Shown: positions 1 to 45,848 of the stretch, piece after piece | Position numbering within the stretch: the first letter of the stretch is position 1 | How the letters are laid out: each line of letters opens with the position of its first letter | Assembly: GCA_017391905.1 (NCBI GenBank) | Contig: JAFOWX010000108.1 | Coordinates: 1-45,848 of the forward strand | Direction of reading: 5' to 3' | Length of the DNA: 45,848 nt | Source: Paludibacteraceae bacterium | Lineage (GTDB): Bacteria > Bacteroidota > Bacteroidia > Bacteroidales > Paludibacteraceae | Made by a program: the position numbers and the translations under genes | The notes under the pieces: generated by a model | What the model saw: only the letters and a program-made list of their open reading frames with translations | Told to the model about the DNA's origin: nothing | Database searches by the model: none

Positions 1-617
1 AGTGAGTAGATGTCGGAAGAGGCGCCAGCATAACCTTCGCCCTGCAAAATCTCTGGTGCGGTGAAACCTTCAGAGCCACCAATTACGCCAGTGTATATGC
101 TATCGTAGCTCGAAGACAAGCCAAAGTCTATGATGCGTGCGTTGCCCAGTTTATTTATAAGAATATTGTCGGGTTTTAAGTCGTTGTGCAGTATTCCGCG
201 GTGGTGTAGGTAATCTACACCGTTAAGAATATTGTGCAGGAGATGCTCTTTGGTCGCAGAAGTTGATGTATTTCTCGGGCACTTCGACAAGCTCAGTGAC
301 CGAGAATCATACTCACCAAGTGTAACGCCATCAATGTATTCCAACACTATGGCAGGTCCTATAGGAGTGTTTTCTTCAAAGGCAAGCGTAGAAACAATGC
401 AGGCGTGCGACAGCGTTTTGCCCATTTCATATTCACGGCGCAGAATTTCGCTATGCATGGCATCGTGTATATGCGTAGTCTTTAAAATAACATATTTTGT
501 GCCATAGCGTGCTTTGAAAAGACTAAAAACCCTACCTTCACTTATAGTTTCTATTATACTATAGTGATTGGTGGGGTTTTGTGGTTCTATATTAACTGCT
601 CCCGAATACATTTTCAT
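1..617 (-). CDS. Ser/Thr protein kinase, C-terminus beyond window edge
   Basis: Eukaryotic-type protein kinase (phosphotransfer from ATP to Ser/Thr). About 205 residues are visible and the frame is still open at base 1. The ATP-binding lysine is in VILK (about K46), the catalytic loop reads HNDLKPDN (D146, with N in place of the usual R), the metal-binding motif is DFG (164-166) and the activation segment ends in APE (188-190). The glycine-rich loop is degenerate (ISEGRVFSLFKA). A short palindromic repeat is read in frame at residues 104-115, between the hinge and the helix before the catalytic loop, where kinases tolerate insertions. The ATG at 617 was chosen as the first methionine of the open frame; a second Met two codons later is possible. 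The gene follows the 650-1228 gene by 32 bp on the same strand, so they may be co-transcribed. Substrate unknown. Confidence 0.85.
   Translation of the reverse strand, partial: MKMYSGAVNIEPQNPTNHYSIIETISEGRVFSLFKARYGTKYVILKTTHIHDAMHSEILRREYEMGKTLSHACIVSTLAFEENTPIGPAIVLEYIDGVTLGEYDSRSLSLSKCPRNTSTSATKEHLLHNILNGVDYLHHRGILHNDLKPDNILINKLGNARIIDFGLSSSYDSIYTGVIGGSEGFTAPEILQGEGYAGASSDIYS
274..304. repeat. Palindromic element inside the kinase gene
   Basis: CTCGG ... CCGAG arms flank the core CTTCGACAAGCTCAGTGAC. The same core occurs at 1385-1421 and 2383-2403. On the coding (minus) strand it is read in frame as SRSLSLSKCPR without a stop. Confidence 0.75.
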
Positions 618-649
618 AACGAGGGGCAAGTTACAAAAAATATAGGAGA

Positions 650-1228
650 TTACAATTTTTCTAAGGTGGTAAGTCCGCTGGTAAGTCCCATTGAGTAGCG
701 TGGACAGTGTTCGCCGCCATGTACCAAATTATCTACAAACAGCGGATAATTTTTTAGCATAAGGCTACATTCAAAGGTATCGCCTGTTTGTAAGGTGGCA
801 TTCACTGCATCAATGGCTTTAAATGTGCGTCCGCCTACGTATTCTACTATGCATACTCTGTCTGGTAACCAACCCATGCGAATTTTATCGCCGGGGGTTA
901 AATCTTCCACTTTAATAGACATACCTTGTTTTACAATATCAGAATCTGAGTTGGCCTCTTTTTTTAGAAAGGTACAGAAATTTTTCCAATGTTCATGGCC
1001 GATGTATTTACACATTACGTCCAACGTTCTGATAAATACAGTATCGTAAGCTGCAATGCGTCCCCATAGCCTACGTAACGTGTTTTCGGCTATATGACTA
1101 TTGGTGGTACGTTCTATGTCGTAAGCCAACATAGCAAAATCGGTTCTGCTTTCTACGGGATGACCAAATCTTTTTTCAACCGCCTGTTTAAGGGCTACTA
1201 TTTCTGGTGTGTTTGTTTTAATTGCCAT
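650..1228 (-). CDS. Uncharacterised protein with putative N-terminal helix-turn-helix-like domain
   Basis: 192-residue soluble protein; I do not recognise a named family with certainty. The N-terminal third (ALKQAVEKRFG, then IAENTLRRLWG) looks like a small helical, possibly DNA-binding domain found in Bacteroidota proteins. The C-terminal half is beta-rich, with LTPGDKIRMGW and CIVEYVGGRTFKAID resembling a small barrel. There is no signal peptide or membrane segment. The frame extends 10 codons upstream, but the start at 1228 (MAIKTNTPE) is preferred because a TACCTTTG -7 box at 1233-1240 would place the transcript start almost at this ATG. The kinase gene follows 32 bp downstream, suggesting a two-gene unit. 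A regulatory role is inference only. Confidence 0.6.
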   Translation of the reverse strand: MAIKTNTPEIVALKQAVEKRFGHPVESRTDFAMLAYDIERTTNSHIAENTLRRLWGRIAAYDTVFIRTLDVMCKYIGHEHWKNFCTFLKKEANSDSDIVKQGMSIKVEDLTPGDKIRMGWLPDRVCIVEYVGGRTFKAIDAVNATLQTGDTFECSLMLKNYPLFVDNLVHGGEHCPRYSMGLTSGLTTLEKL

Positions 1229-1232
1229 GATG

Positions 1233-1258
1233 CAAAGGTAAGTATTTAGCTTGTACAA
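1233..1258 (-). promoter_or_regulatory. Bacteroidota-type promoter, unknown gene
   Basis: On the minus strand TTG (1258-1256) and TACCTTTG (1240-1233) are separated by 15 nt, shorter than the usual 19-21. Transcription would start within a few bases of the ATG at 1228, implying a leaderless or nearly leaderless message. Confidence 0.45.
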
Positions 1259-1294
1259 TCCATGAAAAGAGCCAAAAAGGGCTGGTTTTAGCGT

Positions 1295-2239
1295 TTAAAT
1301 AATCTTTAAACTTGCAGGTATCATCTTCACAGAGAGTGAGTTACTATTGGTGTTTATAGGCTCACCGTCAATGTGAAGGTAAGCTTCGGTCACTGAGCCT
1401 GTCGACGAATTGATGACCGAAGGGAATAACGGGACATCAAGTATGCAGTCGCCACAATCAAAAGTTTCTACAAACTTGTTTTTGTGCATTTGTTTAAAAA
1501 ACAAACTATATGCCATATAAGGAATATGGTACCATTTAAAAGGTTTAATAATGGTAACGGTAAATAGCCCATCCATCAGGTTAGCGTGTGGGGCAATGTA
1601 GGCATTGTTGCCAAACTGTTTGTTGTTGGCAATGTTTACCACAAATGCCTCGCCTTTTCTACTCTCCAAGCCAGCGTCAGCAGCATCGCTTTCGCAAGAA
1701 CTGTTTTTGCAAAAACTCAAACGATAGGAAAGGGGAGTGTAGTCTTTGTATGCTTTTAAGCTAAGTTTTACGTATGTCAAGAATCCACGTACTTTGGTTT
1801 GAGCAAACATGTGCCCAATAAGCGCATCAAAACCACTACCACACGTGCAGAAAAATTTTCGGCCCAATACCTCGCCACAATCTATACGATACGATTTATG
1901 TTGTTTAATTCGCTCAATAATCTGTTTGGTAGAAAGTCCAAACATGCCCAAATCGCGTGCCAATCCATTGCCACTGCCAGTGCCCACTATGATTAGGGCA
2001 GTCTCAGTACCAACCAGTGCAGACGCAATCTCGTTTACCGTGCCGTCGCCACCCACTGCCACTATTATTTCAACTCCGTCGTTTACAGCTTGCTTAGCCA
2101 ACTCTGTAGCATGACCAGCATATTGGGTTTTAATACCTTTTATACTAAACGCTTCTTCAAGTGCTAAAACCACTTTCTTTGCTCTTTTTCTGGCAGCGTT
2201 GGTGCCCGAAACGGGATTGATAATGATGCGTATGTTCAT
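1295..2239 (-). CDS. YegS/DagK-family lipid kinase
   Basis: Cytoplasmic ATP-dependent kinase of the diacylglycerol / sphingoid-base kinase superfamily (YegS/BmrU type, usually about 300 aa; here 314). The N-terminal nucleotide-binding domain has INPVSGTNAA (residues 7-16), VGGDGTVNE (about 62-70) and the lipid-kinase signature GTGSGNGLARDL (about 86-97). The C-terminal beta-sandwich domain ends in HIDGEP. Family members phosphorylate diacylglycerol or related lipids; the exact substrate cannot be read from sequence. Near the C-terminus (residues about 273-285) a palindromic repeat is translated in frame as SVINSSTGSVTE, directly before the conserved AYLHIDGEP strand. The gene stands alone between the unknown gene and a repeat-filled gap. 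Confidence 0.88.
   Translation of the reverse strand: MNIRIIINPVSGTNAARKRAKKVVLALEEAFSIKGIKTQYAGHATELAKQAVNDGVEIIVAVGGDGTVNEIASALVGTETALIIVGTGSGNGLARDLGMFGLSTKQIIERIKQHKSYRIDCGEVLGRKFFCTCGSGFDALIGHMFAQTKVRGFLTYVKLSLKAYKDYTPLSYRLSFCKNSSCESDAADAGLESRKGEAFVVNIANNKQFGNNAYIAPHANLMDGLFTVTIIKPFKWYHIPYMAYSLFFKQMHKNKFVETFDCGDCILDVPLFPSVINSSTGSVTEAYLHIDGEPINTNSNSLSVKMIPASLKII
1385..1421. repeat. Palindromic element inside the lipid kinase gene
   Basis: Arms TTCGGTCA (1385-1392) and TGACCGAA (1414-1421) pair perfectly around a loop with the CTGAGCCTGTCGACG core, the same family as 274-304. It is read through in frame near the end of the kinase. Confidence 0.75.
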
Positions 2240-2289
2240 ACTTTTTAATTTGCTACTGCAAATATCATAAACAATCCGTAAACATAAAA

Positions 2290-2475
2290 ATTTACTATGC
2301 TATATTTTACTACCCATAGGGTAAATTACATCCCTTACCCCGTAGGGGTTAAACCTTATAGTAAGCATGTCTTAAGCGAGTGCGGTCCCTGAGCTTGTCG
2401 AGGAGAAACCCTCGCAGAGGGTTACACTTTATAGTAGGCAGGTCTTAAGCGAGTGAAACGAGCGCAAGGCCTGTG
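2290..2475. repeat. Cluster of nested palindromic repeats
   Basis: No gene is seen between the lipid kinase start and the tRNA-Lys region. The gap holds, in order: a hairpin with a CCCCGTAGGGG core (2338-2348); a half copy of element ATAGTAAGCATGTCTTAAG (2358-2383) fused to GGTCCCTGAGCTTGTCGAGG (2383-2403); a perfect AACCCTC/GAGGGTT hairpin (2407-2423); and a full copy of the element (2431-2475) whose arms CAGGTCTT and AAGGCCTG enclose a variable loop. A second full copy lies at 34980-35023. Confidence 0.7.
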
Positions 2476-2484
2476 TATAAAAGA

Positions 2485-2510
2485 AAAACCGAAGCTTCTG
2501 CTTCGGTTTT
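2485..2510 (-). terminator. Terminator of the broken second tRNA-Lys
   Basis: AAAACCGAAGC (2485-2495) and GCTTCGGTTTT (2500-2510) form an 11-bp stem with a TTCT loop and a T-run in the minus direction. It follows a tRNA 3' fragment, just as the intact tRNA-Lys is followed by its own terminator. Confidence 0.7.
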
Positions 2511-2512
2511 AG

Positions 2513-2590
2513 TGATCCGCCTGTGGGCTCGAACCGCGAGCACACGGAGTGTGCTCCATATAAAAATGGACAGGGTCTTGGGTTCGAAAT
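2513..2590 (-). pseudogene. Disrupted tRNA-Lys remnant
   Basis: On the minus strand the 3' 23 bases GGTTCGAGCCCACAGGCGGATCA match the T-arm and acceptor end of the neighbouring tRNA-Lys apart from small changes. The 5' part is gone and is replaced by a GAGCACAC/GTGTGCTC hairpin (2533-2552). A second T-arm-like stretch, GGTCTTGGGTTCGAAAT, lies on the opposite strand at about 2572-2588. It cannot fold as a tRNA. Confidence 0.6.
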
Positions 2591-2592
2591 AT

Positions 2593-2633
2593 ATACAAAA
2601 AAAAGAGAGAAACCTTTTCAGTTTCTCTCTCTT
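2593..2633 (-). terminator. Rho-independent terminator of tRNA-Lys
   Basis: AGAGAGAAAC (2604-2613) pairs with GTTTCTCTCT (2621-2630). In the minus direction the stem is followed by a run of T, immediately downstream of the tRNA 3' end. Confidence 0.75.
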
Positions 2634-2634
2634 G

Positions 2635-2707
2635 TGATCCGCCTGGGGCTCGAACCCAGGACCCCAACATTAAAAGTGTTGTGCTCTACCAGCTGAGCTA
2701 GCGAATC
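2635..2707 (-). tRNA. tRNA-Lys (anticodon TTT)
   Basis: 73-nt cloverleaf. Acceptor arms GATTCGC and GCGGATC pair (one G-T), the D-arm has AGCTCAGCTGGTAGAGC, the anticodon stem CAACA/TGTTG encloses CTTTTAA (anticodon TTT), and the T-arm is CTGGGTTCGAGCCCCAG. The discriminator base is A and CCA is not encoded. It has its own promoter and terminator. Confidence 0.95.
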
Positions 2708-2736
2708 ATCATTTGGGTTATCTCTCAAATGCGATG

Positions 2737-2767
2737 CAAAGGTATGGCTTTTTTTTATACCGTGCAA
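2737..2767 (-). promoter_or_regulatory. tRNA-Lys promoter
   Basis: Minus strand TTG (2767-2765) and TACCTTTG (2744-2737) with a 20-nt spacer. This matches the Bacteroidota housekeeping consensus and sits about 30 nt upstream of the tRNA. Confidence 0.8.
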
Positions 2768-2828
2768 ATTTTTGAGCCACTTTTTTGTAGAAAAATGCAA
2801 AAAAAATATTCATGCTCCGTGAGCAGAA

Positions 2829-2862
2829 AATAAAAAAGCGGCAAGAAAAATCTTACCGCTTT
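2829..2862 (-). terminator. Terminator of the sigma/Spy-like operon
   Basis: AAAGCGGCAAGA and TCTTACCGCTTT form a 12-bp stem (one G-T pair) with an AAAA loop. In the minus direction it is followed by a T-run, 20 bp after the stop of the Spy-like gene. Confidence 0.8.
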
Positions 2863-2882
2863 GATTGTCAAAATATTATGTA

Positions 2883-3353
2883 TTATTGTGCCTGTTGCTT
2901 CATTTCTTGGCGTTTTAGGCGCATATTTTTAAATATTTCGTTTTTGTACTTTTCGCTGCATTGTAAAACTTGTGCCAAACGCGAAGCATCAATTTTTTCG
3001 ATGTATTGATCCAATGCTTCTTTGTCTAATTGTGCTCTTTTTAAATCGTTGTTGGCCACTTGTTGCATCAATGTAACCATCTCTTTGCTATCGGTGCACG
3101 TTTCCAATTGTTTTTTTATGGCACGAGTTTCTTTGTTAATGGTTCTTTTTTGTTGATTCAAGTTACGATATATAGCGGTGAAATCGGCTAATTCTTGTTC
3201 TGTTAGGATACCATGTTCGCTAATGTGCGTTAAAACAATTTCGGTCAAGTTGTTTTTTGGACCATTGGGGCATTTTTGAGCTGCGTCATTTTCGGTAGCC
3301 ATTGCCATAGCCGATAAGGCTAATCCCATGCAAATAAAAATCAATTTTTTCAT
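2883..3353 (-). CDS. Periplasmic Spy/CpxP-like helical protein
   Basis: 156-residue secreted protein. A signal peptide (KKLIFICMGLALSAMAMA) precedes a highly charged, all-helical region. The segment LTEQELADFTAIYRNLNQQK resembles the LTxxQ repeat pattern of Spy/CpxP-type periplasmic chaperones and heavy-metal sensors. Two cysteines remain after the signal sequence (in AQKCPNG and ETCTDS), with a third in QCSEKY. It is third in an operon with an ECF sigma factor and a one-TM protein, so it is probably made in response to, or helps sense, envelope stress. The start at 3353 directly follows the previous stop (TAATATG); an ATG 9 bp upstream (MTNMKK) is also possible. Family placement rests on pattern, not alignment. 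Confidence 0.6.
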   Translation of the reverse strand: MKKLIFICMGLALSAMAMATENDAAQKCPNGPKNNLTEIVLTHISEHGILTEQELADFTAIYRNLNQQKRTINKETRAIKKQLETCTDSKEMVTLMQQVANNDLKRAQLDKEALDQYIEKIDASRLAQVLQCSEKYKNEIFKNMRLKRQEMKQQAQ

Positions 3354-3354
3354 A

Positions 3355-3747
3355 TTAGTCATTCATCGATAAAAGTTCGTAAATTTCGTCGCTATCATAT
3401 TCGGCCAATAAATCGTAATAATCGTCTTCCGATAATTCTATGTCCATGTTGTTGGCCATCATCATTTCGTTGTTTAAATCAGTTAGCATGGGTTGTACCG
3501 CTACGTAAGATATACCTGTTAATAAGGTAACAACGGCAGCTACGTACAACAGCGGCTGAATGTGTGCTTTAAAAAACGATTTTTTTATAGCAGGAGCGGG
3601 GGCTGGAGCTACTTCTACTTGTTTAATTTGTTGCTCCAATTGTGCAGAAAAATTGTCAAAGTAGTTTTCGGGCACTTTAAACGGATTTTTCTTGCCAATC
3701 TGTTCAATTATTTTGCTTTGTTCTTCCATTTTCACTAATTTTGGCAT
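3355..3747 (-). CDS. Single-TM anti-sigma-like membrane protein
   Basis: 130 residues. A cytosolic N-terminal segment contains NPFKVPENYFDNF, a motif typical of small proteins encoded after ECF sigma factors in Bacteroidota. A proline/alanine linker (APAPAPA) and one membrane helix (about 66-85, LLYVAAVVTLLTGISYVAV) lead to a very acidic tail (ELSEDDYYDLLAEYDSDE). The position between the sigma factor (34 bp upstream) and a periplasmic Spy-like gene suggests a sigma regulator bridging cytosol and periplasm, but no zinc-finger anti-sigma motif is visible, so this is inference. The start is uncertain: 3747 (MPKLVK) or 3729 (MEEQSK). The longer 3777 start is less likely. Confidence 0.6.
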   Translation of the reverse strand: MPKLVKMEEQSKIIEQIGKKNPFKVPENYFDNFSAQLEQQIKQVEVAPAPAPAIKKSFFKAHIQPLLYVAAVVTLLTGISYVAVQPMLTDLNNEMMMANNMDIELSEDDYYDLLAEYDSDEIYELLSMND

Positions 3748-3781
3748 GTCTAAATGCTTGACGAAGCAATGTAGCAAAGGT

Positions 3782-4336
3782 TTAACGATTATCTAAGATA
3801 TATTGTTCTACTTTTTTTACAGCTAAGTGGTACGATGCTTTAAGCGCACCTTCTGATGTGCCTACAATCTCAGACATTTGAGCGTATGGCATTTCATCAA
3901 AATAGCGCATATTAAACACCAAACGTTGTTTATCGGGTAAGGTAGCAATGGCCTTGTACAGCAGCTTTTCGGCTGCATCGCCATCAAAGTACGGGTCGTG
4001 GTCTATGGTACCGGCAAGCGAAGTTTCAAAATCTGTACTTTCGCTGGAATGACGCGCGTATGCCGATTGCAAAAAGTCTAACGTTTCGTTGGTGGCAATG
4101 CGGTAAATCCAGGTGGAAAAACTAGCATCGCCTCGGTAGCTCAATAAATTGGTCCACGCCTTGATAAAGGTGTTTTGTAAAATGTCGTTGGCATCGTCGT
4201 GTACCATTACCATTTTACGAATGTGCCAATATATGCGCTGCTGATACGTTTTAACCATTTTAGAAAAGGTAATTTGTCTTGTCTTTTCGTCGGCAAAAAG
4301 GGCGCACAGTTCTTTTTTGTCTATCGTTTCTTTCAT
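3782..4336 (-). CDS. ECF-family RNA polymerase sigma factor
   Basis: 184-residue sigma-70 family ECF factor that directs RNA polymerase to a stress or extracytoplasmic regulon. Region 2 is seen in YQQRIYWHIRKMV, DDANDILQNTFIKAW and GDASFSTWIYRIATN. Region 4 is seen in ATLPDKQRLVFNMRYF, then MPYAQMSEIVGTSEGALKAS, a helix-turn-helix ending in YHLAVKKVE. The open frame runs 59 codons further upstream, but that stretch is unlike any sigma factor; the start at 4336 (MKETIDKKEL) gives a normal ECF length. It heads an operon with the one-TM protein and the Spy-like protein. No clear -7 box was found, so autoregulation through a non-housekeeping promoter is possible. Confidence 0.9.
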   Translation of the reverse strand: MKETIDKKELCALFADEKTRQITFSKMVKTYQQRIYWHIRKMVMVHDDANDILQNTFIKAWTNLLSYRGDASFSTWIYRIATNETLDFLQSAYARHSSESTDFETSLAGTIDHDPYFDGDAAEKLLYKAIATLPDKQRLVFNMRYFDEMPYAQMSEIVGTSEGALKASYHLAVKKVEQYILDNR

Positions 4337-4399
4337 GCTTTTAGAATGAGTTGCGAATTTAGTATTTTTCGTTGAATAATAGAATTTTATTGATAAAAA

Positions 4400-4888
4400 A
4401 TGGAAGTTTACGCAAAAAATGTAGTAGAATTTGTTACTGTTGGGGTAGAATATTGTGCGTTTATGGAGCGTATAAACGAAAAAACGTACAATACTTTTGT
4501 GCCGGTGTTGCAAAAGCTGTTGCCTTTTCTATACCTAAAGGCCTCTATGGTAAACAAACCCTTGTCTTTGTGCGAAGATAGCCTTGAAACCTTTGTCTCT
4601 GAGGTAGATTACGAAACCATCCGCATGGGTGCAGCGCATGTTTTAGGACAATACGACGAAGAATTTACGGGCGAAGAAGTGGTGTCTGTTTCGGAATGTT
4701 TAACCGATGTGTACCAAGACGTAAAAGACTTTTTGATGAATTACAAGGGCGGCCAAGAAGAAGTAATGAACGATGCGCTGTTTAATGTGGTAGAAAACTT
4801 TGAACTTTATTGGGGAAAACGTTTATTGCAAGCCCTTACCATTATTCACAAACTTGCCTACATAGAACCAGATGTTGATGAAGAATAA
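4400..4888 (+). CDS. DUF5063 family protein
   Basis: 162-residue acidic, mainly helical cytosolic protein. It fits the DUF5063 family of Bacteroidota, whose genes are commonly found beside an RNase D-like exonuclease and an RlmI-like methyltransferase, as here. Recognisable stretches are YAKNVVEFVTVGVEYC, a helical core, and VVENFELYWGKRLLQALTIIHKL near the C-terminus. There is no signal peptide or catalytic motif I can name. The stop overlaps the next gene by 17 bp, so translation is probably coupled and a shared role in rRNA or tRNA maturation is a reasonable guess. The gene diverges from the sigma operon across only 63 bp. Confidence 0.75.
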   Translation: MEVYAKNVVEFVTVGVEYCAFMERINEKTYNTFVPVLQKLLPFLYLKASMVNKPLSLCEDSLETFVSEVDYETIRMGAAHVLGQYDEEFTGEEVVSVSECLTDVYQDVKDFLMNYKGGQEEVMNDALFNVVENFELYWGKRLLQALTIIHKLAYIEPDVDEE

Positions 4889-5465
4889 TTATCCACCCAC
4901 CATAACCAAAGAAGAAATAAACCAAATGCCCGTTTTATCGTATAAGGATAGGAGCGTGCAAGTGGTTACCAACATGGAACAGTTAGAAGCGGCTATTGCA
5001 GACCTTAACAACTATCCATGGGTGGGCTTTGATACCGAAACCAAACCTTCGTTTACCAAAGGCGTAAAAAACAAGGTGGCATTGGTGCAATTATCAACCC
5101 CCACGGTTTGTTACCTGATAAGGGTATTCAAAATGCAAATGCCCGCCATTTTATCGGCCTTTTTGGCAGCACCCACACCGTTAAAAATAGGATTGTCTTT
5201 GCACGATGATTACCGCGTTTTGTTGCGTTCGTGCCGATTTAAACCCACCGGTTTTGTCGATTTGCAAAAGATAATCAAAAAAGTAGGCATCGAAGAGTTG
5301 GGGCTGCAAAAAATGTACGCCATTTTATTTGGCAAAAAAATCTCAAAATCACAAAGACTTACCAATTGGGAAGCCCCTGTATTAACCCAAGCACAACAAG
5401 AATACGCAGCCATAGATGCGTGGGCTTGTGTGGATATATACGAAAAAATAAAAGATGAATTATAA
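4872..5465 (+). CDS. RNase D-like 3'-5' exonuclease
   Basis: 197-residue DEDDy-type exonuclease domain without the HRDC domains of full RNase D. Exonuclease motif I is FDTETKPSF (catalytic D and E), motif II is in LSLHDDYRVL, and motif III is YAAIDAWACVDIY (Tyr and Asp of the YxxxD motif). The family hydrolyses RNA or DNA 3' ends with two metal ions. The start at 4872 overlaps the DUF5063 stop and a second Met is two codons in. The 3' end overlaps the methyltransferase by 11 bp. This tight three-gene packing suggests joint action on structured RNA; the substrate is not established. Confidence 0.88.
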   Translation: MLMKNNYPPTITKEEINQMPVLSYKDRSVQVVTNMEQLEAAIADLNNYPWVGFDTETKPSFTKGVKNKVALVQLSTPTVCYLIRVFKMQMPAILSAFLAAPTPLKIGLSLHDDYRVLLRSCRFKPTGFVDLQKIIKKVGIEELGLQKMYAILFGKKISKSQRLTNWEAPVLTQAQQEYAAIDAWACVDIYEKIKDEL

Positions 5466-6639
5466 AAAGATTTACCTAAAAAAAGGCAAAGAATCTTCTT
5501 TGCAACGTTTTCACCCATGGGTATTTTCGGGTGCAGTAGCTCATGCCGATAAAAACATCAGCGAAGGCGAAATAGTGGAAGTTTATACAGCTACCAAAGA
5601 ATTTATTGCCGTTGGGCATTACCAAATAGGCAGTATTGCCGTGCGCGTGCTCAGCTTTACCCAACAAGAAATCAATGCGCAATTTTGGCAAAAAAGACTT
5701 AAAGCAGCCTATCAGATGCGAAAAGATGTGGGCTTAGACTATACAGATACCCATTCTTCGTTCCGTTTGGTGCATGGCGAAGGCGATTTTCTGCCTGGGC
5801 TTATTGTTGATTTTTACGGTTCTACCGCCGTTATGCAGGCGCACTCGGTGGGTATGCACGTACACCGCCAAGAAATAGCCCAAAGCATTGTAGCCATCAG
5901 CGAAGGCAAAATTAAAAACGTGTATTACAAATCGGAAACCACCTTGCCCTATAAAGCCGATACGGGGGCCGAAAATGGTTACTTAATAGGTGCGGATAGT
6001 GATGCCATTGCACTCGAAAACGGCATAAAATTTTGCATCGATTGGGAAAAAGGACAAAAAACAGGTTTCTTTATAGACCAACGAAGCAACCGTCAGTTGT
6101 TGGAGCATTACGCCAAAGGTCGCAGGGTACTTAATATGTTCTGCTATACCGGTGGTTTTTCTTGCTATGCCATGCGTGGCGGTGCAGCTTGTGTACACTC
6201 GGTAGATAGTTCGGCCAAAGCCATTGATTTGGTAAACAAAAACATGGAAATGAATTTCCCTGGTGATACACGCCACCAAGCATTTGCCCAAGATGCGTTT
6301 AAATTCCTCGATCAAATGGACAAAAATTACGATTTGATTGTGTTAGACCCTCCTGCATTTGCCAAACACCGCGATGCGCTTCGCAATGCCTTGCAAGGAT
6401 ACAAACGCCTAAATGCCAAGGCCTTTGAAAAAATCAAATCGGGCGGTATCTTGTTTACTTTCTCGTGCTCGCAAGCCGTAGATAAAGACCAATTCCGTTT
6501 AGCCGTATTTTCGGCTGCTGCTATGAGTGGTCGCAAGGTGCGCATTTTGCATCAAGTTACCCAACCTGTAGATCACCCCATCAATATTTACCATCCAGAA
6601 GGAGAGTATTTGAAAGGACTTGTGTTATATGTCGAGTGA
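5455..6639 (+). CDS. RlmI-like class I SAM-dependent rRNA methyltransferase
   Basis: 394 residues, normal for the RlmI/RlmK-L C-terminal type of 23S rRNA cytosine-5 methyltransferases. An N-terminal PUA domain (YLKKGKESSLQRFHPWVFSGAV) and a linker domain are followed by a Rossmann methyltransferase. The SAM-binding motif I is NMFCYTGGFSCYAMRGG (around 226-242) and the catalytic motif IV is LIVLDPPAFAKH. FIDQRSNRQ marks the region just before motif I. It overlaps the exonuclease gene by 11 bp and is last in that operon. The target base cannot be fixed from sequence alone. Confidence 0.88.
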   Translation: MNYKKIYLKKGKESSLQRFHPWVFSGAVAHADKNISEGEIVEVYTATKEFIAVGHYQIGSIAVRVLSFTQQEINAQFWQKRLKAAYQMRKDVGLDYTDTHSSFRLVHGEGDFLPGLIVDFYGSTAVMQAHSVGMHVHRQEIAQSIVAISEGKIKNVYYKSETTLPYKADTGAENGYLIGADSDAIALENGIKFCIDWEKGQKTGFFIDQRSNRQLLEHYAKGRRVLNMFCYTGGFSCYAMRGGAACVHSVDSSAKAIDLVNKNMEMNFPGDTRHQAFAQDAFKFLDQMDKNYDLIVLDPPAFAKHRDALRNALQGYKRLNAKAFEKIKSGGILFTFSCSQAVDKDQFRLAVFSAAAMSGRKVRILHQVTQPVDHPINIYHPEGEYLKGLVLYVE

Positions 6640-6641
6640 TG

Positions 6642-6751
6642 AGTTAGGAATTTTGCGAGTAAGCGAGAGCAATGATAAGCTTGCTTAAGCATTGCCGAGC
6701 GTGAGCAAAATCATGAAATGCGAAGCATTGAATAGTTAGGAATTAGGAATT
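6642..6751. repeat. Modular intergenic repeat, copy A
   Basis: Outer arms AATTTTGC (6649-) and GCAAAAT enclose an inner GCAATG/CATTGC hairpin (6669-6695). CATGA and the mini-hairpin AATGCGAAGCATT (6717-6729) follow, then the purine-rich units GTTAGGAATTAGGAATT (6735-6751). The layout and the AAATCATGA plus GCGAAGC parts match copies at 29139-29214 and 32271-32352. Confidence 0.7.
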
Positions 6752-6823
6752 GTGCGTGGAGTTATAAATTAAACCATCTTATCTTATTTTTATGGAGAAA
6801 AAAATATAATAAAAGACAAGAGT

Positions 6824-7168
6824 TTGTCTTTTGCTATTAGGATTATTAAATTGTTCAAATATTTAAATAGTAAGAATGAATATATAATATCTAAACAAGT
6901 ATTACGTTCTGGAACGAGTATTGGTGCTAATGTTTGTGAGGCACTATGTGGTATAAGTAGAAAAGATTTTTTATCAAAAATGTATATAGCTTACAAGGAA
7001 GCTGTTGAGACAATTTATTGGATTGATATATTATATAAATCTGATTATATTAGTGAGAAAGAATATATGTCAATTCAAAAAGAAGCAAGAGAAATATATA
7101 AAATATTAAGCAGTATAACCAAAACAACCAAAACAACTCCTAACTCCTCACTCCTAACTCCTCACTAA
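6824..7168 (+). CDS. Four-helix-bundle (S23/IVP-type) protein, start disrupted
   Basis: Small helical protein of the 23S rRNA intervening-sequence (S23) / four-helix-bundle family, the same fold as Avd accessory proteins of diversity-generating retroelements. The family core VLRSGTSIGANVCEAL is clear, as are ISRKDFLSKMYIAYKEAVET and YWIDILYKSDYI. The natural start should be the ATG at 6792 (MEK-NIIKDKS), but a run of seven A puts it out of frame with a stop after five codons. The only in-frame start I find is TTG at 6824. The last residues (TKTTKTTPNSSLLTPH) are encoded by tandem intergenic repeats, and the stop lies 1 bp before namZ. The gene is far richer in A+T than its neighbours, suggesting transfer. 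It may be a pseudogene. Confidence 0.75.
   Translation: MSFAIRIIKLFKYLNSKNEYIISKQVLRSGTSIGANVCEALCGISRKDFLSKMYIAYKEAVETIYWIDILYKSDYISEKEYMSIQKEAREIYKILSSITKTTKTTPNSSLLTPH
7137..7168 (+). repeat. Tandem AACTCCTAACTCCTCACTCC units
   Basis: Octamer-like units CTCCTAA / CTCCTCA repeat four to five times, ending at the stop of the S23-like gene and the ATG of namZ. They are related in inverted orientation to the GTTAGGA units at 6735-6751. Confidence 0.7.
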
Positions 7169-7169
7169 T

Positions 7170-8378
7170 ATGAAACGTCTATTATTTTACATATTATTTT
7201 TAATTGCTCCATTCGTTGCATATTCTCAGGTAAAACCCGGCATTGAGGTGTTGCGCGATATTCAGTTTGAACCTTTAAAGGGCAAACGGGTAGGGCTTAT
7301 AACCAATCCAACGGGGGTGGATAGCAAGCTAACATCTACCGTGGATATTCTGTTTGAAGCACCACAAGTAAATTTGGTGGCACTTTATAGCCCCGAACAC
7401 GGTGTTAGAGGCGATATTCCTGCGGGCGAAAAAGTGGCAAACCAAAAAGACGCAAAAACAGGTTTGCCCGTACATTCACTATACGGCAAAACCCGCAAAC
7501 CAACCGCCGAAATGCTAAAAGACGTGGATGTGTTGGTGTACGATATTCAGGATATAGGTTGCCGATCATATACCTTTATCAGTACGTTGGGATTGGTGAT
7601 GCAAGCTGCCAAAGAACACAACAAGCAAGTGGTGGTACTTGACCGTCCCAATCCGTTAGGCGGACAAAAAGTAGAGGGTGCAGGCGTAAGTGAGGGTTAT
7701 TTTTCGTTTGTAAGCCAATTTGATATACCTTACATTTACGGTTTAACCTGCGGAGAATTAGCTAATTACCTTAATCAAGAAATAGGTTGCCATTTGGTGG
7801 TGATTGCCATGCAAGGCTGGAAACGCAACATGCAGTTTGAAGATACCGGTTTGCCTTGGGTGCCCACATCGCCCCAAATTCCATCGCCCATGTCGGCTAT
7901 TTGTTACCCTGCCACAGGCATCATTGGCGAGATGGGCTTTGTAAACATTGGCGTAGGGTACACCTTGCCTTTTCAGGTAATGGCTGCACCTTGGGTTAAC
8001 GCTGTGGCATTATCGGATTCCTTAAATGCCAAAGCTTTGCCCGGCGTGGCTTTTCGTCCAATAGTATTCAAGCCCTTGTTTGGTTCTATGCAAGGCCAAA
8101 GCGTGCAAGGGGTACAAATTCACATCACGCAATTTGATACAGCGCGCTTGTCCGAAATTCAGTTTCATGTTATAGACGTTATGCATCGCTTATATCCCTC
8201 GCATGTATTATTTTCGGACGAAACACAAAAACGTAATGCCATGTTTGACAAGGTGTGCGGTAGCAATTACGTGCGCGAAAATTTTGGTAAGAACTATAAC
8301 ATAGACGTTATTTTGTCATATTGGCGAAATAACGAGCAGGAGTTTAAAGAAAAATCTGCGCCGTTTTACCTCTATTAA
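7170..8378 (+). CDS. namZ: DUF1343 / NamZ-like exo-beta-N-acetylmuramidase
   Basis: 402-residue secreted protein of the DUF1343 (YbbC/NamZ, GH171) family. Characterised members release terminal N-acetylmuramic acid from peptidoglycan fragments, feeding wall recycling. A signal peptide (KRLLFYILFLIAPFVAYS) is followed by the Rossmann-like domain: KGKRVGLITNPTGV, ALYSPEHGVRGD, VDVLVYDIQDIGCRSYTFIST and VVLDRPNPLGG. The C-terminal domain begins near GEMGFVNIGVGYTLPF and reaches the end of the protein. Length is normal. The ATG is set by the signal peptide and lies 1 bp after the S23-like stop, so it may be read from upstream. Periplasmic location is inferred. Confidence 0.88.
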   Translation: MKRLLFYILFLIAPFVAYSQVKPGIEVLRDIQFEPLKGKRVGLITNPTGVDSKLTSTVDILFEAPQVNLVALYSPEHGVRGDIPAGEKVANQKDAKTGLPVHSLYGKTRKPTAEMLKDVDVLVYDIQDIGCRSYTFISTLGLVMQAAKEHNKQVVVLDRPNPLGGQKVEGAGVSEGYFSFVSQFDIPYIYGLTCGELANYLNQEIGCHLVVIAMQGWKRNMQFEDTGLPWVPTSPQIPSPMSAICYPATGIIGEMGFVNIGVGYTLPFQVMAAPWVNAVALSDSLNAKALPGVAFRPIVFKPLFGSMQGQSVQGVQIHITQFDTARLSEIQFHVIDVMHRLYPSHVLFSDETQKRNAMFDKVCGSNYVRENFGKNYNIDVILSYWRNNEQEFKEKSAPFYLY

Positions 8379-8411
8379 AGACAAAATACACCGATATATA
8401 AAGATTAGTCT

Positions 8412-8419
8412 TACCTTTG
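8412..8419 (+). promoter_or_regulatory. -7 box of lipoprotein gene
   Basis: TACCTTTG, 28 nt before the ATG at 8447, in the short gap after namZ. No TTG was found at the expected upstream position. Confidence 0.5.
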
Positions 8420-8446
8420 GGGTGTTAAAAACAAAATAACATAAAT

Positions 8447-9118
8447 ATGAAAAAGAAACTTTTTGCCTTTTTGCTTGTAGCTGTTTCGTTAGTTGGTTGT
8501 AGAAGTTATAGTGCATTAGAAAATGCGCCAATCGCTCAACTTCCTGCTAAATTACCCGCCATGGAAGTACTTTTAGATGAACAAAGTTTTGCTACTATAG
8601 CTGGCTTTAGCGATCATGAAAGTAAAGGATTGGTTTGGGGTGGCATCTATTCTACAGATATTGCATTTACAGAATCATCTACCAGATCGTATGCAAGCCA
8701 AGATTTGAACAATATTAAGTCGTTGTATTTGAACAACATGTACAATAACATCATCAACAAGGTTGGCGAGAAAAAAGGTAAAGTAGTTTGTAGAATGGTT
8801 ACTGGTAAAGATAACTCTAACTACGGATTTACCATATTGAGTGCTGTTACCTTATGTGTTCCTAACTTGTTTGGTATGCCATTTGCTTCTAATGCAACTA
8901 CCATGATGGTTGAAATTGATTTTATGGATGCAAACAACAACGTTGTTGCTACCTATCAATCTAATCAACACAAAGTTAAAAAGTACGCAGCTATGTATTG
9001 GGGTTACGACGACCCATCTGAGGTTACTATTGCCGAAACCTTTAAACTTTGCTTATCAGACCTTAACGCTCAAATCAAAAACGATTTTGCTCAGCTAAAC
9101 GCTCTATACAATAAATAA
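8447..9118 (+). CDS. Uncharacterised lipoprotein
   Basis: 223 residues. A lipoprotein signal peptide ends in the lipobox LVGC with cysteine at residue 18, so the mature protein should be lipid-anchored. The rest shows no family I can name: VWGGIYSTDIAF, then a helical stretch NNIKSLYLNNMYNNII, a hydrophobic glycine-rich segment (FTILSAVTLCVPNLFGMPFASNA), and MVEIDFMDANNNVVATYQSN near the C-terminus. This layout recalls Bacteroidota lipoproteins of unknown role with a GNA1162/DUF4136-like barrel, but that is a guess. It has its own -7 box and a strong terminator 25 bp after the stop, so it is probably monocistronic. Confidence 0.75.
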   Translation: MKKKLFAFLLVAVSLVGCRSYSALENAPIAQLPAKLPAMEVLLDEQSFATIAGFSDHESKGLVWGGIYSTDIAFTESSTRSYASQDLNNIKSLYLNNMYNNIINKVGEKKGKVVCRMVTGKDNSNYGFTILSAVTLCVPNLFGMPFASNATTMMVEIDFMDANNNVVATYQSNQHKVKKYAAMYWGYDDPSEVTIAETFKLCLSDLNAQIKNDFAQLNALYNK

Positions 9119-9142
9119 TAGAGTGCTCCGTTATTTCATGTA

Positions 9143-9172
9143 GGCTGACTCACTTTTGAGTCGGCCTTTTGT
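9143..9172 (+). terminator. Rho-independent terminator
   Basis: GGCTGACTC (9143-9151) pairs with GAGTCGGCC (9158-9166), one G-T pair, followed by TTTTGTTGTT. It ends the lipoprotein transcript. Confidence 0.8.
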
Positions 9173-9186
9173 TGTTCTGCTTTTTT

Positions 9187-9490
9187 GCCCTTTAGGGCCA
9201 GCGCTCTTCAGAGCGCCGTGCCGTAGGCACGTTATATAAAATGGTATAGGCTCTATAAAAAAAAATCGCACCCGATAGGGTGCTTTTTTGCCTTTTAGGG
9301 CCAGCGCTCTTCAGAGCGCCGTGCCGTAGGCACGTTATTATAAACGGTATAGGCTCTATAAAAAAATCGCACCCGATAGGGTGCTTTTCGCCCTTTAGGG
9401 CCAGCGCTCTTCAGAGCGCCGTGCCGTAGGCACGTTATTATAAACGGTATAGGCTCTATAAAAAAAATCGCACCCGATAGGGTGCTTTTT
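9187..9490. repeat. Three tandem composite-hairpin units of about 100 bp
   Basis: Units start at 9187, 9290 and 9390 (periods 103 and 100) and are nearly identical. Each contains, in order, GCCCTTTAGGGC, GCGCTCTTCAGAGCGC, CGTGCCGTAGGCACG, TATAGGCTCTATA and a terminator-like GCACCC-GATA-GGGTGC flanked by A- and T-runs. Differences are confined to the linker (TATAAAATGG versus TTATAAACGG), A-run length and one base of the first arm. The last unit's terminator doubles as the tRNA-Thr terminator. No open frame of note is present. Confidence 0.9.
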
Positions 9491-9500
9491 TTATAGAGCC
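9452..9500 (-). terminator. Bidirectional terminator of tRNA-Thr
   Basis: GCACCC (9470-9475) and GGGTGC (9480-9485) form a stem extended by GGCTCTATAAAAAAA on the left and TTTTTTTATAGAGCC on the right. The right arm includes the tRNA 3' end, so the full inverted repeat spans nearly 50 bp. Confidence 0.8.
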
Positions 9501-9569
9501 TCTCATGGGACTCGAACCCACGACCTACTCATTACGAATGAGTTGCTCTACCAACTGAGCTAAAGAGGC
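9497..9569 (-). tRNA. tRNA-Thr (anticodon CGT)
   Basis: 73-nt cloverleaf. Acceptor arms GCCTCTT and GAGAGGC pair, the D-arm has AGCTCAGTTGGTAGAGC, the anticodon stem ACTCA/TGAGT encloses TTCGTAA (anticodon CGT, reads ACG), and the T-arm is GTGGGTTCGAGTCCCAT. The discriminator base is T and CCA is not encoded. Confidence 0.94.
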
Positions 9570-9588
9570 GTTTATTACAAAACGGTTG

Positions 9589-9618
9589 CAAAAATAGTGA
9601 ATTTTTTGCACAAAACAA
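9589..9618 (-). promoter_or_regulatory. tRNA-Thr promoter
   Basis: Minus strand TTG (9618-9616) and TATTTTTG (9596-9589) separated by 19 nt, about 20 nt upstream of the tRNA 5' end. Confidence 0.75.
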
Positions 9619-9691
9619 CAAAAATGCACCTCATTGCGCCATATTTTTTCAAATCGCCTTATTTACAATACAATAAATAAAAGATAAACAT

Positions 9692-9699
9692 TACATTTG
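9692..9699 (+). promoter_or_regulatory. -7 box of winged-helix gene
   Basis: TACATTTG, 41 nt before the ATG at 9741, divergent from the tRNA-Thr promoter. The upstream TTG is not obvious. Confidence 0.5.
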
Positions 9700-9740
9700 T
9701 AGCGAAAAAATAACACATTTCATAACTAATATCTACAAAA

Positions 9741-9941
9741 ATGATCGAAAAAGTTGGTAAAAACGCTGGTTTAATCTGGAATGCATTAAACAACGCTGGT
9801 AAAGCTCTTGAAGCTAAAGAAATTAAAAAAGCTACTAAATTAACAGACAAAGATTTGTACGCTGCATTTGGTTGGTTGTTGCGCGAAGACAAAATCAACA
9901 TCGTAGAAGAAGGCAAAGAAGTTTTTGTAAACTTGATCTAA
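9741..9941 (+). CDS. Small winged helix-turn-helix protein
   Basis: 66-residue single-domain protein that fits the DUF2582-type winged-helix family common in Bacteroidota. The pattern GLIWNALNNAGKALEAKEIKKAT, then LTDKDLYAAFGWLLREDKI and a two-strand wing (INIVEEGKEVFVNLI), is a full winged helix. It probably binds DNA, though no target is known. It has its own -7 box and a strong terminator 15 bp after the stop. The codons resemble those of highly expressed genes here (GCT, GTT, AAC rich), hinting at abundant expression. Confidence 0.82.
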   Translation: MIEKVGKNAGLIWNALNNAGKALEAKEIKKATKLTDKDLYAAFGWLLREDKINIVEEGKEVFVNLI

Positions 9942-9956
9942 TATACTTTTACGCTA

Positions 9957-9990
9957 TAAAAAAAGGTTGACCACTGGTCAACCTTTTTTT
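9957..9990. terminator. Bidirectional terminator
   Basis: AAAAGGTTGACC and GGTCAACCTTTT pair perfectly around ACT, with A- and T-runs on both sides. It serves the winged-helix gene and the convergent DUF4105 gene. Confidence 0.85.
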
Positions 9991-10008
9991 GTATCTGTAT
10001 GAAGCAAG

Positions 10009-11211
10009 TTATATCCTGATTCTGTTTTTGTGGCGTTCGCGGATTTCGGCAAAACGCAAATAAGAGCGAAGCAACATGGTAGAAACCCAAGGCAACACCG
10101 CTAAGTTAAAGTGTTGCAACAGGATGGGCATTACGATAATAAATATCAAACACATGGTGGTGGCGCCCAAATAGAACAAACCGTTTATCTTTTTAAGGAA
10201 TGGGAATATGGCCGCAAGTAGTGGAAAGATAGTAAGCGGATTCATCCACAAAATATTGTAGTTTTGTCCCGTAAACGGATGTTGCGAATACAAAATTAAA
10301 AACAGAATAAGGCAACCGCCAAGCGCATTTATCGTAAAGATAACAATGTCAAATACCTCCAACCATACTTTGTGCTTTCTTAAAAAGAACGACGCATACA
10401 GCGCAAACAAAAGCAATAAGTAAGCGCATAACGTGGGCGAGAACCAACTGCTGCTATCTTCGCTTACGCCGGCCGTTAGGGTATGGGTGCGTGTACACAA
10501 AGGAACTTTGCCAATGCTGTCTGTAACCGATGCCGAAGCGTATGTGTTGCCCAACATTTCGGGCAAAAAGAGTAACTCGCGCTGCGTGGTATTTTTGTCC
10601 GCACCTTTTCCCAAACACAAGTCAAAGCCCAATTGCGACCACGGTGCGTTTTCGGTGTACAGCATAATGGCCTCTCTAAACGAGTAATAGTCAACGTGGG
10701 TAGGGTAAGAAATCTTGCGGTTAAGCGAGGTTTCTATCATGTCGCGTACTTTGGTGGCGCAATTGTTGTAAATAAAATTGTACCTGTACTCCCTGTTTTC
10801 GGGTAATAAGTTCTCGTCTAAACGGCTTATTAAGTCTGCTTTTTCTTGCTCGGTTAGGTTTAAAATGCTTTCTGTTACGGTAGAACCCCTTTCTTTGTAC
10901 GATTTTATAAACGAGGAGGTGTACGAAACGCCTACCATGTAGTCTGTTTTACCTCGTACAAAACGATACACAAAATGAGGTTGGTCAAAACTAAACAGTC
11001 CGTAATTTACCGTAAAATCAATGCCGTGGGTAGGATCGGTAACGCGTATGGCGGTGTGGCCAAACAACTCGTAGATCAGCTCGCCGGGCGAACAAGTTAG
11101 CAGTGAAATTTGTGTCTGTTGGGGTGATATGGGGTAGCCCACAAAGGTTGTAGCCTGTACAGCGCCCAACATTCCCAATAGTATGTATATGGTTAGAATA
11201 AATCGCTTCAT
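10009..11211 (-). CDS. DUF4105 membrane protein (Lnb-like)
   Basis: 400 residues. A signal peptide or N-terminal anchor (RFILTIYILLGMLGAVQA) precedes a periplasmic DUF4105 domain: SLLTCSPGELIYELFGHTAIRV and YRYNFIYNNCATKVRDMIE, whose His and Cys look like an NlpC/P60-type catalytic pair. Four hydrophobic helices follow (about 265-375: AYLLLLFALYASFF, VIFTINALGGCLILFLILY, FPLLAAIFPFL, TMCLIFIIVMPILL). DUF4105 proteins of Bacteroidota have recently been linked to lipoprotein N-acylation (Lnb), replacing Lnt; I recall this and cannot check it. A TATCTTTG -7 box lies at 11234-11241. PhoH-PIN lies 38 bp upstream on the same strand. Confidence 0.78.
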   Translation of the reverse strand: MKRFILTIYILLGMLGAVQATTFVGYPISPQQTQISLLTCSPGELIYELFGHTAIRVTDPTHGIDFTVNYGLFSFDQPHFVYRFVRGKTDYMVGVSYTSSFIKSYKERGSTVTESILNLTEQEKADLISRLDENLLPENREYRYNFIYNNCATKVRDMIETSLNRKISYPTHVDYYSFREAIMLYTENAPWSQLGFDLCLGKGADKNTTQRELLFLPEMLGNTYASASVTDSIGKVPLCTRTHTLTAGVSEDSSSWFSPTLCAYLLLLFALYASFFLRKHKVWLEVFDIVIFTINALGGCLILFLILYSQHPFTGQNYNILWMNPLTIFPLLAAIFPFLKKINGLFYLGATTMCLIFIIVMPILLQHFNLAVLPWVSTMLLRSYLRFAEIRERHKNRIRI

Positions 11212-11249
11212 ATATAATGTGCAAAAAACACTGCAAAGATAACTTTTTT

Positions 11250-12578
11250 TTACAACAAATTGCTGGCTAATTCCGATAAATAGCTTCGTTCGCCTTTAAC
11301 AAGATTAACATGTGCAAAGATGGTTTGCCCTTTCATTTTGTCAATGGTGTATGCCAATCCGTTAGAGAGCATGTCCAAATAGGGGTGGTCTATTTGTTGC
11401 ACGTCGCCGGTAAATACCACTTTGGTGTTTTCGCCGGCACGTGTAATAATGGTTTTAATTTCGTGTGGGGTGAGGTTTTGCGCCTCGTCCACAATAATGT
11501 ATGCGTCCGATAAGCTACGGCCTCTAATGTACGCCAATGCTTCAATAACCAATTGTCCGCTGTGTTGCATTTCGTTAATGGCATTTATTTCGCGGCTTTC
11601 GGCACTAAATTGATGCTTAATAACGTTTAGGTTGTCAAACAAAGGTTGCATGTAGGGAGCTATTTTGTCTTTTTCGCTGCCGGGTAAGAAACCCAAGTCT
11701 TTGTTGGCCAATGCAACGATGGGGCGAGCCAATAAAATTTGTTTGTAGGTGTTGGCTTTTTCCAGCGCAGCCGCAAAGGCAAGCAAGGTTTTGCCGGTGC
11801 CGGCTTTACCGGTTATGCATACCAATTTAATATCGTCGTTTAGCAGGGCATTTAGCGCAAAAGTTTGTTCGGCGTTGCGAGGCTCTATGCCGTAGGTGCG
11901 CTCTTTTTGCACTTTTACCACGCAGTCTAAATCGCTGTCGTAGCGTGCCATGATGCTGTTTCGTTCGCTTTTTAAAATAAAATATTGGTTGGGTAACAGG
12001 TCTTTGTGAAAAGATAGTTGATCGGCCGAAACGCCTGCGGCGGTGCTGTACATGCGGTCTATCAATTCGCCGTCCACGCCTTCAAAGGTTTCTTGTTCGC
12101 GGTCAAAAATATCTTTGTTGGTAATTTTGTCGTTAAAGTAGTCTTCGGCCAAAAGCCCAACGGCACGCGCTTTCATGCGTAGGTTGATGTCTTTGGTTAC
12201 CAAAATGGTTTTTACGTTGGGGTAGCGAGCTTGTACGTCTTCGGTGGTGGCCAAAATGCGGTGGTCTGCTGTGCGCACCATAAAGGCATCGGCTATGTTT
12301 TTAGACATTTCTTTGGTGAGCACCACGTATAATCGGCCCAATCCTTCGCCAATTTGAGCTCCTTTTTCAAAAAAATCGTCGCTGGTAACAATGGAGTCCA
12401 TTTCGCGCGCAAACTGGCGGGCGTTGTAGTTAATTTCTTCGTTCCCTTTTTTGAATTTATCCAATTCTTCCAACACCACAATGGGTATGTAAACATCGTT
12501 TTCTTGGAAGTTATAAATGCACTTGTAGTCGTGTAGAATAACGTTGGTGTCTAAGACAAAATTCTTTTTTGCTCCCAT
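11250..12578 (-). CDS. PhoH-family ATPase with N-terminal PIN domain
   Basis: 442-residue two-domain protein. The N-terminal PIN nuclease domain has acidic residues in FVLDTNVILHD and VVLEELDKFKKG plus a later aspartate in LVTKDINLRMKA. The C-terminal PhoH domain has Walker A ITGKAGTGKTLLA, Walker B YIIVDEAQNL and a sensor motif VVFTGDVQQID. PIN-PhoH (PhoH2/YlaK-like) proteins are ATP-dependent RNA helicase-nucleases tied to RNA turnover. The open frame reaches 12605, but MGAKKNFVLD at 12578 matches the normal start of such proteins. It diverges from folC across 85 bp and may be read with DUF4105. Confidence 0.88.
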   Translation of the reverse strand: MGAKKNFVLDTNVILHDYKCIYNFQENDVYIPIVVLEELDKFKKGNEEINYNARQFAREMDSIVTSDDFFEKGAQIGEGLGRLYVVLTKEMSKNIADAFMVRTADHRILATTEDVQARYPNVKTILVTKDINLRMKARAVGLLAEDYFNDKITNKDIFDREQETFEGVDGELIDRMYSTAAGVSADQLSFHKDLLPNQYFILKSERNSIMARYDSDLDCVVKVQKERTYGIEPRNAEQTFALNALLNDDIKLVCITGKAGTGKTLLAFAAALEKANTYKQILLARPIVALANKDLGFLPGSEKDKIAPYMQPLFDNLNVIKHQFSAESREINAINEMQHSGQLVIEALAYIRGRSLSDAYIIVDEAQNLTPHEIKTIITRAGENTKVVFTGDVQQIDHPYLDMLSNGLAYTIDKMKGQTIFAHVNLVKGERSYLSELASNLL

Positions 12579-12635
12579 AGTCGTTAATTTTAAAGTTTTA
12601 TGCACGTAAATTTAGCAAAAAAATGCAGATTTGTG

Positions 12636-12643
12636 TAATTTTG
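12636..12643 (+). promoter_or_regulatory. -7 box of folC
   Basis: TAATTTTG, 20 nt before the chosen folC start at 12664. It also argues against a start further upstream. No clear TTG partner. Confidence 0.45.
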
Positions 12644-12663
12644 TAAGGATTTTTAGCTATTTT

Positions 12664-13866
12664 ATGAATTATCAAGAAACACTTCAGTATTTGTACGTGA
12701 AGACACCAGCTTTTCAACAAGTAGGTCAGTCTGCCTATAAACCCGGTTTGGATAACGTTATAGCGTTGTCAAAGGCTTATAACCACCCACATACCGCTTT
12801 TAAAACCATTCACGTGGCAGGAACCAATGGGAAAGGTTCTGTTTCGCATACATTGGCCGCTATTTTGCAATCGGCAGGGTATAAGGTAGGTTTGTACACC
12901 TCGCCTCATTTGCGCGATTTTTCGGAACGCATCCGCGTAAACGGAACGCCCATTTCATCGCAGTATGTGGTGCAATTTGTGGAGCAATCTAAAGCAATCA
13001 TAGAATCGCTAAATCCGTCCTTTTTTGAAATTACCACCCTCATGGCGTTTTCTTATTTTAAAGAACAAGCCGTGGATATTGCCGTTATCGAAGTAGGATT
13101 GGGGGGTAGGTTGGATAGTACCAATATCATTACACCTATATTAAGTGTTATTACCAACGTAAGTTTCGATCACGTGTCGCTGTTGGGCAATACCTTGGAA
13201 AAAATTGCGCACGAAAAAGCCGGCATTATCAAACCCGGTGTGCCTGTGGTGGTGGGCGAGGCATCGCAAAATTTACGCCCCATATACGTAGAAAAAGGAT
13301 CGCCCGTAGTGTTTGCGGAGGACGATGCGCCAAGTGAGTTGCCTTTTCAGCTTTTGGGCGATTGCCAACAGTTTAACAAGAAAACCATTTTGGCAGCTGT
13401 GCGACTGTTGCAAGAAAAAATGCCCATTTCATCGCAAGCGGTGGAAAATGGCCTCATGCATGTGGTAGAATTGACAGGTTTGCAAGGCAGGTGGCAAAAG
13501 TTGGGTCAAAATCCATTGATTATAGCCGATACAGGTCACAACGAAGCCGGTATAAAACTCATTGTAGGTCAGCTTAATAGATTGTTGTGCAAAACTTTGC
13601 GCATGGTTATTGGGGTGGTGAACGATAAGGATGTAAATGCCATGTTGTCGTTGCTTCCCAAACAGGCTGTTTATTATTTTACCAATGCACAGATACCGCG
13701 TGCGTTGCCGGCGTCCGAATTGCAGGAATTAGCAAAAAACTACCATTTAATCGGGCAAAATTACCCAACCGTGCAAGAAGCGTTACAAGCAGCTAAAAAC
13801 GAAGCGTCAGAACAAGATGTTATCTTTGTAGGAGGTAGCAATTTTATTGTTGCCGAAGTTGTGTAA
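12664..13866 (+). CDS. folC: Bifunctional folylpolyglutamate / dihydrofolate synthase
   Basis: 400-residue Mur-ligase family enzyme. It joins glutamate to dihydropteroate and adds gamma-linked glutamates to folates with ATP in the cytoplasm. The P-loop is HVAGTNGKGSVSH (about 46-58), followed by YTSPHLRDFSERI (the omega-loop region), AVIEVGLGGRLDSTN, ITNVSFDHVSLLG and EKAGIIKPGVPVV. The C-terminal domain has LQGRWQ, IADTGHNEAG and GVVNDKD. Length is usual. The frame extends 11 codons upstream, but the start MNYQETLQYLY fits the family and follows the -7 box. It converges with the LolE-like gene, leaving 21 bp. Confidence 0.92.
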   Translation: MNYQETLQYLYVKTPAFQQVGQSAYKPGLDNVIALSKAYNHPHTAFKTIHVAGTNGKGSVSHTLAAILQSAGYKVGLYTSPHLRDFSERIRVNGTPISSQYVVQFVEQSKAIIESLNPSFFEITTLMAFSYFKEQAVDIAVIEVGLGGRLDSTNIITPILSVITNVSFDHVSLLGNTLEKIAHEKAGIIKPGVPVVVGEASQNLRPIYVEKGSPVVFAEDDAPSELPFQLLGDCQQFNKKTILAAVRLLQEKMPISSQAVENGLMHVVELTGLQGRWQKLGQNPLIIADTGHNEAGIKLIVGQLNRLLCKTLRMVIGVVNDKDVNAMLSLLPKQAVYYFTNAQIPRALPASELQELAKNYHLIGQNYPTVQEALQAAKNEASEQDVIFVGGSNFIVAEVV

Positions 13867-13887
13867 CCACTTTGGCGATTCAACAAG

Positions 13888-15141
13888 TTAATCAAACTTC
13901 ATTGCTTTTGCGGGGCTTATTTTGGCAATGATGTGCGACGGAAGCAGCATCATGCAAAGCGTAATAAACGCCACGCCTGCGTTTAGCAACAGCCATGCAG
14001 TAAGGCTAAGCTCAATGGGTACCGTATCAACAAAATAAATGGTAGGGTCTAATGCAATAATACCTCCGTAGTATTGTGCCAAACACAATACCAACGCAAT
14101 GGCATTGCCCCATAGCATGCCTTTCCCAATTAGGTAAGCCGATTGGTATAGAAAGATTTTACGAATAGTCCAGTTGTCTGCTCCCATAGACTTTAGCGTG
14201 CCTATCAGTTGGCTCTTTTCCAATATAAGGATAAGTAGTCCCGATGTCATGGTAAAGCCCGAAACAATCATCATAAGCGTTAAAATAACCACAATGTTGG
14301 TGTCCAAGAGGGCTAACCAACTAAATATTTGTGGTTGCAGTTCCATGGCCGTGCGTGTGTAGTACGGGTTGTTGTTGGTGTCGCTGTAGGTGTATGCGGT
14401 TTGCTGATAAACGTTGTATCCGGTTTCTTCTAATAAATCCAACTCATTTACCTTTAATTCTATACCGCTAACCTGGTTGTCTGTCCATTGGTTAAGTTGT
14501 TGCACGTGTTTGATGTCGCCAACAATAAAACTTTTGTCAAACTCAATCAGACCGGTTCTGTATATGCCTACCACGTTAAATTGCCTTACTCGCACGTTGT
14601 TTTGGATAAAATAGGTAAGCAATTTTTGTCCCACGGTTAGCTGTAGGCTGTTTGCCAAGGTTTCGGATATAATAACCTGGTTACACGTGGTAGAATCGGT
14701 AATAACAGGTAAATCTCCTTCTATTAAGCTGTTGGCAAAAAAGTCCCAGTTGTAATGAGAGTCAACACCTTTTAAAACAACGCCCTGAAATTGGTTGTTT
14801 GTTTTGATAATGGCAGGTTTTATGCCATATTTTTCGGCGTATGTAATGTTGGGAACGGTACGTAAACTGTTTAGCAGACTGTCTGTTACCGTAATGGGTG
14901 GAAGTTCGTAGGTTTGGTTGTTGGTTAGGGCTGTAATTTGAATGTGCGAACCAAAGCCAAATACCTTGCGGCTAATTTCGTTCTTAAACCCCGTTACAAC
15001 AGCTATGGATATAAGCATAACAGCCAAACCTAACGCAATGCCAATAGTGGCAATGCGTACGGCTGGTTTTGATACGTTTTTTCCTTGTTTGGATGCAGGA
15101 TTAAAATGAATGCGTTTTGCTATAAAGTGGGCTAAGCTCAT
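13888..15141 (-). CDS. FtsX-type ABC permease, LolC/LolE-like
   Basis: 417-residue inner-membrane permease of the MacB/FtsX family. One N-terminal helix (about 30-50, ATIGIALGLAVMLISIAVV) precedes a large periplasmic MacB-like core domain (about 60-265). Three C-terminal helices follow (about 275-305, 325-355, 375-405) with SQLIGTLKSMGADNWTIRKIFLYQ, the coupling region shared with LolE. This layout matches lipoprotein-releasing system permeases, which extract outer-membrane lipoproteins with the LolD ATPase; no ATPase gene is adjacent. Its start overlaps the aminotransferase stop by 1 bp, so translation is coupled. Other MacB-type roles are possible. Confidence 0.82.
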   Translation of the reverse strand: MSLAHFIAKRIHFNPASKQGKNVSKPAVRIATIGIALGLAVMLISIAVVTGFKNEISRKVFGFGSHIQITALTNNQTYELPPITVTDSLLNSLRTVPNITYAEKYGIKPAIIKTNNQFQGVVLKGVDSHYNWDFFANSLIEGDLPVITDSTTCNQVIISETLANSLQLTVGQKLLTYFIQNNVRVRQFNVVGIYRTGLIEFDKSFIVGDIKHVQQLNQWTDNQVSGIELKVNELDLLEETGYNVYQQTAYTYSDTNNNPYYTRTAMELQPQIFSWLALLDTNIVVILTLMMIVSGFTMTSGLLILILEKSQLIGTLKSMGADNWTIRKIFLYQSAYLIGKGMLWGNAIALVLCLAQYYGGIIALDPTIYFVDTVPIELSLTAWLLLNAGVAFITLCMMLLPSHIIAKISPAKAMKFD

Positions 15142-16343
15142 TATACGTTTGTTCTGCCCGGATATACTTCTAAGGCTTTACGGAGTACAAATAAGGCCTT
15201 GGCCAAATCTTCTTTTTTAAGCACGTATGCCAAACGAACCTCGTTTCTGCCTACGTTGTTCATGGTGTAGAAGCCCGAAGCAGGCGCCATCATCACGGTT
15301 TGACCTTCGTACTCAAAGTCGCTTAACAACCACGCACAGAATTTGTCGCTGTCGTCAATGGGCAAGCGTGCAACGGTGTAAAACGCACCCATAGGAATGG
15401 GCGAATATACGCCTGGAATACGGTTTAATCCGTCAATTAAGTATTTACGGCGTTCTACATACTCGTTGTACATTTCAAGCATGTATTCTTCTTCGGTATC
15501 AATGGATGCCTCGGCAGCAATTTGACCCACCAAAGGAGGACTCAAACGTGCTTGGCAAAATTTCATAACGCTTTCTTTTACTTCTTTGTTTTTGCAAACC
15601 AAAGCACCAATACGAATACCACATTCGCTGTAACGTTTAGAAACCGAGTCAAATAGCACAACGTTTTCTTCAATGCCTTTTAAATGGAAGGCCGAAATAT
15701 AAGGAGCACCGGTATAGCAGAATTCGCGGTAAACCTCGTCCGAGAACAAATACAGGTCGTATTTTTTTACCAAATCGCGAATTTTGTTCATCTCATCTTT
15801 GGTGTACAAATAGCCGGTAGGGTTGTTGGGGTTGCAAATTAAGATACCCTTGGTTTTGGGGGTAATAAGCTCTTCAAATTTTTCAATGGGAGGTAGGGCA
15901 AAACCATCTTCAATGCTGGAAACAATGGGTTTGATAACCGCTCCGGCACTAATGGCAAACGCTGTATAGTTGGCGTATGCAGGTTCGGGTACAATGATTT
16001 CGTCGCCTGGGTCTAAGCAGGCCATAAACGCAAAGTTTACGGCTTCAGAACCACCGGTGGTAACGATGATATCGCTTTCGTCCACCTCAATTTTAAAGCG
16101 TTTGTAGTATTCGGCCAATTTTAAGCGCAACGATTTGTAACCGTTACTGGGGCTATACTCTAAAATTTCGCGGTCTATGTTTCTAATCGCTCGCAACGCC
16201 ACTTCGGGAGTTTTTAAATCGGGCTGACCAATGTTTAGGTGGTACACTTTTACCCCACGTTCTTTGGCTTGGTCTGCCAAAGGAACCAACTTTCTAATGG
16301 GCGATTGTGGCATTTGCTGGCCACGTAGCGATGTTTTAGGCAT
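15141..16343 (-). CDS. PLP-dependent class I/II aminotransferase
   Basis: 400-residue fold-type I aminotransferase, AspC/PatA-like. Visible motifs are YHLNIGQPDLKTP (34-46), TTGGSEAVNFAF (cofactor phosphate region, 95-106), NPNNPTGYLY (171-180), the PLP-binding aspartate in YLFSDEVYREF (about D202), and the Schiff-base lysine in FDSVSKRYSECGIRIG (K236). The arginine binding the substrate carboxylate is in RNEVRLAY near the end. The substrate is probably aspartate or another amino acid, not fixed by sequence. The start (MPKTSLRGQQMPQSPIRKL) matches close family members. It has a TATTTTTG -7 box and heads a two-gene operon with the LolE-like permease. Confidence 0.88.
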   Translation of the reverse strand: MPKTSLRGQQMPQSPIRKLVPLADQAKERGVKVYHLNIGQPDLKTPEVALRAIRNIDREILEYSPSNGYKSLRLKLAEYYKRFKIEVDESDIIVTTGGSEAVNFAFMACLDPGDEIIVPEPAYANYTAFAISAGAVIKPIVSSIEDGFALPPIEKFEELITPKTKGILICNPNNPTGYLYTKDEMNKIRDLVKKYDLYLFSDEVYREFCYTGAPYISAFHLKGIEENVVLFDSVSKRYSECGIRIGALVCKNKEVKESVMKFCQARLSPPLVGQIAAEASIDTEEEYMLEMYNEYVERRKYLIDGLNRIPGVYSPIPMGAFYTVARLPIDDSDKFCAWLLSDFEYEGQTVMMAPASGFYTMNNVGRNEVRLAYVLKKEDLAKALFVLRKALEVYPGRTNV

Positions 16344-16374
16344 AAAATGATTCTTTTAAGTCAAATTTAAGGCA

Positions 16375-16382
16375 CAAAAATA
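16375..16382 (-). promoter_or_regulatory. -7 box of aminotransferase operon
   Basis: Minus strand TATTTTTG about 32 nt upstream of the ATG at 16343. No well-spaced TTG was seen. Confidence 0.5.
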
Positions 16383-16393
16383 CAAAAAATAAT

Positions 16394-17317
16394 TCAATTT
16401 TGAAATAGTCTTCCCTGAAAAGCACCTCTTTCTTTTATGCGTGCTTCTAAGCGGTGTACAAACTCGTAGTTTTTAAGTTGCCAATTAGGCGCCAAACGCC
16501 ATTCTGAGGGCGATTGCGATACAAATCGTTCCATGCAAATGTCGGGGCGCAGGCGCTCCATGATATCAATGCACAAATCAATGTACTCGTTGCAAGTAAA
16601 CAGCGGAATGCTGTTGGGGTTGGCTGTAAATTCTTTGGCCAAAGCGGTATTTTTGATAATTTGCAGTTGGTGCAATTTTATCATGTCAATGGGCAAATGT
16701 GCCATTTTATCGGCACTTTCCAATATCCGTTCTCTGTTTTCGCCGGGTAGTCCTACTATTAAATGTGCTGCGGTTAAAATGCCCTTGTTGTGTGCCCTGA
16801 TAATAGCGTCTGCGCCGGTTTCAAAATCGTGTCCGCGGTTAATGCGTTGCAGGGTGTTATTGTGGGTGCTTTCTATGCCCAATTCGAGCAAAATAAAATG
16901 CTTTTGGCTCAGCTCTGCCAATAAATCTAACACAGGTTCCGGAACGCAGTCGGGGCGGGTGCCAATGGATAGGCCAACCACGCCCGGGGTTTGCAACGCT
17001 TCGTTGTAATAATTGCGTAACACATCCGCCGGGGCGTATGTGTTGCTGTAAGACTGAAAATACACAATAAATTGTTTGTATTCAGGCTTGTGCGAAAAGA
17101 ATTTTAGTCCGTTTTGTATCTGCTCTGTAATGCTGTTTCCTTGCAGGCAATACGAGGGGCTAAACGACTGATTGTTACAAAAAGTACAGCCTCCAACGCT
17201 TATTTTTCCGTCGCGGTTAGGGCACGAAAAGCCCGGATTCACCGATATTTTTTGCACTCTTTCGGCAAAAAAACGACGCATAAAAGCAGGGTAGGTTAAA
17301 TAGGGTGTCTGGTTCAT
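16394..17317 (-). CDS. yhcC: TIGR01212-family radical SAM protein (YhcC-like)
   Basis: 307-residue radical S-adenosylmethionine protein. The iron-sulfur cysteines are in GFSCPNRDGKISVGGCTFC, the long-spaced cluster motif typical of TIGR01212/YhcC rather than the usual CxxxCxxC. Further motifs are FQSYSNTYAP, GLSIGTRPDCVPEPVLDLL, LELGIESTHNNTLQRINRGHD, and HLIVGLPGENRERIL of the Elp3-like fold. The biochemical reaction of this family is not well defined. A well-spaced promoter precedes it (17322-17351), divergent from the DUF4301 operon. Confidence 0.87.
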   Translation of the reverse strand: MNQTPYLTYPAFMRRFFAERVQKISVNPGFSCPNRDGKISVGGCTFCNNQSFSPSYCLQGNSITEQIQNGLKFFSHKPEYKQFIVYFQSYSNTYAPADVLRNYYNEALQTPGVVGLSIGTRPDCVPEPVLDLLAELSQKHFILLELGIESTHNNTLQRINRGHDFETGADAIIRAHNKGILTAAHLIVGLPGENRERILESADKMAHLPIDMIKLHQLQIIKNTALAKEFTANPNSIPLFTCNEYIDLCIDIMERLRPDICMERFVSQSPSEWRLAPNWQLKNYEFVHRLEARIKERGAFQGRLFQN

Positions 17318-17321
17318 GCTA

Positions 17322-17351
17322 CAAAAGTATAGATTTTACCTAAATTGTCAA
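17322..17351 (-). promoter_or_regulatory. Promoter of TIGR01212 gene
   Basis: Minus strand TTG (17351-17349) and TACTTTTG (17329-17322) with a 19-nt spacer, ending 4 bp before the start codon. The message should be leaderless or nearly so. Confidence 0.7.
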
Positions 17352-17376
17352 AAATCAAAATAAATATGCATAAATA

Positions 17377-17408
17377 TTGGTTTTATTGTATAATATTTGT
17401 TATATTTG
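17377..17408 (+). promoter_or_regulatory. Promoter of DUF4301-glgB-GGGPS operon
   Basis: TTG (17377-17379) and TATATTTG (17401-17408) with a 21-nt spacer, 20 bp before the ATG at 17429. Its position decides the start of the DUF4301 gene. Confidence 0.72.
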
Positions 17409-17428
17409 CTCTATTAAAAGCTAATAAG

Positions 17429-19015
17429 ATGAATCTATCTGCCGACGATTTAGAATTACTTCGCTCAAAAGGTATTGATTGTGAAGATGTTAATAAGCAA
17501 ATAGCCTTGCTTAGCACCGGTGTTCCGCAACCTCAATTGTTGCGTGCAGTATCGGTAGGCGATGGCATTAAGCTTATCGAAGAGAAAAAAATAGCCGAAT
17601 ACGTGGCTATTTGGGATGCTTATTTAAGCCGAGCTAAACGCGAGGTTACTCATTTTATTCCTGCTTCGGGCGAATCTAATCGCTTTTTAAGGGATTTGAA
17701 AGCCTTTTTGGATGCCGATTACGATACCCCTCAAACCAACTTTGAGAAAAACTTTTTCAAACACCTGCCCAGTTTTGCCTTCTTTACCGAGCTAAACAAA
17801 TGTTGTTTGGAAAAAACAGGGCAGGATGTAGAAGATTTGTTGGAGGTTGGACATTACAAAACCGTGGTGCGCATTATGTTGATGCCCGAAGGGTTGAATT
17901 ACCAAGCGCTTCCTACTGCGTTGTTTAAGTTCCACACCGATCAATCGCATCGCTTGCAAAAGTTTTTGCCCAAGAAATTGGCAAAATATTATAGTTCGTT
18001 CGAAGATATTAGAACACCCCTGCAAGAAAACTTGTACGAAAGCGCCATGATTTCGGGCGTAAAAGGCAATGTGCTAAACATTTGCTACACCGTACAACCA
18101 CAATACAGAGATATTATCCGCGATTATTTGCGCGATTTTAAACTACCTGTCGAAAAGAAAATGGGCGTTTCGCTTGCCATTACCTTGCCCCAACAAACAG
18201 ACGAAACTTGTGCGGTGGTGCTAACGCAAGACAACAAACTTTTCCGCGACGAAAACGGCCAATTGGTATTGACGCAACAAGGACACGGCTCTTTATTGCC
18301 TATTCTTAATACGTTAAAAGGCAACGTTATCTTTATTAAAAACATAGACAACGCTACGCCCGACCCGCTTAAAAAATTAAGCGTTCGCTATAAAAAATTA
18401 TTGGCAGGCATAATGGTGGATACGCAAAAGAAAATAAACCGTTATTTGCGTATGTTGGAAAAAGACGATATGCCCGACGATAAACTCATTGAGATTATCC
18501 ACTTTGTAGAAAACCACTTAAACGTAAAACGTCCCAATATTTTGCGTTTGGAACGTACCGAGCAAATAGCGTACCTTATTTCTAAGCTAAACAGACCTTT
18601 GCGTGTGTGCGGTGTAGTTACCAACGAGGACGAACAAGGCGGTGTGCCTTGCTGGGTAAACAGCGCAGACGGCACCCAATCGTTGCAATTTGTGGAATAC
18701 CACCAAGTGGCAGGAAACCCCGAATTAACCAAACTCTTTAACGCCAGTACACATTTCAACCCGGTTGATATGGTTTGTTATGTGAACGATTATAAAGGCA
18801 GACGTTTTGATTTTACGCAGTTTGCCGACCAAGATGCGTACATGATTTTAAACAAAGAAGTAAATGGTACGCCAATCAAACAACTGGAAATGCCTGGTTT
18901 GTGGAACGGTGGCATGGCAAATTGGAACACCTTGTTAATAGAGGTGCCCATTAAAACCTTTAACCCCGTAAAAACCATAAACGATTTATTACGTCACGAA
19001 CATCAAAATACCTAA
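17429..19015 (+). CDS. DUF4301 family protein
   Basis: 528-residue cytosolic protein fitting the Bacteroidota DUF4301 family. The segment HFIPASGESNRFLRDLKAF resembles the N-terminal nucleotide-binding loop of sugar-1-phosphate nucleotidyltransferases, and a nucleotide-sugar or related transferase activity has been suggested on such grounds; it is not proven. Other stretches are ALPTALFKFH, TQQGHGSLLPILNTLKGNVIFIKNID and LRVCGVVTNEDEQGGVPCWV near the middle. The frame extends 28 codons further upstream, but that part overlaps the promoter and is very AT-rich; MNLSADDLELLRSKGID at 17429 is preferred. It is first in an operon with the branching enzyme (16 bp) and GGGP synthase. Confidence 0.78.
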   Translation: MNLSADDLELLRSKGIDCEDVNKQIALLSTGVPQPQLLRAVSVGDGIKLIEEKKIAEYVAIWDAYLSRAKREVTHFIPASGESNRFLRDLKAFLDADYDTPQTNFEKNFFKHLPSFAFFTELNKCCLEKTGQDVEDLLEVGHYKTVVRIMLMPEGLNYQALPTALFKFHTDQSHRLQKFLPKKLAKYYSSFEDIRTPLQENLYESAMISGVKGNVLNICYTVQPQYRDIIRDYLRDFKLPVEKKMGVSLAITLPQQTDETCAVVLTQDNKLFRDENGQLVLTQQGHGSLLPILNTLKGNVIFIKNIDNATPDPLKKLSVRYKKLLAGIMVDTQKKINRYLRMLEKDDMPDDKLIEIIHFVENHLNVKRPNILRLERTEQIAYLISKLNRPLRVCGVVTNEDEQGGVPCWVNSADGTQSLQFVEYHQVAGNPELTKLFNASTHFNPVDMVCYVNDYKGRRFDFTQFADQDAYMILNKEVNGTPIKQLEMPGLWNGGMANWNTLLIEVPIKTFNPVKTINDLLRHEHQNT

Positions 19016-19031
19016 ATAAATAACCGATATT

Positions 19032-21056
19032 ATGGACTTGAAACTTATCCAAAATGACAGTTGGTTGGAACCCTATCGTCAAGCAATAGAAGGACGATAC
19101 AACTACGCAATTCAACGCGAGAAAGAATTAACAGGTGGAAAACAAAAGTTGGCCGATTTTGCATCTGGTTACTTGTACTTTGGTTTGCATAAAACCAATG
19201 ACGGATGGGTAATTAGAGAATGGGCGCCCAATGCAACGGAAATTTTCCTAATTGGCGACTGCAACAATTGGCAACGTGATGATAAATACCGTTTAAGACG
19301 TAAAGACAATGGTGTGTACGAAGGTGTGTTCCCAGAAGATGCCTTAAAACATGGTCAATTGTACAAGTTGGTGGTATGCTGGAATGGCGGTTGTGGCGAA
19401 CGTATCCCTGCTTGGTGCCGTCGTGTAGTGCAAGATGACAATACCAAAATTTTCAGTGCACAAGTATGGAATCCAGAAAAAGCATACACGTTTGTTAATA
19501 AAAAGTTCAAACCCAACACAGACCCATTGTTGATTTACGAATGCCACATTGGTATGGCTACCAATCAAGAAAAGGTAGGTACGTATGCAGAATTTACCCG
19601 CGATGTATTGCCTCGTGTTAAAAAAGCTGGTTACAACTGCATTCAAATCATGGCAATTCAAGAACACCCATACTATGGATCGTTTGGTTACCACGTTTCA
19701 AGTTTCTTTGCAGCATCGTCTCGCTTTGGTACTCCAGAAGAGCTAAAAGAGTTGATTGATACCGCACACGGCATGGGTATTGCCGTAATCATGGATATTG
19801 TTCACTCGCACGCTGTAAAAAATGAGGTAGAAGGTTTAGGTCGTTTTGATGGAACTCCTTATCAATATTTCCACGATGGTGGTCGTCGTGAACACCCAGC
19901 ATGGGACTCGCTTTGCTTTGACTACGGCAAAAACGAGGTGTTGCACTTCTTGCTATCTAACTGCAAATATTGGTTGGACGAATTCCAATTTGACGGATTC
20001 CGTTTTGACGGTGTAACCTCTATGCTATACCGCAGCCACGGTTTGGGCGAAGCATTTAGCGGATACGCCGATTACTACAACTTAAACCAAGACGGCGACG
20101 CCATTTGCTACTTAACCTTGGCCAACAAGTTGATTCACCAAGTAAAACCCAATGCCATTACCATTGCCGAAGAAATGAGCGGTATGCCTGGTTTGGCCAG
20201 CAAGTTTGAAGACGGTGGTATGGGCTTTGACTACCGCATGGCTATGGGTATTCCCGATTTGTGGATTAAATACATCAAAGAATACACCGACGAAAACTGG
20301 AAACCAGGTCACTTGTTCTGGGAATTAACCAACCGTCGTCGCGACGAAAAAACCATCAGCTACGCCGAAAGCCACGACCAAGCATTGGTAGGCGACAAAA
20401 CCATTATCTTCCGCCTAATTGATGCCGATATGTACTGGCACATGCAAAAAGGCGATGCTACCTACATGGTGGACCGTGGTTTGGCCTTGCACAAAATGAT
20501 TCGTTTGCTTACCGCAAGTACCATTAACGGTGGTTACCTAAACTTTATGGGTAACGAATTTGGTCACCCAGAATGGATTGACTTCCCACGTGATGGCAAC
20601 GGCTGGTCTTACAAATACGCTCGTCGTCAATGGGAATTGGTGGACAATCCTAACTATTTGTACCAAGGTTTGGGCAAATTTGACGAAGACATGCTTAAAC
20701 TAATTTCGTCCGAAAAGAAATTCCAAGAAATTAACCTATACAAATACTGGGATAATTCTGGCGACCAAGTGTTGGCTTACGGACGCGATGATATCTTGTT
20801 TGTGTTCAACTTCCACCCATACAACTCGTTTACCGATTATGGTATGTTGGTACGCCCAGGCGAATACGAAATGGTATTGAACTCCGATTCGCCCGAATAC
20901 GGTGGCTTTGGCTTGATTGACGAAAAAGTACATCACTTTACCCTTCCTGCCGAAGACGAACCAGAAAAAGGATGGTTACGCTTGTACATTCCATCGCGTA
21001 CTTGCTTTGTGTTGCGTCGCATAGATGGTAAAAAGAAAACCAAAAAGAAAAAATAA
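19032..21056 (+). CDS. glgB: 1,4-alpha-glucan branching enzyme
   Basis: 674-residue GH13 enzyme that introduces alpha-1,6 branches into glycogen. An N-terminal CBM48-like beta-sandwich (about 45-150; WVIREWAPNATEIFLIGDCNNW) precedes the catalytic barrel. The nucleophile is D326 in DGFRFDGVTSM, the acid/base glutamate is in TIAEEMSGMP (about 378-386), and the third acidic residue is D449 in YAESHDQA. IMDIVHSH is conserved region I. The sequence style (FDGFRFDGVTSMLY, MGNEFGHPEWIDFPR) is that of the eukaryote-like GH13_8 group typical of Bacteroidota. It ends in a short lysine-rich tail (KKKTKKKK). GGGP synthase starts 3 bp later. Confidence 0.94.
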   Translation: MDLKLIQNDSWLEPYRQAIEGRYNYAIQREKELTGGKQKLADFASGYLYFGLHKTNDGWVIREWAPNATEIFLIGDCNNWQRDDKYRLRRKDNGVYEGVFPEDALKHGQLYKLVVCWNGGCGERIPAWCRRVVQDDNTKIFSAQVWNPEKAYTFVNKKFKPNTDPLLIYECHIGMATNQEKVGTYAEFTRDVLPRVKKAGYNCIQIMAIQEHPYYGSFGYHVSSFFAASSRFGTPEELKELIDTAHGMGIAVIMDIVHSHAVKNEVEGLGRFDGTPYQYFHDGGRREHPAWDSLCFDYGKNEVLHFLLSNCKYWLDEFQFDGFRFDGVTSMLYRSHGLGEAFSGYADYYNLNQDGDAICYLTLANKLIHQVKPNAITIAEEMSGMPGLASKFEDGGMGFDYRMAMGIPDLWIKYIKEYTDENWKPGHLFWELTNRRRDEKTISYAESHDQALVGDKTIIFRLIDADMYWHMQKGDATYMVDRGLALHKMIRLLTASTINGGYLNFMGNEFGHPEWIDFPRDGNGWSYKYARRQWELVDNPNYLYQGLGKFDEDMLKLISSEKKFQEINLYKYWDNSGDQVLAYGRDDILFVFNFHPYNSFTDYGMLVRPGEYEMVLNSDSPEYGGFGLIDEKVHHFTLPAEDEPEKGWLRLYIPSRTCFVLRRIDGKKKTKKKK

Positions 21057-21058
21057 AC

Positions 21059-21766
21059 ATGACATTTTCCACAAACCATAAACAGTTGGCCATTCTGATT
21101 GACCCTCATAAAGGGGGCAATCAGTTGTCCCAATTGTTGCCCTTGTTGCAAAAGTGGCCACCTCATTACATTTTGGTAGGAGGGAGTATGGTGAGTGACA
21201 CTACTACAACGGTTATCGAAACCATACGCCAGTATGTTTCGGTACCCGTTTTTTTATTTCCCGGCAGTGCGGCGCAATTTTCTCCTGCAGCCGATGCCCT
21301 TATGTATCTTTCGCTTATTTCGGGTCGCAACCCCGATTATCTGATTGGACAGCACGTACAATCTGCCATGCAGGTATATCAAACCAAAATGCCTGTTATT
21401 CCCGTTGGCTATATGTTGGTAGAAAGCGGTTCGCTTACCAGTGTACAATACGTAAGCTGTACGCAACCTATACCTCGTACCAAAAATGACATTGCCGTAG
21501 CAACCGCTTTGGCAGGTCAGTATTTAGGCCAACAGGCCATTTATTTGGAAGGTGGTAGTGGAGCACAACAACCTGTGCCCTTGTCCATGATTACTGCCGT
21601 AAAACAGCACTTATCCATACCTCTTATTGTAGGTGGTGGCATACGTACGCCACAAGCCATGACAGACGCCTTTGCTGCAGGCGCCGATGTGGTGGTGATA
21701 GGAAATGTGTTGGAAGAAAATCCTTCGCTTTATCCGCAATTAGTGCAAAGCCTGGCTTTGTTGTAG
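21059..21766 (+). CDS. Geranylgeranylglyceryl / heptaprenylglyceryl phosphate synthase family
   Basis: 235-residue (beta-alpha)8 barrel prenyltransferase of the GGGPS/PcrB family. It forms an ether bond between sn-glycerol-1-phosphate and a polyprenyl diphosphate, the first step of archaeal-type ether lipids. Signature stretches are AILIDPHKGG (Mg/diphosphate side), ILVGGSMVSD, PVFLFPGSAAQFSPAADALMY, IPVGYMLVESG, YLEGGSGAQ and the phosphate loop IVGGGIRTP. Homologues are known in Bacteroidota, where the product's role is unclear. It starts 3 bp after glgB. Its last 27 bp overlap the convergent exporter gene. Confidence 0.9.
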   Translation: MTFSTNHKQLAILIDPHKGGNQLSQLLPLLQKWPPHYILVGGSMVSDTTTTVIETIRQYVSVPVFLFPGSAAQFSPAADALMYLSLISGRNPDYLIGQHVQSAMQVYQTKMPVIPVGYMLVESGSLTSVQYVSCTQPIPRTKNDIAVATALAGQYLGQQAIYLEGGSGAQQPVPLSMITAVKQHLSIPLIVGGGIRTPQAMTDAFAAGADVVVIGNVLEENPSLYPQLVQSLALL

Positions 21767-23578
21767 TTTCTTGTAAATGCCGTTTTCTATTTGTAGCAAT
21801 TGGGTGTGTGTGCCTCTTTCTACAATTTCTCCGTTATCTAACACGCAAATTTCGTCTGCATTTTGAACCGTAGATAAACGGTGAGCAATCACAATGGTAG
21901 TACGGTTGCGCATTAGGTTTTCTAAGGCTTCTTGTACCAATTTTTCGGATTCTGTGTCTAAAGCAGAGGTTGCCTCGTCCAAAATCAAAATAGGAGGGTT
22001 CTTTAGTATGGCACGCGCAATGCTAATGCGTTGGCGTTGTCCGCCAGAGAGTTTGCAGCCTCTGTCACCAATGTTGCTGTAGTAACCTTGTTCGGTAGCC
22101 GAAATAAAATCGTGCGCATTGGCAATTTTAGCCGCCGCAATTACTTGTTCCATGGTGGCATTTTCTACGCCAAAAGCAATGTTGTTGAAAAAGCTGTCGT
22201 TAAACAAAATGGCTTCTTGGTTTACGTTGCCCATTAGTCCACGTAAATTGTGCAACGTTAGGTTTTTGATGTTGGTACCGTCAATGCAAATTTCCCCTTG
22301 GTTTACATCCCAAAAACGAGGCAACAAATCTACCAGCGTAGATTTTCCGGAACCCGAAGAACCCACCAACGCAATGGTTTTACCACGTTCAATACGTAGG
22401 TTTATGTTTTGCAATACCCATTTGTTGGTGTATTTAAAGTTTACGTTTTTGTATTCAATGGCCTCTTTAAACTCGTGAATAGGGGTAGGGTTAGGGGCGT
22501 CTTGAATGGGGTTTGGTGCTGTTAAGATTTTATCAATACGTTCTAACGAAGCCAACCCTTTTCTAATATTGTAGCTGGCTCGAGATAGTTCTTTAACAGG
22601 ATTGATAATGCTGTAAAAAATAAGAATGTAGTAAATAAATACAGCCGCGTCAAAGCTTCCGTTTGATTTTAATATTAAGAAACCACCGTAGCAAATAACC
22701 GCCGCAATAATGCTTGTTCCAAGCAGCTCACTCATGGGGTGGGCTAAAAACTGGCGTCTAATTACCTTAAGAACCGCTTTTCGGATGGTTTCTGTTTGGT
22801 TGCTAAAGCGTTTGTAAATTTTTTCTTCGGCATTAAACGCTTTAATAATGCGCATACCCCCTAACGCTTCTTCTAATTGCGAGGTAAGTGCACCTTGCTC
22901 AATACCTACTTCGAGCGAATCTTTTTTAAGGTTTTTGCCAATGGATCCCATTACGTAGCCGGCTATGGGCAACATAATCAGTACAAACAGCGTAAGTTCC
23001 CAGCTTACCAATGCCAATACCACAAAGTAAATAACAATAATCAGCGGGTTTTTTACCAACATATCCAACGAACCCATAATGGAGGTATCTACGTCCATTA
23101 CATCGTTGCTCATGCGCGACATAATATCCCCTTTTCTTTCTTCCGAAAAGAATTCCATGGGAAGGTGTACAATGTTGTGAGCCAATTCGTTGCGTACATC
23201 GCGCAATACACCCGATTGAAAATAGGCAATGCACAACGAACTAAGGTAGTAGGTAATAACCTTTAAAAAGGTAAACAGAATAAGCACAAGTGCCAACGCT
23301 ATAAGCGTTTGCACTTGGCCGTGTTCTGCTATAAATAAGGTAACGTAATAGTAGAAATTGTTTTTAAGCACGCCAAATAGTTCGGTAGCAGGTACATCGT
23401 ACGACAGCAATTGATACACATCCGAACGTGTTTTAAACAAAATTTCCAAAATAGGTACAAACAGTGCAAACGAGAATAAACTAATGATGGTTGACAAGCA
23501 CCCAAAAAAGAATACACCAAACGTTTCTTTTTTGTAGTTGGGGATAAATCGCTTTAAAATGCTCAAAAATTTATTCAT
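21740..23578 (-). CDS. MsbA-like ABC exporter (fused permease and ATPase)
   Basis: 612-residue half-transporter. An N-terminal six-helix membrane domain (about 15-330) is followed by an ATPase domain with Walker A LVGSSGSGKSTLVD, signature KLSGGQRQRISIARAI, Walker B ILILDEATSALD and the switch histidine in IVIAHRLST. The family includes MsbA (lipid A flipping) and many lipid or drug exporters; no substrate-specific feature is visible. It lies 18 bp after purB on the same strand and is likely read with it. The 3' end overlaps the GGGP synthase 3' end by 27 bp, so the two transcripts are antisense to each other there. Confidence 0.9.
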   Translation of the reverse strand: MNKFLSILKRFIPNYKKETFGVFFFGCLSTIISLFSFALFVPILEILFKTRSDVYQLLSYDVPATELFGVLKNNFYYYVTLFIAEHGQVQTLIALALVLILFTFLKVITYYLSSLCIAYFQSGVLRDVRNELAHNIVHLPMEFFSEERKGDIMSRMSNDVMDVDTSIMGSLDMLVKNPLIIVIYFVVLALVSWELTLFVLIMLPIAGYVMGSIGKNLKKDSLEVGIEQGALTSQLEEALGGMRIIKAFNAEEKIYKRFSNQTETIRKAVLKVIRRQFLAHPMSELLGTSIIAAVICYGGFLILKSNGSFDAAVFIYYILIFYSIINPVKELSRASYNIRKGLASLERIDKILTAPNPIQDAPNPTPIHEFKEAIEYKNVNFKYTNKWVLQNINLRIERGKTIALVGSSGSGKSTLVDLLPRFWDVNQGEICIDGTNIKNLTLHNLRGLMGNVNQEAILFNDSFFNNIAFGVENATMEQVIAAAKIANAHDFISATEQGYYSNIGDRGCKLSGGQRQRISIARAILKNPPILILDEATSALDTESEKLVQEALENLMRNRTTIVIAHRLSTVQNADEICVLDNGEIVERGTHTQLLQIENGIYKKLQQSQALH

Positions 23579-23596
23579 GGCACTGTTTCTATTAAA

Positions 23597-24940
23597 TTAG
23601 ATACCTGTGTAAGTGTATGGCGAAATGGCGCGTAATTCTTCTTTTACGCTATCCGATACGTTAAGCCCTTCAATAAATTGCGCAATAGATTGCTCGTTTA
23701 CTACGTCGTTGGTACGAGTAAGCTCTTTCAACGTTTCGTAGGGTTTTGGGTAGTTTTCTCTACGCAAAATGGTTTGAATGGCTTCGGCTACCACGTTCCA
23801 GCAGTTTTCCAAATCGGCTTTAATGGCTTTTTCGTTAAGCAATAGTTTGCCCAAGCCTTTCATGGTGCTGGCAATAGCCAACAACGAGTGTGCCAAAGGT
23901 ACACCAATGTTACGAATTACGGTAGAGTCTGTTAAGTCGCGTTGCAAGCGAGAAACAGGCAATTTGTGTGCCAAGTGTTCCAAAATAGCGGTAGAAATAC
24001 CCAAGTTGCCTTCTGAGTTTTCAAAGTCAATGGGGTTAACCTTGTGAGGCATAGCCGAAGAGCCCACTTCGCCTGCTTTGATGGTTTGTTTAAAGTATTC
24101 CATCGAAATGTAGGTCCAGAAGTCGCGGTCAAGGTCAATGATAATGGTGTTGATGCGTTTAATGGCATCAAAAACCGCTGCCAAATGGTCGTAGTTAGAA
24201 ATTTGGGTAGTCCATTGTTCGCGTTCCAAACCTAAGTATTGGCTTACAAATTGGTTGCCAAATGCTCTCCAGTCTTGTGCAGGATATGCCACGTGGTGAG
24301 CGTTAAAGTTACCGGTAGCGCCACCAAATTTAGCGGTGTATTTAACGGCTTTAAGGGTAGCCAATTGTTCTTTTAAACGGTAAGCAAATACTTTGATTTC
24401 TTTGCCCAAGCGGGTAGGAGAGGCTGGTTGACCGTGGGTTTTAGCAAGCATGGGAACGTCTTTCCAATCTTCAGCAAATGCATTCAATTTGGCAATAAGT
24501 TCTTCCAAAGCAGGAATAAACACGTTTTGCAAACTTTCTTTTACCATCATGGGCACCGAGGTATTGTTGATGTCTTGCGAAGTCAAACCAAAGTGAATAA
24601 ACTCTTTGTAATCGCTCAAACCCATTTCGTCAAATTTGCCTTTGATAAAGTATTCAACGGCTTTAACGTCGTGGTTGGTTACTTTTTCGGTGTCTTTTAC
24701 AATTTGTGCATCGGCCAACGTAAAGTTTTTATAAATGTTACGTAGGCTTTCAAACAATCCTTTGTCCACACCTTGTAGTTGGGGCACAGGAAGTTCGCAC
24801 AAAGCAATAAAGTATTCAATTTCTACACGTACGCGGTATTGAATCAATGCAAACTCTGAATAGTAAGGAGCTAACTCGCTTACTTTGCCACGATAACGGC
24901 CGTCAACGGGCGAAATGGCTGTTAAAATTGATAATTCCAT
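23597..24940 (-). CDS. purB: Adenylosuccinate lyase
   Basis: 447-residue enzyme of the fumarase/aspartase superfamily. It cleaves SAICAR to AICAR and adenylosuccinate to AMP in purine synthesis. The start LTAISPVDGRYRGKVSELAPYYSE is typical of the E. coli-type PurB. Active-site segments are KVTNHDVKAVEYF, HFGLTSQDINNTS, AKTHGQPASPTRLGKE and the flexible signature loop GSSAMPHKVNPIDFENSEGN. Length is normal. It is followed by the ABC exporter and preceded by a repeat-built hairpin. No -7 box was found nearby. Confidence 0.95.
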   Translation of the reverse strand: MELSILTAISPVDGRYRGKVSELAPYYSEFALIQYRVRVEIEYFIALCELPVPQLQGVDKGLFESLRNIYKNFTLADAQIVKDTEKVTNHDVKAVEYFIKGKFDEMGLSDYKEFIHFGLTSQDINNTSVPMMVKESLQNVFIPALEELIAKLNAFAEDWKDVPMLAKTHGQPASPTRLGKEIKVFAYRLKEQLATLKAVKYTAKFGGATGNFNAHHVAYPAQDWRAFGNQFVSQYLGLEREQWTTQISNYDHLAAVFDAIKRINTIIIDLDRDFWTYISMEYFKQTIKAGEVGSSAMPHKVNPIDFENSEGNLGISTAILEHLAHKLPVSRLQRDLTDSTVIRNIGVPLAHSLLAIASTMKGLGKLLLNEKAIKADLENCWNVVAEAIQTILRRENYPKPYETLKELTRTNDVVNEQSIAQFIEGLNVSDSVKEELRAISPYTYTGI

Positions 24941-24954
24941 ACTTAGTTATAAAA

Positions 24955-25004
24955 GGAGAAATGAGAAAGGAGAAATGAGAAAGGAAAGACACCTTTCTCA
25001 TTTC
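24955..25004. terminator. Hairpin built from AGGAGAAATGAGAA repeats
   Basis: Two direct AGGAGAAATGAGAAAGG-like units are followed by an inverted one. GAAATGAGAAAGG (24972-24984) pairs perfectly with CCTTTCTCATTTC (24992-25004). It lies between purB and the nhaD stop and probably acts as terminator for nhaD. Confidence 0.6.
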
Positions 25005-25017
25005 CATCTCTACGTTA

Positions 25018-26316
25018 TTATAAGAATATTAATTGCGTAATAATGTAAATGGGTAACAAAACAATCAATGAGAATTTAAACATGTAGCCAAAGAAGCTGG
25101 GCATCTCAATTTTGTTTTGTTCTGCAATGGCTTTCACCATAAAGTTAGGACCGTTGCCAATGTAAGTCATAGCACCAAAGAATACGGCACCCATAGAGAT
25201 AGCTTTTAATAGCATTTCGTCAACACCAGCAACCAAACCTGGTAGGGTAGGATCTGCCACTAAACCACCGGCAACGCTATGGAAGGCAAGAGCTGTAGGT
25301 GCGTTGTCTAAGAACGAGCTAAGTGCACCGGTAGCATACACAAATTGCCATGCTTCTGTAATACCAAGGCTATCAGCATTGGCTTTTAAGTATAGTAGAG
25401 CAGGAGTCATGGTTGCAAAAATACCTAAGAATAAGGCAGCAACTTCCAAAATTGGGCCCCAAGAATAGTTGTTTTCTTTACGAATTTGTTGTTTGGTGGT
25501 AAACCAAGAAGCCAAGATAATCAATACCAACACAATTTCACGAAGCAATTTTACGTAAATAGGTGCGTGGTGGTCGCCCATAGCAGGAATAGTACCAGGG
25601 TTAATAAAGGCAACAGCACAAACTACAGCTACTAAATAAAGGAAGTTGATGTTACCGCTAATTTTAATGGAAGCTTTTTCGTTGTTATCTTTAGCAATAT
25701 CGGCAGCATCTTCTTTTTTGTACATAATGGTATCTACAATAAAGTACACCAATAGCAACAAAGCTCCGGCAAATGCCCATTCGGGAATCATGCCCATAAA
25801 CCAAGTAAAGGGAGCGCCTTTAAGGTAAAGTAGGAACAATGGAGGGTCGCCAAGGGGAGTAAGCAAACCACCGCAGTTAGCTACAGCAGCAATAAAGAAC
25901 AAAATGGTGTGTACTTTGTGCTTACGTTCTTTGTTTGTTTCAATCAAAGGACGGATAAGCAACATAGCAGCACCGGTGGTACCCATAATAGATGCCAATA
26001 AGTAACCAATGCCTAAAAATGCGGTATTAACTACGGGTTTAGCAGCCAAGTTGCCACCAATGTGAATACCACCTGTTACAGTAAACAAAGCGGTAAGCAG
26101 AATAATAAATGGCACGTAGTCAAATACCATTTGGTGAATTAAATCGCCCGACATGCCGTTCATGCATAACCATGCGGCTGTTGGTACACCCAAAATCAAC
26201 GAAACAATAAGTTTGTTTCGGTTGTTTTCCCACCAATGTTCAGCCACAAGCGGCCCAATAGCAATGCATAGCAGCATCACCACAAAGGGGATCAATGCAA
26301 ATACTGGAATTTCCAT
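25018..26316 (-). CDS. nhaD: NhaD-like sodium:proton antiporter / CitMHS-type transporter
   Basis: 432-residue inner-membrane protein of the ion-transporter superfamily with about 11-12 hydrophobic helices from residue 5 to the end. Characteristic loops are GGIHIGGNLAAKPVVNT, LASIMGTTGAAMLLIRPLIE and the re-entrant stretch ANCGGLLTPLGDPPLFL, repeated in the second half as SSFLDNAPTALAFH and AMTYIGNGPNFMVKAIAEQ. These GDPP and NGPN motifs are shared by NhaD antiporters and ArsB/citrate-type carriers; an exchange of Na+ for H+ is the usual annotation. It lies 37 bp after lepA on the same strand, so co-transcription is likely. Confidence 0.82.
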   Translation of the reverse strand: MEIPVFALIPFVVMLLCIAIGPLVAEHWWENNRNKLIVSLILGVPTAAWLCMNGMSGDLIHQMVFDYVPFIILLTALFTVTGGIHIGGNLAAKPVVNTAFLGIGYLLASIMGTTGAAMLLIRPLIETNKERKHKVHTILFFIAAVANCGGLLTPLGDPPLFLLYLKGAPFTWFMGMIPEWAFAGALLLLVYFIVDTIMYKKEDAADIAKDNNEKASIKISGNINFLYLVAVVCAVAFINPGTIPAMGDHHAPIYVKLLREIVLVLIILASWFTTKQQIRKENNYSWGPILEVAALFLGIFATMTPALLYLKANADSLGITEAWQFVYATGALSSFLDNAPTALAFHSVAGGLVADPTLPGLVAGVDEMLLKAISMGAVFFGAMTYIGNGPNFMVKAIAEQNKIEMPSFFGYMFKFSLIVLLPIYIITQLIFL

Positions 26317-26353
26317 AAATGTTTAAAGTTTATAATTGATTTTATTTTGAATA

Positions 26354-28141
26354 TTAATCAAGCTTAAGCACCTCCATAAACGCCTTTTGAGGTACTTCTA
26401 CGGTACCAATTTGCTTCATGCGTTTTTTACCTTTCTTTTGTTTTTCAAGCAACTTGCGTTTACGCGACACGTCACCACCGTAACATTTGGCGGTTACGTC
26501 TTTACGCACCGGTTTAATGGTTTCGCGCGCAATAATTTTAGAACCAATAGCAGCTTGAATAGCAATTTCAAATTGTTGGCGTGGTATCAGCTCGCGCAAT
26601 TTTTCGCACATTCTTCTACCAATGGTAACGGCATTGTCAAAGTGGGTTAGGGTAGAAAGCGCATCCACAGGTTCGCCGTTAAGCAAAATATCCAATTTAA
26701 TAAGGCGCGAGGTCCTAAAACCGTTCATGTGGTAGTCGAACGAAGCGTAGCCTTTGGAAATGGATTTTAGTTTATCGTAAAAGTCAAACACAATTTCGCC
26801 CATAGGCATGTCGTACGTTAATTCGATACGATTAGACGAAATGTATTCTTGCTTAATCAGTTCGCCACGTTTGCCCAAGCAAAGGGTCATGATTTGGCCA
26901 ATAAAGTCTGTTTTGGTAATGATGGATGCACGAATGTAAGGCTCTTCAACATGGTCAATAAGCATTACGTCTGGCATGCCCGAAGGGTTGTGTACTTCCA
27001 ATTCTTCGCCTTTTTTGGTAAAGATGCGATACGGTACGTTAGGCACGGTAGTAATAACGTCCATGTTAAATTCACGGTCTAAACGCTCTTGCACAATTTC
27101 CATGTGCAACATGCCCAAGAAACCGCAACGGAAACCAAAGCCCAATGCAGCCGACGATTCGGCTTGGAAGGTAAGTGCCGCATCGTTTAGTTGCAATTTT
27201 TCGATGGATGCACGTAAATCTTCAAAATCTTCGGTATTGATAGGATAGATACCTGCGAAGACCATAGGTTTTACTTCTTCAAAACCATCAATCGCACTCT
27301 CGCAAGAATTGTTTACGTGGGTAATGGTATCGCCCACACGTACTTCTTTAGAGTTTTTGATGCCCGAAATAATGTAACCCACATCGCCACAAGAAAGGGT
27401 CTTTTTAGGTTCCATTTCGAGGCGCAAAACCCCAATTTCGTCGGCATAATATTGTTTGCCGGTGTTTACAAACTTAACAAAATCGCCTTGGCTGATGCTA
27501 CCGTTTATGATTTTCATGTAGGTAATGATACCCCTAAACGAGTTGAAAACCGAGTCGAAAATCAAGCATTGAAGCGGTGCTTCTGGATCGCCTTTGGGTG
27601 GCTTGATGCGCTCTACAATGGCTTGCAAAATTTCGGGCACACCCATACCGGTTTTGCCACTGGCACGAATAATTTCTTCGCGTTTACATCCCAATAGTTC
27701 CACAATTTGGTCTTCCACCTCGTCGGGCATGGCGTTGTCCATGTCCATTTTGTTCATAATGGGGATAATTTCCAAATCGTGCTCAATGGCCATGTATAAG
27801 TTGGAAATGGTTTGTGCTTGAATACCTTGTGTAGCGTCCACAATAAGTAATGCGCCCTCGCAGGCTGCAATGGAACGTGATACCTCGTAGGCAAAGTCAA
27901 CGTGCCCCGGGGTGTCAATTAAGTTTAAGGTATATTTTTCGCCGTTCAGGGTGTAGTCCATCTGAATGGCGTGGCTTTTAATGGTGATACCGCGTTCGCG
28001 CTCCAAATCCATGTCGTCCAATACTTGCGCTTGCAAGTCTTTGCCGGTTACGGTACGTGTCTCTTCTAATAAACGGTCTGCCAACGTACTTTTACCGTGG
28101 TCAATGTGGGCGATAATACAGAAGTTTCTTATATGTTTCAT
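26354..28141 (-). CDS. lepA: Elongation factor 4 (LepA GTPase)
   Basis: 595-residue translational GTPase, normal length for LepA, which acts on ribosomes during initiation or back-translocation. G motifs are [10 protein letters not shown] (G1, residues 10-19), RGITIKS (G2), DTPGHVDF (G3), NKMDM (G4) and a SGKTG stretch near G5. Domain II, the EF-G-like domains and the LepA-specific C-terminal domain ([23 protein letters not shown]) are all present. It is first in an operon with NhaD. The start codon follows a gap without recognisable promoter boxes. Confidence 0.95.
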
Positions 28142-28241
28142 AAAATATTTATGTCGCTTGTAGCTTGTAAACTCGCTTTGCTCTATTTTTATTCCCTGCG
28201 TTGCAGTCGCTACGCTCCCTTAACACAGAGTTACAATATAG

Positions 28242-28261
28242 GTTAACCCCTGCGGGGTAAC
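28242..28261. repeat. GTTAACCCC-TGC-GGGGTAAC hairpin
   Basis: A perfect short palindrome of the CCCC/GGGG type also seen at 2338-2348 and 34956-34966. It lies 10 bp after the acyltransferase stop (minus strand) and could stop its transcript, though no T-run follows. Confidence 0.55.
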
Positions 28262-28271
28262 TTCTAATTAT

Positions 28272-28985
28272 TTAACGTGTTTTAGGCTCGTCTATTCCTT
28301 TACTATTGTAGTACTCTTCCAAGTGGTGGTTAAACTCGGTTTTGTCCATTCCTTTCCACGATTTTACCAAATCGGTAATGTCTTCAAATTCCATAATCAC
28401 CTTGCGACGTGGGAAAAATAATTTCCAAGCATTGGTAAATAGGGTAGGGAAAATAGGTGGAGTACCTTTTCGGCCATATCGGCTGGTGCAACTGCCCCAA
28501 AGACCTCTAATTTTAGTGGCAATAACGCGTGTTTCGTCGGGCATGATTTGCGCCATGGTGTGCGCCATGTTTCGGCCACCTAAACTTTCTTTACCGTCCG
28601 AAGTACAGTGTCCCGAAGGGTAAAAAATAACGGTTCTGCCTGCTTGTAACGATTCTAAACAAAGGTTGTTAAGCTGTTTGGCTTGTTCCAATCCGCTGCG
28701 ACTTTTGCGTAGGTTAGGCACGCTGATGCTGCCAAAAACGTCTAAGATACTTTTAAACACTTTGTTAGCAAAAAAGCGTTCGTCCACAAAGGGTTGTAAG
28801 GGGTATTTGTATAATTCGGAGAATAGCAACATGGGGTCGATAACGGCCATGTGAGTAGGCCATACCAATTTGCTTCCTGGTTGGTTTAAACATTCAACGT
28901 TTACCAACGTTACTTTGTAGCGCATTCTAAATAGGGTTCTAAAGAACAAACAAACCCTTGCGCGTTTATCCGGAAATTTAGCCAT
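28272..28985 (-). CDS. PlsC-like 1-acyl-glycerol-phosphate acyltransferase
   Basis: 237-residue glycerolipid acyltransferase-fold protein. The catalytic HX4D motif is THMAVIDPM. The acceptor-binding region is FYPSGHCTSDGKESLGG, in place of the usual FPEGTRS, which is somewhat divergent. KIRGLWGSCTSRYGRKGTPP and a short basic C-terminus follow. Similar domains occur fused to an MFS transporter and acyl-ACP ligase (Aas-like); here the domain stands alone. The likely role is acylation of lysophospholipid. Start 28985 (MAKFPDKRAR) was chosen; an ATG six bases upstream is equally possible. A TAACTTTG -7 box lies 27 bp upstream. Confidence 0.78.
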   Translation of the reverse strand: MAKFPDKRARVCLFFRTLFRMRYKVTLVNVECLNQPGSKLVWPTHMAVIDPMLLFSELYKYPLQPFVDERFFANKVFKSILDVFGSISVPNLRKSRSGLEQAKQLNNLCLESLQAGRTVIFYPSGHCTSDGKESLGGRNMAHTMAQIMPDETRVIATKIRGLWGSCTSRYGRKGTPPIFPTLFTNAWKLFFPRRKVIMEFEDITDLVKSWKGMDKTEFNHHLEEYYNSKGIDEPKTR

Positions 28986-29011
28986 AATCATAGCAAATTA
29001 CAATTAGCGAG

Positions 29012-29019
29012 CAAAGTTA
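29012..29019 (-). promoter_or_regulatory. -7 box of acyltransferase gene
   Basis: Minus strand TAACTTTG. The region where the upstream element should lie is filled by pyrimidine-rich CTCCTTTCTCCTTTC units. Confidence 0.55.
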
Positions 29020-29024
29020 GTAAA

Positions 29025-29245
29025 AAATGGAGAATAAAGAAAGGAGAAAGGAGAATTTTATTGAGGAATCGACCCCATTCGGTCCAGAATGTATGGTGAT
29101 GCGGTGATGCGGTGAGGCGGTGAATCGAAAAATTATTCGCTTCGCTCATGATTTCAGGCATCGCCTCAGCATAACCAAACAAGTTTGTTTCTGCATTCGG
29201 CTCGCACTGAAATTCCTAATTCCTAATTCCTCATTCCTAATTATT
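29025..29245. repeat. Modular intergenic repeat, copy C, with flanking tandem units
   Basis: The 321-bp gap between the divergent acyltransferase and PurF-like genes contains no gene. From left: GGAGAAAGGAGAA units (29036-29056); GGTGATGCGGTGATGCGGTG units (29093-29123), which read TCACCGCA on the minus strand; the mini-hairpin GCGAAGC (29145-29139 on minus); the long element 29147-29214 with ATTTCAG/CTGAAAT arms and an inner CAAACTTGTTTG palindrome; then CCTAATTCCTAATTCCTCA units (29213-29240). The long element is an inverted copy of 32271-32352. Confidence 0.75.
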
Positions 29246-29256
29246 CAACTTTACTA

Positions 29257-29286
29257 TTGGACTTTTGACCTTTTTTACTAACTTTG
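29257..29286 (+). promoter_or_regulatory. Promoter of PurF-like gene
   Basis: TTG (29257-29259) and TAACTTTG (29279-29286) with a 19-nt spacer, 26 bp before the ATG. Confidence 0.72.
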
Positions 29287-29312
29287 CAACCTAATTAACT
29301 ACTACAAGCATT

Positions 29313-30725
29313 ATGGGAGGCTTTTTTGGTGCCATTTCAAAAAAGAATTGTTTGTCGGACGTGTTTTATGGAACCGACTATAATTCACACCTTGGTACAC
29401 GTCGTGCCGGTATGGCTACGTATTCGCCCGAATACGGCATTAAACGCACCATTCACAACATTGAAGGTGCTTATTTTCGTTCAAAATTTGAAGACGGTTT
29501 GCCTAAATTTGGCGAACCAACATCGGGCATTGGTGTAATTAGTGATACGGATGCTCAGCCTGTTATCATTCAATCTCACTTGGGCAGAATGGCGGTGGTA
29601 ACCGTTGCTCGTATCGATAATTTTGATGAAGTTGAACAATACTTGCTCGAAAAAAATCATCATTTTACAGAATATAGCGGTGGCAAAACCAATCAAACAG
29701 AAATGATTGCCATTCTTATTTCTGAGGGCAAAACCTTGGAAGACGGCATCAGGCACATGTTTGAAAAAATTAAAGGCTCTTGCTCGTTGCTTATTTTGCA
29801 CCAAGACGGAACGGTGTATGCCGTGCGCGACAAATTGGGCAGAACACCTATTGTGGTGGGCAAAAAAGATGGAGCAGTGGCTGTTTCGAGCGAATCAAAT
29901 GCGTTCCATAATTTAGGATACGACATTGATTACTTTATAGGCCCTGGCGAAATGCTTAAAATTACAGCCGATGGATGGTCGCAAGTGCGTCCTGCAGGCG
30001 ATAAAATGCAAATTTGCTCGTTCTTCTGGGTTTACTTTGGATTCCCTTCTTGCGATTACGAAGGCATTAACGTAGATACCGTACGTTGTGCTATGGGCGA
30101 AGAATTGGGTAAAAACGATGATACCGAAGCCGATTTTGTATGCGGTATTCCCGATTCGGGTATTGGACATGCCATTGGTTATGCCATTGGTCGTAAAATC
30201 CCATACAAACGCGGTATTTTAAAATATACTCCTACATGGCCTCGTAGCTTTACCCCAGCACACCAAAGCATGCGTAGTTTGGTAGCCAAAATGAAATTAT
30301 TGCCCAACAAACAAATGCTAAACGGTCAGCGAGTGGTATTTTTGGACGACTCTATTGTGCGTGGTACACAGCTAAAAGGCAATGCGCAAATGATGTTCAA
30401 TTGCGGTGCCAAAGAAATTCACATGCGTATAGCTTGTCCTCCTATGGTGTATTCGTGTCGTTACCTTAACTTTTCATCGACACAAAACGATTTGGAGTTG
30501 ATTACCCGCAGCATTATTGAACAATTAGAAGGTAGCCACGATAAGAATTTACACGAATACGTAGATCCTGCATCGCCCAAATACAAAAAAATGGTAGAAA
30601 TGATGCGTGAACGCTTTGGAATGACGTCGCTTAAATTCAATACAGTTGACGATTTGATCAAAGCCATTGGCCTACCCAAAGAAAAAGTATGTACACACTG
30701 CTTTGACGGCAGCAGCTATTATTAA
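29313..30725 (+). CDS. PurF-like amidophosphoribosyltransferase paralogue lacking the catalytic cysteine
   Basis: 470 residues with the two-domain layout of glutamine PRPP amidotransferase. The phosphoribosyltransferase domain looks intact: GIPDSGIGHAIGYA (279-292), KRGILKYTPTWPRSF, and the PRPP loop VVFLDDSIVRGTQ (341-353). The N-terminal Ntn glutaminase domain is altered: it starts MGGFFGA where active enzymes read MCGIFG, so the nucleophilic Cys is Gly. The oxyanion-hole HNGN stretch reads ARIDN (99-103), and the SDTE-type motif reads NQTE (127-130). It is therefore probably not a glutaminase. It may use free ammonia or have a regulatory or other role. A related cysteine-less form exists in Bacteroidales, from memory. 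Own promoter; a perfect 20-bp palindrome overlaps the stop. Confidence 0.87.
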   Translation: MGGFFGAISKKNCLSDVFYGTDYNSHLGTRRAGMATYSPEYGIKRTIHNIEGAYFRSKFEDGLPKFGEPTSGIGVISDTDAQPVIIQSHLGRMAVVTVARIDNFDEVEQYLLEKNHHFTEYSGGKTNQTEMIAILISEGKTLEDGIRHMFEKIKGSCSLLILHQDGTVYAVRDKLGRTPIVVGKKDGAVAVSSESNAFHNLGYDIDYFIGPGEMLKITADGWSQVRPAGDKMQICSFFWVYFGFPSCDYEGINVDTVRCAMGEELGKNDDTEADFVCGIPDSGIGHAIGYAIGRKIPYKRGILKYTPTWPRSFTPAHQSMRSLVAKMKLLPNKQMLNGQRVVFLDDSIVRGTQLKGNAQMMFNCGAKEIHMRIACPPMVYSCRYLNFSSTQNDLELITRSIIEQLEGSHDKNLHEYVDPASPKYKKMVEMMRERFGMTSLKFNTVDDLIKAIGLPKEKVCTHCFDGSSYY

Positions 30726-30743
30726 AGGTCGTTAACGACCTTT
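30724..30743 (+). terminator. Perfect palindrome at the PurF-like stop codon
   Basis: AAAGGTCGTTAACGACCTTT is self-complementary over 20 bp and includes the last two bases of the stop codon. It may act as a transcript-end hairpin, but no T-run follows. It could also be a protein-binding palindrome. Confidence 0.5.
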
Positions 30744-30821
30744 AGGGTAAGTCGGTTATTTGGTTATTATTCGTACTTCGTACTCATCAGTACGTCGGTG
30801 ATTTGGTATATTAATACAATG

Positions 30822-30928
30822 CTAAATCATGATGATAAAAATCAGACTTGCCTATGTTTTAAAATAATAATTTGAGCGAAGCGAATCGAGTAATCGATTC
30901 ACCGACTCACCGATTCACCAAAAATAAT
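30822..30928. repeat. Modular intergenic repeat, partial copy D before ffh
   Basis: Contains AAATCATGA (30824-30832), GCGAAGC (30876-30882), a perfect GAATCGA-GTAA-TCGATTC hairpin (30883-30900) and TCACCGACTCACCGATTCACC-type units (30898-30920) that end 9 bp before the ffh ATG. Confidence 0.65.
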
Positions 30929-32245
30929 ATGTTTGAATCTCTTTCGGAACGCTTAGAACGTTCGTTTAAAATTTTAAAAGGCGAGGGTAAAATTTCGGAA
31001 ATCAATGTGGCCGAAACCCTTAAAGACGTACGCAAGGCATTGTTGGATGCCGACGTAAATTACAAAACGGCTAAAACTTTTACCGATACCGTAAAAGCCA
31101 AAGCGTTGGGCATGGATGTTATCCATTCGTTAAAACCCCAACAATTGATGGTAAAAGTGGTGCACGATGAACTTACCACTCTTAGGGGAGGTACGCATGC
31201 CGATTTGCAACTAACAGGTTCGCCCTCTGTTGTTTTGATGGCAGGTTTGCAAGGTTCTGGTAAAACCACCTTTACCGGCAAATTGGGTAACATGCTTAAA
31301 AACAAAAAAGGCCGCAAGCCTTTGTTGGTAGCCTGCGACGTATATCGTCCTGCAGCTATTGAACAATTAAAGGTGTTGGGCGAGCAATTAAGCATCCCTG
31401 TTTATGCCGAATTAGATAGCAAAAGCCCTGTTCAAATAGCTCAAAACGCCATTGCGTTGGCTAAAAAGAACGGCAACGACGTGGTTATTGTGGATACCGC
31501 TGGTCGTTTGGCGGTAGATGAAGCCATGATGACCGAGATTGCTGCCATTAAAGAGGCTATCAATCCGCACGAAATTTTGTTTGTGGTGGACTCGATGACC
31601 GGTCAGGACGCCGTAAACACCGCCAAAGAATTTAACGACCGTTTGGACTTTACCGGTGTGGTACTTACCAAATTAGACGGTGATACCCGCGGTGGTGCTG
31701 CGTTGTCTATTCGTTCTGTGGTAGAAAAACCCATCAAGTTTGTGGGTGTAGGCGAAAAAATGGATGCACTCGATGTGTTCCACCCTTCGCGTATGGCAGA
31801 CCGTATTTTAGGCATGGGCGATATTGTTTCGTTGGTAGAAAAAGCACAAGAACAATACGACGAGGAAGCGGCTCGTAAAATGTCTAAAAAAATTGCCCAA
31901 AACCAATTTGGCTTTGACGACTTTTTGGAACAAATCCAACAAATTAAAAAAATGGGCAATATGAAAGACCTTATCTCCATGATTCCCGGGGTAGGTAAGG
32001 CGCTTAAAGACGTGGATATCAAAGACGATGCCTTTAAACACATTGAAGCCATTATCCAATCCATGACTCCCAAAGAACGCTCTAATCCACAAATTTTAAA
32101 CCCTTCGCGCAAACAACGTATTGCCAATGGTAGTGGACGTAGCATTCAAGAAGTAAACCGCCTGATTAAGCAATTTGACGACATGCGTAAAATGATGCGC
32201 ATGGTACAAAACAACCGTGGCAAAATGCCTTTTAAACGCAGATAA
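30929..32245 (+). CDS. ffh: Signal recognition particle GTPase Ffh (SRP54)
   Basis: 438-residue SRP protein that binds signal peptides at the ribosome and docks with FtsY at the membrane. The N-domain starts MFESLSERLERSFKIL. The G-domain has G1 GLQGSGKTTF, G3 DTAGRLAVDE, G4 TKLDGDTRGG and a closing GVGEKMDALD. The M-domain (about 300-430) includes MGDIVSLVEKAQ, the methionine-rich IKKMGNMKDLISMIPGVG and an SRP RNA-binding stretch RKQRIANGSGRSIQEVNRLIKQF. The frame continues 19 codons upstream through TCACC repeats, but the family start MFESLS at 30929 is clear. No SRP RNA gene was recognised in this window. Confidence 0.95.
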   Translation: MFESLSERLERSFKILKGEGKISEINVAETLKDVRKALLDADVNYKTAKTFTDTVKAKALGMDVIHSLKPQQLMVKVVHDELTTLRGGTHADLQLTGSPSVVLMAGLQGSGKTTFTGKLGNMLKNKKGRKPLLVACDVYRPAAIEQLKVLGEQLSIPVYAELDSKSPVQIAQNAIALAKKNGNDVVIVDTAGRLAVDEAMMTEIAAIKEAINPHEILFVVDSMTGQDAVNTAKEFNDRLDFTGVVLTKLDGDTRGGAALSIRSVVEKPIKFVGVGEKMDALDVFHPSRMADRILGMGDIVSLVEKAQEQYDEEAARKMSKKIAQNQFGFDDFLEQIQQIKKMGNMKDLISMIPGVGKALKDVDIKDDAFKHIEAIIQSMTPKERSNPQILNPSRKQRIANGSGRSIQEVNRLIKQFDDMRKMMRMVQNNRGKMPFKRR

Positions 32246-32262
32246 TAAATAGTCGCAAGTCG

Positions 32263-32380
32263 CCTCACCGAATTTCAGTGCAAGCCGAGCGCAGAAGCAA
32301 ACTTGTTTGGTTATGCCAAGGCGCAGCCTGAAATCATGAAAAGCGAAGCTTTGAATAATAACCAACTCACCGAATCACCG
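32263..32380. repeat. Modular intergenic repeat, copy B before folD
   Basis: CCTCACCG is followed by arms ATTTCAG and CTGAAAT (32272-32334) enclosing the palindrome CAAACTTGTTTG (32298-32309). CATGA and a perfect AAAGC-GAA-GCTTT mini-hairpin (32340-32352) follow, then AACTCACCGAATCACCG touching the folD ATG. It is the inverted counterpart of 29139-29214. Confidence 0.75.
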
Positions 32381-33262
32381 ATGAATATAATAGACGGAAA
32401 AGCAACAGCTCAACAAATTAAGGCAGAAATTGCTGCCGAAGTAAAAGAAATAGTAGCCGCAGGCGGCAAACAACCTCACTTGGCAGCCGTTTTGGTAGGT
32501 CACGATGGCGGTAGCGAAACCTACGTAGCCGCTAAATGCAAAGCTTGTGAAGAATGCGGGTTTAAATCAACCTTAATTCGTTACGAAGCCGATGTTACCG
32601 AGCAAGAATTATTGGCTTGTATAGATCGTTTAAATCAAGATGCTGATATTGACGGTTTTATAGTGCAATTGCCTTTGCCTAAACATATTTCGGAACAAAA
32701 AATAATTGAAGCCATAGACTACCGCAAAGACGTAGATGGATTTCATCCCATTAACGTAGGTAGAACCTCTATTGGTTTGCCTGCTTTTGTTTCGGCTACC
32801 CCCGCTGGTATTTTGGAATTGCTAAAACGCTACAACATCGAAACTGCTGGTAAACATTGCGTGGTATTGGGTCGCAGCAACATTGTAGGCAAACCCGTTG
32901 CTTCGCTTATGATGCAAAAAGGTTATCCCGGCGATGCTACCGTAACGGTATGTCACAGTAAATCAAAGGATTTAAAAGAACAATGCTTAAAAGCTGATAT
33001 TATTATAGCTGCGTTGGGTAGTCCCGAATTTGTAAAAGCCGATATGGTTAAAGACGGTGCTGTGATTGTTGATGTAGGTACCACACGCGTGCCTTCTACC
33101 GTTACCAAATCGGGCTTTAAATTGACAGGCGATGTTAAATTTGACGAGGTAGCGCCAAAATGTTCGTACATTACTCCTGTTCCCGGTGGTGTAGGTCCTA
33201 TGACTATCTGCTCGCTTATGATGAACACCCTGCACGCAGGTAAAAAAACATATTACCGGTAA
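32381..33262 (+). CDS. folD: Methylene-THF dehydrogenase / methenyl-THF cyclohydrolase
   Basis: 293-residue bifunctional one-carbon enzyme interconverting 5,10-methylene-THF, methenyl-THF and 10-formyl-THF with NADP. Motifs: [20 protein letters not shown] (the Tyr and Lys of the YxxxK active site), [39 protein letters not shown] of the Rossmann domain, VTVCHSKS and [13 protein letters not shown]. The frame runs 26 codons upstream through the intergenic repeat, but [14 protein letters not shown] is the family start. A short TCACC stretch separates it from the helicase 13 bp downstream. Length is normal. Confidence 0.95.
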
Positions 33263-33275
33263 TCACCGCATCACC

Positions 33276-34979
33276 ATGATATTTAAAGATTTAGGTCTTC
33301 ATCCCGACATTGTATCGGGTATATCCGAAATAGGATTTGAAACACCGTCGCCTATACAAGCGGCGGTTATTCCGTATGTATTAAACAATCAAGACGATAT
33401 AGTAGGTTTGGCGCAAACCGGTACGGGTAAAACCGCTGCGTTTGGCTTGCCCATGTTGCACTTAACCGATACCACCCGTGCAGTAACACAGTCGTTGGTA
33501 TTGGCACCTACGCGCGAATTGTGCGTGCAAATAGCCTCAGAATTGCGCAAGTACAGCAGCAAAGTGGCAAAAATACGCATTGTGGCTGTGTATGGTGGCG
33601 AGGATATCAGAAAGCAACTTAAAGAATTAGACCAAACTCCCCATATTTTAGTAGCAACGCCCGGCAGGTTGATGGATTTGATGCGTCGTGGCAAAGTTTC
33701 GTTGGTAAATATCAATTATTTGGTTTTGGACGAGGCAGACGAAATGCTCAACATGGGCTTTGTGGATGATATTACCGAAATTTTGCAAGAAACGCCCAAA
33801 ACGCGTCGTACCTTGCTATTTTCGGCTACCATGCCACAAGAAATTGCTGATATTGCGCAAAACTACATGCGCAATGCGCACGAGATAGCCGTAGGCAAAC
33901 GTGGCGAAGCTGCTCAAAATGTAGAACACCGTTATGTGCTTATTAAGAGTACGTTACGTTACGAGGTGTTGAAACGCATTTTGGATTATTACCCCGATAT
34001 TTACGGCATTGTTTTTTGCCGTACCCGTATGGAAACCAAAGAGGTGGCCGAAAAACTGATGGTGGATGGCTACAATGCAGATGCCCTGCACGGCGATTTG
34101 TCGCAATCGCAACGCGATGCGGTAATGAATAAATTCCGCATCAAGCACTTGCAAATATTGGTGGCAACAGACGTGGCAGCACGTGGTTTGGACGTAAACG
34201 ATTTAACGCACGTTATTCATTACGTATTGCCCGATGATAAAGAAACCTATACACACCGCAGTGGTAGAACGGGTAGGGTAAACAAAGAAGGAACCTCTAT
34301 AGCTTTGGTTACCCCGCGCGAAAAAATGTCTATCAAGAGCATAGAACGCACCATAAAACGCACGTTTGTAGAAATGGAAATACCATCTGGCATGGCGGTG
34401 TGTCAGCGACAAATGCAACACTTGTTGGGGCAAATGAGTGCCGTTACCATGCATCCCAAGTTGCATAAACTATTGCCCGATGCGTACGAAATACTAAAAG
34501 ACGTAAGCAAAGAAGAATTGATAGCACAGCTTATTTCGGTACGTTTTAATCCGTTATTGACCTACTACGAAAATGCCGTAGATTTGCAAGCCATGATGCG
34601 CAAAGAACCCAAAGAAGAAGTAAAATTGTCGCGTCGTCAAAAACGTCAAGCCGATAAAGGCGATACCTTGCGCTTAAAAATTAACCGAGGTAAAAACGAT
34701 AAGATGGATCCTCGTAAATTGTTGGGCTTGCTAAACGATGTGGTTAACGACCGTAGCATGGTAATTGGTGATATAGATATTTCGGCTAAATTCTCGTTTT
34801 TTGATGTGCCCAAAGATAGGGTAGAGCAGGTGGTAAATGCCTTTGCGGTAAGCAAGCGCGCTCGTGGTATTCAAATTGCCATGGTTAAAGGCACGCAGGG
34901 AAGTCAAAAGTCTGATGTCAAAGGTCAAAGGTCTGAAGTCAAAGGTCAAAAAAGGAAACCCCGTAGGGGTCAAACATAA
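33276..34979 (+). CDS. DEAD-box RNA helicase with DbpA-type RNA-binding domain
   Basis: 567-residue ATP-dependent RNA helicase of the CsdA/DbpA type, acting in ribosome assembly or RNA decay. The Q motif is in GFETPSPIQAAVIP, Walker A is AQTGTGKTAAFGLP, then APTREL, TPGRLMD, DEAD (VLDEADEML), SAT (FSATMPQ) and HRSGRTGR. After the RecA domains, a linker LSRRQKRQADKG leads to a DbpA-like RNA-binding domain (about 460-545, IGDIDISAKFSFFDVPKDRVEQV). The final 25 residues (QKSDVKGQRSEVKGQKRKPR) are encoded by tandem TCAAAGGTCTGAAG repeats and a CCCCGTAGGGG hairpin, giving a basic tail. Start ATG directly follows a TCACC repeat. Confidence 0.9.
   Translation: MIFKDLGLHPDIVSGISEIGFETPSPIQAAVIPYVLNNQDDIVGLAQTGTGKTAAFGLPMLHLTDTTRAVTQSLVLAPTRELCVQIASELRKYSSKVAKIRIVAVYGGEDIRKQLKELDQTPHILVATPGRLMDLMRRGKVSLVNINYLVLDEADEMLNMGFVDDITEILQETPKTRRTLLFSATMPQEIADIAQNYMRNAHEIAVGKRGEAAQNVEHRYVLIKSTLRYEVLKRILDYYPDIYGIVFCRTRMETKEVAEKLMVDGYNADALHGDLSQSQRDAVMNKFRIKHLQILVATDVAARGLDVNDLTHVIHYVLPDDKETYTHRSGRTGRVNKEGTSIALVTPREKMSIKSIERTIKRTFVEMEIPSGMAVCQRQMQHLLGQMSAVTMHPKLHKLLPDAYEILKDVSKEELIAQLISVRFNPLLTYYENAVDLQAMMRKEPKEEVKLSRRQKRQADKGDTLRLKINRGKNDKMDPRKLLGLLNDVVNDRSMVIGDIDISAKFSFFDVPKDRVEQVVNAFAVSKRARGIQIAMVKGTQGSQKSDVKGQRSEVKGQKRKPRRGQT
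34908..34966 (+). repeat. Tandem GTCAAAGGTCTGAA units at the helicase 3' end
   Basis: Units of about 20 bp (AAAGTCTGATGTCAAAGGTC and a close relative) repeat twice, then a CCCCGTAGGGG hairpin follows (34956-34966). All are read in frame as the helicase tail. Confidence 0.7.
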
Positions 34980-35125
34980 ATAGTAGGCAGGTCTTAAGGT
35001 AGCTTGCTACCGCAAGGCCTGTGGGCAAAGTACACCCTCCCTTTGCACGCCCGTAGGGTGTGCATCACCAAATAACCAAATAATCGCCTCACCGCATCAC
35101 CAGAGCGAAGCGATATTAAATCACC
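34980..35125. repeat. Dispersed hairpin element copy 2 and following palindromes
   Basis: The element ATAGTAGGCAGGTCTTAAG ... CGCAAGGCCTGTG (34980-35023) matches 2431-2475 but with a different inner loop (GTAGCTTGCTAC, itself a hairpin). Next come interleaved arms GCAAAG/CTTTGC (35025-35030, 35041-35046) and ACACCCT/AGGGTGT (35032-35038, 35055-35061). CCTCACCGCATCACC units (35085-35100) and GCGAAGC (35105-35111) follow. Confidence 0.65.
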
Positions 35126-35168
35126 AAAAAAATATTGCGTTCCACACGTGGAATGCAATATTTTTTTT
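35126..35168. terminator. Long hairpin upstream of the penicillin-binding protein
   Basis: AAAAAATATTGC and GCAATATTTTTT enclose TTCCA[CACG]TGGAA, with a single G-T pair between the two stem blocks. It has T-runs on the downstream side, so it looks like a terminator for the helicase transcript. It ends 2 bp before the -7 box of the next gene. Confidence 0.7.
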
Positions 35169-35169
35169 A

Positions 35170-35177
35170 TATATTTG
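35170..35177 (+). promoter_or_regulatory. -7 box of penicillin-binding protein gene
   Basis: TATATTTG, 26 nt before the ATG at 35204. The place where TTG should lie is inside the preceding hairpin, and no TTG is present there. Confidence 0.55.
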
Positions 35178-35203
35178 TCATTCTAAAATTCCAAAACACA
35201 AAC

Positions 35204-37567
35204 ATGGCAAAAAAACAAGCAAAAGCGCAAGTTAAAACAAAGAAACACGGATGGTTAAAATACATTTGGTTGTTGTTGATAACCGGTATCTTGGCAGTAG
35301 CGTTGTTGTTTGTGCTTATTGCCCATGGTGTTATTGGCTATATCCCTGATATTGAAGAACTACAAAATCCAAAAAACAAATACGCATCGGAATTGTACAC
35401 CTCGGACGGACAAATTTTCGGCCGTTATTTTTATGGAAAAAATAATCGCGTGGCAGTAGCGTATCACGAAATTTCTCCGTATGTGGTACAAGCTTTGCAA
35501 GCAACAGAAGATATTCGTTTTTACGAACACTCGGGCATTGATGGTCGTTCGTTGTTTCGTGCCATTGTAAAACGTGGCATTTTGGGACAAAAAAGTGCAG
35601 GTGGTGGTAGTACCATTACCCAACAGTTGGCTAAGTTGTTGTATTCGCCTACAGCCGAAAACTTGTTTCAACGTGCCATGCAAAAACCCATTGAATGGGT
35701 GATTGCCGTTCAGTTGGAACGTTACTACACCAAAGAAGAAATCATGACCATGTACTTGAATCAGTTTGACTTCTTGAACAATGCGGTGGGTATTAAATCG
35801 GCAGCACAAATTTACTTTAATACCACCCCAATAGAGCTAAACCAAGAACAATCGGCTATGTTGGTGGGTATGTTGCAAAATCCTTCTTATTACAACCCTC
35901 GTCGTTTTGTGGAACGCACCACCGTTAGACGCAACACGGTGTTGAGCCAAATGGAAAAATACGAGTACATTACCAAAGAAGTGTGCGACTCGTTGAGCCA
36001 AATTCCTATTACCTTAGAATTCCGTTCCAGCGACCACAAAGCAGGTATTGCTCCTTATTTCCGCGAATACTTGCGTCAAATGATGACGGCAAAAGAACCC
36101 AAACGTAGCAATTACGCTTCGTGGCAAGAACAAAAGTATTACGAAGATTCGTTGGCGTGGGAAACCAATCCGTTGTTTGGATGGTGTAATAAAAACCGCA
36201 AGCCGGACGGTTCTACCTATAATTTGTACACTGATGGTTTGCGTATCTTTACCACCATCGACTCGCGCATGCAAGCTTATGCCGAAGAAGCGGTGGAAGA
36301 ACACGTTTCGGGTTACTTGCAAAACGCTTTCTTTAAAGAAAAACGCAAAAAATCCTACGCACCTTTTTCGCGCGATTTAACCAAATCGGAAATAAACGAT
36401 ATATTGGAACGTAGCAAACGCCAATCGGAACGCTATTTGAAAATGCGCCGTTCCGGTGTGGCTAAAGCAGAGATAGATAAGGTGTTTAAAACGCCGGTGG
36501 AGATGTCTGTGTTTAATGGCAAACAATACGTGGACACGTTGCTTTCGCCCATGGACTCTATCCGTTGGGATAAATACTTTTTGCGTTGTGGATTTATGTC
36601 CATGAACCCCATAAATGGTCATGTTAAGGCATACGTAGGTGGTCCTAACTTTGGTGCATTCCAATACGATATGGTAACCCAAGGCAAACGTCAAGTGGGT
36701 TCTACCATTAAACCTTACCTATATACATTGGCCATGGAAGAGGGGATGGAGCCTTGCACTACCGTACCTAATATTCAGCCTACGTTCCATTTGGCCTCGG
36801 GCGATGTTTGGGCTCCTCGTAACGAATCTACCAAAAAGATAGGTGAGATGGTTACCTTGCGCTGGGCATTGTCGCAGTCTAATAACTGGATTTCGGCTTA
36901 CTTGATTCGCGAATTTAGTCCACAATCTTTGGTAAAATTGATGCACTCTTTTGGTATTATGAGCTATTTGGATCCTGTGGTGTCGCTTTGCTTGGGTCCT
37001 GCCGAAGTTTCGGTAAAAGAAATGGTGGATGCTTATACTACCTTTGTTAATAAAGGTATTCGTGTAGAACCCTTGTACGTAACACGTATTGAGGATAATA
37101 GCGGTAATATCATTGCGCAATTTACACCACAAATGTATGAGATAATCAGCGAAGAAACCTCGTACAAAATGTTGGCTATGTTGCAAGCCGTTATCAACGA
37201 AGGTACAGGTATCCGTTTGCGTTACCGTTACCAATTTAAAGGCGATATTGGCGGTAAAACCGGTACCACGCAAAACAACTCGGACGGTTGGTTCTTGGGG
37301 GTAACTCCGGAATTGGTTTCGGGCGCATGGGTAGGGGGCGAAGATCGTTCCATTCACTTTGACAGCATGAAAGAAGGGCAAGGTGCTTCCATGGCGTTGC
37401 CTATCTGGGCACTGTATATGAAAAAGGTATATGCCGATAGCACGTTGGGCTACGTAGATACCACGCACTTTGATATACCTAAACATTATATCGAGCAATT
37501 TAAATGTACCGAACAGGCGGGTGCAAGCAATAATCACTCGTTTGACGATATTTTCGGCGACTTTTAA
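35204..37567 (+). CDS. Class A penicillin-binding protein (PBP1A-type)
   Basis: 787-residue bifunctional peptidoglycan synthase. A short basic cytosolic tail and one membrane helix (about 18-42, WLLLITGILAVALLFVLIAHGVIG) precede the GT51 glycosyltransferase domain with ATEDIRFYEHSGIDGRSLFRA (catalytic Glu), GGGSTITQQLAKLLY and the KEEIMTMYLNQF region. The transpeptidase domain has the acyl-serine in GSTIKPYLY (S500), SQSNNW (SxN) and GGKTGTTQN (KTG). Frame extension to 35135 is rejected because it crosses the hairpin and promoter; MAKKQAKAQ is the natural start. It polymerises and cross-links glycan on the periplasmic side of the inner membrane. It is separated from malQ by 50 bp. Confidence 0.93.
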   Translation: MAKKQAKAQVKTKKHGWLKYIWLLLITGILAVALLFVLIAHGVIGYIPDIEELQNPKNKYASELYTSDGQIFGRYFYGKNNRVAVAYHEISPYVVQALQATEDIRFYEHSGIDGRSLFRAIVKRGILGQKSAGGGSTITQQLAKLLYSPTAENLFQRAMQKPIEWVIAVQLERYYTKEEIMTMYLNQFDFLNNAVGIKSAAQIYFNTTPIELNQEQSAMLVGMLQNPSYYNPRRFVERTTVRRNTVLSQMEKYEYITKEVCDSLSQIPITLEFRSSDHKAGIAPYFREYLRQMMTAKEPKRSNYASWQEQKYYEDSLAWETNPLFGWCNKNRKPDGSTYNLYTDGLRIFTTIDSRMQAYAEEAVEEHVSGYLQNAFFKEKRKKSYAPFSRDLTKSEINDILERSKRQSERYLKMRRSGVAKAEIDKVFKTPVEMSVFNGKQYVDTLLSPMDSIRWDKYFLRCGFMSMNPINGHVKAYVGGPNFGAFQYDMVTQGKRQVGSTIKPYLYTLAMEEGMEPCTTVPNIQPTFHLASGDVWAPRNESTKKIGEMVTLRWALSQSNNWISAYLIREFSPQSLVKLMHSFGIMSYLDPVVSLCLGPAEVSVKEMVDAYTTFVNKGIRVEPLYVTRIEDNSGNIIAQFTPQMYEIISEETSYKMLAMLQAVINEGTGIRLRYRYQFKGDIGGKTGTTQNNSDGWFLGVTPELVSGAWVGGEDRSIHFDSMKEGQGASMALPIWALYMKKVYADSTLGYVDTTHFDIPKHYIEQFKCTEQAGASNNHSFDDIFGDF

Positions 37568-37617
37568 ATGCCTGAACAACCAAACGACACAACAAATCAA
37601 CACTAATTATCAATATT

Positions 37618-40302
37618 ATGAAAATTCACTTTAGTATTAAGTACTTTACCCAATGGGGGCAAAACATGGCTATTTTGGGTAACTTGCCTCAGTTGGGCGC
37701 CAACAACCCTGCTGATGCTGTCTTTATGAACTTTCAGTGGAAAGAAAATTGGTCATATACCATTGAAGTTGATGCGCAAGAACCTTTTGAGCTAAATTAT
37801 CGTTACCTATTAAAAGACAACAATGGGTTGGATAATTTTGAATGGGGAACAGACCGTGCCATTAAAGTAGATCCTGCTGTACAAACCGATTTGTATTTGT
37901 GCGATACTTGGAACAATCCGGGCGCTATCGAAAATGTGTTTATGACTTCGCCTTTCCAAGACGTGTTGTTCAAAGATAACTACATTCCTGTAAAAGGTTC
38001 GCTTAAAAAGAAATACACCCACATTTTCCGCGTAAAAGCTCCTTTGTTGAAAAAAGGCGAAGGTTTGTGCTTGGTGGGTAATGTAAAAGCCTTGGGCGCA
38101 TGGGACGGTGCAAAATGCGTGCCTATGAGCAACGAAAACAGCCCATGGTGGAGTGTAAAAGTAGATTTGTCTAAATGCAAAGAAGAAAGCGTTAGCTACA
38201 AATACGCTATCTACGATTTGGAAGACAAAACTTTCCGTTATTTTGAAAACGGTGTTGATCGTTACGCTCCTGTTAGTGGCGACGGTAAAGCACTTACCAT
38301 TGTAACAGACTGTTTTGCTAATTTCTACAACCAATCGTTCCACGGTGCCGGTGTAGGTATTCCTGTATTTAGTATTCGTACCAAAGAAAGTTTTGGTGTA
38401 GGTGATTTTGGCGACATTAAATTGTTGGTAGATTGGGCTGCTAAAGTGGGCTTGAAATTGATCCAATTGTTGCCACTAAACGATAGCAATGGTACACATA
38501 CCAACGCTGACGTGTTGCCTTACGCCGCTATTACCGCCTTTGGTTTAAACCCCTTGTTCCTTAACTTGCTAAAAATGGGTAAATTGCACGATGATCATCC
38601 ATTGATGCAAGAATACTACGGCAAACGCGACTGGTTAAACTCGTCGCCTTTGGTAGAATTTATGGATGTAATTGGCTATAAATACGCATATGCTACTGCT
38701 CTTTACTACCAAGAAAAAGAACAATTCTTAAACAGCCCTGAGTTTAAACAATACTTTGAAGACAACAAATATTGGTTGGTAGCTTACTCTGCATTCTGCG
38801 CTATGCGCGACGAGTTTGGTACTTCGGACTTTACCAAATGGGGCGAATACGCAGTTTATAATGAAGAAAAAGTACAACAATACATTGATTGGCACTACGA
38901 CCAAGTGGCTGTAAACTACTTTATGCAATACCACTTGCATGTTCAGTTGTTAGAAGCTACGCAATATGCACACTCAAAAGGTATTATTGTAAAAGGTGAT
39001 ATTCCAATTGGTGTAAACCGCAATGGGGTAGATACCTGGGTTAATCCGGAGCTATTCAACATGGATATGCAAGCGGGTGCACCACCTGACATGTTTGCTA
39101 TTAAAGGTCAAAACTGGGAACTTCCTACCTACAATTGGGAAAAAATGGAAGAAACGGGCTTTGCATGGTGGCGCCAACGTTTTGCTCAAATGAGTAACTA
39201 TTTTGATACCTTCCGTGTGGACCATATTTTAGGATTCTTCCGTATTTGGCAAATTCCTTACGAACACGAAGAAGGTATTATGGGTTACCTAAATCCATCT
39301 ATTCCTGTGTATATCAATGAATTTGCCGAAAAAGGCATCTACTTTGACTACAACCGTTTCTGCATGCCATTTATCACAGACGCGGTGTTGTGGGAAATCT
39401 TTGGCGACGAAGCACCATGGGTTAAATCTAACTTTATCGACATTTTCGACGGCTGGATTTTGCGCCTAAAACCAATTTGCGATACCCAAAAGAAAGTGGA
39501 AGAAATGTTCCAAAAAGGCATGATTTCCGAAAAAGTAAAATGGGGATTGTTTGACCTTATTTCTAACGTACTATTCTTTGAGGTAAAAGGTTCTAACGGT
39601 ACGCAATTCTATCCTCGTTACGGCATGCAAGTACTTACCACCTTCCGTTATTTGGATAGCGAAGTACAACGCAAAATTGAAGAACTATACGTAGATTACT
39701 TCTACCGTCGTCAAGATGGTCACTGGAAATATTCGGCTTTGCGCAAATTGCCAGCCTTAAAACGCAGTACCAACATGATGATTTGCGGCGAAGACTTGGG
39801 TATGATGGCCGATTGCGTAACATCTGTTATGAACGAATTGGGTATTTTGAGCCTTGAAATTCAACGTGCACCCAAAATTGATACCATCGAGTTCTTCCAC
39901 CCTGCCGATGCTAAATACCTATCGGTGGTAACTCCTTCTACACACGATATGAGTACCATTCGTGGTTGGTGGGAAGAAAAACCAGACGTTACCCAACGTT
40001 TCTACAACCAACAATTGGGTCACTGGGGACAAGCTCCTTACTTTGCCGAATGGTGGGTATGCCGTGATATTTTGGTACAACACCTATATTCGCCTGCTAT
40101 GTGGGCTATCTTCCAAATTCAAGACCTATTTAGCATCTCGGATGCTATGCGTCGCGAAAATCCTAACGACGAACGTATCAATGTGCCTTCTAACACCAAA
40201 AACAGCTGGCGTTACCGTATGCACATGAACATGGAGGATCTTATTGAAAACGATCAGTACAATGCTGAACTTAAAAATTACATCAAACAAGCAGGACGTT
40301 AA
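37618..40302 (+). CDS. malQ: 4-alpha-glucanotransferase with N-terminal CBM20 domains
   Basis: 894-residue GH77 disproportionating enzyme that moves maltooligosaccharide segments between glucans. Two CBM20-type starch-binding modules occupy about 1-115 and 125-235 (IKYFTQWGQNMAILGNLPQLG; FRVKAPLLKKGEGLCLVGNVKALGAWDG), the plant DPE2-like layout common in Bacteroidota. The catalytic domain has GVGDFGDIKLLVDWAA, nucleophile D535 in FRVDHILGFFRIW, acid/base E725 in GEDLGMM and D777 in PSTHDMSTIRGWW. With glgB at 19032 it points to glycogen or maltodextrin metabolism. Codons resemble those of highly expressed genes. A strong terminator follows. Confidence 0.94.
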   Translation: MKIHFSIKYFTQWGQNMAILGNLPQLGANNPADAVFMNFQWKENWSYTIEVDAQEPFELNYRYLLKDNNGLDNFEWGTDRAIKVDPAVQTDLYLCDTWNNPGAIENVFMTSPFQDVLFKDNYIPVKGSLKKKYTHIFRVKAPLLKKGEGLCLVGNVKALGAWDGAKCVPMSNENSPWWSVKVDLSKCKEESVSYKYAIYDLEDKTFRYFENGVDRYAPVSGDGKALTIVTDCFANFYNQSFHGAGVGIPVFSIRTKESFGVGDFGDIKLLVDWAAKVGLKLIQLLPLNDSNGTHTNADVLPYAAITAFGLNPLFLNLLKMGKLHDDHPLMQEYYGKRDWLNSSPLVEFMDVIGYKYAYATALYYQEKEQFLNSPEFKQYFEDNKYWLVAYSAFCAMRDEFGTSDFTKWGEYAVYNEEKVQQYIDWHYDQVAVNYFMQYHLHVQLLEATQYAHSKGIIVKGDIPIGVNRNGVDTWVNPELFNMDMQAGAPPDMFAIKGQNWELPTYNWEKMEETGFAWWRQRFAQMSNYFDTFRVDHILGFFRIWQIPYEHEEGIMGYLNPSIPVYINEFAEKGIYFDYNRFCMPFITDAVLWEIFGDEAPWVKSNFIDIFDGWILRLKPICDTQKKVEEMFQKGMISEKVKWGLFDLISNVLFFEVKGSNGTQFYPRYGMQVLTTFRYLDSEVQRKIEELYVDYFYRRQDGHWKYSALRKLPALKRSTNMMICGEDLGMMADCVTSVMNELGILSLEIQRAPKIDTIEFFHPADAKYLSVVTPSTHDMSTIRGWWEEKPDVTQRFYNQQLGHWGQAPYFAEWWVCRDILVQHLYSPAMWAIFQIQDLFSISDAMRRENPNDERINVPSNTKNSWRYRMHMNMEDLIENDQYNAELKNYIKQAGR

Positions 40303-40324
40303 TGTAGATAATGTCTTATAGTAG

Positions 40325-40358
40325 AGAAGGAGGGGGTAACCTCTCCTTCTTTTTTTTT
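40325..40358 (+). terminator. Rho-independent terminator of malQ
   Basis: AGAAGGAG (40325-40332) pairs with CTCCTTCT (40343-40350), followed by nine or so T. It lies 23 bp after the stop. Confidence 0.85.
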
Positions 40359-40428
40359 ATGCTTCTTGCACACTTATCTTATCTCGTAAAATCAGCGCTT
40401 CAATGCCTCAATATTTTATCAACAATAT

Positions 40429-40459
40429 TTGTTTTTATGTATTTCTTAACGTATATTTG
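40429..40459 (+). promoter_or_regulatory. Promoter of the polysaccharide export locus
   Basis: TTG (40429-40431) and TATATTTG (40452-40459) with a 20-nt spacer. Transcription should begin near 40466, about 10 nt before the first ATG at 40477, and no other clear promoter was seen before 44573. Confidence 0.78.
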
Positions 40460-40476
40460 TGCATCGTTTGCATAAT

Positions 40477-41274
40477 ATGTTAAAAAATTACTTCGCAGTC
40501 TTTACGTTAATAACCATTATCTTGATGCCGTCGTGTGTAACGCCGCGCAAAACGCGCTATTTGCAAGAGCCAGACAAGTATGTGCCGGCTTATCCAGAGT
40601 ATCATACACCTGCCGATTATCAGATTATGAAAAGCGATGAGTTAAACATTCGAGTTATTACGTTAGACCCAGAATCGAGCAAAATATTTAACGCCAGCTC
40701 TAGTACTACAAACACGTTGTCGTCAGCCTATAAAGGATTGGATACATATACGGTTTACGAGGACGGTACAATCGATTTTCCTTATTTGGGTGCAATAGAA
40801 GTGTCTGGTAAAACCACGCGCGAAATTAAAAAAGACATTGAGTCTAAATTGCGCGATTACGTAAAGGATTGCTCGGTAGAGGTGCGTTTGGTTAATTCGT
40901 ATTTTAATCTACTTACGGAAAATGGAGCCTCGCGTCACGAACTCACCAAAGAAAAGATGACTATCTTTGAAGCTTTGGCTGTAGGGGGCGATTTGAGCAC
41001 CTATGCCGATAGAAAGCACGTAAAAGTGTTGCGTCAAATGCCTTCGGGCGAAACAGAAATTAAAGAATTTGATATTCGTAGCCAAGATATTTTGGGTAGC
41101 GAGTACTATTACATTCAGCCTAACGATATTATTTATGTCAAGGCCTTTAAAGGACAATTTTTCCGTGTAAATTCGTTCTTAACGGCCATTGGTATTACCT
41201 CTACCACCATATCGTTTGGGTTGTTGGTTTGGTCAATTGTAAATTTATGCAAAGGATTAGCTGGGGGACAATAA
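40477..41274 (+). CDS. Wza-like polysaccharide export lipoprotein, first copy
   Basis: 265-residue outer-membrane polysaccharide export (OPX) protein. A signal peptide ends in the lipobox LMPSC (cysteine about residue 20). The Poly_export domain follows (YQIMKSDELNIRVITLD to YTVYEDGTIDFPYLGAIEVSGKT) with a SLBB-like segment (SVEVRLVNS to FEALAVGGDLSTYADRKHVKVLR) and YYYIQPNDIIYV. It ends in a hydrophobic helix (SFLTAIGITSTTISFGLLVWSIV), the position of the Wza outer-membrane helix. It should form a pore or adaptor for capsule export with the Wzc-like kinase. The 40459 TTG start is excluded because it lies in the promoter. Its stop overlaps the second copy (TAATG). Confidence 0.87.
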   Translation: MLKNYFAVFTLITIILMPSCVTPRKTRYLQEPDKYVPAYPEYHTPADYQIMKSDELNIRVITLDPESSKIFNASSSTTNTLSSAYKGLDTYTVYEDGTIDFPYLGAIEVSGKTTREIKKDIESKLRDYVKDCSVEVRLVNSYFNLLTENGASRHELTKEKMTIFEALAVGGDLSTYADRKHVKVLRQMPSGETEIKEFDIRSQDILGSEYYYIQPNDIIYVKAFKGQFFRVNSFLTAIGITSTTISFGLLVWSIVNLCKGLAGGQ

Positions 41275-42026
41275 TGAGAAGTTTGATAGCTGTTGTGCTG
41301 TTACTTTTATTGGGTACTTCTTGTATTACCAATAAAAGTACAACGTATTTGCAAACGGACGAGAAGTTGCCTCAATATCCTAAAGCACCTTATACCTACT
41401 ATCGCATCCAAAAAAACGATCAGTTGGTTATTCGTTTATTGAGCTTGAACGAAGAGGCTACGGCTATTTTCAACTTGGATAATGGAAGTAGCAGTTCTTC
41501 TTCCAGTTACACATATCGTGTGTATGATGATGGTACCATAGATATTCCGTTTGTAGAATCTATACCCGTGGTAGGGCTTACCATTCGTGAGGCTTCTAAG
41601 GTAATTGAGGCACGATTAAAAGATTTTGTACCCGATGCTATGGTGAAGGTTGCATTGGCCAACGATAAATTTTACATGTTAGGAGTATCGGGCAAGGGAG
41701 CGTATCCGTTGTACAAAGAAAAACTCAATATCTTCCAAGCCTTGGCGCTTACGGGTAGTATGGCTACCAATGCAGACAGAAAGCGTGTACGCCTTATTCG
41801 TCCTAACCCAGAGGGAGGACGTCCCATTGTTAAGCAATTTGATTTGCGCACCATATCCATTATTGACTCTGAGTATTACTATGTACAACCCAACGATGTA
41901 TTGTATGTAGGACCTATTAAGGGCGATTTTTGGAAAATTGAGAATTATAGCGCGGCGGTTGGTACGCTTTCAACCTCGCTTAACTTCTTGGTTTCGGTGG
42001 TTAATTTAGGATTCTCATTTAGATAA
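41274..42026 (+). CDS. Wza-like polysaccharide export lipoprotein, second copy
   Basis: 250-residue paralogue of the preceding gene with the same order of parts: lipobox LLGTSC, YYRIQKNDQLVIRLLSL, a serine-rich loop (GSSSSSSSY), YRVYDDGTIDIPFVESIPVVG, the SLBB-like MVKVALANDKFYMLGVSGKG, FQALALTGSMATNADRKRVRLIR and EYYYVQPNDVLYVGP. It ends in a shorter hydrophobic stretch (TLSTSLNFLVSVVNLGF). The ATG at 41274 shares one base with the previous stop, so the two are translationally coupled. Two OPX proteins in a row suggest a local duplication and perhaps a hetero-oligomeric pore. Confidence 0.87.
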   Translation: MRSLIAVVLLLLLGTSCITNKSTTYLQTDEKLPQYPKAPYTYYRIQKNDQLVIRLLSLNEEATAIFNLDNGSSSSSSSYTYRVYDDGTIDIPFVESIPVVGLTIREASKVIEARLKDFVPDAMVKVALANDKFYMLGVSGKGAYPLYKEKLNIFQALALTGSMATNADRKRVRLIRPNPEGGRPIVKQFDLRTISIIDSEYYYVQPNDVLYVGPIKGDFWKIENYSAAVGTLSTSLNFLVSVVNLGFSFR

Positions 42027-42032
42027 TATACT

Positions 42033-44450
42033 ATGGAACAACCCACTAATTATACAAGTCCCGATCAGTTTAATGAAGAAAGCGAAGGTTCTTCTTTTGA
42101 TTATCGTACGTGGATTATTCGCATTCTTAAAGGCTGGTATTTCTTTGTTATATCCCTTATTGTGTGTTTGGGTATTGCCTACTTGCAAAACCGCAGTTGG
42201 AAGCCTGTGTACAAAACCAATGCCTTGGTTATCATTGAGGATAGCAAGGGTTATATGGGCTCGCAAGCCATGTTGTTGCAAGGTTTTGGTGCCGAAAAAG
42301 CCTATCGTAACGTAAACAACCAGGTGATTATGTTTGGCTCGCACGATATTATTGAGCGTACCGTAAAGCTACAGCCTGATATGTTGATTGATTATTACAC
42401 GTTGGGTCGTTTCCGTCAAACCAGTTTGTACAAACAATCGCCCATAGAAATTAAAACTACCTATATTTCGCCCGAATCGTACGAACGTTCGTTTGAATTT
42501 ACCGATTTGGGCAACGATGAATTTGAGATCAGGGCAGAAGAAACTAACTCACTATCGGAATTTTACTGCAAAGGTACCTATGGAGTGCCCTTGGAAAGCT
42601 CGGCTTTCTTTTTGACCATTGATAAAAGTTCGATGTATCGTACTCGTTTCAACATTGGGTTTAAACTCCATACGTTAGAAACGGTGGTGATGCAATATTC
42701 CGCACGTTTGTCCTTTGAATTTTTAATGACTGGGGCATCGGTGGTGGAAGTGTCTGTTACCGGTGAGGTGCCTGAACGCGATGCGGATTTTATCAATGGC
42801 CTGTGTGAAGCGTTTTTGGCAGACAACTTATCGCGTAAAAACGATGCGGCCATCAAAACCATCGACTTTATTAACGATCAATTGGAACAACTCTCGGATT
42901 CGTTGCGTATATCGGAAGATCGTTTAAAAGCCTATAAGGCAGATAACTTTGTAGTGGCTTCTTCTGGTGGAAATTCCGTGATGTCGCAATACAATCAAAT
43001 AGACGCCAAACAAACGGAAATGCGCCTTAAAGAGTCGTATTTAAGCTATTTGACCAATTACCTGCAAAGCAACGTAGAAGATGGCGCCATTATTGCGCCT
43101 GCCAATTTAGGCGTTACAGATGCCAATTTAACCTCGTTGGTGCAAACCTACACAGAACTACAACTAAAACGCAAAGAGGTAGGAGAGAAAAGCCCCTTGC
43201 ATGCTAAGTACACCCGCGAATTGGAGACGCTAAAAGAACAAATGTATGAGTCGCTTAAGAACATGCAAGTAGCGTTGGATATTCAGAAAAAAGACTTAGA
43301 AGAGCGTATAGAGACCGTGGTGGCAGAAATGCGTCAATTGCCCTACAAAGAACAGCAGTTGTTAAAAATTCAACGCGAATTTAAAATCAACGACGATTAC
43401 TACACCTTCTTGATGCAAAAACGTGCGGATGCACAAATCCAAAAAGCCTCCAACTCGCCAGACAATATTATCTTGGATAGGGCGCGTGTTGCTTCGCTTA
43501 TCAATGGCTCGGAAAAAAGCAAGCGCTATAGTTCATTCTTGATGATTGCCTTGGTTGTGCCTGCTGCTTTTATTGTATTGCGTGAGTTATTGTATCCTTC
43601 TATTCGTACGGAGGCAGAAATTGAAAAATTATCGGGCAATGCCTATAAGGTTATTTCCATGGTGCGTCGTACCAATATAGAACATCCCGTGGTGGTGGAT
43701 AAATACCCTAAATCGTCCATTGCTGAATCGTTCCGTATTATTCGTACGTATTTATCGTTATATACCTTGGCAGATCAGCCTAACTTTTCGCTGATGGTTA
43801 GCTCCAGCCAATCGGGCGATGGTAAAACGTACATGTCTGTGAATATGGCAGCAGTTTATGCCATGACAGGTAAAAAAACCTTGTTGGTGGACTTGGACTT
43901 GCGCAAACCTTCTATTTTGGCTACTTTGTCGGTACATGCCAACAGAGGGTTGGTAAACCATTTGCTGAACCAGATTGATTTGGAATCGGCCATTTTGCGC
44001 CACCCTGAATATAAATTTGATATTTTACCGGTGGGCGTTATTCCGCCTAATCCTGCCGAATTGATGGCATCTGATAGGATGAAAAAGCTCATTGAACGAT
44101 TAAAACAAGAATATACGTACATTGTGTTTGATACATCGCCCATTGGTTTGGTAGGGGATGTTTACCCCATTACTTCGATGATGGATCATATTATCTACAC
44201 CGTAGCATGCGAAAAAACCAATAAAAACCTCTTTAAGAGTACCATCAAGCAAATGAGCTCACGTGGTATCAAAAACGTGTCGTTTGTGTTTAATAATGTG
44301 AACTTGAAGAAAATGGAATATTTCACCTATTATCAAAATAATTACGGCATGTTTACTGGGTATCAATCGCAAGGGTATGCCGGTTATGTACACGCGGCTC
44401 GTCAACACCAACAGGGATACTATTTTGATGATGCGGAATTGGATGAGTAG
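42033..44450 (+). CDS. Wzc-like polysaccharide chain-length regulator and tyrosine autokinase
   Basis: 805-residue inner-membrane polysaccharide co-polymerase fused to a BY-kinase. An N-terminal Wzz domain begins after FDYRTWIIRILKGWYFFVISLIVCLGIAYL (first membrane helix about 30-52). A long coiled-coil periplasmic region (about 265-460) and a second helix (about 490-512, SSFLMIALVVPAAFIVLREL) follow. The kinase has Walker A SGDGKTY (594-600), Walker A' TLLVDLDLRKP (616-626) and Walker B YIVFDTSPIG. The C-terminus is a tyrosine cluster (YYQNNYGMFTGYQSQGYAGY). It controls chain length and export together with the Wza-like proteins 6 bp upstream. No partner phosphatase is visible in this window. 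Confidence 0.92.
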   Translation: MEQPTNYTSPDQFNEESEGSSFDYRTWIIRILKGWYFFVISLIVCLGIAYLQNRSWKPVYKTNALVIIEDSKGYMGSQAMLLQGFGAEKAYRNVNNQVIMFGSHDIIERTVKLQPDMLIDYYTLGRFRQTSLYKQSPIEIKTTYISPESYERSFEFTDLGNDEFEIRAEETNSLSEFYCKGTYGVPLESSAFFLTIDKSSMYRTRFNIGFKLHTLETVVMQYSARLSFEFLMTGASVVEVSVTGEVPERDADFINGLCEAFLADNLSRKNDAAIKTIDFINDQLEQLSDSLRISEDRLKAYKADNFVVASSGGNSVMSQYNQIDAKQTEMRLKESYLSYLTNYLQSNVEDGAIIAPANLGVTDANLTSLVQTYTELQLKRKEVGEKSPLHAKYTRELETLKEQMYESLKNMQVALDIQKKDLEERIETVVAEMRQLPYKEQQLLKIQREFKINDDYYTFLMQKRADAQIQKASNSPDNIILDRARVASLINGSEKSKRYSSFLMIALVVPAAFIVLRELLYPSIRTEAEIEKLSGNAYKVISMVRRTNIEHPVVVDKYPKSSIAESFRIIRTYLSLYTLADQPNFSLMVSSSQSGDGKTYMSVNMAAVYAMTGKKTLLVDLDLRKPSILATLSVHANRGLVNHLLNQIDLESAILRHPEYKFDILPVGVIPPNPAELMASDRMKKLIERLKQEYTYIVFDTSPIGLVGDVYPITSMMDHIIYTVACEKTNKNLFKSTIKQMSSRGIKNVSFVFNNVNLKKMEYFTYYQNNYGMFTGYQSQGYAGYVHAARQHQQGYYFDDAELDE

Positions 44451-44572
44451 ACGCTTCTACAAAGCGATTAGTTGGTTAAACCGGCTAATTGATATAGAAT
44501 GAATAAAAAAACAATTAATAATTAACAACACGGGAAAATCGATTCACCGATTCACCGATTCTTCGATTAGTC
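44451..44572. repeat. Gap with a hairpin and tandem CGATTCACC units
   Basis: ATTAGTTGG and CCGGCTAAT-type arms form a hairpin at 44467-44489. Then TCGATTCACCGATTCACC (44539-44556) and two more CGATT units run to within 4 bp of the next ATG. Same TCACC family as at 30898, 32362 and 33262. Confidence 0.6.
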
Positions 44573-45848
44573 ATGAAAGAGAAAAAAATTGCAGTTATTG
44601 GTCAAGGCTACGTAGGCCTACCTTTGGCAATTGAATTTGGTAAAAAATACAGAACCTTGGGTTTTGATATCAATGCGGCACGTATTGCTGAACTAGAACG
44701 TGGAGAAGACCACACCAAAGAAGCCGATTTGGCAGCCATGAAAGAGGCTACGGATTTGTATAAAAACAATACCGGAATAGGCCTTAGCTTTGCTTGCTAC
44801 CCCGAAAAATTGAAAGATTTCAATGTGTTCATTGTAAGTGTACCTACACCTATCGATGAATTCAACAACCCAGACCTTACTCCACTTCTTAAAGCTTCTG
44901 CAATGCTTGGTGGTGTACTTAAAAAAGGTGACATCGTTATCTACGAAAGTACAGTATATCCAGGCTGTACAGAAGAAGATTGTGTGCCTGTATTGGAAAA
45001 ATTCTCGGGTTTGAAATTCAACGAAGATTTCTTCTGCGGATATTCTCCAGAACGTATCAACCCAGGTGACAAAGTAAATACACTTACCACCATTAAAAAA
45101 ATCACTTCTGGTTCTACACCAGAAGTAGCTGATATTGTAGATGCCCTTTACAACAGTATTTTGAAAAACGGTACACACCGTGCACCCAATATGAAGGTGG
45201 CAGAAGCTGCTAAAGTCATTGAAAATACCCAACGCGACATCAACATTTCGTTTATGAATGAGTTGGCACTTATTTTTGACCGCATTGGTATTGATACCAA
45301 CGACGTTATCGAAGCAGCTGGTAGCAAATGGAACTTCTTGAAATATCGTCCCGGTTTGGTAGGTGGTCACTGTATTTCTGTAGATCCTTATTACTTAGCA
45401 CACAAAGCCAATGCATTGGGTTATCACCCCCAAGTTATTTTAAGCGGACGCCGTGTAAACAACAGCATCGCCAATTTCATTGCCCAAAAAACCATGAAAT
45501 TGATGATTCAAGCCGATCATAAGATTAAAAATGCCAATATCCTTCTGCTTGGTATCACCTTTAAAGAAGATTGCCCAGATATGCGTAACTCTAAAGTAAT
45601 CGATATTTACAAAGAATTGAAAGACTTTGGTGTAAATGTAGATGTTTATGATCCATGGGCAGACCCAGAAGAAGTAAAAGAAGAATACGGTATCGAACTA
45701 TTACCAAAAGTAAACAAGGGCAAACACTATCAAGCTGTTATTGCAGCTGTTTCTCACCGTGAATTCTATGATTTCGACTTTGCACACTTCAAAGATAACG
45801 GAGCCGTAATCTTCGACGTTAAAAACTTTGTACCCCGCGATGTGGTAG
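44573..45848 (+). CDS. tviB: UDP-N-acetylglucosamine 6-dehydrogenase (TviB/WbpO type), partial
   Basis: 425 codons, open at the right edge; the full family length is about 425-435, so only the last few residues are missing. The NAD-binding motif is VIGQGYVGLPLAIEFG (8-23). VSVPTPID and YESTVYPGCTEE follow, then SPERINPGDK. The central domain has MKVAEAAKVIENTQRDINI (catalytic Lys and Asn), and the thioester cysteine is C267 in GGHCISVDPYYLA. These signatures fit the TviB/WbpO branch, which oxidises UDP-GlcNAc or UDP-GalNAc to the uronic acid for capsule synthesis. It starts 122 bp after the Wzc-like gene, behind TCACC repeats, and probably opens the sugar-nucleotide part of the locus. Confidence 0.92.
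   Translation, partial: MKEKKIAVIGQGYVGLPLAIEFGKKYRTLGFDINAARIAELERGEDHTKEADLAAMKEATDLYKNNTGIGLSFACYPEKLKDFNVFIVSVPTPIDEFNNPDLTPLLKASAMLGGVLKKGDIVIYESTVYPGCTEEDCVPVLEKFSGLKFNEDFFCGYSPERINPGDKVNTLTTIKKITSGSTPEVADIVDALYNSILKNGTHRAPNMKVAEAAKVIENTQRDINISFMNELALIFDRIGIDTNDVIEAAGSKWNFLKYRPGLVGGHCISVDPYYLAHKANALGYHPQVILSGRRVNNSIANFIAQKTMKLMIQADHKIKNANILLLGITFKEDCPDMRNSKVIDIYKELKDFGVNVDVYDPWADPEEVKEEYGIELLPKVNKGKHYQAVIAAVSHREFYDFDFAHFKDNGAVIFDVKNFVPRDVV

Follow-up and report, generated by a model that had tools for sequence, protein, structure and literature searches.

REP, BIME and REPIN elements are short, dispersed intergenic palindromes that are often clustered, show covariation between the arms of their hairpins and lie downstream of genes, with some copies inside genes. 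The repeat described here, which we call X, shares these features, but it adds a locus-specific inverted copy of its flank and is also found at gene starts and at the ends of stable RNAs. CGTC-type REPs, including the Rickettsia palindromic elements, are like X in lacking a dedicated transposase and in being able to sit within genes, whereas tandem units that carry a copy of the neighbor's sequence, as in X, are not described in the part of that source on which we draw (PMC3733652). MITEs are likewise small, non-coding, dispersed and presumably non-autonomous; in contrast, X has two unlike ends and no established target-site duplication, and its flank copy is inverted rather than direct. To our knowledge, known insertion mechanisms produce direct target-site duplications or none. 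Quasipalindrome mutation by template switching resembles the X loci in its perfect inverted copies, arm homogenization and spacer inversion (PMC8604942; PMC7202029), but the copies at X are tied to one repeat family and to one of its ends and consist of 13–25 new nucleotides. Finally, bidirectional intrinsic terminators located after tRNA genes have the A-tract, G+C hairpin and T-tract seen in the units below, but only in the presence of X does the stem continue into the sequence of the mature tRNA. Among open-access PMC papers, we found no account of gene-specific inverted copies on such a repeat.

A three-unit array joined to tRNA-Thr

The window, by which we mean the whole stretch of 45,848 nucleotides of Paludibacteraceae contig JAFOWX010000108.1 that was analyzed, carries the array at positions 9187–9490. 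Direct copies of 86 nt start at 9178, 9281 and 9381 (spacing 103 and 100, 90–94% identity), in agreement with the initial annotation, which had described three near-identical tandem units of about 100 bp; every palindrome that it listed is present. Each unit contains, in order, hairpins hp1 (GCCYTTTAGGGC), hp2 (GCGCTCTTCAGAGCGC) and hp3 (CGTGCCGTAGGCACG), an AT linker with a terminal YGGTAT, a segment g (AGGCTCTATAAAAAAA), the hairpin GCACCC-GATA-GGGTGC and a T-run. Unit 1 (9187–9289, plus strand, as are all three) matches the core model R2 at 9199–9235 with 50.4 bits and is composed of hp1 (9187–9198), hp2 (9201–9216), hp3 (9217–9231), the linker (9232–9247), g, which is a copy of the tRNA-Thr 3′ end (9248–9263), and the terminator hairpin with its A-tract and T-tract (9268–9289). 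The corresponding parts of unit 2 (9290–9388; R2 match 9302–9338) are located at 9290–9301, 9304–9319, 9320–9334, 9335–9350, 9351–9366 and 9369–9388, and those of unit 3 (9390–9492; R2 match 9402–9438) at 9390–9401, 9404–9419, 9420–9434, 9435–9450, 9451–9466 and 9470–9492. By sequence and predicted fold, each unit thus has a G+C-rich hairpin followed by a T-run, as expected for an intrinsic terminator and as had been proposed. The further suggestion that intact arms accompany changes in loops and linkers has no basis inside the window, where the arms are near-identical among the units and hairpin 1 of unit 2 is made weaker by a C-to-T substitution (GCCTTTTAGGGC); the evidence that arms are maintained is confined to copies found elsewhere.

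The gene for tRNA-Thr (CGT), identified by both ARAGORN and Rfam, lies at 9496–9569 on the minus strand, and its 3′ end is copied in every unit. The g segment of unit 3 (AGGCTCTATAAAAAAA) matches, at every position, the reverse complement of 9486–9501, which comprise the tRNA 3′ end and trailer. The result is a gene-specific dyad at 9451–9501, assigned to neither strand, in which g (9451–9466) pairs with g′ (9486–9501) at 16 of 16 positions, encloses GCACCC-GATA-GGGTGC, spans about 50 nt overall and shares, in its right arm, the terminal 6 nt of the tRNA-Thr gene as annotated. The junction of the last unit with the tRNA-Thr 3′ end through an inverted repeat of about 50 nt was therefore confirmed. 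The identical tRNA-derived piece is present in units 1 and 2, though there is no tRNA downstream of them. Folding calculations gave z = −10.8 for single-stranded DNA (0 of 100 shuffles as stable) and z = −8.0 for minus-strand RNA including the tRNA (0 of 200 shuffles as stable). In the predicted fold, the dyad 3′ of tRNA genes forms a 22-bp terminator-like stem that extends into the acceptor strand, with the cloverleaf as a competitor.

Elsewhere in the window, a scrambled tRNA-like remnant is present at 2512–2587 on the minus strand, approximately 50–120 nt downstream of a real gene, tRNA-Lys (2634–2707). From tRNA-Lys it repeats 15 nt of the 3′ end in direct orientation (GTGATCCGCCTGTGG) and 15 nt of the T-arm region in inverted orientation (GGGTCTTGGGTTCGA). 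A comparable broken tRNA adjoins X at locus L021 in genome G007.

A genus-restricted palindromic repeat

We denote the core in the orientation of the window (hp1-hp2-hp3-linker) as X′ and its complement as X. The repeat consists of two DNA hairpins whose arms covary strictly, a third hairpin that is variable, and an AT-rich linker; its ends are unlike each other, and its far-side junctions have diverged. In its own genome (G000, a 1.61-Mb draft in 149 contigs), the core also occurs at tRNA-Arg(CCT) on two contigs, at tmRNA and at tRNA-Leu(GAG). A first covariance model, built from these own-genome copies, detected X in 10 of the 16 genomes of the genus, all of which are draft ruminant-gut MAGs; the second model, R2, added G004 (weakly) and many further copies, with 26 matches in G001 and 16 in G013, bringing the count to 11 of 16. 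With R2 and stricter filters, the family's 32 other genera gave no match in the genomes sampled. Among named genomes, two Paludibacteraceae MAGs, from sheep and cattle colon, were matched in a pattern scan. The pattern match L020 was discarded as a coding false positive.

Copies of X adjoin the 3′ ends of tRNA, tmRNA and 5S rRNA genes as well as the ends and starts of protein genes, and they lie in frame inside two open reading frames. The RNA-gene neighbors are tRNA-Thr, -Arg, -Leu, -Lys, -Gln, -Ala, -Cys and -His, tmRNA and 5S rRNA, of which 5S rRNA and tRNA-Gln were assigned by sequence. Copied protein-gene ends include era, trigger factor, aroE and outer-membrane genes, and copied starts include clpP, dapB, fabD, skp-like, ugd-like and phoU-like genes, the names being readings of the translations. 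The core is found on both strands relative to the neighboring gene, one way downstream of genes and the other way upstream of or within them. A read-through insulator, which needs a far-side gene aimed at X, was rejected on account of the mixed far-side orientations.

Several loci have a more complex structure. At the tmRNA locus of G003 (L077), a full palindrome X′-g-terminator-g′-X lies upstream of another X′ unit beside tmRNA, so that both orientations are present. In the tandem arrays L070, L085, L090 and L059, hp1 is a degenerate copy of the adjacent tRNA terminator hairpin, sometimes with its loop reverse-complemented. A second palindromic family (GTCATCCTGA...AAGGATCT...CAGCATGAC) is present in an intergenic region of G013 (L212) and in the L046 upstream region, and it occupies an intergenic site where a sister species carries X.

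Across copies, the arms change in a compensatory manner. In 15 hand-chosen copies, 97.6% of cells were paired, with 26 double changes and no single-sided ones. In 88 copies (71 distinct), 99.2% were paired, with 125 double changes, compared with 13–65% in slid controls; this percentage is biased upward, as the alignment was fitted to the model. G-U pairs, which the model permits, made up only 2 of 755 cells. The loop of hp2 is conserved (TTCT or TTCA, that is TTCW), and its stem is variable. The near-absence of G-U pairs fits a DNA-level process better than selection on RNA, and the concerted change of the arms almost without such pairs points to a process of this kind, for example foldback or template-switch synthesis. 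The stable conserved hairpins, the compensatory changes and the terminator-like end are what three copies of a structured small RNA would show, but the core occurs in both orientations to genes, is Watson-Crick only, and has a gene-specific 3′ part, and the only Rfam matches in the window were two tRNAs, with no family for the units. This interpretation, offered in the initial annotation, is thus not supported, and we regard it as highly improbable.

Inverted copies of flanking DNA

On the linker side of X′, g is the reverse complement of a nearby flank, differs from locus to locus and is 13–25 nt long. Among 55 copies, the best linker-side dyad had a median arm score of 16 and a score of at least 13 in 46; the median was 7 on the other side of X′ and also 7, with a 99th percentile of 11, at randomly placed positions of these loci. 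About nine of the 55 copies have no clear dyad (for example, L058, L091, L101 and L109). A mirrored dyad on both sides of X was clear only in L087 and is not general. Because the core adjoins about ten kinds of RNA genes and many protein genes, usually with an inverted copy of the locus's own sequence, the earlier proposal that the array may have originated from the terminator of the tRNA is too narrow.

Eleven of 14 upstream copies match the start of their own gene over 13–18 nt, against a mean of 8.8 for the starts of other genes, which rules out a coincidence of AT-rich sequence. In eleven upstream cases the start codon (ATG) lies within the copy. Between g and the start codon there are 31–36 nt in eight upstream cases (L046, L057, L079, L082, L084, L100, L103 and L105) and 65–70 nt in three. 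A local CAAGGA/TCCTTG hairpin around g is a possible competitor of g/g′ pairing. The spacer is semi-conserved, with the motif TNGCANAATAT, which, when reversed, we take to resemble the Bacteroidetes −7 box. The oddly uniform gap and the semi-conserved spacer hint at something functional, or carried by the element itself, that would not be predicted from simple foldback. An invertible promoter, suggested by the reversed TATTYTGC-like motif in the spacer, appears improbable, as 31–36 bp is very short for known invertases.

The dyad is found together with X. In tRNAs without X, no dyad reached more than 3 nt into the gene, and seven exceptional tRNAs with a dyad had a truncated or degenerate X on inspection. 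Dyad scores of at least 12 were found at the stops of 8 of 13 genes with X versus 7 of 423 without, and at the starts of 10 of 12 genes with X versus 5 of 284 without; several of the exceptional protein genes (L063, L231, L171 and L075) carry a variant or truncated X. Moreover, seven empty sites could be polarized, outgroups included: L087/L212, trigger factor, L079/L222, L089/L217, fabD, skp and dapB. At L087 in G001, there is an arm of 20 bp after the stop codon; the counterpart gene end in G013 is 98% identical and has no dyad, as is the case in two more distant relatives. The trigger-factor end is filled in G013 (L046) and empty in G001, G003 and G004; for dapB, the filled sites are those of G001, G002 and G003, and the empty ones those of G013 and more distant relatives; and at L079, L089, L100 and L057 one species has a filled site where others have an empty one. 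The empty skp site of G001 contains a possible hp4 relic. Since orthologues without X in the seven polarized cases also lack the dyad, the copy arises with X, from flanking DNA, and a pre-existing dyad as the target is ruled out by the same empty sites and outgroups. Thus, a templated inverted copy, linked to X, appears in polarized gains; a perfect copy of 16–20 bp cannot plausibly have arisen through point mutations.

Units and flanks also change together between species. The Thr trailer TCTATA of G000 goes with TATAGA in each of the three units, and the trailer TCGATA of G007 with TATCGA in both units. The Ala copy is CCACTAAG in G013 and CCACAAAG in G001, in both units of each (CTAAG/CAAAG), and the Arg trailer varies between species (CGAAC, CAAAC and CAAG), with g′ changing alongside. 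That distal units follow the trailer fits either homogenization by copying or independent gains after speciation. At L059, the terminator hairpins differ in their loops, the distal one being the reverse complement of the proximal one. Template switching between arms homogenizes the arms and inverts spacers (PMC8604942), and such a spacer inversion would give the loop seen at L059.

Origin and significance of the copies

On sequence comparison, the array is probably a three-fold tandem expansion of X, a short, genus-restricted, non-coding palindromic repeat of the REP/MITE kind that carries an inverted flank copy made by DNA synthesis. The copy would be made on the arrival or replication of X: the 3′ end next to X may fold back or switch template onto the flank 0–70 nt away, copy 13–25 nt and then rejoin X. 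Repeated rounds could yield tandem units, with the arms homogenized by the same process; we infer both the order of events and the role of a polymerase. As a side effect at 3′ ends, the g/g′ stem with the T-rich linker, or an A/T-tract hairpin, likely forms a putative gene-specific intrinsic terminator, and near start codons the copy could mask the ATG in transcripts entering from upstream. We put forward, as a tentative reading held at somewhat less than even odds, a repeat class that propagates by DNA synthesis, writes an inverted copy of the target flank as a rule, and on insertion builds gene-specific terminators and start-codon hairpins.

The dyads could instead be selected regulatory hairpins, acting at 3′ ends as terminators made to measure and at 5′ ends as switches that mask the start codon, with X as a transcript-stabilizing string of hairpins. 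In favor of this, the g/g′ stem is directly next to a T-rich linker or overlies an A/T-tract hairpin, the fold is very stable, eleven upstream copies include the start codon with CAAGGA/TCCTTG as a potential competitor, and the arms are matched between species. However, perfect arms of 16–20 bp occur only with X and in none of the sister or outgroup orthologues, the core is almost devoid of G-U pairs, and distal tandem units co-vary with the gene even though the hairpin does not need them. The main reason for preferring a copying mechanism is L089, where X′ and its copy follow the second codon of a U32-peptidase-like gene without breaking the frame and the product reads MQ-(about 45 residues)-FEIMAPVG, versus MQYEIMAPVG in G013. 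The DNA copied there consists of ordinary coding codons, and gene function thus did not choose the copied stretch. A second in-frame copy, with a dyad of 7 bp, is located in the pbpC-like gene at L074. Selection for regulatory hairpins consequently appears unlikely as the origin of the copies.

Somewhat less probable still is a mobile element with a REP/RAYT-like, hairpin-recognizing transposase or recombinase acting at gene boundaries, where the copy would result from strand transfer and repair. X has the dispersed palindromes with covarying arms that characterize REPs, its insertion is strand-independent, the palindromes are strictly of DNA type with the conserved hp2 loop, and its in-frame copies recall the REPs reported within genes (PMC3733652). 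Inspection of the copies, however, revealed no GTAG at the palindrome foot (it occurs in hairpin loops of some copies) and no CGTC at either end, and the RAYT domain (Y1_Tnp, PF01797) had no match in the draft genomes G000, G001, G003, G007 and G013, its matches being confined to G006 and G010, where copies of X are few. Mobilization by a RAYT was rejected on the basis of this absence from the drafts of the own genome and its X-rich relatives. Chimeric foldbacks formed during library preparation or assembly have to be considered, given that all genomes are draft MAGs and two contigs end inside an array; against this, the same dyads recur at the same loci in several independent MAGs (tRNA-Arg/tRNA-Thr in G000, G007 and G009; tRNA-Ala in G001, G003 and G013). 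They invariably adjoin X, and both of their arms bear substitutions specific to the species; we consider an artefact scarcely credible.

X has so far been found only in one genus of gut bacteria. It resembles known repeats (REPs, CGTC repeats and MITEs), but there is a real chance that it uses a new insertion mechanism, and its copying of neighboring DNA points to an unusual route. If true, a reproducible arrival with an inverted locus-specific copy would represent a distinct insertion route, by foldback or template switching, in natural bacterial genomes, for the study of which the X loci provide a natural record with polarized gains. In addition, terminators and initiation-masking hairpins fitted to individual genes may have a one-step origin.
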